Shown piece by piece: positions 1 through 46,180 of a DNA stretch of 46,180 nt. Under the pieces are notes generated by a model. The model did not search any database and was not told where the DNA came from. It saw only the letters and a list, made by a program, of their open reading frames with translations. Origin of the DNA: Gemmataceae bacterium (GTDB taxonomy: Bacteria; Planctomycetota; Planctomycetia; Gemmatales; Gemmataceae); contig SIAQ01000028.1 in the NCBI GenBank assembly GCA_009697105.1, positions 1 through 46,180 on the forward strand, read 5' to 3'. Made by a program: the position numbers and the translations under genes. Each line of letters begins with the position of its first letter. Position 1 is the stretch's first letter.

Positions 1-156
1 CTCGCACATCAAAGTCCGAGGTCCATCCAAAGTAATTATTCGACGACATCGATGACCGCAGGTGTGAAGATGCCGTCCGCACTGGACACACCACCGATCC
101 TCTACATCCAACACAACCTCGGCCCAAACCACATCCTTGGAAAAACGACAAGCCAT
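1..156 (-). CDS. Zinc-ribbon transposase-like protein, 5' part only (runs off the left edge)
   Basis: The first 52 codons of a minus-strand gene are open from an ATG at 156 to the window edge. A clear Shine-Dalgarno (GGAGG, about 8 nt upstream) supports this start. The translation has two Cys pairs in a CVQCG ... CGHRCRR arrangement followed by ITLDGPRTLMCE. That pattern of 'C-x2-C-G, Cys/His, R-R, then a strand that restates the chain before another Cys' is typical of the N-terminal zinc ribbon of several bacterial transposase families. Function is inferred from this fragment only. The gene's 3' end, inverted repeats and intactness lie outside the window. It could instead be another zinc-ribbon protein. 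Confidence 0.5.
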   Translation of the reverse strand, partial: MACRFSKDVVWAEVVLDVEDRWCVQCGRHLHTCGHRCRRIITLDGPRTLMCE

Positions 157-383
157 AATTCTTGCCTCCTTGCAGCAATCCCAGGAGGCAATAGCTTACC
201 TTCGACTTCAACCTCGACCAATACCAGAGTTTGATAACCAAGCGGGTGATTGAAAACGTTACGTTCATTGCATTGCCCTCGAATTGCCAAATCTATTTCC
301 ATGTATCATACCTGACGCGCCGGTAGTTGTGAAGGAATCCGTCCCCCCGCTACGCCGCGCGGTGCTTTCGCCTTTCGCCGGCG
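157..383. other. Intergenic, no gene seen
   Basis: The stretch lies between the start of the leftmost gene and the stop of the large minus-strand gene at 384. It should hold the promoter of the leftmost gene. I see no convincing reading frame, RNA gene or long inverted repeat in it. Confidence 0.4.
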
Positions 384-3300
384 TCATCCGATTGCTGCGC
401 CGAGGTCGCCGGGGCAGGGTACGAATTTTTGTCCGCACTCCGGACAAGTCGCCGCGCCAAGTTGCCACATGTGATGGCGACACGAAAGCATCGCCGGCGC
501 GGCATTGGGAACGGCGGGCAGAAAATCGCGGAAGTACCATTCGACCCAGCGGCGGATCTCGTCCAGGTTGCCGCGCGGATCGTCGTTCATGCGGACCCGT
601 TGTTCGCCAATTTGGAGAGTGTACCTGCCATCGCCGCGCTGCACGGCGATCGATGCACCCTTGGGATAGCTCGTGATGCAGGCACCTTCGATCCAGACGC
701 CTTGCGTTCCGATTACGATATTGGGCTTGGGCGCATAGAGCAGCACATCGGGATAGTGCTTGAGGATGTCGGCGTAATTCTCGCTGGCGTTGGCGAGTTC
801 CAAGGCAGTCAACGCCTCGCCCGCACGTTGCCAATGTTTCCCATCACGCTTCTGCCAAAATGCCTGGAAGCGAATCCAGTGCATGGGTTGATTTAGTCGC
901 AGGACCGCGTCGAGCACAGCGAAAGCTCGGCCCAGGTTCAGCCAATCCTCGAGTTCGACGCCGGCGGCAAATGCGCGGTCGGCGAGCAGGATCGGCAAGG
1001 CGTTGAGCTGGGACTTGGGCCAGGCGTCACGCTCACCGCCATGAAAGCACGCCAAAAGCTCGACGAGAAACACCGGCGGCAGCTTCGCCTTGAAGACCTC
1101 GTCCGCGAGCGTCAGTAAAAGATCCCACGGTTTTTCGCCGGCATCGCGCATCCCGGCAATACTGCGACGGCTCAAGGATGCCAGGCAAGCCCGCGCGATC
1201 GGCTCGGTTCGCGCGGGCACGCTGACTTCCTCACAGCAGTGCAGAAGCAAATCGGCATCGATCTTCACCGTCGGCACGCGATTCGACATCTCGACCAGCC
1301 CACGTAAAAAGCTCCAGTCGCGCGGGCCCATTTGCTCTTGCAGAATCTCGGGAACGAGCAATCGCCAGGCAACCGCGAGCAGACGATGCTCGGCAGGCAT
1401 CGGCGTCGGCCAAACGAGATACAGCAAGCCGCCCGCGACAAGTCCCACGCCAAGCCCCAAACTCGCGACAACAACCACGGGAAACGCCTTGCCTGTCGCC
1501 AGGTCGAACGCGGCATAGGCTCCCGCCGTGAGCGGTCCAACGAAAAACAGAATCCCGCCGGCGCGCGTCAACCACCGCCCCTTTTCGCGGCCTTTGAACA
1601 ATATCGCATCGGGTGTTTCGATTTGCATGTGCGGGAACAATCCCACCTCCGAGACTTCGAGATGGTAGCCGAAGCCATCCAACTCCCCATCGCCCATCGC
1701 CAACGGTGTCACAACGGCTTCCGTTTCGATGGCCAGGGTGACACAGCAATGCGGGCAGAGTGTGGCATCGCGCGCCCTTACCGACTCGCGTAGTTCGCGC
1801 ATAAGTTCCGGCTCGCGCAGCCCACGCCGATAGAGCAGCCGCTGAAGCCGCGCGACGCCGGTCTTCGGATCATCGCGGATGGCCAAGCTACGGCAGGCGT
1901 GCAATACCTGCGGATCCTTTTCGAGGCCGTAGTCAACGACCCAATCCTCGATGACCCTCCAGGGTTCGCGCACCCGTTGACCGTCGAGATGGAGGCGATG
2001 CTTGTCCCACAAATGGCCGACCATTTCGCGTTTGACGAGTTCCGTCGGGCAGCGCGGACAGCTCATGCGGGTCTCGTTATCCAGCTCTTGCTCAACGATA
2101 TCGATCGCCTCGGAATGCCCGAATCGCTGCTCGAGTCGCCGCAGCTTTTCAATGCCGCGTTTCTTCGTGGATTGGGCGACATACGCGCGGAGCATTTTCG
2201 TTGCACTGGCGATGTTTGAGCCGAAGCCGCGCAACAGCGCCAGGGCGGCGTTTTCGCGGGCCCGGCGCGGAAGCTCCTTGTTGTCCAAATGCGGCAGTAG
2301 CAGGTCTGCGACCTTTGGTGGGATCGGCACCTCCTGGCGAGCCGTCACCTCAAATGCCAGACGACGACCGAGCAATTCCCACGAGGTATTCTTGCTTGGG
2401 CCGACGAACAGCGGCAACATCGTCGCGGCCGACTCCGTCGCTGCGATAGTCTCCGCGAGAGCGCCAAATGCCAGCTCGCGCGTTCCTCCTTCCGCATCCT
2501 TGATGAATTGGTAAAGCCAGACAACCAAGTAGCGCTCAGCCTTGCCTGGATACTTGTCCGCCGCCAGAGCCGCCAGGCTGATCCATGCCGCGGTGTCGCC
2601 CGGCGGCGAGCAGACCGCCTTCACCATCGCTGCACGCACCTCCTGATAGCTGCCTCGTTCGCCGCGAAACTGAAATATCTGATGGGCTTGCCGAAGGTGG
2701 CGCTCAATATCCTTGCTCTGAACCTCGGCCTTGCACTCCACGCAAGCGATGGTGTGTTCCTCGCGAAGTTGCGTCATCACTGGATCAAGCATCGCGCCGT
2801 CGAGGCCACGCCCTTGCAATCGCTTGCACAACTCAAGCTGCAAATCAACGACATCTTTCACGGGAACGAATAACTTCAGCAGCCGGCGAACCTCATTGGC
2901 GGTCGGACGCTGGCGCAGGTTCTCCTCAAAGAAGGGCAACACCGTTTGCATGCCGAGGTCGCGCAACCGCACCTCGTCAGACGCGAACAGCAATCGCACA
3001 ATCGGCGTAAACAACGGGCAGTGCCTCACCAGCGATTGAACGCCCGCAATGGCAGCATAGGGCAGTGCACGCGGAATCGCCTGCGGATCGTTCGCCTCAC
3101 CCAGGAGAAGCCGACCAAGGTCGGCGACGTAGTCCCTTGCGACCGCTTCCGGCTTACCGACTTTGCCGTAGATCGCCAGCAACTCCTGGTGTGCGACGAC
3201 ATCGGAACTGCTGATAACACGCTCCCAAAGCCTACCAAGCACGGCATTCGCCGACTGCACGTCGCCATCGTGCAGGACATAGCCGTGCTCGCTGAGCAAA

Positions 3301-5147
3301 TGTGACGTGCGTTGCCCTGGCGCCAGCGTTTTTTTGCAAAGGGGACATTCGCTCGGCAACGTCGCTTCCACCTGGCGGACGACCGATCCCACGCGATCCT
3401 CGGTCACTCCCAACTGTCGCAGGAAATGTGCGATCGGCACCGGCGTGTCCAGGGTTCCCCTCTGCATCCCTTCGATCAAACGTATGAGCACGGCATCGGT
3501 TTTTTGCGGAAACGATGTCCACCACGCCGCCGCTGCGATCTGGCGAATCTCGCCGCTGGTATCGCCGAGGAAACGCCAAAGCATCGCTTCGAGATATTCG
3601 CTGCGCGGCGAGCTGCGGACGTGCTGCTCGAGCCGACGCAAGGCCCAACCGCGAACCCGTGGATTCGTGCACGCTAGCAACGCATCCACCACGTGGATCG
3701 CATCAATCACGCCGATCACCATGCCGACGCGCGCCGGCGGCGAAGCGACATCGGACGATTCGTAGGCTTGCTGCTCAATCCATTGTCGGAGGTTTGCCGG
3801 CGTCGGTTGCCAAAGCGTAGCGACGACGCCCGGCGAATACACCGCCGCATCCGCTTGCTTCCGACGAGTGAATGCCGTGAAGTAAACCTCCTCGGCAGTC
3901 ATCGGCAGCCCGACGACATGCAGCACCGGACGCAATGGCCCATCCGCAACCGTCGTGCCGTCCGTCGGCGTTTGAGGTGGCGTCCCGTGGCGCATCTGCA
4001 CCGTCAACTCCAGGCTCATGTCTACGCCGGTGCAATCCAATAGCAACTTCGCGATGTCCGCATCCGTGTGCAACGCGATCAAACCCGCCAACGGCGAGGG
4101 CGGCGGGCTTACCAGCCAACCCGACAGCTCAGCAACCGAGCGTGGCCGACGCGACGGTTCGGGCGAAAGCAACAGCCGAAACGCCGACACGAATCGCCGC
4201 GGCCATTCCTTCGCCAATCCCGCCGGATCGATGCCGAGTTCCTCCGCCCAGGCGTGAATTGTGTTCGCCGGCAGCTGCATCAAAAACTTGTCAATCTCCG
4301 CCCAGTGCGATTCCTCTAGTACCGCCCATGGACGCCCCTGCTTCTCGGCCAACCTTTCAAGATCGATGCCGGCAAACAAACCGAACGCCAGCATGCCCCA
4401 TGCAAATAGATCCGAGCGCTCATCGGGTCGTGTCTTTGCACTGAAACACTCCGGCGCCGCGTAGCCGCCCGGAAATCGTCCCGCCGGAAAAAGCCGCACC
4501 CAGGCGGCCATTGCGTCGTCCTTGAGCAGCGCATTTTGCCGCGATAGGGCAAGCTCCGTTCCCACATAGTGCACGCGATCGCTGGCGTCGATCAGCAGCG
4601 CCTGCGGGCCGAGACCGAGCAACAACAGATCCTCGGCATGGGCCTGCTTGAGAAAATCGAGCACTTCCGCCAACACCGACAAAATCGACGACACCGGCAG
4701 AATCTGCTCCTGCCATTCGCGCAACGCCTGGCCGTGAGGCCGTGTGAAAATGGCAACCGGCTCGCCCGCCCGTGCCGCTTCGTCGTGAAACGTAAATGCA
4801 TCGCGGGTGTTATCGATCGCCAGCAGGTCAATCGCTTCCGGCCACAGGTTGCTCTGCCGATTGCTGAGCACGATACGCATCTCCGCGTGCGTGAGCGCCC
4901 GGCGTTGTTGGATGTAGGTGGGATCGTCAAGGATGGGGTAGCGATTGGTGCGGATGAGCACATCAAGCCATTCGAGTTCATCGGTTTCGCGAACGCGCTT
5001 GGCGTTGAAGTCGAAGTTGTAGAAAATCTTCTTGCCGACGTAAAGGAAATGCCAGGGCGTTTCGCGCAACACAGACGTGACAACATACCCGCCCGGTTGC
5101 TGGGCAGGGCCACCGCCCTCCAATCGCTCGCCGACGTGTAACCTCAT
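384..5147 (-). CDS. Giant membrane pseudokinase with three C2H2-like zinc fingers among helical repeats
   Basis: The start is taken at the ATG at 5147 (1587 aa); an upstream GTG at 5183 would add 12 residues but has no Shine-Dalgarno. Residues about 30-350 look like a degenerate protein kinase: an APE-like motif (YAAPECF), the downstream SDLFAWGMLAFG helix and a C-lobe SRRP are visible, but the HRD and DFG catalytic motifs are replaced (HAED, VGT). Then follow long HEAT-like helices. Three copies of C-x2-C-x11-H-x4-H are spaced through them at C601/C604/H616/H621, C802/C805/H817/H822 and C1030/C1033/H1045/H1050. A CPHCC remnant lies at about 1131. Two membrane segments (about 1191-1214 and 1221-1246) precede a C-terminal region ending in a CPECG zinc knuckle. 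I know no named family with this architecture. A scaffold or sensor role is inference. Confidence 0.8.
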   Translation of the reverse strand: MRLHVGERLEGGGPAQQPGGYVVTSVLRETPWHFLYVGKKIFYNFDFNAKRVRETDELEWLDVLIRTNRYPILDDPTYIQQRRALTHAEMRIVLSNRQSNLWPEAIDLLAIDNTRDAFTFHDEAARAGEPVAIFTRPHGQALREWQEQILPVSSILSVLAEVLDFLKQAHAEDLLLLGLGPQALLIDASDRVHYVGTELALSRQNALLKDDAMAAWVRLFPAGRFPGGYAAPECFSAKTRPDERSDLFAWGMLAFGLFAGIDLERLAEKQGRPWAVLEESHWAEIDKFLMQLPANTIHAWAEELGIDPAGLAKEWPRRFVSAFRLLLSPEPSRRPRSVAELSGWLVSPPPSPLAGLIALHTDADIAKLLLDCTGVDMSLELTVQMRHGTPPQTPTDGTTVADGPLRPVLHVVGLPMTAEEVYFTAFTRRKQADAAVYSPGVVATLWQPTPANLRQWIEQQAYESSDVASPPARVGMVIGVIDAIHVVDALLACTNPRVRGWALRRLEQHVRSSPRSEYLEAMLWRFLGDTSGEIRQIAAAAWWTSFPQKTDAVLIRLIEGMQRGTLDTPVPIAHFLRQLGVTEDRVGSVVRQVEATLPSECPLCKKTLAPGQRTSHLLSEHGYVLHDGDVQSANAVLGRLWERVISSSDVVAHQELLAIYGKVGKPEAVARDYVADLGRLLLGEANDPQAIPRALPYAAIAGVQSLVRHCPLFTPIVRLLFASDEVRLRDLGMQTVLPFFEENLRQRPTANEVRRLLKLFVPVKDVVDLQLELCKRLQGRGLDGAMLDPVMTQLREEHTIACVECKAEVQSKDIERHLRQAHQIFQFRGERGSYQEVRAAMVKAVCSPPGDTAAWISLAALAADKYPGKAERYLVVWLYQFIKDAEGGTRELAFGALAETIAATESAATMLPLFVGPSKNTSWELLGRRLAFEVTARQEVPIPPKVADLLLPHLDNKELPRRARENAALALLRGFGSNIASATKMLRAYVAQSTKKRGIEKLRRLEQRFGHSEAIDIVEQELDNETRMSCPRCPTELVKREMVGHLWDKHRLHLDGQRVREPWRVIEDWVVDYGLEKDPQVLHACRSLAIRDDPKTGVARLQRLLYRRGLREPELMRELRESVRARDATLCPHCCVTLAIETEAVVTPLAMGDGELDGFGYHLEVSEVGLFPHMQIETPDAILFKGREKGRWLTRAGGILFFVGPLTAGAYAAFDLATGKAFPVVVVASLGLGVGLVAGGLLYLVWPTPMPAEHRLLAVAWRLLVPEILQEQMGPRDWSFLRGLVEMSNRVPTVKIDADLLLHCCEEVSVPARTEPIARACLASLSRRSIAGMRDAGEKPWDLLLTLADEVFKAKLPPVFLVELLACFHGGERDAWPKSQLNALPILLADRAFAAGVELEDWLNLGRAFAVLDAVLRLNQPMHWIRFQAFWQKRDGKHWQRAGEALTALELANASENYADILKHYPDVLLYAPKPNIVIGTQGVWIEGACITSYPKGASIAVQRGDGRYTLQIGEQRVRMNDDPRGNLDEIRRWVEWYFRDFLPAVPNAAPAMLSCRHHMWQLGAATCPECGQKFVPCPGDLGAAIG

Positions 5148-5289
5148 ACTCTCATTATGGCGAATGCCAGCGGATGCGGGCACAAAAAATGAAGCGACAG
5201 GCGATATAGGTGATATTATCTACATTCATTCCCGACCCTACTTCTTCCCCCCAGGTAGATTCACGTTTAACGAAAAGAGTTCTGCTTCA

Positions 5290-5306
5290 CGCTGGCGCTC
5301 AGGCTC
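5290..5306. repeat. Solo arm of an intergenic palindrome
   Basis: The 17 bases CGCTGGCGCTCAGGCTC are identical to part of the right arm of the perfect hairpin at 38534-38591. No matching left arm is present here, so this looks like a decayed or half copy in the gap between the pseudokinase and phosphatase genes. Confidence 0.5.
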
Positions 5307-5331
5307 AGGCGCGACGAACGAAATACCCGAC

Positions 5332-6711
5332 TCATCGCCGGGCGGCATCGTGCACGATGCTGAAACGGTCGAGTTCTTTGCCGTGCTCGTCGATCTGCCA
5401 GGCGGTGAGGTTTAGGCCGTCGAGTTCGATGAGGAACGAGCCGGGGATGGCGATGCCGCGTTGCGTGCCTTTGGGGGTGTCGAAGGGAACGAGAGCGGGG
5501 TGGGTGAACTTGCCGTTGATGCGCGACCCGCCGCCTGTGCCGTTGACGATGTACATCGTGCCGCCGTCTTTAGTCGCGGGTTTCCGGATCGGTGCCTTTC
5601 GGCCATCGCTGTCGCTTTTGCGGTGGCGCATGGGGTCGAAGGTATTGCTCAGGCCGGTGTGGCCGTGCAATAGGTAAGATCGCTGATAGGTGTGGTCGTG
5701 CCCGGTGAGGCAGAGATCGATGCCGTGCTGGTCGAAGATCGGCACGAGACGTTCGCGAAGCATGACGAGCGGCTTGTTGGTGTCGCTGTTGTAGTTGCCA
5801 TCGCAATAGAGCGGAAAGTGATTGACAACGAAGCTCCACTGTTGTTTGTTGGCGGCGAGATCCTTCTTCAGCCAGTCGAGCTGCTTTTGCCAGGGCTGAT
5901 GATTTTCGTCGGTCGTTTCCTGCAGCCAATTCTTCCAGGGATCAAGCACGACGAGATGTAGGTTACCGATGTCGGCGGAGTAGTAGTGCATGTTGGGCGA
6001 TTTCGTCCCGCCGGCTTTCGCCGCGGTGTTTGTGGTGAAGGCGTAGCGGTAAGCATCGTCGATGTCGTGATTGCCGATGCAGGGCCAAAGCGGAGTCGAG
6101 CGTAGGTCGTCAGCGTAAACGTTGAAGAAAGACGCCTGATATTGCTCATCGGTTCCGAACGGGTAGGCGTTATCGCCGAGCAGGATGATGCCATCGAGCG
6201 GTTGATTTTGGTTGAACTTGCGAAAGCCGTTGCGCACGCGGATCGGGTCGATCGGGCTGGTGTAGCCGAGCACTTTCTTGAGATCATCATCGCGCGGGCG
6301 ATTACTGCCGGAGTCGCCGAAGAACCAGAAACGTAGCTTGCGCGCTGCGCCGATTTCACACGCCGTGCGGAACCAATGGCGTTCGTCAGCGCCGCACAAG
6401 GTCGCGCGGTCGGCTTCGAGGGCGTAGTAGTATTTTGTATCAGGCTTCAGGCCAACGAGGTTCGCCAGCCAATCGCGTTTGCCGGGGTAGTGCTGATGGG
6501 CTTCCGTGGCCGCGACGGATTGACCGAGCTTGTCCGGACTGAGGCCAAAACGAACGACTGAGGTGTAGCGAACGGAATCATCGGTCCGCCACCGGATCGT
6601 GATGCCATCGGTCCGCGAGACTTGCAGGTAGGGGGCGCGCCGAAGTTCGGCGGCGGTGGCGCCGGCGCAAGCAATCGCGGCAAAAACGACAGTGAGGAAG
6701 TAGCGTGGCAT
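5332..6711 (-). CDS. Purple acid phosphatase-like metallophosphoesterase, secreted
   Basis: This is a 459-residue protein with an N-terminal signal peptide (hydrophobic residues 4-20, cleavage near ATAAE). A fibronectin-III-like N-terminal domain (about 25-115) is followed by a calcineurin-like phosphoesterase domain. All metal-binding blocks are visible in order: GDSG at about 132-135, GDNAY at 179-183, GNHD at 213-216, NHFPLY at 297-302 and GHDHTYQR at 337-344. These are the family's two-metal centre, so hydrolysis of phosphomonoesters in the periplasm is expected. The exact substrate cannot be read. The start at 6711 lies 15 nt from the hairpin at 6727-6806, which would sit in its 5' leader. 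Confidence 0.92.
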   Translation of the reverse strand: MPRYFLTVVFAAIACAGATAAELRRAPYLQVSRTDGITIRWRTDDSVRYTSVVRFGLSPDKLGQSVAATEAHQHYPGKRDWLANLVGLKPDTKYYYALEADRATLCGADERHWFRTACEIGAARKLRFWFFGDSGSNRPRDDDLKKVLGYTSPIDPIRVRNGFRKFNQNQPLDGIILLGDNAYPFGTDEQYQASFFNVYADDLRSTPLWPCIGNHDIDDAYRYAFTTNTAAKAGGTKSPNMHYYSADIGNLHLVVLDPWKNWLQETTDENHQPWQKQLDWLKKDLAANKQQWSFVVNHFPLYCDGNYNSDTNKPLVMLRERLVPIFDQHGIDLCLTGHDHTYQRSYLLHGHTGLSNTFDPMRHRKSDSDGRKAPIRKPATKDGGTMYIVNGTGGGSRINGKFTHPALVPFDTPKGTQRGIAIPGSFLIELDGLNLTAWQIDEHGKELDRFSIVHDAARR

Positions 6712-6726
6712 CGGGTAACTCGTCTA

Positions 6727-6806
6727 GCCGCGACGCGCAGCGGAGCGCGGACACGGATTCAGGTAACGGAATGGCACGCAATCCGCGCTCCGCTGCGCGT
6801 CGCGGC
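6727..6806. repeat. Inverted repeat, 25-bp perfect arms
   Basis: Arms at 6727-6751 and 6782-6806 are exact reverse complements (outer end GCCGCGACGCGCAGC). The hairpin fills the gap between the stop of hrpB (6845) and the start of the phosphatase gene (6711), ending 15 nt before that start. There is no clear U-tract on the downstream side, so it is not a textbook intrinsic terminator. Confidence 0.9.
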
Positions 6807-6844
6807 CAAACGAAATCTTACGGTAAGGAATTCCAGAGGGCGCG

Positions 6845-9394
6845 TCATTTCTTCCGCTGCGGTCGGCTTTCAGCGACGGCCGTCGTCGGGTCTTCGGGCC
6901 AGGCGTGTTTGGGATAGCGGATACGCAGCTCCTTGCGAATGAGCGGGTAGGTGTTTTTCCAGAAGCTGGCAAGATCGTCGGTCACCTGCTGCGGGCGATA
7001 ATTCGGTGCCAACAGGTGAAGCAAGACTCGCACCCGGCCGGCGGCGATACGCGGCGTTTCCTTCAAGCTGAACATTTCCTGAATGCGAACCGCCAGCACC
7101 GGCGAACGGCCTGTTTCATAGGCGAGCGCGATCCGACTGCCGCTGGGAACCTGCACGCTCTCCGGCGCTTCGCGGTCCACCATTTGCATCTGTGTTGGCG
7201 TCAGTTTGCTCTGCAGCAACCCCAACCAATCGGCTCGACGAACCTCGTCGAACGATCGGCAATCGGCGCAGGCCCACGGCAGAAGATCGCCAAGTTCGAC
7301 ATCGTCAAACGCCGGCAGGCCGAGGTCGGGCATCTGCTCGCGCAGCCAGCGCGCCCGTGCCAAGAACAAACCGCCGGCGATTTCGGCCTCGGGCAGTACG
7401 CGCGACAGCCGAGTGCGCCCCGCTTCCGCCAAACGGTGCGACGCCTCGTCGGATTTAGGCAATGACGCCGGGGTTTCTTCGATCAGTAAATCTTCGTACA
7501 TCCAGCGTTTGACGGCGACGAGCCGCTCTGATGCTTCGTCAAAGTCGATGTCGATCTTCGCCACGATCGCGCCCGCCAGCCAATCGCGCTGAATGGATGA
7601 CGCCTGGCGCACCAGTGTTTCGCGCGGGTCGGCATTGACATCAATGGCAAGAAACAACTCCGCCGAGGACAGCGTGCACCAGGGTGCGAGCCGCACGCCG
7701 CTTCCCCCGACCATGACGCCTTTGGTCGGATCGACCGCCCGCCGCCGCGCGACACGATCGGGAAACGCCGTCAATAGCGAGCGCGACACCGCTTCGTCCG
7801 CCTCGATCCGATTTAGTCGCGTGGCGGCGGCATCGCTTCGCAACATACGCAGCATTTGATCGCGTGCCCGAAGCAAAAACCTCGCGGCTTGTGGCAACAA
7901 CGTGCCGACAGCGAACGATGTCGTCCCGTCGGCCTCGTACGCCTCTAATGCTCGCACTCGTTCGAGCACGTCGGACTCGGCATCGACCTTTCGACGAATG
8001 GGCGATCCACTTTCACCACGGCCGCGTGTAAAGGGATCGCGCTCCGCAAGCAGCGCCGCCGCCAGGGCGACGCGCGGGCCATGACCGAAGCGCTCGCCTT
8101 CGAGCAACATGCTTGCGAGCCGTGGGTGAACGGGCAGGCTCGCCATCGCTCGGCCTTGTTCGGTCAAACCCGAATCGCCGATCGCGCCAAGCCGACGAAG
8201 CAGCGTCATCGCCTGGTCAATGGCGTCACTTGGCGGGGCGTCAAGCCAGAGAAAGTGCCGCACGTCTGCCTCGCCGATCGTGAAGAGTTGCAAAACAGCG
8301 CCGGCGAGATCAACGCGAAAAATCTCCGACGACGTGCGCTCCGGACGATGGGCATGCGATGCCTCGGACCACAACCGAACGCAAACGCCAGGCTGGGTGC
8401 GCCCCGCCCGGCCCGCGCGCTGGTCGGCAGCGTCACGCGCAATTGGCGTGAGTTCCAGGCGATCCATGCCGACGCTCGCATCGAACGTCTGCATCCGCGC
8501 CAGGCCGGTATCGACGACAGCCGTGATGCCCTCGACAGTGACCGACGTCTCGGCGACGTTGGTCGCCAACACGACGCGCCGCTGCGATTGCGGCTGCAAG
8601 GCGCGATCCTGCTCCTCGGGCGACAAATCGCCATGCAACGGCAGTATAAGAATATTGTCGTATCCTAGGCGATCCTGCAATTCGCGCGTGGCCTGGCGGA
8701 TTTCCTGCATGCCCGGCAGAAAGCAGAGCACATCGCCCGGTGTCTGTTGCAGAACGCGCTCGACGGCTTTCGCGGTGGCGATGGGCCAGGCGTCCTGCGT
8801 CGAGCGTGGATCGTACATGATGTCCACGGGATGCAGCCGGCCTTCGCTCGTGATAATCGGGCAGGCGGGCTTATTCGTGCCGCTCGTCAGATATGCGGCA
8901 ATCGTTTCGGTATTGAGCGTGGCGGACATCACGAGGATGCGCAGCTCCGGGCGCACGGTGGTTTGCAACAAGCGAATCATGCCCAGCGCAAGGTCGTTGT
9001 CGAGCGACCGTTCGTGGAATTCGTCGAACACAACGATACCGAATGCTTCGAGAAACGGATCGTCCTGCAACATGCGGAGCAATATGCCAGGCGTCATGAC
9101 GATAACGCGCGTGCGCGGCCCAACCTGGCGATCGAAGCGAACGTGGTAGCCGACGTCATCGCCGACGCGCTGGCCGCGCTCGTGGGCCATGCGGCGGGCG
9201 GCGGCACGGGCGGCGAGGCGGCGAGGCTCCAGCACGGCGATGCGTCCAGGGACGATGCCGGCATCCAACAGCGCCGGCGGCACGCGCGTCGTCTTGCCGG
9301 CTCCCGTCGGCGCACGCAGCACTACCGAGGCGTGATCGCGCAACGTCGTCAGCAATTTCGGCAGGACCAGATCGATCGGCAGCGGGTCGAACAT
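6845..9394 (-). CDS. hrpB: ATP-dependent helicase HrpB
   Basis: This 849-residue DExH-box helicase matches the normal HrpB length. Walker A APTGAGKTT is at 28-36, the DEFH box at 124-127 and the SAT motif at 157-159. A later QRAGRAGR (motif VI) completes the helicase core. The C-terminus carries the family's characteristic tail (NYRPQQVTDDLASFW...YPLIRKELRIRYPKHAWPED). HrpB proteins are RNA-helicase-like enzymes of poorly settled cellular role in bacteria. The start ATG has a GAGGAT Shine-Dalgarno. The gene is divergent from the radical-SAM gene at 9504. Confidence 0.96.
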   Translation of the reverse strand: MFDPLPIDLVLPKLLTTLRDHASVVLRAPTGAGKTTRVPPALLDAGIVPGRIAVLEPRRLAARAAARRMAHERGQRVGDDVGYHVRFDRQVGPRTRVIVMTPGILLRMLQDDPFLEAFGIVVFDEFHERSLDNDLALGMIRLLQTTVRPELRILVMSATLNTETIAAYLTSGTNKPACPIITSEGRLHPVDIMYDPRSTQDAWPIATAKAVERVLQQTPGDVLCFLPGMQEIRQATRELQDRLGYDNILILPLHGDLSPEEQDRALQPQSQRRVVLATNVAETSVTVEGITAVVDTGLARMQTFDASVGMDRLELTPIARDAADQRAGRAGRTQPGVCVRLWSEASHAHRPERTSSEIFRVDLAGAVLQLFTIGEADVRHFLWLDAPPSDAIDQAMTLLRRLGAIGDSGLTEQGRAMASLPVHPRLASMLLEGERFGHGPRVALAAALLAERDPFTRGRGESGSPIRRKVDAESDVLERVRALEAYEADGTTSFAVGTLLPQAARFLLRARDQMLRMLRSDAAATRLNRIEADEAVSRSLLTAFPDRVARRRAVDPTKGVMVGGSGVRLAPWCTLSSAELFLAIDVNADPRETLVRQASSIQRDWLAGAIVAKIDIDFDEASERLVAVKRWMYEDLLIEETPASLPKSDEASHRLAEAGRTRLSRVLPEAEIAGGLFLARARWLREQMPDLGLPAFDDVELGDLLPWACADCRSFDEVRRADWLGLLQSKLTPTQMQMVDREAPESVQVPSGSRIALAYETGRSPVLAVRIQEMFSLKETPRIAAGRVRVLLHLLAPNYRPQQVTDDLASFWKNTYPLIRKELRIRYPKHAWPEDPTTAVAESRPQRKK

Positions 9395-9416
9395 TTCATC
9401 CTCGTCGGTTGTCTCT

Positions 9417-9422
9417 TATAAT
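9417..9422 (+). promoter_or_regulatory. Possible -10 box (TATAAT) ahead of the FtsH-like cluster
   Basis: An exact TATAAT lies in the 109-bp gap between divergent hrpB and the radical-SAM gene. The hexamer 17 bp upstream (TTTCAT) is a poor -35. The box is about 80 nt upstream of the first start codon, leaving room for the hairpin-like repeat in the leader. Confidence 0.35.
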
Positions 9423-9442
9423 ATCCGAGGTTGGCGCCGTCG

Positions 9443-9493
9443 GTATTGGGTGACCCGCTTACGTGGGATACCCCGAGCGCCAAACGCAAGCGG
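9443..9493. repeat. Diverged copy of the GCGGCTTAGCGCTC palindrome family
   Basis: Positions 9461-9493 match the loop and right arm of the hairpin at 19763-19826: ACGTGGGA is shared in the loop, and GAGCGCCAAACGCAAGCGG corresponds to GAGCGCTAAGCCGCAAGCGG. The left half is eroded, though GTATT survives at its outer end. It ends 10 nt before the ATG at 9504, the same placement as in intact copies. Confidence 0.5.
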
Positions 9494-9503
9494 ACAACAA
9501 TAC

Positions 9504-10103
9504 ATGCCCTCGAGCCTACAACTCTCGGTTGCTCAGATCGTCCCCGTCACGGAAGCGGAGGGACCAGGCCGACGGTTCGCGCTGTGGTTTCAGGGCTGCC
9601 CGCTGCGCTGCCCCAGTTGCTGCAATCCGGAGATGTTGCCGTTTGCGGGCGGAACGCCGATGACGCTCGTAGCTGTCGCTGAGTTGTTGCGTGCAGCCCA
9701 TGTGGAACATCGGCTCGAAGGCATGACACTCCTTGGCGGCGAGCCGTTCGCGCATGTCGAGGCTGCAATTGCGCTCGTTGACGAAGCGCATCGGCTAAAT
9801 CTATCGGTGATGCTGTTCAGCGGTTACACCCTGGAGAATCTGCATGCGGATCCCGGTGCACAGCCATTGCTCGACCGCATCGATATTTTGGTCGATGGTC
9901 CCTACCTGCGCGATCAGCCGGAGAAGAAACTGCGTTGGATCGGGTCGGCCAATCAGCGCGTGCATTTTCTGAGCGACCGATGCTCAGCCGACGATCCGCG
10001 CTGGCGCTTGCCCAATACCGTAGAGATTCGCCTGCGCGATGGCGTGGTCACGGTGAACGGATTCCCGGTAGCGGGAATCGGATTGGGGCTGCGCACACGA
10101 TGA
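9504..10103 (+). CDS. Small radical-SAM activase-like protein (4Fe-4S single-cluster)
   Basis: This is a 199-residue protein from the ATG at 9504; an upstream ATG at 9450 is less likely because it would place the repeat inside the gene. The radical-SAM cluster motif C-x3-C-x2-C is visible as C32-PLR-C36-PS-C39, followed by LLGGEPF at about 76-82, which contacts S-adenosylmethionine in this family. The length and layout resemble NrdG/PflA-type activating enzymes without an SPASM domain. No ribonucleotide reductase gene is adjacent. The stop codon overlaps the next start in ATGA (10100-10103), so translation is coupled to the next gene. The target may be one of the cluster proteins, which is inference. 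Confidence 0.85.
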   Translation: MPSSLQLSVAQIVPVTEAEGPGRRFALWFQGCPLRCPSCCNPEMLPFAGGTPMTLVAVAELLRAAHVEHRLEGMTLLGGEPFAHVEAAIALVDEAHRLNLSVMLFSGYTLENLHADPGAQPLLDRIDILVDGPYLRDQPEKKLRWIGSANQRVHFLSDRCSADDPRWRLPNTVEIRLRDGVVTVNGFPVAGIGLGLRTR

Positions 10104-11131
10104 AAGCTGTTTCGGGGTTTGAGTACAACCTGTTGCGTATGTTGCGTGGAATCGTAACCCAGGTATCGCCAGAGCAGATATTGCCGATCTTGGCGAAGCC
10201 CGTGCAACGCCCGCCCTGTTTGAGCGCGGACGCCGTCGCGCTTGTGAAGGATATTCTTGCGAAAGGCATGGTGCGCTGGCTAGCTCGCCATGGATGGGCT
10301 AGTAACCGCTACCTGCGCGAAGGCGTTCCGGTGTCGGGCCGACTCTGGGAGCGCACGCCGCCGGAATTGCTCGGCTTGAAGTTCTCGCGCTGGACGCTGG
10401 AGTTTCTGCTGCAACTGATGTCGAACACACTTGGCGCCAAGAAACCGCAGGCGGATGAGTTGGAACTAGGCGATCGGCTCATTTTCTTGCATTCATACCA
10501 GGCAGTGCGTGGCGATGAGCGTGCGGAGAAGATGCAGAATCATTGGCCCTCGCTTTGGAGCGACGGCCTGTGCCGACTGTTTTTTGTGGAGGAGTTGATC
10601 GACGCGAAGACGCTAACGCGCATCGACTGGTCGCCGTGGCTCACAGAGCAGGGGGCTGCGATTCTGGAATCGATGCAGTCTGCACTCGCTGAGCGCTGGG
10701 AGCATCTGGAGGCTCGCAAGCAAACGTTCCGCGACGTTGTCAAGATTCGCCAATTCGGCGCATCGCAGGCACGGGTACTGGGCGAATATCTCGACGCGAT
10801 CGATGCCGTCCATCGTCGCGATTTGGCGCGGTGTCTGCTCGATGCCGGTCGCCGGGTGATGCGCGATCGGCCAACAGCCCATCGCTGGATCGGCAACCTC
10901 GACATCAAGCGCGAGCGCATCGCCGACCGCGTGCTGATCTACCGCGATGCATTGGCGTTTTTGCATGCATTGGATCGCCTGCGAGCGTGGAACGAGGAAG
11001 CATCGCACGTCGGCTATTTTGACGAAGGCTATGTCGCCAGCCAGTTGTGGAAAGCCGTTTGGGAACGCTTCGACGGCGATGCGACAACGAATCACGCCGC
11101 CGAGATCTTGCGCGAAGCGCGGCCAATGTAG
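10100..11131 (+). CDS. FtsH-ternary-system-like 'X' domain protein, helical
   Basis: This 343-residue, mostly helical, soluble protein has no signal peptide or membrane segment. From memory it resembles uncharacterised planctomycete proteins with a conserved start (LRMLRGIV ... ILAKGMVRWLARHGW) and the block GRLWERTPPELLGLKFSR, which occur beside AAA+ FtsH-like proteases. In the comparative-genomics literature these are grouped as X components of FtsH-centred ternary conflict systems. No catalytic motif is visible. The start overlaps the radical-SAM gene by 4 bp. The last two residues and the TAG stop (11129-11131) lie inside the left arm of the inverted repeat at 11123-11286, so the repeat supplies the gene's end. 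The family assignment is recalled and should be treated as moderate. Confidence 0.7.
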   Translation: MKAVSGFEYNLLRMLRGIVTQVSPEQILPILAKPVQRPPCLSADAVALVKDILAKGMVRWLARHGWASNRYLREGVPVSGRLWERTPPELLGLKFSRWTLEFLLQLMSNTLGAKKPQADELELGDRLIFLHSYQAVRGDERAEKMQNHWPSLWSDGLCRLFFVEELIDAKTLTRIDWSPWLTEQGAAILESMQSALAERWEHLEARKQTFRDVVKIRQFGASQARVLGEYLDAIDAVHRRDLARCLLDAGRRVMRDRPTAHRWIGNLDIKRERIADRVLIYRDALAFLHALDRLRAWNEEASHVGYFDEGYVASQLWKAVWERFDGDATTNHAAEILREARPM

Positions 11132-11286
11132 CACAACGCTCCGCGTTGTAGTTTTTCGGTCACGAAGAGGCTGTGGTTATTCGCCGTGGGGGTACGTTGC
11201 CATCGTGCCATTTCGCTGGAAAATACGGTACCCCAGAAATGTATCCCACGAACAAATTCACAACGCGGAGCGTTGTGCTACATTGG
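11123..11286. repeat. MITE-like inverted repeat, 27-bp perfect arms, 164 bp
   Basis: Arms at 11123-11149 and 11260-11286 are exact reverse complements (core TAGCACAACGCTCCGCGTTG). A 110-bp interior separates them, holding only a weak inner pairing (GGGGTAC with GTACCCC). The long interior sets it apart from the short-loop hairpins elsewhere. The left arm carries the stop codon of the upstream gene; the right arm ends 15 nt before the next ATG. Confidence 0.9.
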
Positions 11287-11301
11287 AAACGAGGTTTCAT
11301 C

Positions 11302-11874
11302 ATGAGCCGAGCATACAAAATCAGTCTGAAGCAGCGCACGAAGCACGGCCTTCGCGCCAGCGACGAGGTCGGCACCGCGCTGGAACTGCTCGAAATCTTG
11401 CCGCCCGAACGCATGGCCGACTTGCTCGCGCAAGAATTGAAACGGCGAGGTTTCGTTCAAAAAGGTGACAAGCTGCTCCGCACGGAAAAAGGCGGGGTCA
11501 CCGTCGAAATCGATCCGAAGTCGGCGGACGTGATCGTCAAAGTCGAGTGCGAGAAGACTGTCACGATAGAGGCGGAACGCCAAACCTGGACCGAATCGCC
11601 GGCCGGCTCCGCGCAGAATGCCGCCCGGAAATCGCTGAAGGAGGAGCTGCAACGCGACCTGCAACGCAAAGCCGAGGCGCAAAAAGCCGAACTGCAGAAG
11701 CGAGCGACTGACCGCCTCGAAGCGCAGTTGAGCGACCTTCGTAAAGAGCTAGACCAAGCCGTCAACCGCGTCACGGCCGAGGCACTGAAGGAAAAGGCGG
11801 CCAGGCTCGGCCAAATCAAACAGATCAGCGAAGACGCCCAAACCGGCTCGCTGACGATCGTGCTCGAGGTATAG
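11302..11874 (+). CDS. Coiled-coil protein of the FtsH-like cluster (second 'X' component)
   Basis: This is a 190-residue protein from the ATG at 11302, with a GAGG Shine-Dalgarno about 7 nt upstream. The first 80 residues form a small alpha/beta unit containing LELLEILPPERMADLLAQEL and a stretch that reads like a beta sheet (GVTVEIDPKSADVIVKVE). Residues about 105-175 are a charged coiled coil rich in K, E, Q and R. I recall similar short proteins next to FtsH-like AAA+ genes in planctomycetes, and the order here fits a ternary-system adaptor. No enzyme motif is present. The gene starts 15 nt after the repeat at 11123-11286 and ends 15 nt before the next hairpin. Confidence 0.75.
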   Translation: MSRAYKISLKQRTKHGLRASDEVGTALELLEILPPERMADLLAQELKRRGFVQKGDKLLRTEKGGVTVEIDPKSADVIVKVECEKTVTIEAERQTWTESPAGSAQNAARKSLKEELQRDLQRKAEAQKAELQKRATDRLEAQLSDLRKELDQAVNRVTAEALKEKAARLGQIKQISEDAQTGSLTIVLEV

Positions 11875-11889
11875 TTTAGCCGCTTCGTT

Positions 11890-11949
11890 TTGCCGCTTGC
11901 GGCTTAGCGCTCGCATGGCACCTTGCGAGCGCTAAGCCGCAAGCGGCAA
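11890..11949. repeat. Inverted repeat, 26-bp perfect arms (CTTGCGGCTTAGCGCTCGC family)
   Basis: Arms at 11890-11915 and 11924-11949 pair perfectly around the 8-nt loop TGGCACCT. It lies 15 nt after the upstream stop and 14 nt before the FtsH-like start codon. The 3' half of the loop plus the right arm (CACCTTGCGAGCGCTAAGCC) is nearly identical to the copy at 15798-15862. Confidence 0.95.
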
Positions 11950-11963
11950 TACAAGGAAAAACG

Positions 11964-14048
11964 ATGCAAATCCCGGAAAACGAACTGCCGCGAGAGCTGA
12001 CGCCCGAGCAAGCGGTCGAGGCGGCCTACGCTAGCGAATTGGCGGACGTCGCCGATCGGGTGCGGCGCGGGCTGCCGGCGCTTGTCGAGTGCGACAAGGA
12101 TCTTTCCTTATTCATCTACATGAACCTGCGCGCCCGGCTCAAGCAAGCGAATTTGCAGTGTGTGCTGATCGACGGCCGTCAACGCGCGCAGAGTGACACC
12201 AGCGGTATTCCGCTCGGCTTCCTTGCCACGATGATCGCGCAGATCCGCGATGCCGTGCGTGGCTCCGTCGAACGCAAAGTCCTCGTCTTGCCCCACCTTG
12301 ACCTGTTGACTACCAGTCAAGGCGGCCTGACGACCGAGGCCCGCGAAGTCATTCCGCTGCTGTATGAAAACCCCGACCTCGTTTGGTTGGGGCTTAAGGA
12401 TCCGTCGTTTCCGTTGCCCAGCGTCATCGAAAATTTGTTCCCGCATCGCGTGAGCTTATTCGGCATCGCGCGGCCACGCCTGCGTCATCTCGTCACGCAA
12501 AAAGAAGCACGCAAGCTCGGCACGCATTTCAATCCATGGACGCTCTACAAACATGTCTCGGGCATCAACGCCGTTCGCTTGCGCAAGCTGCTCGCCTCGC
12601 TCGATGGTGAAGACTACCCGGCCGACGCACGCAAGGCCTATGCGCAAATCCGCCAGGCGACGCTTACGGGAACGCTCGAAATGCCAAACGTCGCGCTCGA
12701 AGCCGATATCGGCGGCTATGCCAAGGTCAAAGAGCGATTGCGCAAAGAAATCATCGACGTCCTGGCGATGAAGGACAGGCTGACGCGCGAAGACGACATC
12801 AAGCACATTGAGGAGCTGATCCCCAAGGGCATGATCTTCTGGGGCCCGCCGGGTACGGGAAAAACGCTGTTCGCCAAGGCGATGGCGTCAGCGCTCGGTG
12901 CCGCCATCACCGTCGTCTCCGGGCCGGAACTCAAGAGCAAATGGGTCGGCGAAAGCGAGCAGAACCTTCGCCAGATTTTTCAGCGGGCCCGGCAGTCCGC
13001 GCCGGCGATCATCGTGTTCGACGAACTCGATTCCTTCGCCACAGCCCGCGGAACCTACGAAGGCTCCGGCGTCGAGCATTCGATGGTCAACCAACTGTTA
13101 ACCGAGATGGACGGCTTCCATCGCGACGAACTCGTCTTCGTCGTCGGCACGACGAATTTCGTCGAGTCGCTCGACCCGGCATTGCTACGTCCGGGGCGGT
13201 TCGAGTTTCATTTGTACATCCCGTATCCCGATGCCGACGACCGCCGAGCGATTCTGGAAATCTACGATCGTAAGATGAATCTAAGGATGACGCCCGCAGC
13301 GTTTGATCACGTCGTGAAACGCACGGGCGATCCGGTTGAGGGCGCAGCGGCTGGGACGCGCTACAGCGGCGATCACCTCAACGCGCTGTGCCGAAGCCTG
13401 GCGCGGTATCGGCTGCGCGAGAGTGTCAACGGCCCGACCGAACCCGCCGACATCGATCGCGTACTGACGGAATGGATCGAGCGCCCAAAGCTCACCGCCG
13501 CCGAGGAGCGCGTCGTCGCCACGCATGAAGCCGGGCATGCGGTCTGCGCTCTGTTCAGCGAGCACGCGACGCCGATCGAACGCATCTCGATTCAGGCTGA
13601 CACCGCCGGCGCGCTGGGATTCGTGCGCTATCAGGACCCGGCTCATCGCTATGTCGTCACACGCGCGGAACTGCTCGACGATCTCTGCATCCTGATGGGT
13701 GGCCGCGAAGCCGAAGCGCTGTTGTTGAACGACATCTCGATCGGCTCGACGAGCGATTTGCAGCGTGCGACGGCCATCGCGCGGGCGTTAGTCGAGGAGT
13801 TCGGCCTCGGCGGCGAAGGCGTCCCCGTGTGCCGATTTCGCGACGACATCACCGGCGGAGTACGCGTTCTATCGCAAATGCAAATGGAAGCGCTCGATCG
13901 CCGGACCGCCGAGCTAATCGAGTCCGCCCGCAGCCGAGCCGCGACGATCCTGCGCGAGCAGCGCAGCGTCGTCGAAGTTCTTCGCGACATGTTGATCGAG
14001 TGCAAGGTGATCGACGCGAAAACGCTGGCGAAGGTGGTGGGGCGGTAG
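11964..14048 (+). CDS. Soluble FtsH-like AAA+ zinc protease with a degenerate first AAA domain
   Basis: This is a 694-residue protein. Residues about 1-230 resemble an AAA domain that has lost its Walker A (the slot reads [14 protein letters not shown]). The second AAA domain is intact: Walker A GPPGTGKT at 294-301, pore loop KWVGE at 326-330, Walker B VFDELD at 351-356 and arginine fingers in LLRPGRFE (R409, R412). The M41 peptidase domain has HEAGH at 521-525, GGREAE at 579-584 and the third zinc ligand in SDLQRAT (D598). Standard FtsH is anchored by two N-terminal membrane helices, and none are present here. The protein should therefore be a cytosolic ATP-driven protease. It is the presumed core of the cluster starting at 9504. 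Confidence 0.93.
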
Positions 14049-14079
14049 GCAACGATACCCAGCGGTCGCATATTATTGT

Positions 14080-14131
14080 CGCTTGCGGTTTAGCGCTCGC
14101 GCGGGATGATCCGATCGCTAAGCCGCAAGCG
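14080..14131. repeat. Inverted repeat, 20-bp arms (CTTGCGGCTTAGCGCTCGC family)
   Basis: Arms at 14080-14099 and 14112-14131 pair at 18 of 20 positions. The loop (CGCGGGATGATC) resembles the loops at 9461 and 19788, which share a GTGGGA-like core. The copy ends 17 nt before the exonuclease start at 14149. Confidence 0.85.
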
Positions 14132-14148
14132 AAGGACAGGAACACACC

Positions 14149-14697
14149 ATGCCCGAAATCTATGTCAGCACCGACGTCGAGACCGATGGCCCGATTCCCG
14201 GGCCTCACTCGATGCTCAGCTTCGCGTCGGCGGCGTACCGCGCGGACAAGACACTTATCGCTACGTTCAGCGCCAATCTTCAACTCCTGCCTGGCGCGAC
14301 AGGCGATGTGCGAACAATGGCGTGGTGGGCCCAAAACCAGGCCACGTTCGATGCGACGCGCGTCGATCTCGAAGAGCCGATGGAGGCGATGCGGCGCTAT
14401 GTGGCGTGGGTCAACGCCTTGCCTGACACGCCCGTGTTCGTTGCTTACCCGGCTGGCTTCGATTTTCTGTTTGTGTACTGGTATCTGATCCGCTTCGTTG
14501 GCGAGAGTCCGTTTTCGTTCTCGGCACTTGACATGAAGACCTATGCGATGGCGCTACTGAAAAAGGAATATCGCCAATCGGTGAAAAAAAACATGCCCAA
14601 AGCGTGGTTTGATGACTTCCCACACACGCATGTCGCGCTCGATGATGCGATCGAGCAGGGCGCCCTGTTCTGCAACATGCTGGCGGCGAATAAGTAA
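14149..14697 (+). CDS. DEDDh-type 3'-5' exonuclease
   Basis: This is a 182-residue DnaQ/RNase T-like fold. Catalytic residues are visible as D9 and E11 in [10 protein letters not shown]105 in GFDFLFV and the H161...D166 pair in [11 protein letters not shown], which defines the DEDDh subclass. The whole protein is the nuclease domain, with no polymerase or RNA-binding extension. Its start is preceded by the hairpin at 14080-14131, of the same family as the one before the protease gene. Whether it belongs to the protease cluster or is a neighbouring housekeeping 3'-5' exonuclease cannot be decided from sequence. Confidence 0.85.
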
Positions 14698-14779
14698 TAG
14701 GCGCATCCATTCGGTCTCGCTTATCCCACCGATAGGTTGATTGCGACAGGTAGCACTAGCAAGGGCCGCTGGAATTCGC

Positions 14780-14785
14780 TATAAT
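14780..14785 (+). promoter_or_regulatory. Possible -10 box (TATAAT)
   Basis: An exact TATAAT lies 42 bp before the DUF1559 start codon at 14827, in a 129-bp gap that has no hairpin repeat. No good -35 hexamer is found 16-18 bp upstream. Confidence 0.4.
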
Positions 14786-14826
14786 GAACGGTAGAACCGG
14801 TGGGTTTCGCCTCTTGGGCAACATTC

Positions 14827-15783
14827 ATGTCACGCTCGGAAAAACGTGCCGCCTTTACACTGATCGAATTGCTGGTGGTGATCGCCATCATTGCGATTTT
14901 GATCGCTCTCTTGGTGCCCGCCGTTCAGAAGGTGCGTGAGGCGGCCGCACGGTTGCAATGTCAAAACAACGTCAAACAGGTCGGTCTGGCGTTGCACGGC
15001 TTCCACGACGCGAACAAAGGGTTCCCCAAGGCCGGTGAGCTGTCCACGCAGCTGAGTTGGCACGTCTTCGTTCTCCCTTTTCTCGATCAGCTGCCGCTTT
15101 ACGATCGGTTCAATCTCACACCGGGCACGTACAACGGCTCGCCGAACAACATGGGGCCCGGCCGGAACGAAATCGCGCTCAATCTGGTGTCTGTTTACCA
15201 ATGTCCCAGCAGCAACCTAAGGCAGATGGCGACCAATTCCCCGCCAAACAATGTTAACCTCTCGGAGATCATGAGTGGCGTCATTCCCTACACCACGCAT
15301 TATTACGGCGTGATGGGGCCCCTCGGCACCAACCCCGCGACAGGCGCCCCCTATCTGATGGACCCCAACGGAATGGCAACTCACGGCGGTCTGGCCCTCC
15401 AGGGCATCTTTCTGCGCGACGTCGCCGTTCTCGCCAATTCCAAGGTCGGCGTGAAAGCCGTCCAGGTGAGCGATGGCACCTCCAACACACTCATGGTCGG
15501 TGAACTGTCATGGGTCAACGATATCACCGGCACCCGCTATCGCTCGTGGGTGCGCGGCTGCGATGCCGCGCCGGTTTGCGCCGGCGCGAAGAATGTCGTC
15601 AATGGCATCAATTCACCGTCCATCACGCTCTTCAACGAAATCAGCTTTGGCAGCATGCACACTGGCGGGGCCAATTTCGTCCTGGGCGATGGCTCGGTGC
15701 GTTTCATCAGCCAAACCATCAACCTGGGCGCCTATCGTTCCCTGGCAAGCTATGACGGCGCGGAATCGGTCGGGGACTACTGA
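14827..15783 (+). CDS. DUF1559 pseudopilin-like protein
   Basis: This is 318 residues from the ATG at 14827. The N-terminus carries a type IV pilin/pseudopilin signal: a short charged leader, the AFTLIELLVVIAIIAILIAL helix and then KVREAAARLQC. Prepilin peptidase cleavage and N-methylation at F are expected. The rest is the DUF1559 domain, an expanded planctomycete family, ending in H-X9-DG (HTGGANFVLGDGSV). These proteins are thought to be surface or pseudopilus-associated; their role is not established. The lipoprotein gene that follows is the usual partner. Confidence 0.95.
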   Translation: MSRSEKRAAFTLIELLVVIAIIAILIALLVPAVQKVREAAARLQCQNNVKQVGLALHGFHDANKGFPKAGELSTQLSWHVFVLPFLDQLPLYDRFNLTPGTYNGSPNNMGPGRNEIALNLVSVYQCPSSNLRQMATNSPPNNVNLSEIMSGVIPYTTHYYGVMGPLGTNPATGAPYLMDPNGMATHGGLALQGIFLRDVAVLANSKVGVKAVQVSDGTSNTLMVGELSWVNDITGTRYRSWVRGCDAAPVCAGAKNVVNGINSPSITLFNEISFGSMHTGGANFVLGDGSVRFISQTINLGAYRSLASYDGAESVGDY

Positions 15784-15797
15784 GGAACATCGTTTGG

Positions 15798-15862
15798 CCG
15801 CTTGCGGCTTAGCGTTCGCATCGCCCCAGTAAAGCACCTTGCGAGCGCTAAGCCGCAAGCGG
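15798..15862. repeat. Inverted repeat, 23-bp arms (CTTGCGGCTTAGCGCTCGC family)
   Basis: Arms at 15798-15820 and 15840-15862 pair with one mismatch. It begins 14 nt after the DUF1559 stop and ends 19 nt before the lipoprotein start. The loop-to-right-arm segment matches the copy at 11890-11949. Confidence 0.92.
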
Positions 15863-15881
15863 TAATACGGATACTTTTCTC

Positions 15882-16265
15882 ATGCAACGTTTTTCGTACC
15901 TACTGGGTTCGCTGCTGATTCTCCTCCTCGGCTGCCAGACGGGGCCGCATCTTTACCATGTCAAAGGGACGGTCACTCACCACGGCAATCCGGTGCCGGC
16001 GGGCGTGATCTTTTTTGATCCGGACCTCACCAAACAGAACGACGGCCCGCAAGGATTCGCCTTCATCAAGGACGGCGTTTACGACACCGCCGCCAAGGGC
16101 AGCCAGGGCATCATCGGCAAGGCGTATGTGGTGCGCATCCGCGGGTTCGACGGCAAGCAGGCCAACGAGCTGCCGATGGGCCAACCGCTCTTCCTCGAAT
16201 TCCAAAAGGCGGTGGATTTTCCGCTGCAAGATAGCACGCACAATTTCCAGGTTTCGGGAAAATAG
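15882..16265 (+). CDS. Small lipoprotein with a carboxypeptidase-regulatory-like fold
   Basis: This is 127 residues. A hydrophobic leader ends in the lipobox LLLGC (Cys18), so it should be a lipid-anchored protein. The mature part starts HVKGTVTHHGNPVPAGVIFFDPD, the beta-sandwich signature that planctomycetes commonly encode directly after DUF1559 genes. The gene follows the DUF1559 gene across a hairpin repeat. The partner relationship is known by neighbourhood only; no biochemical role is established. Confidence 0.88.
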   Translation: MQRFSYLLGSLLILLLGCQTGPHLYHVKGTVTHHGNPVPAGVIFFDPDLTKQNDGPQGFAFIKDGVYDTAAKGSQGIIGKAYVVRIRGFDGKQANELPMGQPLFLEFQKAVDFPLQDSTHNFQVSGK

Positions 16266-16330
16266 CGAGACCTTCAAACGAATGAAAACGTGAGATCAGA
16301 ACGCATCGCGAAGCATACCGCTTTCGTATT

Positions 16331-16355
16331 GCCGCTTGCGAGCGCTAAGCTGCAA
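16331..16355. repeat. Remnant of the CTTGCGGCTTAGCGCTCGC family
   Basis: The text GCCGCTTG is joined directly to CGAGCGCTAAGCTGCAA, as if the inner part of a palindrome had been deleted. It lies between the convergent ends of the lipoprotein gene and the peptidase gene, touching the stop of the latter. Confidence 0.6.
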
Positions 16356-16358
16356 ATA

Positions 16359-17438
16359 TCAACGTCCCTTCGGCCGCGAATATCCCACCGGTGCGAAGAA
16401 CGTCGGGTCGCCGAGCGGGACGTTGTAGCCGGGTTGTGGCGCGGGGATGACGGGGCGCGAGGTCGGGGAGATTGGCATCGTGATCGTAATCGGGACCGGG
16501 GCTTCGAGTCGCACGCCGGGCGTCCAATCGGTCGTGCCGCTGAAGATTTTGCCGCTCTGGTCTAGCGTCGGCATGCTGCCCCGCGCGATGCCTTGCGGGT
16601 CGAGCGGCTGGGCGGGCGGGACCGTCGTTCGGATGGTGCGTCCGTTGCCTGTGCCGACGAATGTCGGCGTGTTCGTCGGGTTCGCATTCGGATTCGAAGC
16701 GAGAATCTGATTCGGCTGCTTCTTGGTCTCTCGCAAATTATTTAGCCAGGCTTGTTCCATTTCTTCGACGGTATTGTGGCCGTAATAGCTCTTGGCCGCA
16801 TTGTCCCAACCATGCTGCATGCCGTGGCCGACGAAATTGAGAAACTGTTGCTTGTTGCTGCGCTTGACGAGAAAGTCGCAGATCGAGAAGCCCTGGGCGT
16901 AAAGGCAAATCACCTGCGGCGGATATTCGCGCAGGCCCAAGAGCATCCGCATCGGAATCTGTTGGCCGCGGTTGAGAATTTTGCGCACCTCGGCATCGTG
17001 GCGGGTGCGTTCGAGTTCGTCCTCGGAGAGCACCGAGCCGCCTTCGTCCGCCCAACGTGGCACGGGTGAGCGGAAGTGATGCGCGAAGATGGTGTGTGTG
17101 ATTTCGTGAGGCAGCACGCTGTGGATTAGGCGATCGAGCGGCCCTTGGATTTGCATTCGCATGCTATTGACGCGGCCGCCGCCGAACGTGAACTCGGTCG
17201 CGCCGCTGGGGCCGTCCATGGAGACGGTGACATGCAGCGGGCATGGCTCGGACCAGGCGGGCATCTCACGGCCTAGCCATTGGATCGCTTTGTCCTTGCG
17301 GTAGTATTCCGCCCACTGAGCGACCTGTTGGCAGACTTGCGGATTGGCGGCCTTGACGAGAAAGTTGGTGGAGCGAACTTCCGCCCCCATTAAGCAGGAA
17401 GTGGCCAAGGCCAAAACGATTGCGATTCGTCTCTTCAT
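16359..17438 (-). CDS. Secreted gluzincin-like (MA clan) metallopeptidase
   Basis: This is 359 residues from the ATG at 17438, with GGAGG about 10 nt upstream. An N-terminal signal peptide (RRIAIVLALATSCLMGAE) is present. The zinc motif HEITH is at 111-115, and a downstream WADEGG at about 130-135 supplies the glutamate expected as third ligand in gluzincins. The C-terminal third is low-complexity, rich in Pro, Thr, Asn and Gly. Substrate is unknown. Confidence 0.82.
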   Translation of the reverse strand: MKRRIAIVLALATSCLMGAEVRSTNFLVKAANPQVCQQVAQWAEYYRKDKAIQWLGREMPAWSEPCPLHVTVSMDGPSGATEFTFGGGRVNSMRMQIQGPLDRLIHSVLPHEITHTIFAHHFRSPVPRWADEGGSVLSEDELERTRHDAEVRKILNRGQQIPMRMLLGLREYPPQVICLYAQGFSICDFLVKRSNKQQFLNFVGHGMQHGWDNAAKSYYGHNTVEEMEQAWLNNLRETKKQPNQILASNPNANPTNTPTFVGTGNGRTIRTTVPPAQPLDPQGIARGSMPTLDQSGKIFSGTTDWTPGVRLEAPVPITITMPISPTSRPVIPAPQPGYNVPLGDPTFFAPVGYSRPKGR

Positions 17439-17997
17439 GTTTCGCAAACCTCCCAGTTCACGTCCTTGCGCCCGATCTACTTTCGCAGCGAATTGTCTGC
17501 TTCAACTCTAAAAGCAAAACTTGAGCCAAGCTTGAAAGATGCGCGCATTTTTTCCTGAATCGATGTCCGAACGTGCGGCTTGCATGCGACTTGCGGACGA
17601 TGCCGACGGCGCATTTACGTTGCAACCTGCAAAGACAGGTTTTGTAAACTTTTCCTCACGAGATGCCGACAGCGTGGCGATTGTAAATTTTTCAGGCAAT
17701 GTGGACCCCTTCGGAACACGGCACATCGTGTTAAACCAAAATACAGAATCACGAAAACACGAAAGAACGAAACCACGAATAAAGAAGGGGGACTCGAGAG
17801 TGACCAAGAACAATTATCCCACACGATTTTCTTTCGTGTTTTCGTTCTTTCGTGTTTTCGTGATTCGTATTGGAGATTGAGCCTTGGCCTTTACAATTTG
17901 AAAGCCGTTCGTTAAGTCTTCCCTCTTCGAATCGCGCGAGCAACTGCTATGGATGGCAGACTCGCTGCCTCTCTCGTGTTCATGGAGGATGGTGTAC
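17439..17997. other. Long divergent intergenic region with one inverted repeat
   Basis: This 559-bp gap separates the peptidase gene (minus) and a small membrane-protein gene (plus). Apart from the inverted repeat at 17747-17865, short frames exist but show no Shine-Dalgarno or recognisable protein. Promoters for both genes must lie here. Confidence 0.5.
17747..17865. repeat. AT-richer inverted repeat, 26-bp perfect arms
   Basis: Arms at 17747-17772 and 17840-17865 are exact reverse complements. Each arm is built from short quasi-repeats (AATCACGAAAACACGAAAG). The interior is 67 bp. The arms are clearly lower in GC than the surrounding genes and differ from the GC-rich families. Confidence 0.9.
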
Positions 17998-18285
17998 ATG
18001 TCAACAATGGCCGAACTCTCCGTATTTATCGTGACGCTTCTCGGGCTAATCTGCGGCGGCTGGTGCATCTATTGGGTGAAGATGATTCCGTGCGTTCGTC
18101 GCGCACGCCTGGGCCGTTGGCTGTTCGTGTTGACGCTGCTTACCCTCGGCGCGATGGCGTTGGTCGCGGCAGTGGTTCACGCCGATAGCTTGGCCCCGCT
18201 TGGGCTGCTGTCGGGCTTCCTCGTCATCGGCATGCTCTGGGAAAATCCGCATACTGACGAGGTGCCGAGCGAACGGACGGTTTGA
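17998..18285 (+). CDS. Small membrane protein, unknown function
   Basis: This is 95 residues from the ATG at 17998, chosen because GGAGG lies 9 nt upstream (17984-17988). Three hydrophobic helices are seen (about residues 4-28, 38-62 and 66-83), with a positively charged RRARLGR loop between the first and second. No motif is recognised. It is probably an inner-membrane protein. Confidence 0.65.
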   Translation: MSTMAELSVFIVTLLGLICGGWCIYWVKMIPCVRRARLGRWLFVLTLLTLGAMALVAAVVHADSLAPLGLLSGFLVIGMLWENPHTDEVPSERTV

Positions 18286-18393
18286 TTCAAATAGCCCGCC
18301 ATAAATAGCTGGGTGTATTGGAATCAACGACAAATCGCGATATGATAAACACTCCACTGTTACCCGCCCAAAGCCTCCCTGCGAGTGTTTTCC

Positions 18394-19743
18394 ATGTTCC
18401 AGCTTGAAACCGGTGCGGCAACGAACTTCGGCAAACTCTCCCGCCGCGATTGGCTGCGCGTCGGCTTCCTCGGCCTCGGCGGCTTAACGCTCGGTGACCT
18501 CGCTCGGCTTCAGGCACAAGGCGTGGCCCAATCGCGCGACACTGCTGTACTGTTGCTATTCGCGCACGGCGGGCCAAGCCATCTCGAAACCTACGATCTC
18601 AAGCCGGACGCGCCGGACGACATTCGCGGGCCGTACCTGCCGATCCAATCCAACGTCAATGGCATTCAAGTTTGCGAGCATCTGCCGAAACACGCCCAGA
18701 CCGCCCATCGATTCTCACTGATCCGCTCCTGCACGCACGATGAGGCCGACCATTTCGCGGGCCATCGTCGTTTCCTGAGCGGCTACGGGCAACTCAAGCA
18801 AGGCACGGGAGCGGAATCGTACTACCCGCAAGTCGGCGCCGTCGCCAATCGCTACTTACGGGCGACGCAACCTGGCCTTCCGACCGCGCTGTCGGTCGGC
18901 GGCGTGGTCGTCAACGGTCCGGATTACGCCTCGGGCATCTCCGAGGGCTTCTACAACGGCATCCACCGTGTGCCGATCGTCCAGCGCAGCCTGCCCGATG
19001 CCAGCCTGCGCGTCGATGCTCGCCGATTCGACGATCGCCTCGCGCTACAGCGCGGCTTCGACACCATGCGCCGCGATCTCGACACTCGCGGCTCGATGGC
19101 GTTGATGGATGCTTATGAACAACGCGCCCTCGACGTTCTCACTAACGGCGCCACCCGGCGAGCATTCGACCTCTCCCAAGAGGACCCGCGCATTCGCGAA
19201 CGCTATGGCCGCGATGGTCAGGAACTGCTCGTCGCCCGGCGCTTGGTCGAGGCCGGCGTGCGTTTCGTCAGCGTATGTGATAGGGGCAATGGGCCGGGCT
19301 CAGCTGCCCACAACTGGGACGATCATGCCGTCAACTGGGACATGTTCACCGCGATGGACGCTCGCATGCCTCGCTACGATCATGTCGTCACCACGCTGAT
19401 CGACGACCTGTTCGAGCGCGGCCTGGCCGAGAAAGTGTTGCTCATTGTGACCGGCGAGTTTGGCCGTACGCCAAGGCTGGAGCGGATGAACGGCCGCATC
19501 GGCCGCGACCATTGGCCCAGCGCGATGTCGATCCTCGTCTCCGGCGGCGGAATGCGGATGGGCCAGGTCATCGGTGCGACGACGCGCAATGGCGAACGAC
19601 CGCGCGAACGGCCACTCGATCCGCACGACATCCTGGCGACGATCTATCACCACCTCGGCATCGATCACACCTACCAACACACCGATCCGACCGGGCGACC
19701 GATCCCACTAGCGCGTGGCGAAGTCATCCGCGAGTTGTATTGA
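18394..19743 (+). CDS. DUF1501 protein, Tat-type signal
   Basis: This is 449 residues from the ATG at 18394. A twin-arginine signal (SRRDWLRVGFLGLGGLTLGD) near residue 15 suggests folded export. The body is the DUF1501 family, an alkaline-phosphatase/sulfatase-like fold, with the blocks FAHGGPSHLETYD, TGEFGRTPR and DHWPSAMSILVSGGGM. Catalysis is unproven. In planctomycetes these genes often pair with a DUF1549/DUF1553 cytochrome-like gene; here none is adjacent. Confidence 0.92.
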   Translation: MFQLETGAATNFGKLSRRDWLRVGFLGLGGLTLGDLARLQAQGVAQSRDTAVLLLFAHGGPSHLETYDLKPDAPDDIRGPYLPIQSNVNGIQVCEHLPKHAQTAHRFSLIRSCTHDEADHFAGHRRFLSGYGQLKQGTGAESYYPQVGAVANRYLRATQPGLPTALSVGGVVVNGPDYASGISEGFYNGIHRVPIVQRSLPDASLRVDARRFDDRLALQRGFDTMRRDLDTRGSMALMDAYEQRALDVLTNGATRRAFDLSQEDPRIRERYGRDGQELLVARRLVEAGVRFVSVCDRGNGPGSAAHNWDDHAVNWDMFTAMDARMPRYDHVVTTLIDDLFERGLAEKVLLIVTGEFGRTPRLERMNGRIGRDHWPSAMSILVSGGGMRMGQVIGATTRNGERPRERPLDPHDILATIYHHLGIDHTYQHTDPTGRPIPLARGEVIRELY

Positions 19744-19762
19744 TGGCGTAAATGAATTCTCC

Positions 19763-19826
19763 GTATTCCGCTTGCGGCTTAGCGCTCACGTGGGACATTC
19801 GGAGCGCTAAGCCGCAAGCGGAATAC
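19763..19826. repeat. Inverted repeat, 25-bp perfect arms (CTTGCGGCTTAGCGCTCGC family)
   Basis: Arms at 19763-19787 and 19802-19826 pair perfectly around a 14-nt loop (ACGTGGGACATTCG). It starts 19 nt after the DUF1501 stop and ends 15 nt before the arsC-like start. Compared with the 11890 copy, the outer stem reads TTCCGC/GCGGAA instead of TTGCCGC/GCGGCAA: both arms changed together. Confidence 0.95.
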
Positions 19827-19841
19827 AGAACAGGAACATCC

Positions 19842-20231
19842 ATGCGTATCGTCTTCGTTTGCGTCGAGAACTCCTGTCGCAGCCAAATCGCCGAGGCGTT
19901 CGCGCGACTCGCGGGGCGTGCTGACGTGGAGGTCTACAGTTCCGGCTCGCGTCCGTCGGGGCAGGTCAATCCGAAAGCGATTGCGACGATGCGCGCGATC
20001 GGCTACGACCTGACGACGCACCGCTCGAAAGGTCTCGACGAATTGCCCCAGGTCGAATTCAACTGGGCGATTACCATGGGCTGCGGCGATGAGTGCCCGA
20101 ACTTGAGAGCACGCCATCGCGCGGACTGGGGCATTCCGAATCCAAAGCAACTTTCCAGTGCTGAATTCGACGAAATGCGCGACCTGATCGGCGCCAAAGT
20201 GCGGGAGCTGTTGGCGGGCACAATCGCTTAG
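19842..20231 (+). CDS. arsC: Arsenate reductase / low-molecular-weight phosphatase fold
   Basis: This is 129 residues. The phosphate-binding loop C-x5-R is CVENSCR at residues 7-13, with the second cysteine of thioredoxin-coupled arsenate reductases at C12. A further cysteine pair lies in MGCGDECP and could serve as the redox relay. It should reduce arsenate to arsenite using thioredoxin. No arsR or arsenite pump is adjacent, so a plain tyrosine phosphatase role remains possible. A Shine-Dalgarno (CAGGAAC) precedes the ATG. Confidence 0.85.
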   Translation: MRIVFVCVENSCRSQIAEAFARLAGRADVEVYSSGSRPSGQVNPKAIATMRAIGYDLTTHRSKGLDELPQVEFNWAITMGCGDECPNLRARHRADWGIPNPKQLSSAEFDEMRDLIGAKVRELLAGTIA

Positions 20232-20414
20232 TATCAAAATAGCCCGCCCTACCTTACCCAATCCGCCTCAACTTCGGATGCGCCGAGTTTCGGGTGATCG
20301 GCGTTGACATTTTCGGCGTAAAAAGCGACAAGAGTAAATGAAACACGATGTTTCGCGCCGGAACCATACAGTTTCGGCGGTGCACGCTGCGTTTTTTCGC
20401 AAAGGATGCCGCGA

Positions 20415-22403
20415 ATGGTTCCGCACGATATGGCAAAACCTGAACACAACACTGCAACTCCCAGCCAGCGCCGAATGCCCGCGATATTCGGGCTGACGCT
20501 CCTGTCGATCACCTTTTTCGTCGGCGGGTATTTCGCTTTCAACGGCGGCCGCGCGCCCGATTGCTTTGAGGAGCAGGAACTGCAATCCCTCGAGCAGCTT
20601 CCCGATTTCAGAAAATGGGACAAGCCTGACGTTGCGATCGTCCTCTCCGGGCAGATGCACGGGTTTATCGACAAGTGCGGCTGCTCCGATCCGCAGTATG
20701 GCGGGTTGCCTCGGCGATATAACTTTGTTCAATTGCTGAAAGGCATGAAGTGGGACGTCGTCGGCGTCGATCTCGGCGAAGTGGCGCAAACCAAAGGCAT
20801 CTATGCCCAGAACCTCATGAAATTTGATCTCGCCATGAGATCGCTAAACTTCATGAACTATCGCGCGGTTGCCGTGGGCAAGCACGAAGTTCTTTCGCCG
20901 CTCGGCGAGGCATTGGTGGAAACCCATGACGAGAAACGCCTGCATCCACGACCCATTTCTCTGTCGCTTGCCGGCGCGGTAAAAGGCCAACAGCTTCATG
21001 ATCTGAATCTGCGTCAATATGAAATCATCACCAGCACGAATCCAAAAATCGGCGTCACGAGCCTCATGGGCCCGAATATGCGCGAGCAATTCAAGGCCGA
21101 TCAGCAGTTCCTGAACAATCAAGACGAGCTGAAGAAGACCCTGAAGGCGTTCGCCGACGCTGGTGTCGAGATCGGCATCATCCTGCACCACGAGCACCCA
21201 GATGTGCCGAAAGGCCTGGAGGGCTTTCAGCGTGTGCGGGCCATCGAAATCGCTCGACTGGAACAAGCGAAAAAATGTGCCGAGTTCTGTGACGCCGAAC
21301 GCAAAAAAAACCGCAAGATACCGCCGATCATGCTGATGATGGTGCTTACCGACGAGTCGGAAGCGCCGATGCTGATGCGACCAATCGGCGGCAACATGCC
21401 TGGCCAAGTCGTCGAAATTGGGCATAAAGGAAAATATGTAGGTATTGTCGGCGTCTATCGCGACCGCAAGGGTTATCGTCTGCAATACCAGGCCGTTCGC
21501 ATGGGACCGGAATGGGAAACGAAAAAGGGCGAAGAGAAGGACAACAAGATTCTGGCCTTGATGGAAAAATATAACGGCGAGCTGAAGCACCAAAACATGC
21601 TCGCGAAATATCCACGCACGCCGCACTTCGACCAGTTGCCTGAACCGGGCCACGCGGGATTGAAGGCGACCTTCGTCGGATCGGAACGCTGCGGTGATTG
21701 CCACGATCACGCCTACAAAGTTTGGATGCGTGATTTCGACAAGAAGACCCCAACGCATTCGTTCGCCACGGATACCTTGGAGAAGATCGAATTCCCCGCC
21801 GGTCGGCAACATGATCCGGAATGCATGAAATGCCACACCGTCGGGTTCAAGCATCCCGGCGGTTACAACGACCTAATCGCCGATCTTGGTAATTGGCCGA
21901 AAAAGCCCGGAAAACCGATTGCGTCGAAGAAAATCGAGGCCCACAATCAAGTCACCCGCGGCGTTGGCTGCGAGTCGTGTCACGGGCCCGGAAGCGCGCA
22001 CGTAAAGAATCCCATGAACGCGGAATTGTATCCGATTATCAATCCGTTCAAGGTTTCCGAAGAGGAACGAAAATCAGTTGCGCTGCTCGAAAAAAATCCC
22101 AGGAATTTGGAGGTTCAGAACGCCCTGAAGAAGCTCTACCAGGCCAGCCCCGTGAAGCGGCAAATGGCCGACATGTGCCAGAAGTGTCATGACCTCGAAA
22201 ACGATGTACACTGGGGGCAACCGGGATATGACCTGTTCGACAAGTGGATCAGCAAGAAGCTGGTCCATCACACGCCGAAGAGCAACAACGGCGCCGCCCC
22301 GCCACCGAAAGGCAAAGACGTAGGCGTAGTGCCGATGGTCGTCGAGCCGCCGCCGTTCACGATTGAAGTGATCAAAGATGAGCCGAAGAAGAAACCACGG
22401 TAG
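20415..22403 (+). CDS. Membrane-anchored multihaem cytochrome c fused to a phosphoesterase-like domain
   Basis: This is 662 residues from the ATG at 20415, chosen because AAGGA lies about 9 nt upstream. One N-terminal membrane helix (about 25-45) anchors it. Residues about 70-400 resemble a 5'-nucleotidase/metallophosphoesterase domain (SGQMHGFIDKCGC, GGLPRR), but the metal motifs are weakened: the GNHE position reads GKHE. The C-terminal region has four CxxCH haem sites at about residues 426 (CGDCH), 470 (CMKCH), 519 (CESCH) and 588 (CQKCH), resembling cytochrome c554-type proteins. It ends in a Pro/Lys-rich tail. Electron transfer outside the membrane is likely; the role of the first domain is open. 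Confidence 0.88.
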   Translation: MVPHDMAKPEHNTATPSQRRMPAIFGLTLLSITFFVGGYFAFNGGRAPDCFEEQELQSLEQLPDFRKWDKPDVAIVLSGQMHGFIDKCGCSDPQYGGLPRRYNFVQLLKGMKWDVVGVDLGEVAQTKGIYAQNLMKFDLAMRSLNFMNYRAVAVGKHEVLSPLGEALVETHDEKRLHPRPISLSLAGAVKGQQLHDLNLRQYEIITSTNPKIGVTSLMGPNMREQFKADQQFLNNQDELKKTLKAFADAGVEIGIILHHEHPDVPKGLEGFQRVRAIEIARLEQAKKCAEFCDAERKKNRKIPPIMLMMVLTDESEAPMLMRPIGGNMPGQVVEIGHKGKYVGIVGVYRDRKGYRLQYQAVRMGPEWETKKGEEKDNKILALMEKYNGELKHQNMLAKYPRTPHFDQLPEPGHAGLKATFVGSERCGDCHDHAYKVWMRDFDKKTPTHSFATDTLEKIEFPAGRQHDPECMKCHTVGFKHPGGYNDLIADLGNWPKKPGKPIASKKIEAHNQVTRGVGCESCHGPGSAHVKNPMNAELYPIINPFKVSEEERKSVALLEKNPRNLEVQNALKKLYQASPVKRQMADMCQKCHDLENDVHWGQPGYDLFDKWISKKLVHHTPKSNNGAAPPPKGKDVGVVPMVVEPPPFTIEVIKDEPKKKPR

Positions 22404-22539
22404 GAAATCCGAAAAGCAAAAACCGAAATACGAAACAAATACGAAATCCCAAGACCAAAAACGTAACGTGTCGTGCGCGCGTTTTGATCTTTGTAATTTC
22501 GTATTTGTTTCGTATTTCGGTTTTTGCTTTTCGGATTTC
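22404..22539. repeat. AT-rich inverted repeat, 44-bp perfect arms
   Basis: Arms at 22404-22447 and 22496-22539 are exact reverse complements, the longest in the window, with a 48-bp interior. The left arm starts immediately after the cytochrome stop codon and the right arm ends 5 nt before the stop of the convergent permease gene, so it exactly fills a tail-to-tail gap. Arms contain T/A runs on both strands (right arm GGTTTTTGCTTTTC) and could act as a bidirectional terminator. Confidence 0.95.
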
Positions 22540-22544
22540 TGCCT

Positions 22545-25500
22545 TTATTCCCGCCGCAACGCCGTCAGCACGGGCGTTCGCACGGCGGCCCAGACGGCGA
22601 GCGCCGCCGTCGTCAACCCGACGAGCATCACGAGCGCCAGCAGTCCCGCGATGCGCAGCCACAACACCTGGCCGCCGGCACCGGCGAGATGCGGCGCCAC
22701 GGCAACGACCGCCGATATCGTGCCCGCCGTCAGGCCGGCGAGCAGCAGGAACATATTTTCCGCCAGCACCAGCCAGGCTATTTGCCCCGCCCGAAACCCA
22801 AGGGCCGACAGCAGCGCCAATTCCGCGCGTCGCTCCCACACGCCGCGCAACAGCACGATCGCCAGGCCGACCGCACCGAGCACGAGACCAAGGCCGCCGA
22901 GCGCCTGGAACGTCTTCAGGTACATGTTCTCAACCGCGACATAGCCTTGCAATCGGCTGCCCGTCGTCTGCACGTCGAGATTCAGTTTCGCGAATCCCGT
23001 GCTGAGTTGCTTCTCCCATGTCGGCAGCTTGGTCAGATCGGGATCATCGGTGTCGATGAGGAAGAACGAGAAACCCTCCTGCCTGGGAAACATTTCGAAA
23101 AATCGCGACTCAGCAATCAGGATTTCGCTTTGAAAGATGCTCTCGTTCAACAGGCCGACGACGCGGAGTTTGACGCCCTCGCCGCGTTCGTTCTTGATGG
23201 TGATGGTGTCGCCGAGGCCGACTTTGAGGATCCACATCGCGGTGTTCTTGTCGACGATCGCTGGTATGATTTCGCCATCACGCTGTTCCAACAATCGCCA
23301 GGGATTCGCCTTGTCATCGTTCGTCACAGCGGCCGAGGAGGCGAATGCAAATCCACCGCGTTGGATGAATTCACTCGACACGCTCATGACGCGTGGCTTC
23401 AGCGGTTTGTACAGATTCAAGCAGCTCGCATCGTCACCCGGTTGTACTCGACACGGATAGAACACGGCACGGCGCAATTCCGGCGGCGCCAGGCCGTAGT
23501 CGCCGCGAACACGCTCGTCGTTGACATCCTCGAACACCGGCAGGCTGCCGTCGGCGAAAAACGTGAACCCGCCACTGCCGTGGGTCTTTAGGTAAAATGT
23601 CTTGTCTGTCTCCTTGTGAAACGATTCGACGGCGACGATGAGGAACGCCGCCGACGCCAACAAACCGACCGTCAGCAGACTGCGTGACGGATTGCGGCCG
23701 GCATTGCGCATGCCAAGCCGAGCGAGTGTTGGCTTCACGCAGGCGTCGCGGCGGAGCTTTCGCAGGAGCGCGGCGACGAGCACGATCGCCGCCGTCAGGA
23801 CAAGAGCGCCGCTGCCGAAAAACAGGCCCGCCTTCAGCTCGTGTGCTTCCGAATGCCAACCGATGATTCCCAATCCGCCGGTGCAAAAAACGAGCGACAT
23901 CGCCGTCGGCGTCAGCCAGCCGCCGCCATCCGCCTTGGCGACGAGCGATTCGCCGCTCTCGCCATGCAGCAGCGAGCGCGGCGAACGCTTGCCCAGTACG
24001 CGGTTCGCCCACCACAACGTCAGAACACTCACCGCAAACGATGCTACATAGCCGATCGCCAGACTCATCGGCCCGATGTGCAATCGCAGAAACGGCAAGC
24101 CGTCGGTACCTGGCCATGATGCCGCCAGCAGTTTGAGCATGCCGTCCGCGTACAGCAGCGCCCCGCCGAGACCGAGCAGCGATCCCGTCAGCGCGAGCAG
24201 CATGCCTTCGCCCAGCAACAATCGGCGAACCTTGCCATGGTCCCAGCCGACCGACAACAGCAAGCCGATCTCGCCGGCGCGACGGTCGAGATTCAAGCGA
24301 ACGAGCAATCCAACCAATAAGAGCGCCGACACGATCAGGAAAAAGCTAAACGCAATGAACAACACGCCAAAATCAGTCGCCCCGGAACTCGCCGTCACCG
24401 CTTGTTCGCGCACCGGTTGAAATGCGAATCCGCCTTCCTCGGGCGCGAGTTCCTTCAGCAGCTTCGCCGGCAGTGTCGAGGGGTGTTCCAATCCGGGCCG
24501 CACCTGGATCGTTGTCGTGTCGCCGAATCGGCTTGGCCAAAGCGCGCGAGCCTTCTTCAAGCTGATGTACGCCTTCGGCGTCGTGCGGTAGCGCTTCCAG
24601 TAATCCTCGTCGATCGGCTTGATGCGCTTCTTGTCATACGGAAACGGCGGGTTCTCCCAGTCGTCCATCTTCACCTTGTCGGTGATACCCGGAAACTCCG
24701 GCGTCAGATCGGGATCGTCGAGTACGCCTTCGAGCTTCGGCACCGAATGCAACCGAAACGAGACATTACGCAGTTCGAGCCGATTCTTCGCGTTCGGCGT
24801 GAAGAACGCAATCTCGATATCCGGCGTCTGCTTGACATTCGCTTTCAACGGCAAGCCCGGCCAACCGACCAGCACGATGGCGTCATCCTTCATCAACATC
24901 GAATCATCGCCGGCGACGATCGCGTACGGCGTCTCGACCTTGTTGACGCGAATCGCATCGGCCAAATACACCAGGCTCGGCGACCATTTCCAACGCGAGT
25001 TTTTCTCCGCGTCGGCAGACTGCACCTGGCTAAGCTTTTCGACCGAACGCACAACGCGCGGGTCAAGCAGCATCCGCCGGCTTTCGAGCGACCAGTAGTC
25101 GCGGGCGCTCTCGTAGTAATCGACGACCATCTGTGTCGTAAGCACGCCGGCGTTCGTCTCTGTCGCCTTGGCGAGTTCGTCGGGAACATGCCCACGCCAT
25201 TTGAACGTCTTGAGCTTCGCGTTATCGACATCCTCGCGCACGCCGAGAAAGCGCAGAAATGCCAAGGCGCGATCGCGCGGCGAACGATAACGCAGTCCCC
25301 AATCCTCCAACGTCAAGTGCTTTCGAAGGTCTTGCGCGAATCCGCTGTCCGATGCGCCGGCTACGAGGACAACGTTCGCCTGATCCGTCAATCCGAGCGA
25401 TTTCTGCAACAGGCGGATCGGCACGAAGGCATTGCGCACGGGCGTCGGCGCTGGCTTGAGGTTGAAGCGGGCGATGCCGTCATCGGGCAGGATGCGTTGC

Positions 25501-26048
25501 ACGGTCACTTTCAGCGGAACGATAATGTTCTCGCTTTTGCGCTGGCCCAGCAGCGTCTCGCGCGGAGCGTGGTCGGCCTTTTCGAGTCGAAGGGTAATCG
25601 TGTCGCCAACCTCTACCTTTAACGCGTTCGCAAGCGTTGCATTTAGCACGGCTATGCGATCGTCGGACGCCCAAAGGTCCACCGATTCGGGAACGAGGTC
25701 CGCAGGCCAAAACGCGGAATCGACGCCCAGCACGTTGACCTTGCCGACGGTCTGCGGTTCGTCCTTCGGGCCTGCCGACGCGCTGCCTTGCAGCATGAGC
25801 AAGGAGGCCTGGCGTTCGGCCCGAATGTCCTTGGCGAGAGTATCGCGGAAGAATCGCCCGGGCAGCATGGCCTGGTCAACCCAGGCGAGCTGATCGAGCG
25901 TGAGTGCCTTCATGCTGCCACGAAGCGAATCGCCGACGAGCAGCGCACCTGTGAGGACGGCTGCGCCAAGTGCGATGCCGAGCAGCACCGCCGTGTTGCC
26001 TCGCCAGTGATACAACAGATTGCGAAGGAGCAAGCGAAAGAACGTCAT
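22545..26048 (-). CDS. Very large FtsX/MacB-type ABC transporter permease
   Basis: This is 1167 residues. One N-terminal membrane helix (about 18-40) is followed by a large extracytoplasmic domain. A first FtsX-like core of three to four helices starts near residue 575, more helices lie in the middle, and a second FtsX-like core sits at the C-terminus (ALGGLGLVLGAVGLAIVLLR onward). About ten membrane helices are visible. This matches LolC/MacB-like exporters of lipoproteins or amphiphiles, in the long two-core form. No ATPase gene is adjacent within the window, so the motor must come from elsewhere. The start ATG has no strong Shine-Dalgarno. Confidence 0.88.
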   Translation of the reverse strand: MTFFRLLLRNLLYHWRGNTAVLLGIALGAAVLTGALLVGDSLRGSMKALTLDQLAWVDQAMLPGRFFRDTLAKDIRAERQASLLMLQGSASAGPKDEPQTVGKVNVLGVDSAFWPADLVPESVDLWASDDRIAVLNATLANALKVEVGDTITLRLEKADHAPRETLLGQRKSENIIVPLKVTVQRILPDDGIARFNLKPAPTPVRNAFVPIRLLQKSLGLTDQANVVLVAGASDSGFAQDLRKHLTLEDWGLRYRSPRDRALAFLRFLGVREDVDNAKLKTFKWRGHVPDELAKATETNAGVLTTQMVVDYYESARDYWSLESRRMLLDPRVVRSVEKLSQVQSADAEKNSRWKWSPSLVYLADAIRVNKVETPYAIVAGDDSMLMKDDAIVLVGWPGLPLKANVKQTPDIEIAFFTPNAKNRLELRNVSFRLHSVPKLEGVLDDPDLTPEFPGITDKVKMDDWENPPFPYDKKRIKPIDEDYWKRYRTTPKAYISLKKARALWPSRFGDTTTIQVRPGLEHPSTLPAKLLKELAPEEGGFAFQPVREQAVTASSGATDFGVLFIAFSFFLIVSALLLVGLLVRLNLDRRAGEIGLLLSVGWDHGKVRRLLLGEGMLLALTGSLLGLGGALLYADGMLKLLAASWPGTDGLPFLRLHIGPMSLAIGYVASFAVSVLTLWWANRVLGKRSPRSLLHGESGESLVAKADGGGWLTPTAMSLVFCTGGLGIIGWHSEAHELKAGLFFGSGALVLTAAIVLVAALLRKLRRDACVKPTLARLGMRNAGRNPSRSLLTVGLLASAAFLIVAVESFHKETDKTFYLKTHGSGGFTFFADGSLPVFEDVNDERVRGDYGLAPPELRRAVFYPCRVQPGDDASCLNLYKPLKPRVMSVSSEFIQRGGFAFASSAAVTNDDKANPWRLLEQRDGEIIPAIVDKNTAMWILKVGLGDTITIKNERGEGVKLRVVGLLNESIFQSEILIAESRFFEMFPRQEGFSFFLIDTDDPDLTKLPTWEKQLSTGFAKLNLDVQTTGSRLQGYVAVENMYLKTFQALGGLGLVLGAVGLAIVLLRGVWERRAELALLSALGFRAGQIAWLVLAENMFLLLAGLTAGTISAVVAVAPHLAGAGGQVLWLRIAGLLALVMLVGLTTAALAVWAAVRTPVLTALRRE

Positions 26049-26389
26049 ATTTTGGCCGTCGTGTTGCGGGATGGAGTCGATGCGGATGATGGCGTCATTA
26101 TATGCTCTAAAAAAACAGCTTCGTCTACGCCCTATCCCGGATTATTCAACGATTAAGATTTCTCACCACAGAGACACAGAGGCACAGAGAAGATTACAGG
26201 TAAAATAAACTATTGTCGCCTGCAGATGATCGAGGATTCCCGTAATTCATTGTCCCCTTGGTTATCTCTGTGCCTTTGTGTCTCTGTGGTGAATAATTCG
26301 GGTTAAGAAGATTGCAGTGATTCCTGGAGGTTCGGACCTCATAAGAATGACAAATGAAAATGTCCCCGACCACACGACGGAGCGAACCC
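26049..26389. other. Divergent intergenic region with one inverted repeat
   Basis: This 341-bp gap lies between the permease gene (minus) and ygfZ (plus). It holds the inverted repeat at 26163-26292. Nothing else coding or RNA-like is recognised. Promoters for both genes are expected in the flanks. Confidence 0.5.
26163..26292. repeat. CACCACAGAGACACAGAG inverted repeat, 27-bp arms
   Basis: Arms at 26163-26189 and 26266-26292 pair with one mismatch around a 76-bp interior. The purine-rich arm is itself quasi-repetitive (CACAGAG, ACACAGAG, GCACAGAG). I recall the same wording in intergenic DNA of several bacterial phyla, but cannot confirm that here. Confidence 0.9.
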
Positions 26390-27331
26390 ATGACGCCAAT
26401 TTCCGCCGCCGAGTATGACGCCGCCATCAATCAGGCGGTGTGGTTTGATCTCAGCGCGCACGGCAAGATCGAAGTCGCCGGTCCGGAAGCTTGTGTGTTC
26501 CTGAACAATCTCGCCACACAGGACGTGAAAGGCCTTGCCCTCCATGCGTCCTGCGAATCCTTTCTCACGACGAATAAGGCCCGCGTTGTCGCGCATGCGA
26601 TGATATCCCATGTGCGCGACGACGTGTTCCTGCTCGATGTCGCGCCAGATCTTGCGGAAAAGGTGCTAGCGCATCTCAACCATTTCCTCATCAGCGAACA
26701 GGCTGAGTTGGAGGATCGCTCGGCTGACTTCGCCATGTTCCGCATCGTCGGGCCCAATGCTTCAGCGCTGCTCGATGTTGCGAATCTGGAATTGAATCGG
26801 GTGCGATCGCTCGGCGAGTTGGGCTTCATTCGCCGACACAACCTGCTCGCACTCGATGGGTTCGACTGGTTCTGCCCGATTGCAAGAGTCGATGACGTCC
26901 GCGCCAAGTTGGGCGAGATCGCGCTCGGCACGCCGGCAACCTATGAGACGCTGCGCATCGAGGCCAGGCTGCCCGCCGTTGGTGCCGAGTACGACGATCA
27001 GCGTTTTGCGATGGAGATCGACCGCACGCAGCAAGCGATCTGCTACACCAAGGGCTGCTTTCTCGGCCAGGAAACGATCGTCATGGCGCGCGATCGCGGG
27101 CAACTCAACCGTGTTCTGCGCGGCATCGTGATGCGGGATGTTAGCGTGCCAACCGTTGGCGCGAAAGTATTGAAAGGCACGGAGGAAGTAGGCATCGTCA
27201 CATCGGCGACCTATTCGCCGCGGCGCGGCTGCGCGATCGCGTTGGCCTATGTACGTCGCGGTTCGTGGGAGCCGGGAGCCGAGGTGACGCTGGATGGTCA
27301 GGCGGGAACGGTGTCGGCGTTGCCGATGTGA
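26390..27331 (+). CDS. ygfZ: YgfZ/GcvT-family folate-binding iron-sulfur protein
   Basis: This is 313 residues from the ATG at 26390, supported by GGAG 7 nt upstream; in-frame ATGs at 26354 and 26360 are less likely. The family signature K-G-C-[FY]-x-G-Q-E is at 221-228 (KGCFLGQE). The domain order matches GcvT-like folate-binding proteins. YgfZ helps repair or build some Fe-S enzymes using tetrahydrofolate, in the cytosol. The glycine-cleavage genes are not adjacent, which fits YgfZ and not GcvT. Confidence 0.93.
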   Translation: MTPISAAEYDAAINQAVWFDLSAHGKIEVAGPEACVFLNNLATQDVKGLALHASCESFLTTNKARVVAHAMISHVRDDVFLLDVAPDLAEKVLAHLNHFLISEQAELEDRSADFAMFRIVGPNASALLDVANLELNRVRSLGELGFIRRHNLLALDGFDWFCPIARVDDVRAKLGEIALGTPATYETLRIEARLPAVGAEYDDQRFAMEIDRTQQAICYTKGCFLGQETIVMARDRGQLNRVLRGIVMRDVSVPTVGAKVLKGTEEVGIVTSATYSPRRGCAIALAYVRRGSWEPGAEVTLDGQAGTVSALPM

Positions 27332-27338
27332 TTTTGTC

Positions 27339-28607
27339 TTACCGCGACTCCATCACAGTTCCATACAGCGCGATGAACGAGGTGAGATTGAACACTGCGT
27401 GCAGCACGATCGGCGCGATCAGGCTCTGTGTGCGCCAGGCCAGCCAGCCGAAGATCAACCCGAGCGGCATTAACGAGATGGGCGCCGGCCAAGCTCCATA
27501 ATGCACCATCGCAAACAGCATTGCCGTCCCGAACCATGCCAGCTGGGCATTCGCATTGGACCAATCGCGCTGGCGCAATTCTTCCTGTTCACACGCAATC
27601 CGTCGACGTTCGCGTGCGTCGTCCTCGGACAGTCCAGCCTGCGGTGCCAGGGATTCCTCGAGCGGGTCCAGTTGCCAGTGCTGAATCTCGCCTTCGCGAA
27701 GCTCGAATTGGAGAATAATACGCAACATCAGCCAGGCATAACCACCCACCAAGAGCAGCGCGACGACGCCGGGAGCGAGGTAGTCGATCACCGTCGCCGG
27801 GCGTGTTGCTGCTTTCTTCGCGTCGGCGGGAGCTTTATTCTCCACCTGTACATCTTCGGTCGGCGCGACGACGAGGGCCGCCTTCTCCGCGATCACCATC
27901 AGGCCAAAAAGAACGACAATTGCACAGACGACAAGATGCCCGCTGAGCGACGCGCGACGCAACCAACCCTGAATCAGGCCGCGAAAGACGACTTCTTCCA
28001 TTATTGGCGCAACGATGACGACCTGGAATCCGATGAACCACCATTCCCAATCATTCCGCACCAACCTACTGAGTGTTGTCAACGAATGATCGCGACCGGG
28101 CAAAACGAACTGGACTAGCATGTGCAATCCGATCACCACCGGAATAGCGCCCATGGCAGCGACCAAGCCAAGTCCCACGTTGGGCCAAAGCCGCGTCCAC
28201 GACAGCCCGAAATGGTGGAGCCTGGTCCCGCTGCGAGCATAGAGAATGAAGAAGATCGTGCCAAGGGTGAGCGTGAAACCGAGCGGACTGGCGATATTTT
28301 GGCATCGATTGATATAGATGGCGCTGTCCGTGAGCGCACTCCGGTCCGGTGCGGGCCCGATCAACGGCGTGAAAAATCCCATCTGAAAGAGCGTCGCCGT
28401 GATGACCATCGGTAGGCCATGATACACGCAAAATACGAAGAAGGTATCGCGTCCTATCCACGCACCGGGCCTGAGCCGCGCGATCGGCAACCAGGCGCGG
28501 CGGCTGGTCGGTGCGAGCAGCCAGGCCGCTACGATGCCTAGGATCGCAACACCGACAACCCAAGCGTAGGCGATGGCGTACCACGTTAGTTCGTTCAAGC
28601 GATCCAC
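27339..28607 (-). CDS. CPBP-family intramembrane metalloprotease
   Basis: This is 422 residues starting with GTG at 28607, with AAGGA about 6 nt upstream. At least eight hydrophobic helices are present. The CPBP (Abi/CAAX-like) motifs are visible: EEVVFR at about 204-209, FAMVHY and, near the end, HAVFN. A charged insert (about 335-365) separates the last helices. Members cut prenylated or other membrane substrates, and some process bacteriocins; the target here is unknown. The gene ends 7 nt from the convergent ygfZ stop. Confidence 0.9.
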   Translation of the reverse strand: MDRLNELTWYAIAYAWVVGVAILGIVAAWLLAPTSRRAWLPIARLRPGAWIGRDTFFVFCVYHGLPMVITATLFQMGFFTPLIGPAPDRSALTDSAIYINRCQNIASPLGFTLTLGTIFFILYARSGTRLHHFGLSWTRLWPNVGLGLVAAMGAIPVVIGLHMLVQFVLPGRDHSLTTLSRLVRNDWEWWFIGFQVVIVAPIMEEVVFRGLIQGWLRRASLSGHLVVCAIVVLFGLMVIAEKAALVVAPTEDVQVENKAPADAKKAATRPATVIDYLAPGVVALLLVGGYAWLMLRIILQFELREGEIQHWQLDPLEESLAPQAGLSEDDARERRRIACEQEELRQRDWSNANAQLAWFGTAMLFAMVHYGAWPAPISLMPLGLIFGWLAWRTQSLIAPIVLHAVFNLTSFIALYGTVMESR

Positions 28608-28653
28608 AAGCGTCCTTCATTTTGCATAATAACAACGGGTGCGATTCGTTTTC

Positions 28654-28721
28654 GTTTAGCCGCTCGCCTTAGGCGAGCGCGAACCAAGCGCACTCGCGCT
28701 CGCCCAAGGCGGTCGGCTAAC
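28654..28721. repeat. Inverted repeat, about 28-bp arms (TTTAGCCGC...GGCGAGCGCG family)
   Basis: Arms at about 28654-28682 and 28694-28721 pair at about 25 of 28 positions. Each arm is itself a small palindrome (CGCTCGCC TTA GGCGAGCG). It is related to the copy at 30525-30587. It lies between divergent genes and ends 23 nt before the trpC start. Confidence 0.85.
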
Positions 28722-28744
28722 CAAGAGTATACGGGAAAATACGG

Positions 28745-29530
28745 ATGAGCGATATTTTGCAGCGCATCGTAGCCACGAAACGAATGGAAATCGAGCGGGA
28801 TCGGTCGGCAATGTCGTTGCCGTCGCTAGAATTGCGCCTCGCAAAGGCCCCACCGATTCGCGACTTTCGGGCGGCTCTCAAGCAAGCCTCCGGCCTGGGT
28901 GTCATCGCCGAGGTGAAGCGGGCGTCGCCCTCCGCCGGCGTGCTGCGTGCCGACTTCGACCCGCTCGCCATTGCCCGAACCTACGAAGCAAACGGGGCAT
29001 CGTGTATCAGCGTGCTGACCGATGAACAATACTTCCAGGGCAAGCTGGAGTACCTATCGGCAATTCGCCACGCCGTCGCGCCTCCCGTGTTGCGCAAAGA
29101 TTTCATTCTCGATCCGTACCAAGTCGTGCAGGCCCGCGTCGCCGGTGCGGATGCCGTCTTGCTCATCGCAGAGATTCTCGACGAACGCGAACTGCCTGCC
29201 CTGCTGAACCAAATTCACGCACTTGGCATGGATGCGCTCGTTGAGCTATACGACCGCGCAAACCTGCCGCGAGTGCTCGATGCCGGTGCTCGGCTCGTCG
29301 GTATCAACAATCGCAACTTGCGAACGTTCGTCACCAGCCTCGATCATACGCTCGATTTACTGCCGCTGATTCCGCGCGAGGTGTGCGTCGTCAGCGAGAG
29401 CGGCATCCGCACGCGCGCGGACATGCAGCGGCTCGAATCGGCGGGCGTGTCGGCGGTGCTCATCGGCGAGACGTTCATGCGCGCTCCGGAAATCGGTGCC
29501 AAGCTGCGCGAATTGCGAGGCGTGCCGTGA
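28745..29530 (+). CDS. trpC: Indole-3-glycerol phosphate synthase
   Basis: This 261-residue TIM barrel has the usual length. Diagnostic blocks are VIAEVKRASPSAG, VLRKDFILDPYQV, LVGINNRNLRTF and VVSESGIRTRADM; these carry the catalytic Lys/Glu pairs of the family. It closes the indole ring in tryptophan synthesis. No other trp genes are present, so the pathway is dispersed. The stop overlaps the tilS start by 4 bp (GTGA), implying a two-gene operon. Confidence 0.96.
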   Translation: MSDILQRIVATKRMEIERDRSAMSLPSLELRLAKAPPIRDFRAALKQASGLGVIAEVKRASPSAGVLRADFDPLAIARTYEANGASCISVLTDEQYFQGKLEYLSAIRHAVAPPVLRKDFILDPYQVVQARVAGADAVLLIAEILDERELPALLNQIHALGMDALVELYDRANLPRVLDAGARLVGINNRNLRTFVTSLDHTLDLLPLIPREVCVVSESGIRTRADMQRLESAGVSAVLIGETFMRAPEIGAKLRELRGVP

Positions 29531-30585
29531 ACCTTGTCCACCATCTCGCCGACTGGCTCGACGCGCACGGGCTGTCGGGCACGCCCGGTGTCGTCGCAAT
29601 CTCCGGCGGGCCGGATAGCGTGGCCCTGGCGCATCTTGGCGTGGAACTACTCAAGATCGGAGCGCTGCCCAAACTTATTCTGGCGCATGTCAACCATCAA
29701 TTACGCGGCGACGAAAGCGATGCCGACGAGGCGTTCGTACGAAATCTGCCAACGCATTGGATGATGAGCGATGGCGCGGGTCTGGCCTGCCGAACGTGCC
29801 GAATCGATGTCGCCGCGATCGCCGAGGCGGAGAGCGAGAACCTAGAGAGCGCCGGCCGAAATGCGAGATACGATTGGCTGACGCGCGTTGCCAAGGACGA
29901 AGGCGCGGCCTGGATCGCGACCGGGCATACGGCAGACGATCAAGCCGAGACGGTGTTGTTTCGCTTGTTGCGCGGGACCGGCGTGCTCGGCCTACGCGGC
30001 ATCGCCGAGCAGCGCGATATGGAAAGCGTGGCGATTATTCGGCCTTTGTTGACGGTTCGCCGAGCGGATTTGCTCGAACATCTCAAAGCGAACGGAATCG
30101 CCTATCGCGTCGATTCGTCGAACACAGATGTGCGTTTTCGCCGCAATTGGCTGCGGGCAAAGTTGCTGCCGACGCTGCGGGACGAATGCAATCCGGAGAT
30201 CGTCGCCGTGCTGTGCCGGCTGGCAGAGCAGGCGAATGATCTGCAAGCCGATATCGATGCCGAGTCGGCCAAGCTGCTTGCGTTGGCCGAGCGTCCACGG
30301 GCCGGCGCGATGCTGGTATTCGCGGTGGAGCCGTTGCAATCCGCCAGCGACAATCAGATGCGCGAGATGTTTCGCGCGGTTTGGCGGCGCGAGGGTTGGC
30401 CCACCAGCGCGATGGACGCCAAGCACTGGCAGCGCCTCGTCACGATTGCGAGTGGCCCCGCCTCGACGTGCGATTTTCCAGCAGGCGTTCACGTTCGCCG
30501 CGTCGCAAGGGTGATGCAGATTTCGTTTAGCCGCTTGCCTCTGGCGAGCGCGGCCTATTCGCGCTCGCCAAAGGCGAGCGGCTAA
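29527..30585 (+). CDS. tilS: tRNA(Ile)-lysidine synthase
   Basis: This is 352 residues from a GTG at 29527 that overlaps the trpC stop. The ATP-pyrophosphatase loop SGGPDS is at 26-31, and the N-type lysidine synthase core follows (VNHQLRGDESDADE, TGHTADDQAETVLFRLLRG). The enzyme adds lysine to C34 of tRNA-Ile so that it reads AUA. The C-terminal 20 or so residues (FSRLPLASAAYSRSPKASG) and the TAA stop are encoded by the inverted repeat at 30525-30587, so the native end of the gene has probably been replaced. The core is intact, and function is likely retained. Confidence 0.93.
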   Translation: MNLVHHLADWLDAHGLSGTPGVVAISGGPDSVALAHLGVELLKIGALPKLILAHVNHQLRGDESDADEAFVRNLPTHWMMSDGAGLACRTCRIDVAAIAEAESENLESAGRNARYDWLTRVAKDEGAAWIATGHTADDQAETVLFRLLRGTGVLGLRGIAEQRDMESVAIIRPLLTVRRADLLEHLKANGIAYRVDSSNTDVRFRRNWLRAKLLPTLRDECNPEIVAVLCRLAEQANDLQADIDAESAKLLALAERPRAGAMLVFAVEPLQSASDNQMREMFRAVWRREGWPTSAMDAKHWQRLVTIASGPASTCDFPAGVHVRRVARVMQISFSRLPLASAAYSRSPKASG

Positions 30586-30587
30586 AC
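30525..30587. repeat. Inverted repeat overlapping the tilS 3' end, 28-bp arms
   Basis: Arms at 30525-30552 and 30560-30587 pair at 26 of 28 positions (outer end GTTTAGCCGCTTGCC). The right arm contains the tilS stop codon at 30583-30585. It ends 36 nt before the next start codon. It is related to the copy at 28654-28721. Confidence 0.93.
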
Positions 30588-30623
30588 ATAGAATAATGGT
30601 TTCTCGAATTCCTGGAGCTTGCA

Positions 30624-31592
30624 ATGTCGGACCCGCGTATCCCCGTCACCGTGCTCACCGGCTTTCTCGGCGCCGGTAAAACCACGTTGCTCAACCACAT
30701 TCTCACGGCCAAGCACGGCAAGCGCGTCGCCGTCATCGAAAACGAATTCGGCGAGATCGGCGTCGATCAGGACCTTGTCATTCAGACCGAAGAAGAAATC
30801 TTCGAAATGAACAACGGCTGCATCTGCTGCACTGTGCGCGGCGATCTCATCCGCATCCTGGGCAAGCTGCTCAAACGCAAAGACAAGTTCGACTACGTCC
30901 TGATCGAAACGACGGGTTTGGCCGACCCCGCTCCGGTCGCGCAGACGTTTTTCTCCGACGAAGAAATGAAGGCCCGGTTTCGGCTCGATGCGATCGTCAC
31001 GGTCGTAGACACCAAGCACGTGACGGAACATCTCGACATGATGCGAGAACCGGAGGAGCAGGTCGCCTTCGCTGATGTTATCCTGCTCAACAAGACCGAC
31101 CTCGTGCAACCGGCCGACCTCGACACGCTCGAAAAGCGATTGCGCGCAATCAACGCCACGGCGCCGATGTATCGTTGCCAAAAGGCGCTCGTGGGCATGG
31201 ACAAAATCCTCGACGTCAACGGCTTCGATCTCGATCGCGTGCTCGACCTCAATCCAAGCTTTCTCGAACTCGACGGACATGAACACAAACACAACGAGGA
31301 AGTCTATTCCGTCGGCATCTCTATCCCCGGCGATCTCGACGAACAGAAACTCAACGCCTGGCTGCGCGACTTGTTGATGCACGAAGGCAAAGATATTTTC
31401 CGCATGAAAGGCGTGCTGAGCATCAAAAACGATCCGCGCCGATTTGTGTTCCAGGGCATTCACATGCTGTTCGATAGCCAGGCCGATCGCCCGTGGGCAA
31501 GGGGCGAAGAACGCGATAACAAGATGATCTTTATCGGTCGAAACTTGAACCGCGAACGACTCGAGGAGGGATTCCGCAAATGCCTCGCTTGA
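30624..31592 (+). CDS. G3E-family GTPase (CobW/YjiA/ZigA type)
   Basis: This is 322 residues. P-loop GFLGAGKTT is at 13-21, the family's metal-binding CxCC motif at 66-69 (GCICC) and NKTD at 156-159. A short His-rich stretch (HEHKHNEE) joins the GTPase and the CobW C-terminal domain. Members are metallochaperones that load Zn, Co or Ni into client proteins using GTP. A WD40 gene overlaps its 3' end by 13 bp, a pairing I also recall in proteobacteria. A zinc-uptake-regulator (Zur) site is not apparent upstream; the hairpin at 30525-30587 occupies that space. Confidence 0.93.
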
Positions 31593-32629
31593 ATCCATTC
31601 GCCTCGGGGCGGACGAGTTTGACTAAGAAGGGCGAGAGCCGAATCGATGGCCACGTCGTCGCGCTGGCGTGGTCGGACTCGCTCGACTTGATCACGGCGG
31701 CGTCCGCCGATGGGCCGATTTCGATTTTCGACGCGAAGTCGGGCCAGGTTCGGCACGCGCTATCGGGCCACGGGTTCGGCACATCATGCGTCGCCTGGTC
31801 AGTCGATGGCAAGCATCTCGCCTCGGCGGGGCAGGACGGCAAGATTCGGCTGTGGGATCCGGTCACGGGCAACGTGGCGCATGAGCTTCCCGCCGGCGCC
31901 GCTTGGGCCGAGCGCGTCGCCTGGTGCCCGACCGCGAACGTGCTCGCCTCCGCCGCCGGCAAAAAGCTAAGGCTCTGGAACCTCGCCGGAGAGATGGTCC
32001 GCGAATTCCCCGACCATCCGAGCACGATCACCGACATCCGCTGGAAGCCTGGCGAGCCGATCCTCGCCTCGGCTGCCTACGCCAAATTGTCGTTGTGGAA
32101 CACGAATTCTCTGGCTGATGGCGAAGCGGCTCTCATCCGCGAGTTCACCTGGCAAAGCTCGCTGCTGGTGCTCGAATGGCATCCGAAGGCGCGATTCATG
32201 GCCGCCGGCGCCCAGGACTGCACTGTGCATTTTTGGGAACTGGCCAGCGGCGAAGACTTGCAAATGTCCGGCTACCCGACGAAGGTGCGCGAGCTTTCAT
32301 GGGACGCCAGTGGCCGCTGGTTGGCCACCGGCGGCGGGCCGACGCCAACGGTTTGGGACTTCACCGGCAAAGGCCCATCCAATTCGACGCCGTTGCAGTT
32401 TGACGCCCATCAGGACAACGTCAACTGCCTGGCGTTTCAACGCCGAGGGAGTTATTTGGCGTCCGGCGGAGAGGACGGCCTGCTCGCACTGTGGCAGCCT
32501 GGCCGACAGAAGGGCGCTCTTGCCCTCGCCAAACACGACGCCCCGATCACCCAACTCGCCTGGGCCGGCGACGATCAGCGCCTCGCCGTCGGCACTGCGG
32601 ATGGCGCGGTTGTGTTGTATGCACTGTAA
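31580..32629 (+). CDS. WD40-repeat beta-propeller protein
   Basis: This is 349 residues, enough for a seven-bladed propeller, with repeated W/F-D endings ([38 protein letters not shown]). No signal peptide or membrane helix is present, so it is cytosolic. The ATG lies inside the preceding G3E gene (13-bp overlap) with a GAGGAGGGA Shine-Dalgarno in that gene's last codons, so the two are translationally coupled. A scaffold or client-recruiting role for the GTPase is inference. Confidence 0.93.
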
Positions 32630-32635
32630 AGAGTA

Positions 32636-32720
32636 ATTCGTAGGGTGCGTCAAGCGCCAGCGCCGACGCACCAGCGGGTTCATGGTGCGTCCGCGCTGGC
32701 GCTTGACGCACCCTACGAAT
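32636..32720. repeat. Inverted repeat, 38-bp arms (GTAGGGTGCGTCAAGCGCCA family)
   Basis: Arms at 32636-32673 and 32683-32720 pair at 37 of 38 positions around a 9-nt loop. It lies 6 nt after the WD40 stop and ends 34 nt before the next start. The copy at 39911-39996 has the same stem with a matched two-arm substitution. Confidence 0.95.
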
Positions 32721-32754
32721 TGGTCGGCTGCTCAAAAACAGGAGGCTTTCCGCC

Positions 32755-33465
32755 ATGAAGTACGTGCTCACCGCGATCTGTTTCGCCGTTGTCCTGCCAC
32801 CACTAACCGCCCAGACGCCGGCTCTCGATGCCCGCTGGGCCGACCTTGGCAGCCCGGATGATGGCAAGGCGCTACGATCTGCACTGTCGCTGTCGGCGAC
32901 GCCCAAGGAGACTCTCGCCTTCCTCAAAGACAATTTGAAGCCAGTCAAAGTCGATCCGAAGCGCGTGGCCGAATTGGTGAAAGGCATGCAAAGCGCCAAT
33001 TTTGTGGTTCGCACACGGGCGTCCGCCGAGTTGGAGTATCTCGGCAAGTACATCAAGAAAGAACTGGAATCGGCCGCGAAGGAATCGGGTGACGCCGAAA
33101 CGAAGTCGCGCATCCAGCAGTTGATCGAAAAGATGCCGCCCGATCCGAATGCGAAGAAGGAGCCCGCCCCCAAGCTGGCGCCGAATCTCGGCGGTGCCCG
33201 CAGTATCAGCGTGTCGAATGTCAACGGCCAGATCACGATCATCGTCGATGGCGTGCCGCTCGATTTTTCAAAGATGGCGCCCCCGCCGCCGCCTGCTCCG
33301 CCTGGCCCGCCGTCGGGTTGGCGTCGAGCCGTACGGGCCGTGACGCTACTGGAACATTTGGCGACTCCCGAGGCTCGCGATATTTTGCAAACGATCGCCA
33401 ACGGTGAAAGCGACGCTCTGCCGACGATCGCCGCCAAGGAAGCACTAGGGCGATTGGCAAAGTGA
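32755..33465 (+). CDS. Secreted stand-alone version of the planctomycete WD40-associated helical domain
   Basis: This is 236 residues with an N-terminal signal peptide (about 1-19) and an AGGAGG Shine-Dalgarno. The body (RWADLGSPDDGKALRSALSL, then KRVAELVKGMQSANFVVRTRASAELEYLG and finally LLEHLATPEARDILQTIANG) matches a helical, HEAT-like region that I know as the C-terminal part of many planctomycete WD40 proteins. Here it stands alone, split by a Lys/Pro-rich insert at about 135-190. Function is unknown. It follows a WD40 gene, from which it may derive or with which it may act. Confidence 0.8.
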   Translation: MKYVLTAICFAVVLPPLTAQTPALDARWADLGSPDDGKALRSALSLSATPKETLAFLKDNLKPVKVDPKRVAELVKGMQSANFVVRTRASAELEYLGKYIKKELESAAKESGDAETKSRIQQLIEKMPPDPNAKKEPAPKLAPNLGGARSISVSNVNGQITIIVDGVPLDFSKMAPPPPPAPPGPPSGWRRAVRAVTLLEHLATPEARDILQTIANGESDALPTIAAKEALGRLAK

Positions 33466-33478
33466 TGACGACTCGCTT

Positions 33479-33536
33479 CAGAGCCGAAAGCGTAAGCGCC
33501 GGAATGCTCAATCCGTCGCTTACGCTTCCTGCTCTG
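33479..33536. repeat. Inverted repeat, 20-bp arms (AAGCGTAAGCG family)
   Basis: Arms at 33479-33498 and 33517-33536 pair at 18 of 20 positions. The inner core AAGCGTAAGCG recurs in the hairpin at 37706-37758. It follows the upstream stop by 13 nt. Confidence 0.85.
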
Positions 33537-33641
33537 GAAAAAATAATTTCGCGGTCGACAAATCCGACTATAGAGCGAGCGAATAGTTACTCGACGACGT
33601 CGCCAAATCGGAGTCCGCTTCGCCGTCGAGGAATCAGCTTC

Positions 33642-34733
33642 ATGATCGGAAGTGCGGGCGGTGCGATTGTGTTCGTTGTTTCGCTGGCGGGCCTCGCCAT
33701 CTGGTCCGTGGCGTATTGCACATTCGTCGGACATTATGTCCTTACAACCCTCACCGACACGAGTGCGGGAGCGAACGACGTCGAATTTCCCGTCGAAAGC
33801 TGGATCGCCTGGTGGTGGAAGCCCGTCTTGTGCCTGTGGGTGCTCAGTGCGTGGTGCGTGCCGATCTCGATCCTGTGTTTACCGCTGGCGCCATACGGTT
33901 TTTTTCCCTACACGGTGGCCTTCGGGATTCTACTTGGTGCGATCTACCCGCTGAGTTTGGCGTCCGTTCTGTATCAACAAAATTGGCTGATGCTGTTCGA
34001 TGCTCTGGTCGTCTGGCGCATGCTTCGGCACCTTCGCGCGTTTCTCTATGTACTGACCGTCACCTCGATGCTCATCGCCACCTGCGCGACATTGCTCGTT
34101 CTGACCGCTCAAGGCGGCTGGATTTGGTTGTTGTTGTTTACGCTGATGTTGCCGATGACGTTTCTGATGTGGGCACGCCATTGGGGTCGGCTATCGTGGT
34201 TGGCGTTGAATCACGTGCCCTCACGTCGGAAACGCAAGCGTCGGAAAAAGGATCACGGCCTTGGGGAGTGCGTCGAAGACGAGGCGCCGGAGATGGATGT
34301 CGAGGAGGTGACGGAAAGCTTGGGAGAAGTCGCTCCGCCGCCTGTGGACGCAATGCCGAACCCGCCGACAGTGGTGGAGGAAGACGAATGGGCCACGGAC
34401 AAATCGCCGTACGGAATGGTCGATTTTGAATCGGAACCCATCGCCGAAGAGCAGGATCCGCTGCCGATCCAGAAGCCACTGCTCTCGATGGTGAAGTATT
34501 ACGACGAACGCGCCAACCGAGAAGCCACGGAGGCCGCCGAGCGCGAGGACACCGCCCGCACCATGCCGTCGACGCGGCGACAGCCACCTAGCTTTCGCAA
34601 GGCGATGTTCGTCGGCATGTGGAGTTTCCTGCTCCAACGAGGCGCCTTTCGCGCGTGGCTAAACCTGGCATTCATGACCTTCGCGGGCGTTCTCTTGCTC
34701 ACGCTGATGGGATTGTTTCGGCCGCCTGTGTGA
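33642..34733 (+). CDS. Multi-pass membrane protein, unknown function
   Basis: This is 363 residues from the ATG at 33642, supported by GAGGAA 8 nt upstream. The frame is open further upstream to 33462, but that extension is partly repeat sequence. About five hydrophobic helices lie in the first 190 residues and one at the C-terminus. Between them is a charged cytosolic region, with a basic patch (RRKRKRRKK) followed by acidic, Pro-rich low-complexity sequence. I do not recognise the family. Confidence 0.75.
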   Translation: MIGSAGGAIVFVVSLAGLAIWSVAYCTFVGHYVLTTLTDTSAGANDVEFPVESWIAWWWKPVLCLWVLSAWCVPISILCLPLAPYGFFPYTVAFGILLGAIYPLSLASVLYQQNWLMLFDALVVWRMLRHLRAFLYVLTVTSMLIATCATLLVLTAQGGWIWLLLFTLMLPMTFLMWARHWGRLSWLALNHVPSRRKRKRRKKDHGLGECVEDEAPEMDVEEVTESLGEVAPPPVDAMPNPPTVVEEDEWATDKSPYGMVDFESEPIAEEQDPLPIQKPLLSMVKYYDERANREATEAAEREDTARTMPSTRRQPPSFRKAMFVGMWSFLLQRGAFRAWLNLAFMTFAGVLLLTLMGLFRPPV

Positions 34734-34836
34734 ATCAAAAGAGTACCGTGTTATTATTGATGAAGTATTGGTAAGGAAAACCGGAAGAACAAATTCTCGA
34801 ACTTGGTATCTCGGTTTTCCTAGGGAGCGACAGACC

Positions 34837-36171
34837 TTGTCTGATACCCCTTCCGCTGCTGAACGCCTGCCGCCAAGCGAAAAGGCGAAGCAGTTTCCCG
34901 CGTCGCCTGGCGTTTACCTGATGAAGGACGCCGAGGGGCGGGTGATCTACGTCGGCAAGGCGAAAGTGCTGCGTAGCCGGGCGTCGCACTACTTCACGAA
35001 GGCCGCCGCCGAGGACGCACGCACCGCTGAGCTGGTCAAGGTGATCGCCGACATCGAGCATATCCCCGCCGAATCCGAAGTCGACGCACTTCTGATGGAA
35101 GCGAGGCTCATCAAGGATATTCAGCCGCGTTTCAACATCGAGCTCAAAGACAACAAGACGTTTCCATACCTCCAGATTCGCATTCGCGAAGAGTTCCCGC
35201 GCGTCGAATTCACGCGCTTGCCGCGCAGCAAAGGCGTGCGTCTCTATGGCCCATTCACCAGCGCAAAAAGCCTACGGGTGGCTATTCAGGTACTGCAGCG
35301 TGTCTTTCAATTTCGCACGTGTGGCCTGAATATCAAATCGTCCAACGATCAATGGCGTTGGTTTCGGCCCTGCATCCTGCACAGCATCCGCCAGTGCACC
35401 GCGCCGTGCAACTTTCGCGTGAGCCGAGAGGATTATCGCAAACAAATCCGCCGGCTGTGCATGGTGCTCGATGGCAAGAAGGACAAGCTGATTGCCGAGT
35501 TGGCGACCCAGATGCAAGAGGCCAGCGTCAAGCTCGAGTTCGAGAAAGCCGCCCGATTGCGTGACGAAATCGCCGCCCTGAAAAGCCTCGGCCTTCGCGG
35601 CGATGTCGATAAAGATGTGCAGCCGGAGGTGTTCCACATCGAGCCGCGGAAGGGTTCGGTCGGTTTGCGCAAAGTGTTGGGTTTGAGTCAAACGCCACGA
35701 ACGATCGAGGGCGTGGACATCGCGCATCTGAGCGGGCAGGAGACGGTCGCCTCGCTCGTGTCGTTCATCGACGGCTTACCGTTCAAGCCGCACTATCGCC
35801 GATACAAAATCAAGAGTGTCGAAGGCGTTGACGATTTTGCATCGATCCGCGAGGTGATTGCTCGGCGATTCCGCAATGCAATCGGGCAGGGCGAAGAGGA
35901 ACAGCCATTCCCGGACATTCTGCTGATCGACGGCGGCAAGGGGCAGCTGAACGCCGCTCTCGAAGTGTTCCGCATGCTCGGTAAGGAGCCACCGTGCCTT
36001 ATTTCGCTTGCCAAGCAGCAGGAAGAAATCTATCGCCCGGGCGAAGCGGAGCCGTTGCGTTTAAGCCGTCATTCCGCGGCGCTGCGGCTATTGCAATACG
36101 TGCGTGACGAAGCCCATCGCTTTGCACAGCATTATCATCACTTGCTGCGCAAGAAAAAATATGAAGAATAA
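34837..36171 (+). CDS. uvrC: UvrC-like excinuclease subunit lacking the C-terminal HhH domain
   Basis: This is 444 residues from a TTG at 34837, with AGGGAG about 9 nt upstream. The GIY-YIG nuclease is complete (PGVYLMKD, VIYVGKAKVLRSR, then SEVDALLMEARLI). A UVR helix (LEFEKAARLRDEIAAL) and the RNase H-like second nuclease follow, with catalytic D in VDIAHLSG, D in LLIDGGKGQ and H in DEAHRFA. Typical UvrC has about 600 residues and ends in a tandem helix-hairpin-helix DNA-binding domain; this one stops just after the RNase H-like fold. It may be a natural short UvrC of this lineage, dual-incision competent but with altered DNA binding. Confidence 0.9.
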   Translation: MSDTPSAAERLPPSEKAKQFPASPGVYLMKDAEGRVIYVGKAKVLRSRASHYFTKAAAEDARTAELVKVIADIEHIPAESEVDALLMEARLIKDIQPRFNIELKDNKTFPYLQIRIREEFPRVEFTRLPRSKGVRLYGPFTSAKSLRVAIQVLQRVFQFRTCGLNIKSSNDQWRWFRPCILHSIRQCTAPCNFRVSREDYRKQIRRLCMVLDGKKDKLIAELATQMQEASVKLEFEKAARLRDEIAALKSLGLRGDVDKDVQPEVFHIEPRKGSVGLRKVLGLSQTPRTIEGVDIAHLSGQETVASLVSFIDGLPFKPHYRRYKIKSVEGVDDFASIREVIARRFRNAIGQGEEEQPFPDILLIDGGKGQLNAALEVFRMLGKEPPCLISLAKQQEEIYRPGEAEPLRLSRHSAALRLLQYVRDEAHRFAQHYHHLLRKKKYEE

Positions 36172-36183
36172 TGGTGCCATCTG

Positions 36184-36239
36184 GCCGCTTGCGGCTTAGC
36201 GCTCGCAAGGCGCCACGCGAGTGCTAAGCCGCAAGCGGC
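36184..36239. repeat. Inverted repeat, 23-bp arms (CTTGCGGCTTAGCGCTCGC family)
   Basis: Arms at 36184-36206 and 36217-36239 pair with one mismatch around a 10-nt loop. It begins 12 nt after the uvrC stop and ends 35 nt before surE. It is the only recognised member of this family far from the 9-20 kb cluster of copies. Confidence 0.93.
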
Positions 36240-36274
36240 AAAACGAAAACGTATTTCTGGCAAGGACAATAATC

Positions 36275-37042
36275 ATGCGCATCCTGCTCACCAATGACGA
36301 CGGTATATACGCTCCCGGGATTCGCGCGATGCGCAAGGAACTCCAAAAAATCGGCGACGTGACTGTCGTCTCGCCGGCGGGCGAACAAAGTGCGGTCGGC
36401 CATTCGATCACGCTGCTCACGCCGCTCATCACGCAGCAAGTCGTCGATGAGGAGCAGAAACCAATAGGTTGGGCGGTCGAAGGTCGGCCAGCCGATTGCG
36501 TCAAGCTCGCGCTGTTGGAACTTTTGAAGGAGCCGCCCGATTTGATCATCAGCGGACTGAACGCCGGATCGAACGCCGGGATCAACGTTCTGTATTCCGG
36601 CACGGTCGCCGCAGCAGTGGAGGGGGCGTTCTTTCAGATCACCAGTATCGCGGTCAGCTTGGTCACCAACAAGCCCGAGGCGCCGAACTTCCCCAAGGCG
36701 GCGGGATACGCCCTTGGCGTCATCGAGCAGCTAATTCGGCATCCGTTGAGCCGAGGCAGTTTGTTCAACGTCAACATCCCGAACGTGGACAGAATTCCGA
36801 TACAGGGCGTGCGCGTGGTGAGGCAGAACATCGCGCCGTACAAGGAGCAGTACGATCGCCGAGTCGATCCGCGAGGCCGCACCTATTTTTGGACTGGCCC
36901 AGACTTCGGCTGCCCCGACCCGCACCCCGACACCGACGAGACAGCCCTGCGCGACGGCTACATCACGGTGACGCCGTTGCACTTCAACCTGACCGACGCA
37001 GTGATGCTTGAGAAGATGAAGGACTGGGAGTGGACGCTGTGA
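36275..37042 (+). CDS. surE: 5'/3'-nucleotidase SurE
   Basis: This is 255 residues from the ATG at 36275, with AAGGA upstream. The metal-binding NDDG is at 7-10, and SGLNAGSNAG with the following VLYSGTVAAA is the family hallmark. SurE hydrolyses nucleoside monophosphates and is often linked to stationary-phase survival. The usual neighbours pcm and rpoS are absent. Confidence 0.95.
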   Translation: MRILLTNDDGIYAPGIRAMRKELQKIGDVTVVSPAGEQSAVGHSITLLTPLITQQVVDEEQKPIGWAVEGRPADCVKLALLELLKEPPDLIISGLNAGSNAGINVLYSGTVAAAVEGAFFQITSIAVSLVTNKPEAPNFPKAAGYALGVIEQLIRHPLSRGSLFNVNIPNVDRIPIQGVRVVRQNIAPYKEQYDRRVDPRGRTYFWTGPDFGCPDPHPDTDETALRDGYITVTPLHFNLTDAVMLEKMKDWEWTL

Positions 37043-37094
37043 TGCTTGGTGTCAACGTTCTCCTCCAATACCCCTAACGGTTTAAGGACTCGCT

Positions 37095-37553
37095 ATGGCG
37101 GACCCCACAAACGACACCGGCTACTCGAAAATCCCAAAGCTTCCCGAGCCAACACCTGCGGATCGCGACCCGACCGAACTTCCAGCGGATGACGACGACA
37201 TCGCTCGGCGAATCATCCGCAAGACGCCGTTGCCGGTCCTCATGGAGAAAGGGCCGACGTCTCGGTTCAAAAAAAACGAACCCGGCAAGTTCGCGTTGAA
37301 TGCCGAACCGGCGCAGCAGGCCGGGGTGCCAAACGGCCCAACCAAGCCCAAGCCAAATCCTTACACGGAAGGCACACATCGCCACACACTCTTCGAGATC
37401 ATAGCGGCGAATCCAGGCCTCATCTCAAGGGAAATTAAAATCAAGACAGGCGACAGTAAGAAGCATCTGGACAAGTACGATCGTGAACTGGCCCGGATGG
37501 TGAACGATCGCCATATCGAGAAGACGGACGGAAAATATTTCGTGACGAATTAG
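37095..37553 (+). CDS. Hypothetical protein with disordered N-terminus and winged-helix-like C-terminus
   Basis: This is 152 residues, with AAGGA upstream of the ATG. Residues 1-90 are Pro/Asp/Lys-rich and probably disordered. Residues about 95-152 (TLFEIIAANPGLISREIKIK, then HLDKYDRELARMVNDRHIEK) look like a small winged helix, suggesting DNA binding. No family is recognised. It follows surE by 52 nt on the same strand. Confidence 0.65.
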   Translation: MADPTNDTGYSKIPKLPEPTPADRDPTELPADDDDIARRIIRKTPLPVLMEKGPTSRFKKNEPGKFALNAEPAQQAGVPNGPTKPKPNPYTEGTHRHTLFEIIAANPGLISREIKIKTGDSKKHLDKYDRELARMVNDRHIEKTDGKYFVTN

Positions 37554-37686
37554 TGCCTAATTCGGATCGCGGATTCCATGACCACATTGCGGGTAGATTT
37601 CTGGCGATTCGACAAGAAAGGGAACCAAGTAAAGAAACGTTCTATTTACTGGAGATGTATTGCCATTTTCGCCCGTGATAACGCCA

Positions 37687-37782
37687 CCCTCAAGAGTCGA
37701 TTTCCGAGGCTGAAGCGTAAGCGAGGCGGCCTGAATGCCTCGCTTACGCTTCAGCCTCCGACGGAAATTCGACTTTTGAGGG
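37687..37782. repeat. Long inverted repeat, perfect 22-bp core arms
   Basis: Core arms at 37706-37727 and 37737-37758 pair perfectly (GCTGAAGCGTAAGCGAGGC) around a 9-nt loop. Pairing continues outward with mismatches to about 37687 and 37782 (CCCTCAAGAGTCG with CGACTTTTGAGGG). It shares the AAGCGTAAGCG core with the copy at 33479. It lies within a 432-bp gap that otherwise holds only the small frame at 37811. Confidence 0.9.
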
Positions 37783-37810
37783 GCGCGTCCGTGATGACCC
37801 GGAGGAGTTC

Positions 37811-37912
37811 ATGCGGTCTCTTCACAAGCACTACAGCGGGACGTATTCCCGCGTATCGAAGGCAGTCGAGTCAAATCGGAATGAAGAGTATAGCCCCGCT
37901 GATGAAGAATAG
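37811..37912 (+). CDS. Possible 33-residue peptide or gene tail
   Basis: An ATG follows an unusually strong Shine-Dalgarno (GGAGG, 5-nt spacer). The frame ends at a TAG at 37910. The peptide reads like real coding sequence (SLHKHYSGTYSRVSKAVE, then an acidic tail). The same frame is open upstream (EGRVRDDPEEF before the ATG) into the inverted repeat at 37687-37782, so it could equally be the 3' remnant of a gene interrupted by that repeat. No homologue is recognised. Confidence 0.3.
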   Translation: MRSLHKHYSGTYSRVSKAVESNRNEEYSPADEE

Positions 37913-37985
37913 GCCCACGAGAGCGTTAATGCGCCACGGTAACATGAAAATGCCAGTTAGTCGTGAAGCCACGTCGTAACGACAC

Positions 37986-38408
<423 letters not shown>

Positions 38409-38533
38409 CGGTGTGCCTGGTTGTTGTCGAATCGTGCGGGCGGCGTTTGCAATTTTGTCGCGATCCCGTTAAGCCCATATTCTATCCAAACGCCAGGATG
38501 CGCGAAGTAGTTTCGGTGCAATCACCGTCTTGT

Positions 38534-38591
38534 CCGAGCCTGAGCGCCAGCGAAGGGCATCGCTTGGCCCTTCGCTGGCGCTCAGGCTCGG
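38534..38591. repeat. Inverted repeat, 24-bp perfect arms (GAGCCTGAGCGCCAGCG family)
   Basis: Arms at 38534-38557 and 38568-38591 pair perfectly. The right flank (CTCGGAAATATT) is identical to that of the hairpin at 46075-46157, although the inner stems differ. It ends 21 nt before the next start codon. Confidence 0.95.
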
Positions 38592-38612
38592 AAATATTGA
38601 GGGATCGTTGCC

Positions 38613-39821
38613 ATGACCTTTCGCTTTGCCAATGGTTGGACGCCCACGCAAACACGTGAGGCGATGCTGCTCGATGCGGCGGTGACGAATCTCAACACCG
38701 GCTCGTTCGGGCCGTTACCTCGCGCCGTGTTCGAGCGCGTGACGGCGCTGCGTCGTCGGCTGGCGGAAGAGCCGATGGATTTCCTGGTGCGCGAGTTGCC
38801 TGGCCAGCTGTGGACGGCACGCGAAGCGCTGGCGACGTTTCTACATGGCGATCCGCAGCGCCTTATCTTCACGGCCAATGTGACGGCATCGATAAACATC
38901 GTCGCTTCGGGGCTGACGCTTGATGGACCGGGCGAAATCCTGCTGACCGATCACGAATACGGCGCGATGCACTGGTGCTGGGAACGCTTCGCGCAACGCC
39001 ATGGCATGACGCTTCGCACCCTTCCGTTGCCGATCTTGGCGCGCGAACCCGGCGAGATCATCGCAGCTGCGACGAAGGCGATGACGCCGAATACCAAGCT
39101 GTTCTTCTTCAGCCATGTGCTCTCGCCAACCGGGATGGTGCTGCCTGCGAAGGAACTGTGTTCTGAGGCCCGGCGGCGTGGCATCATCACCGTGGTCGAT
39201 GGTGCCCACGCGCCGGCGATGATCGATGTGCGACTCGACGACATCGACGCCGACTATTATGGCGCGAACTGTCACAAGTGGCTGCTCGCGCCGACGGGAT
39301 CGGGATTCCTGTATCTCGGTCGGGGTAACGAGGATCGCCTCGAACCGCTCCAAGTAAGCTGGGGCTGGCGGCGTGAAAATCGCCCGGCCGACGAGCGCGA
39401 CGATTTCGGCTCGACGCCGCGGCTTCGCTACTACGAGTTCGAGGGCACGCGCGACATCTGCCCGTGGCTGGCGGTGCCTGCTGCGATCGACTTTCAAACG
39501 CAGCTCGGGTTCGAGATTATTCGCGCGCACAATACGAACCTCGCCCAATGTGTGCGCGAGCGCTTCGCACGGATCGGTGAGATCACGCTTGCGACGCCGA
39601 CGCATCGCGAGTTGCACGGGTTCCTGACAGCATTTCGACTGCCGCCGCGCGTGCAGGCTCAGACCTGGCGTGACGCATTGTGGCAGCGCTGGCGCATCGA
39701 GGCACCGATCGTCGAACGGCCTGAAGGATTGCTGATCCGCGTCTCGACGCATTTCTACAACACGACGGACGAGATCGACAAACTCGCCGAGGCGGTTGAG
39801 GCGATGTTGCGCGAGGGATGA
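38613..39821 (+). CDS. Class V aminotransferase-fold PLP enzyme
   Basis: This is 402 residues of fold-type I. The cofactor-pairing aspartate D196 sits in VVDGAHAP, and the Schiff-base lysine K222 in NCHKWLLAPTG. The sequence resembles the isopenicillin-N-epimerase-like/cysteine-desulfurase-like subgroup (TNLNTGSFGPLP at the start is typical). The true substrate is unknown. No pathway partners are adjacent. Confidence 0.9.
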   Translation: MTFRFANGWTPTQTREAMLLDAAVTNLNTGSFGPLPRAVFERVTALRRRLAEEPMDFLVRELPGQLWTAREALATFLHGDPQRLIFTANVTASINIVASGLTLDGPGEILLTDHEYGAMHWCWERFAQRHGMTLRTLPLPILAREPGEIIAAATKAMTPNTKLFFFSHVLSPTGMVLPAKELCSEARRRGIITVVDGAHAPAMIDVRLDDIDADYYGANCHKWLLAPTGSGFLYLGRGNEDRLEPLQVSWGWRRENRPADERDDFGSTPRLRYYEFEGTRDICPWLAVPAAIDFQTQLGFEIIRAHNTNLAQCVRERFARIGEITLATPTHRELHGFLTAFRLPPRVQAQTWRDALWQRWRIEAPIVERPEGLLIRVSTHFYNTTDEIDKLAEAVEAMLREG

Positions 39822-39874
39822 TCGGTCTATTGCCCATGGGTTCGACGTATCCTCGCAACACAGGGTATTCCGGC

Positions 39875-39880
39875 TATAAT
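39875..39880 (+). promoter_or_regulatory. Possible -10 box (TATAAT)
   Basis: An exact TATAAT lies between the PLP-enzyme stop and the hairpin at 39911. If used, the acyl-CoA dehydrogenase mRNA would carry the whole hairpin in its 5' leader. No convincing -35 is seen. Confidence 0.35.
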
Positions 39881-39910
39881 ACGCTCGGTGCGCTGCATGA
39901 TCGGATACGT

Positions 39911-39996
39911 TGTAGGATGCGTCAATCGCCAGCGCCGACGCACCGTGCGCTCGCGGGTTTATGGTGCGTCGGCGCTGGCGATTGACGCACCCTACA
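39911..39996. repeat. Inverted repeat, 34-bp arms (GTAGGGTGCGTCAATCGCCA family)
   Basis: Arms at 39911-39944 and 39963-39996 pair at 33 of 34 positions. Relative to the copy at 32636-32720 a G has become T in the left arm and the opposing C has become A in the right arm, so pairing is kept. It ends 66 nt before the next start. Confidence 0.95.
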
Positions 39997-40062
39997 GACG
40001 TAACCGCGAGGCGTATTTATGTATGCCTGTGCATAGCACGGACTTTGTCAAGGAGTTGACGG

Positions 40063-41880
40063 ATGGCCCTTACCGCGTCACAAATGCAAGAGCAGAAGAA
40101 GCAAGCCGAGGAGTTGCTGTTCTCCGAGAAGCACAAACTCGGTTTCGCGAAGGCGTTGTTCTTTGGGCAAGTGCAGGCACCGCTGTTATTTCCCTATCCG
40201 GACATCAAGCCGGAGGAACGCGACGTGGTGGCGAAGGCCGTGGCCGAGGTGCAACGATTCGCCGATGAGCATATCGACGCCGCCGCCATTGATCGTAATG
40301 CCGACATCCCGCAGTCGGTGATCGACGGCCTGAGCAAGCTCGGCGTGCTCGGCATGACTGCACCCGCGGAGTTCGGCGGGCGCGGCTTTTCCCAGATGGG
40401 CTACACGCAAATCCTCCAAGTCATCGGCGGGCATTGCGCTTCCACGGGCGTCTTCGTCAACGCCCATCACTCGATCGGCGTGCGTGCCCTGATCCTGTTT
40501 GGCACGAAAGACCAGCAAGCGAAATGGCTACCAGATCTCGTCTCCGGCAAGACGCTCGGCGCCTTCGCGCTAACCGAACCGGAAGCCGGCTCAGATGCCG
40601 CCAACGTTCAGACAACCGCGACGCTCAGCCCCGACGGCAAGACGTGGATACTCAACGGCCAAAAGCGCTACATCACTAACGGCGCCATCGCCCAGGTGCT
40701 GACAGTCATGGCCCGCACGCCCGTGCCCGGCACGAATGAAACCCGTATCACCGCGTTTCTCGTCACGCCCGATATGCCCGGCTTTGAAGTCGTCGAAGCC
40801 CGCATGCCCAAGTGCGGCATCCGCGGCACCGCCACCGCTCGGCTCGCCTTCAAAGACATGCCGGTACCCAGCGAGAACGTCCTCGGCCCGCTTGGCAAAG
40901 GACTGCGCGTCGCGCTCACTGTGCTCGATTTTGGCCGCACGACGTTCGGCGCGAGCTGCACCGGCGTCGCCAAGGCGTGCGTCGCAGCGGCGGTCGCTCA
41001 TGCCAAGTCGCGCGTGCAGTTCAAGGAAACGCTCAGCGAGTTCGAACTCGTCAAAAAGAAAATCGCCTTCATGGCTGCCAATGCCTTTGCGATGGAAGCA
41101 ACGACGACGCAATGTGCCGCCTTCATCGATCGCGGCTTCGAGGACTTCATGCTCGAAACCGCGATGCTCAAGGTCTTCTCGACCGACGCGTTGTGGACCA
41201 TCGTCAACGACACATTGCAAATATTTGGCGGGCAGGGCTACTTCTCCAACGAACCCTACGAACGCTGGATGCGCGATGCCCGCATCAACATGATCGGCGA
41301 AGGCGCAAACGAAGTGCTCAAGGCGTTCATCGCCGTCGTCGGCATGCGCGGCATCGGCGAGCATCTGAAGGGCATCCTCGATTCGCTGCGAAGTCCACTC
41401 AAAAATTTCGGCACGATCTGGAGCTTTGGCCGCGAGCAATTGATGGCGCGATTCACGTCGCCCGAGATTCCCGTGCAAAGCCCGACGCTGCGTAAAGACG
41501 CCCGCGAACTCGCCAACCGCGTCGGCGATTTCGGCATCGCCGTCGTCGATACGCTCAAGCATTTCCGCAGCAAGGCTCAGGAGAACACGAACGCTTCCAT
41601 CGACGAAGAAATGAAGATCATGGAGGTAGTGCTGAAAAGCCAATATTTGCAGGAGCGCTTGTCGGATGTGGCGTGCGATCTCTATGCATCAAGCTGTTCG
41701 TTGGCTCGGCTCGACCATCTCTTGAGCCACGCCAACGGCGAACCGGAGACACAGCGCGACATTCAAGCGGGCCGCTATTTCCTAACGCTTGCGAATCGCC
41801 GAATGAAGCAAAATCTTGCGGCACTGTGGGACAACGACGACGCCATGACGACGAAGACAGCGGACGCGTGGCTGAAGTAA
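40063..41880 (+). CDS. Acyl-CoA dehydrogenase, long VLCAD/ACAD9-like form
   Basis: This is 605 residues, with AAGGAG about 8 nt before the ATG. The standard three-part dehydrogenase fold (FALTEPEAGSDAA and LNGQKRYITNG for FAD/substrate, then FGGQGY) is followed by about 150 extra residues, as in very-long-chain enzymes. The catalytic base is expected at E413 (MIGEGANEVL), aligned with the IYEGTN motif of the family. It introduces the alpha-beta double bond into acyl-CoA and passes electrons to ETF. No other beta-oxidation gene is adjacent. Confidence 0.94.
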   Translation: MALTASQMQEQKKQAEELLFSEKHKLGFAKALFFGQVQAPLLFPYPDIKPEERDVVAKAVAEVQRFADEHIDAAAIDRNADIPQSVIDGLSKLGVLGMTAPAEFGGRGFSQMGYTQILQVIGGHCASTGVFVNAHHSIGVRALILFGTKDQQAKWLPDLVSGKTLGAFALTEPEAGSDAANVQTTATLSPDGKTWILNGQKRYITNGAIAQVLTVMARTPVPGTNETRITAFLVTPDMPGFEVVEARMPKCGIRGTATARLAFKDMPVPSENVLGPLGKGLRVALTVLDFGRTTFGASCTGVAKACVAAAVAHAKSRVQFKETLSEFELVKKKIAFMAANAFAMEATTTQCAAFIDRGFEDFMLETAMLKVFSTDALWTIVNDTLQIFGGQGYFSNEPYERWMRDARINMIGEGANEVLKAFIAVVGMRGIGEHLKGILDSLRSPLKNFGTIWSFGREQLMARFTSPEIPVQSPTLRKDARELANRVGDFGIAVVDTLKHFRSKAQENTNASIDEEMKIMEVVLKSQYLQERLSDVACDLYASSCSLARLDHLLSHANGEPETQRDIQAGRYFLTLANRRMKQNLAALWDNDDAMTTKTADAWLK

Positions 41881-41894
41881 GGCGCACGCCGATC

Positions 41895-43328
41895 CTAGCG
41901 CAGCACGTCCGCCACGACGCGTGCCGGTTCGACGCCGGTGAGGCGCATGTCGAGGCCCTGATGGCGATGCGATAGCCGTTGGTGGTCGATGCCGAGGCAG
42001 TGTAGCATGGTGGCATGGAGGTCTCGGACGTGGACGGGGTTTTCGACGGCGCGGTAGCCGAGTTCGTCGGTCGCGCCATAGGTCATGCCGCCTTTGATGC
42101 CGCCGCCCGCAAGCCACATCGAAAAGCCGCGAATGTGATGGTCGCGACCCGGAGCGCTGCCTTTGAACTGTACCATCGGCGTGCGGCCGAATTCCCCACC
42201 CCAAATGATGAGCGTGTCGTCGAGCATGCCGCGCTGCTTCAAATCTTGAACCAATGCCGCGGAAGGTCCATCGCAATATCCCGCACACTGCCTTAAGTAG
42301 CCGACGATGTTGTCGTGATGATCCCAACCGCGATGATAGAGTTGGATGAAGCGCACGCCGCGCTCGGCCAGGCGCCGGGCGAGCAAACAGTTGTAGCCGA
42401 AGCTGCCGTCAGCCGATTCGACGCCGTACATCGCCTTGGCCTGGCGCGTTTCGTCGGAGATGTCCATCAAGCTCGGCACGCTGGTCTGCATGCGAAACGC
42501 CATCTCGTATTGGGCAATGCGGGTTTCGATTTCGGGATTGCGCGTGCGTTCGTTCTGCATACGGTTGAGCGAGCCGATGGTGTCGATCGAATCGCGCTGA
42601 AGTTCGTGCGACACGCCCGCGGGGTTGCGAATGTAGTGCACCGGATCTCCGGTCGAATAGAACGGCACACCCTGATGACGCCCTGGCAGAAACCCCGCCG
42701 CCCATTGGCGTGTCGAGATCGGCTGTGGATTGCGTCCGCCGACACTCGTCAGCACGATGAAGCCGGGCAGATTTTGACATTCGCTGCCTAGGCCATACGT
42801 GATCCATGAACCCATGCTGGGCCGACCGGATATTTGCGTGCCAGTGTTCATCAACGTGTGAGCCGGGTCGTGATTGATCTGATCGGTGTGCATCGATCGA
42901 ATAATGGCGATGTCATCGGCGACGCGACTGATGTTCGGCAGCAGCTCCGATATCTCCTGTCCCGATTGGCCAACACGATGAAAGCGAAACCGCGGGCCGA
43001 AGCATTTAAGCTCGGCGTTCTGCAACTGCGCGATCGGCTGCCCGCGTGTGAACGACTCGGGCATCGGCTGCATATTCAAGCGTGCGAGAGTCGGTTTGTG
43101 ATCGAGCAATTCCAAATGCGACGGTCCGCCCGACATGTAGAGGAAGATCACGCACTTCGCTTTCGGCGCGAAGTGAGGCATATCGGCCATCCCGCCAATT
43201 CCGTGTGCGTCGGCGGAGGCGGACGTCGGCAGCATGGACGCCAGCGCTGCGGCCCCGAAACCGATCGACGACGTGCCGAGGAAGGTCCGACGATTGATGG
43301 CGAAACGGTCATTCTCGTGCATGTGCAT
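41895..43328 (-). CDS. DUF1501 protein, Tat-type signal
   Basis: This is 477 residues, with a GAGG Shine-Dalgarno 5 nt before the ATG. The N-terminus has a twin-arginine signal (NRRTFLGTSSIGFGAAALAS). Family blocks are FLYMSGGPSHLELLDHKP, WGGEFGRTPM and GRDHHIRGFSMWLAGGGIKGG. The family has an alkaline-phosphatase-like fold, but activity is unproven. This is the longer subtype, normally encoded beside DUF1549/DUF1553 genes. Here the neighbours are an acyl-CoA dehydrogenase (convergent, 14 bp away) and a PQQ-propeller gene. Confidence 0.93.
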   Translation of the reverse strand: MHMHENDRFAINRRTFLGTSSIGFGAAALASMLPTSASADAHGIGGMADMPHFAPKAKCVIFLYMSGGPSHLELLDHKPTLARLNMQPMPESFTRGQPIAQLQNAELKCFGPRFRFHRVGQSGQEISELLPNISRVADDIAIIRSMHTDQINHDPAHTLMNTGTQISGRPSMGSWITYGLGSECQNLPGFIVLTSVGGRNPQPISTRQWAAGFLPGRHQGVPFYSTGDPVHYIRNPAGVSHELQRDSIDTIGSLNRMQNERTRNPEIETRIAQYEMAFRMQTSVPSLMDISDETRQAKAMYGVESADGSFGYNCLLARRLAERGVRFIQLYHRGWDHHDNIVGYLRQCAGYCDGPSAALVQDLKQRGMLDDTLIIWGGEFGRTPMVQFKGSAPGRDHHIRGFSMWLAGGGIKGGMTYGATDELGYRAVENPVHVRDLHATMLHCLGIDHQRLSHRHQGLDMRLTGVEPARVVADVLR

Positions 43329-43381
43329 GTAACCTCGGGGATCCCAAGGGTTCGGAGTACCTCACCCTTGGGCTTGCATTA

Positions 43382-44668
43382 TTACTTCCCGCCGACGCAG
43401 TAAAGGAACAGATCCGAGCGGATGAATAGGTTGTCGCCGGCAATGGCGGGCGTGGCGTTGAAGATGTTGCCGTCCTTGAGATCATTGGTGACGAGGCGTT
43501 CAAACTTGGGGCCAACCGCCAGGACCGCCGTCACTCCTCGGCGTGAAAGGAAATAGAGCTTATCGCCTGCCAGCACGGGCGAGGCCCAGACCTGGTCGAT
43601 GCGGTCCACACGCTCCTCATAGATCATCTCGCCGGTCAACGCATCGGCACAGCACGCGGTTTCTTTGTCGTTGAGCCAATGAACTCGGCCCTGATGAAAA
43701 ACGGGGGACGAAACGTTTCCGCCTTTCTTGCTCGTCCAAAGTCGATGCGACTTTGTGACATCGCCGCGTCCGCCGGCGCGCAGTGCAACGGCCGTGGTGC
43801 CGGATCGCCCGCCGAACGACCAGAGGGTTCCGTCGTGTGCGACGACGCTGGGCACGATGTACCAGTTAATGTCGTTTTGGCACGACCAAAGCTGCTCGCC
43901 GGTGGTCGGGTCCAGCCCGACGACCTTCGCGGGCATGCCGACGACAAGCTCGGTCTTTCCCCATTTGAGGAGAACCAGCGTCGGCGTATTGAACGCTTCG
44001 CGGAAGCCTTTCGCTCGCCATTTCTCCGTGCCCGTTTTCTTGTCAAGGGCGATGATACAATCGCTCTCGATGCTGGCGTTGACGATGACGAGATCGCCGA
44101 AAAGGATAGGCGACGCCCCGGAGCCGAAGCCGTTGATGCGCGAGCCGACATCCGTGCTCCAGAGCTGTTTGCCAACGTGATCAAATGCAATCATGCCCGA
44201 CTTGCCGAAGTATGCGTAAACGCGCTCGGCATCGACGCAAGGCGTGCTGGAGGCATAGCCGTGACCGTCGCGCACGGAAGCTTGCTCAGGAAGTTTGGGA
44301 GCAACCTCGGTATCCCAGATCAATTTGCCGGTGGATCGGCTCAGGCATACGAGGTGCAGCTTGAGTTGGTTCATGTCGCCGCGCGGTTTGCCGGGCACGT
44401 TGTAGCCGCTATAGCAAGCAACAAAAACCTTGTCGCCGAGGATGACGGGGCTTGAACTGCCCGCGCCGGGCAGAGCGGTCTTCCAGGCGAGATTCTCGGT
44501 TTGACTCCAGCGTATCGGTAGCTTGGCGTTCGCACTCACACCTTGGCCACCCAATCCGCGAAACTGGGGCCAATCGACGGATTTGTCTTGAGCCGATAAC
44601 GACATGCTTCCCGCAAGGAGGGTACAGATCGAAAGGAACAAGATCGGATTGCGTGGAGTGATTCGCAT
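43382..44668 (-). CDS. Secreted PQQ-like (BamB-type) beta-propeller protein
   Basis: This is 428 residues from the ATG at 44668; the frame is open upstream but lacks a signal there. The signal peptide is RNPILFLSICTLLAGSMSLSAQ. The body starts VDWPQFRGLGGQGVS and has repeated propeller blades (KLIWDTE, KQLWSTDVGS, EQLWSCQND), typical of planctomycete BamB-like proteins that are not true BamB assembly factors. No PQQ-dehydrogenase active-site residues are obvious. It may be co-transcribed with the DUF1501 gene 53 bp downstream. Confidence 0.9.
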   Translation of the reverse strand: MRITPRNPILFLSICTLLAGSMSLSAQDKSVDWPQFRGLGGQGVSANAKLPIRWSQTENLAWKTALPGAGSSSPVILGDKVFVACYSGYNVPGKPRGDMNQLKLHLVCLSRSTGKLIWDTEVAPKLPEQASVRDGHGYASSTPCVDAERVYAYFGKSGMIAFDHVGKQLWSTDVGSRINGFGSGASPILFGDLVIVNASIESDCIIALDKKTGTEKWRAKGFREAFNTPTLVLLKWGKTELVVGMPAKVVGLDPTTGEQLWSCQNDINWYIVPSVVAHDGTLWSFGGRSGTTAVALRAGGRGDVTKSHRLWTSKKGGNVSSPVFHQGRVHWLNDKETACCADALTGEMIYEERVDRIDQVWASPVLAGDKLYFLSRRGVTAVLAVGPKFERLVTNDLKDGNIFNATPAIAGDNLFIRSDLFLYCVGGK

Positions 44669-44724
44669 TGTACGCTCGTCTGGAAAGGTGATGGCTGTGG
44701 CAGTCAAGTGACTGCAAACACAAC

Positions 44725-44746
44725 GAGCCGTGTCAGGACACGGCTC
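44725..44746. terminator. Intrinsic terminator-like hairpin
   Basis: A 10-bp perfect stem (GAGCCGTGTC / GACACGGCTC) with a 2-nt loop is followed by TGTTTGTTTTATT on the plus strand and a moderately T-rich GTTGTGTTTG on the minus strand. It lies 31 nt after the stop of the PDZ gene (minus) and before the start of the PQQ-propeller gene. It would separate these two minus-strand genes. Unlike the long repeats it looks like an ordinary terminator. Confidence 0.6.
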
Positions 44747-44777
44747 TGTTTGTTTTATTAGGGTCGGCACGATCCGA

Positions 44778-45863
44778 TTAGGCGTCATCCAGTTTGGGAC
44801 GGATACCCGGGATATTCGGCACGAGATTCCGATTTGCCGAAGGTAACAGTTGCTCGATAATCACGCGATAGTTGGCGGGCGCGTCGGCGATGCTGGTGAA
44901 CTTTTTGGTGTCCTTGCCGTCCTGCACGGTGATGTCGGTCACTTTGGCGGCGCCGTTTTCGATGACGCCGCCGACGTTGATGCGAAGGTCGTCCTTCGAG
45001 AATTCGCCCGTGAAGTCGGCGCCACGTTGCTTGCGAATGATCCGCGTGCCGTTGACGTTGATGTCGGAGCTGGAGTTTTGCAACGGGATGCCAGCCATCG
45101 GCAGCTTGGGTTGGTTGGGGTTCGGACGTGGCGTGATCTGGAAGCCGCGGAGCATGAAACCGTTGCGAATTTGGATGCCGCCGGCGCGACCACCGCCGCC
45201 GATCGGGTTATTCTGCACGAGAGCCGGCATTTGCGTGCCTTTGAGCGTTTCCTCTTTGCCGTCGCGCAGGACGACGATGTCGAACTTTTCCGCGTTAAGG
45301 TCTTTGACGAGTTTCTCAAGCCCCGCGCCATCGTTGGGAACCGGTTTGCCGTTGATCTTGACGAGAATGTCCTTTGCCTTGACACCCGCTTTCTCAGCGT
45401 CGGAATTGGGATCGACAGCGACGATGGCCAAGCCTTCCATGTCCGGCAAGCCAAGGTCTTCACGATCCTTCGGCGTGACGCTGCCGAGCTTCATGCCGCC
45501 CCATTTTAGTCCGCCGCCAGCGGTGTTGAAGTGCACGCGGCCGTTTGGCTGCGCAAGGTTCGGATTGATCCCCTCGATCTGCTTGAGCAGTTCTTCCAAC
45601 TGCTTGCGTTGTGCTTCCTGAAGCTTATTCAGGTCTTGGGGGAGGAGCCCACCAATACCGGGCAGATTTCCGCCTGGAATTTGCTTCTGCAATTCTTGCA
45701 GCTGCTTCAGTTGCAATTGCTGGAGCTTCAGAAGGTCCAACGGCAGGCCGCCGGCTTTTGGCGTGAGAGGCAAGCCCGGTACGATGATCTGGGCCGAGGC
45801 TTGGCCAGCGGAGAATGCGAGCGCCAATGCAGCCATCACAATTTGGGTTTTCCTTCCGATCAT
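44778..45863 (-). CDS. Secreted PDZ-domain protein with Gln/Leu-rich coiled coil
   Basis: This is 361 residues from the ATG at 45863, with a GGGAG Shine-Dalgarno. A signal peptide (about 1-25) is followed by a Leu/Gln-rich coiled coil (LLKLQQLQLKQLQELQKQ and a second stretch). A PDZ domain follows at about 125-205 (EGLAIVAVDPNSDAEKAGVK, AKDILVKINGKPV). A Gly-rich segment and a beta-rich C-terminal domain follow. No protease triad is present, so it is not a DegP-type enzyme. It probably works as a periplasmic adaptor. Confidence 0.85.
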   Translation of the reverse strand: MIGRKTQIVMAALALAFSAGQASAQIIVPGLPLTPKAGGLPLDLLKLQQLQLKQLQELQKQIPGGNLPGIGGLLPQDLNKLQEAQRKQLEELLKQIEGINPNLAQPNGRVHFNTAGGGLKWGGMKLGSVTPKDREDLGLPDMEGLAIVAVDPNSDAEKAGVKAKDILVKINGKPVPNDGAGLEKLVKDLNAEKFDIVVLRDGKEETLKGTQMPALVQNNPIGGGGRAGGIQIRNGFMLRGFQITPRPNPNQPKLPMAGIPLQNSSSDINVNGTRIIRKQRGADFTGEFSKDDLRINVGGVIENGAAKVTDITVQDGKDTKKFTSIADAPANYRVIIEQLLPSANRNLVPNIPGIRPKLDDA

Positions 45864-46180
45864 GACCCTACTCCCTCTTACCAAATATCCAACTTCAAAA
45901 AACGCATCCGGTTTTCGGCAATAGAACGAACGATTATTATTCTACTTTCTAACCGATAACGATCGTGAATGGAAGTGAAAAATGAAAATCCTCGCTCACT
46001 ATTTTCCCGAATCAGAGAAGTTGATAATACTTCGTACGGCTGAGGTTGGCATTTTTTCGGACGAATCGAACCTTTTCCGAGCCGCGACCGTCAGGGAGCG
46101 GCCGACAGGATGCCGTGCGCTCGCTGTCGGCCGCTCCCTGACGGTCGCGGCTCGGAAATATTCTTGACGCTTCGGAATAG
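45864..46180. other. Intergenic right edge with one inverted repeat
   Basis: This 317-bp stretch upstream of the PDZ gene contains the inverted repeat at 46075-46157 and otherwise no gene. The promoter of the PDZ gene is expected in 45870-45960, where the sequence is notably AT-rich. Confidence 0.5.
46075..46157. repeat. Inverted repeat, 33-bp perfect arms (GAGCCGCGACCGTCAGGGAG family)
   Basis: Arms at 46075-46107 and 46125-46157 pair perfectly around a 17-nt loop. Its right flank CTCGGAAATATT is shared with the hairpin at 38534-38591. Confidence 0.95.

Follow-up and report, generated by a model that had tools for sequence, protein, structure and literature searches.

A radical-SAM, X6, X5 and FtsH-like protease gene block in a Gemmataceae bacterium, probably part of a simple-type FtsH ternary system

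The gene block and its proteins

The window analysed here, a stretch of 46,180 nucleotides from a Gemmataceae bacterium (GenBank assembly GCA_009697105.1, contig SIAQ01000028.1), contains a block of four genes, which on re-checking of the positions lie where a preliminary description had placed them. The block comprises the following features:

9504..10103, + strand: radical-SAM protein, 199 aa; Pfam Fer4_12 (1.8e-33) and Radical_SAM (6e-7)
10100..11131, + strand: fvmX6 (FtsH ternary system domain X6), 343 aa; PF20004 (2.3e-69)
11133..11276, unstranded: stretch flanked by the inverted pair ACAACGCTCCGCGTTGT, in the X6/X5 gap; possible small insertion
11302..11874, + strand: fvmX5 (FtsH ternary system domain X5), 190 aa; PF20003 (1.1e-54)
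11895..11944, unstranded: REP-like hairpin repeat in the X5/FtsH gap; 11 matches in the window with at most 3 mismatches, 0.01 expected
11964..14048, + strand: soluble FtsH-like AAA+/M41 zinc protease, 694 aa; PF00004 (6.3e-42) and PF01434 (8e-34)

The Pfam matches of all four proteins are far beyond chance. The end of the radical-SAM gene overlaps the start of the X6 gene by four bases, as described before (ATGA, 10100-10103). The copies of ACAACGCTCCGCGTTGT occupy 11133-11149 and 11260-11276; four matches were found against 0.24 expected, a number reached in one out of 100 shuffles. The hairpin repeat recurs across the window, and an Rfam scan of positions 9300-14800 gave zero matches at the gathering threshold.

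The fvmX families are the domains that Pfam names "FtsH ternary system". The assignment of the block to such a system had been offered as a candidate, to be examined by profile search, and the matches of the 10100 and 11302 proteins to the X6 and X5 families bear it out. The prediction of FtsH ternary systems goes back to an analysis of gene neighbourhoods by Kaur, Burroughs, Iyer and Aravind (eLife 2020, PMC7159879), who likewise put forward the role in biological conflict as a prediction; the simple type corresponds to their vWA-MoxR subsystem 3. A radical-SAM enzyme is already listed there for the simple type and is thus not a new component. A literature search found no experiments on FtsH ternary systems, and a search for 'fvmX' returned unrelated papers only.

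In the AlphaFold2 models, fvmX6 is helical, as noted earlier for this protein, with one β-hairpin (mean pLDDT 93), while fvmX5, the presumed coiled-coil protein of the preliminary description, displays β-rich ends around a single 67-residue helix spanning residues 103 to 169 (mean pLDDT 87, pTM 0.66). Neither fold has a match with E ≤ 0.001 in the PDB, and for fvmX6 the same holds for viral models.

The protease carries the motif HEAGH (HExxH, residues 521-525) and a distal Asp598. Of 52 distinct homologues, 51 retain this zinc-protease site, and the remaining one is broken at a contig end; the ATPase site is conserved as well. Since the highest 19-residue hydropathy mean reaches only 1.53, a clear membrane segment is missing, in agreement with the former designation as a soluble AAA+/M41 protease; among the 52 homologues compared, nine exceed a mean of 1.6. 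AAA and M41 domains, HExxH and Asp are shared with housekeeping FtsH. In contrast to the latter, the window protein has no clear transmembrane segment, possesses an N-terminal region of about 245 residues and scores 274.9 bits against an FtsH cut-off of 600. The N-terminal region contains no Walker A motif (two Walker A motifs occur in none of the 52 homologues), has no sequence match in the PDB and, in profile comparison with the active AAA domain, reached probabilities of 0.27% and 0.14%. A conserved LPHLDLL, present in 48 of 52 homologues, is situated at a possible Walker B place. According to PMC7159879, proteins of the class have a pair of FtsH-type AAA domains of which the first is inactive; the profile comparison lent no support to an inactive AAA domain in this N-terminal region.

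The radical-SAM protein is activase-like (NrdG/PflA type) and contains C-x3-C-x2-C, followed by an extra Cys that is invariant in 18 of 18, and the motif TEAEGPG..RFALWFQGCPLRCPSCCNPE. A SPASM domain is absent among its Pfam matches. The Fer4_12 match, NrdG (TIGR02491) as top NCBIfam match and the PFL activating enzyme as closest solved relative (2.8e-15, by sequence profile) would suit an ordinary NrdG or glycyl-radical-enzyme activase that is located here by chance. Although a short radical-SAM protein with C-x3-C-x2-C is common to the activases (TIGR02491, TIGR02493), the window protein lies below both curated cut-offs (102.9 versus 126.1 bits for NrdG) and differs from them by the invariant extra Cys and by X6 as a fixed partner, which it accompanies in 72 of 73 X6 genomes. 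NrdD, the only glycyl radical enzyme searched for, occurs in none of the 73 X6 genomes, whereas the same search was positive in 6 of 14 control genomes; on the score and on this absence the NrdG reading was rejected. Nor is the glycyl-radical motif RVxG[YFW], the only radical-acceptor motif looked for, conserved in any partner protein (X6 2/122, X5 0/101, FtsH 1/87, X3-analog 0/73, X7 2/104, MoxR 0/14, ivWA 0/6). An apparent 'VGY' glycine of X6 was likewise discarded, because other residues also occur at that position (101 sequences scored: G 79, S 10, A 5, R 3, T 2, N 2). A chance presence of an ordinary activase is therefore extremely unlikely.

Gene order and co-occurrence in relatives

A survey of the gene order in relatives, proposed earlier as a check, revealed that the order of the block is repeated in dozens of genomes. 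Genes were counted as adjacent if they shared a strand and were separated by -700 to 1500 bases. Of 61 X6-anchored loci, 49 contain a radical-SAM gene, which adjoins X6 at 48 of them, and 12 have none. Three loci (L046, L192, L203) were scored as misses owing to over-extended ORF starts, and L046 is the sole miss for the radical-SAM/X6 pair. Among the best 80 of 288 relatives' loci, named strains with the core block are Gemmata sp. IIL30, Zavarzinella formosa, Limnoglobus roseus and Pyxidicoccus fallax. The order radical-SAM, X6, X5, FtsH, X3-analog, X7, MoxR, ivWA is found in one piece at L171, L194 and L209 (Pyxidicoccus fallax), where ivWA runs off the end of the stretch after 397, 149 and 57 residues, respectively. 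The X3-analog of about 88 aa was the only small recurrent gene found at the loci; no NEFF1 effector or peptide precursor, as named for the class, was identified among them.

In the window's own genome (G000) the parts are split over at least three contigs: C89 with the window block, C58 with profile matches to the fvmX3-analog and fvmX7, and C51, unlinked to the window, with MoxR (bpMoxR, 2.5e-58) adjoined by a gene for the divergent vWA of the system (ivWA 5.2e-43, ivWA-helical_N 7e-27). The 32 kb of the window downstream of the block hold no other system part. Several features of the class are thus present, namely an FtsH-type AAA+ protein, MoxR, X proteins and, characteristic of the simple type, a stand-alone radical-SAM enzyme and a divergent vWA joined to a large helical domain at its N-terminus. 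An arrangement in a single neighbourhood, which seems to be a further mark of the class, is not found in this genome.

Taken as a whole, the probable explanation is that the four genes, for radical-SAM protein, X6, X5 and protease, form one block of a simple-type FtsH-MoxR-vWA ternary system. The simple type as described in PMC7159879 shares with the system found here the FtsH-type protein, MoxR, the vWA with N-terminal helical domain, the radical-SAM enzyme and helical X proteins, as well as hosts among the planctomycetes and myxobacteria (there as deltaproteobacteria). Differences are the distribution of the parts over at least three contigs, a gene for RtcA that precedes the radical-SAM gene in many relatives (the main text of that paper does not contain 'RtcA') and the conserved M41 site ('M41' does not occur there either). 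Counting against this explanation are loci such as L179, L196 and L206, where radical-SAM and X6 occur without X5 or FtsH in the stretch covered, and the absence of a conserved glycyl-radical motif from all parts.

Co-occurrence was determined in one sample of 397 class genomes for X6, the radical-SAM protein and ivWA, and all counts ignore shared ancestry. X6 exceeds the Pfam cut-off, always in single copy, in 73 genomes (one further genome, G486, matched below it), ivWA exceeds its cut-off in 76, and the radical-SAM protein is found at E ≤ 1e-30 in 93. The radical-SAM protein is present in 72 of the 73 X6 genomes, adjacent to X6 in 59 and elsewhere in 13, and ivWA in 68. The suggestion that the radical-SAM protein is a fixed partner gains support from its persistence even where it lies away from X6. 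Three partial radical-SAM matches were kept (G385, G409, G465), of which G385 is among the 72.

Searching from the radical-SAM side, with 17 of the 19 loci listed without X6 (L200 and L201 left out), X6 was found over cut-off elsewhere in 12 of the 17 genomes and did not exceed it in five; 11 of the 12 are also genomes of the X6 class search, with identical contig coordinates. Radical-SAM genomes without X6 over cut-off count against the favoured explanation: they make up 8 of the 80 genomes kept as strong and 21 of all 93, the remaining 13 having been set aside by hand (scores of 119 to 230 bits; only one of them belongs to the window's family).

X6, the radical-SAM protein and ivWA are jointly absent in four of seven sampled members of the window's genus (G278, G314, G364, G426). 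Since the parts tend to be retained or lost jointly even at large distances, as in 9 of 11 near-finished genomes where the vWA gene is at least 142 kb from X6, the scattered parts probably work as one system. In a sample of 149 genomes of the phylum, five gave a match at E ≤ 0.001, with only the window's own genome over cut-off, which indicates that the system is concentrated in certain groups.

Inheritance and possible function

The inheritance of X6 largely follows that of RpoB: the two trees share 27 of 53 splits, and the Spearman correlation is 0.68, whereas shuffles reach at most 0.31. Outside the window's family, groups stand together in the RpoB tree and not in the X6 tree; because they are split up in the latter, some horizontal spread of X6 is likely.

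According to the eLife 2020 proposal the system would serve in biological conflict, with a thresholded NTPase complex sensing invaders or phages and deploying FtsH together with a radical-SAM-modified peptide effector. The families belong to this published class (PMC7159879), and related VMAP-type ternary systems with diversified sensors are described in the accessible parts of PMC10907252. Moreover, the AAA domain of the window protease gives a match to IetA, a family of anti-phage ATPases (PADLOC 1.1e-29; NCBIfam 95 of 510 bits), although other AAA domains may do so too, and RtcA next to the system in relatives would fit RNA damage inflicted by attackers. The gene following the protease (14149-14697) has a PADLOC 'Effector' exonuclease match (1.3e-30), but no recurrent family at the relatives' loci corresponds to it. 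PADLOC left X6 unmatched and matched X5 (0.0017) and the radical-SAM protein (0.00083) weakly, and relatives of X6 at E ≤ 1e-5 were found in none of 72,556 plasmid and 50,697 phage records. Single copy, largely tree-like inheritance and the scattered genes together count slightly against a mobile defence system of the usual kind. A conflict role is a reasonable possibility, yet on balance unlikely.

Housekeeping-like inheritance of X6 would also suit a factory for the assembly or maturation of a metalloenzyme, in which the radical-SAM protein provides cofactor chemistry and FtsH quality control. A precedent is the MoxR-vWA pair NorQ/NorD, which inserts iron into nitric oxide reductase (accessible parts of PMC9976466). 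A MoxR and vWA couple is found on C51, but in distinction to the NorQ/NorD-type pairs as described there it occurs with a protease, a radical-SAM protein and X proteins and without a client metalloenzyme. The loci lack a closely recurring client enzyme, their main recurring neighbours being RtcA and the X proteins; δ-aminolevulinate dehydratase, a recurring metalloenzyme family, is found at a minority of 10 loci. Furthermore, cofactor insertion needs no active protease, and we regard this function as very unlikely.

For the ternary system favoured here, a resident and largely vertically inherited stress or damage response is the most likely role. The MoxR ring and its vWA partner would remodel a complex built on X7, X6, X5 and the X3-analog, and this remodelling might license the soluble FtsH-like ring to unfold and degrade a target. 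Given the fixed link between the radical-SAM protein and X6, the former could modify X6 or a partner held by X6, and this modification may prime or arm the complex. In this lineage, the radical-SAM gene often stands in line with the gene for an RNA-end enzyme.

This enzyme, the RNA 3'-phosphate cyclase RtcA, is encoded by the gene immediately preceding the radical-SAM gene at 31 of 49 loci, and no printed mention of its link to the system was found in the literature search. As an obligatory part RtcA was rejected: it is present in 31 of 40 X6 genomes versus 15 of 40 without X6, and three genus members that lack the system (G278, G314, G364) still hold it. The block might nonetheless belong to a proteolysis machine that is resident in Gemmata-like planctomycetes and linked to RNA damage, and not to a roaming defence island. 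RtcA would then heal or mark broken RNA ends, the radical-SAM enzyme would modify the X6 platform, and the MoxR-vWA pair would let the soluble FtsH-type protease clear the affected complexes. Such a coupling is rather doubtful; if true, it would to our knowledge be the first case of an AAA+ protease under radical-SAM control with a coupling to RNA repair.

The co-occurrence of unlinked genes provides evidence of functional unity beyond neighbourhood, especially for the radical-SAM gene, and yields a list of components (radical-SAM protein, X6, X5, FtsH, X3-analog, X7, MoxR and ivWA) that is open to deletion or co-purification. The kept M41 site raises the testable claim that the system degrades proteins, and the RtcA neighbourhood the testable claim of a link with RNA end repair.

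A four-gene block of an FtsH ternary system

The preliminary description had placed four genes at 9504-14048, and these are borne out as real genes, all on the same strand and all with Pfam matches.

9504-10103, +, radical-SAM gene (rSAM): Fer4_12 1.8e-33, Radical_SAM 6e-7
10100-11131, +, fvmX6 (X6): 2.3e-69
11302-11874, +, fvmX5 (X5): 1.1e-54
11964-14048, +, FtsH-like protease (FtsH): AAA 6.3e-42, peptidase M41 8e-34
11895-11944, 14081-14130, 15800-15860, 16338-16357, 19770-19819 and 36187-36236: REP-like hairpin repeat

The rSAM and X6 genes overlap in the sequence ATGA (10100-10103). The Pfam entries for fvmX5 and fvmX6 assign both domains to the 'FtsH ternary system', so the family named in the preliminary description was the right one. 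The block is a member of an already published class (PMC7159879), on which the literature search came upon no experiment. The AlphaFold2 model of X6 (mean pLDDT 93) is helical with one hairpin, and that of X5 (mean pLDDT 87) consists of a 67-residue helix flanked by beta-rich ends; neither matched a PDB entry at E<=0.001.

FtsH ternary systems have a predicted role in biological conflict, for which two features of the window speak. The AAA domain of the protease resembles the anti-phage ATPase IetA (PADLOC, 1.1e-29; NCBIfam, 95/510 bits), which, however, may reflect general AAA kinship. The gene directly after the protease, at 14149-14697, is exonuclease-like and has a PADLOC match (1.3e-30) to an 'Effector' exonuclease, but it forms no recurrent family among the loci of relatives.

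The REP-like repeat, GCTTGCGGYTTAGCGCTCGC, occurs 11 times with <=3 mismatches (0.01 expected), mainly as inverted pairs. Between X6 and X5 lies a different inverted pair, ACAACGCTCCGCGTTGT, at 11133-11276; the roughly 145 bases that it encloses may be a small insertion element. On the minus strand, 384-5183 encodes a protein of 1599 residues that has a weakly protein-kinase-like region (matches to MADS6, PglW and PD-T4-6, the NCBIfam ones far under cut-off), a weak HEAT match and, by eye, several CxxC...H segments.

Components at unlinked loci

Neighbour clustering of 61 X6 loci (the window and L037-L096) gave the order RtcA, rSAM, X6, X5, FtsH, a gene of about 88 residues identified as an fvmX3-analog, and finally either a single gene or a pair, at most about 1150 residues long, identified by Pfam as fvmX7. 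In some relatives a MoxR gene (bpMoxR, 1.1e-61) comes next after X7; the two were adjacent in 6 cases and not adjacent in 22, with a contig end in 7. The order rSAM-X6-X5-FtsH-X3-analog-X7-MoxR-ivWA, ivWA being the divergent vWA component, is found in a single stretch in L171, L194 and Pyxidicoccus fallax (L209), the stretch end truncating ivWA in all three. X7 frequently takes the form of two adjoining genes in Gemmataceae loci (L055, L058, L062 and others), the second copy being shorter, diverged or cut by the stretch end, whereas a single X7 was found in the genome of the window.

None of X3-analog, X7, MoxR and ivWA lies in the 32 kb of the window downstream of FtsH. In the same genome, X3-analog and X7 sit on contig C58, RtcA on C45, and MoxR on C51 together with a 482-residue protein (ivWA 5.2e-43, ivWA-helical_N 7e-27), the vWA component of FtsH ternary systems.

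In a class sample of 397 genomes searched for X6, rSAM and ivWA, raw counts uncorrected for shared ancestry gave X6 over cut-off in 73, rSAM (alignment A2, E<=1e-30) in 93 and ivWA in 76. The proposal that rSAM is a fixed partner is supported, 72 of the 73 X6 genomes carrying it: in 59 it lies on the same contig within 3 kb of X6, and in 13 it is placed otherwise. The one X6 genome lacking it, G429, is a draft assembly of 1500 contigs whose X6 is partial. ivWA accompanies X6 in 68/73 genomes, within 20 kb in just 3 of the 68, contig breaks hiding some cases; in the 11 X6 genomes of <=4 contigs the distance is 10 kb (G153), 33 kb (G158) and at least 142 kb (the other nine). As a check from the rSAM side, 17 genomes from the best 80 of 288 rSAM relatives, in which rSAM does not adjoin X6, were searched whole, and X6 over cut-off was found elsewhere in 12; the sample is not independent, because 11 of these genomes are, judged by coordinates, X6 genomes of the class sample. 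Within the genus of the window, a comparison covering X6, rSAM and ivWA found all three in G000 (the genome of the window), G242 and G415, and none at the thresholds used in G278, G314, G364 and G426 (74% complete). Because these unlinked genes are present and absent together, there is good evidence that they form one functional system, although Fisher values computed from the uncorrected counts do not stand for probabilities. Against this stands rSAM without X6 over cut-off in 8 of the 80 strong rSAM genomes (21/93 of all).

Radical-SAM chemistry, protease and RtcA

The rSAM protein has the motif C-x3-C-x2-C and an additional Cys that is invariant (18/18). Its closest curated model is NrdG, scoring under cut-off, and its closest solved relative is the PFL activating enzyme; NrdD was found in 0/73 X6 genomes, and no system protein contains a conserved glycyl-radical motif. 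X6 is the most constant neighbour of rSAM, in 48/49 loci of the X6 set and 58/80 of the rSAM set (the best 80 of 288 relatives; two of the misses there, L192 and L203, come from wrongly placed ORF starts), and some loci (e.g. L179, L196, L206) hold rSAM-X6 with neither X5 nor FtsH within the fetched stretch. Because X6 is the steadiest neighbour and the pair sometimes stands alone, our best guess is that X6, or something X6 holds, would be the target of rSAM. PMC7159879 suggested as the target, instead, a peptide effector encoded in another gene; X3-analog is the sole small recurrent gene found at the loci of relatives. One Myxococcales rSAM relative (L201:4276-8270), with no X6 nearby, adjoins a large protein in which a HEVGH motif and an AAA-like fragment were read by eye, possibly another MoxR-type context.

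Zinc-site positions and Walker A and B are each conserved in 51 of 52 distinct FtsH homologues, and the component may therefore fairly be expected to degrade proteins. PMC7159879 terms it an FtsH-type ATPase and chaperone, and its main text lacks the term M41. The N-terminal 245 residues have no Walker A, consistent with the inactive AAA of that paper; profile comparison did not show their kinship to AAA.

Wherever RtcA occurs in the fetched stretch, it is the gene immediately upstream of rSAM and has the same orientation (31/31, X6 set; 37/37, rSAM set), with a 4-base overlap in L147; of the 49 loci in the X6 set that contain rSAM, RtcA is present at 31 and absent from 18. RtcA as an obligatory part was rejected, as 31/40 X6 genomes and 15/40 genomes without X6 have it, and it is retained by three members of the genus that lack the system. 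The main text of PMC7159879 has no match to 'RtcA' or 'RNA cyclase', and the literature search found, in the library covered, no paper joining RtcA with the FtsH ternary system. In the known Rtc pathway, RtcA makes 2',3'-cyclic phosphate ends, which RtcB seals (PMC11090510). The boldest reading, drawn from gene order alone, would couple proteolysis to RNA repair.

Inheritance of the system

The X6 tree shares 27/53 splits with the RpoB tree (56 genomes; distance Spearman 0.68, shuffle maximum 0.31) and 26/49 with that of its neighbour X5, about equal agreement. X5 (21/45 splits, 0.68), FtsH (12/35, 0.60) and rSAM (15/44, 0.75) also follow RpoB. Some transfer of X6 is likely, because two sets that each group in the RpoB tree, family f2 and the genomes not belonging to family f1, are broken up in the X6 tree. 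No X6 genome of the class sample has a second intact X6, and no X6 relatives were found in plasmid or phage collections; the system looks more like a resident than a roaming one.

Beyond the published class, the analysis adds evidence for functional unity across unlinked loci, for rSAM as a fixed partner, for a conserved protease site, for largely tree-like inheritance and for a link to RtcA.
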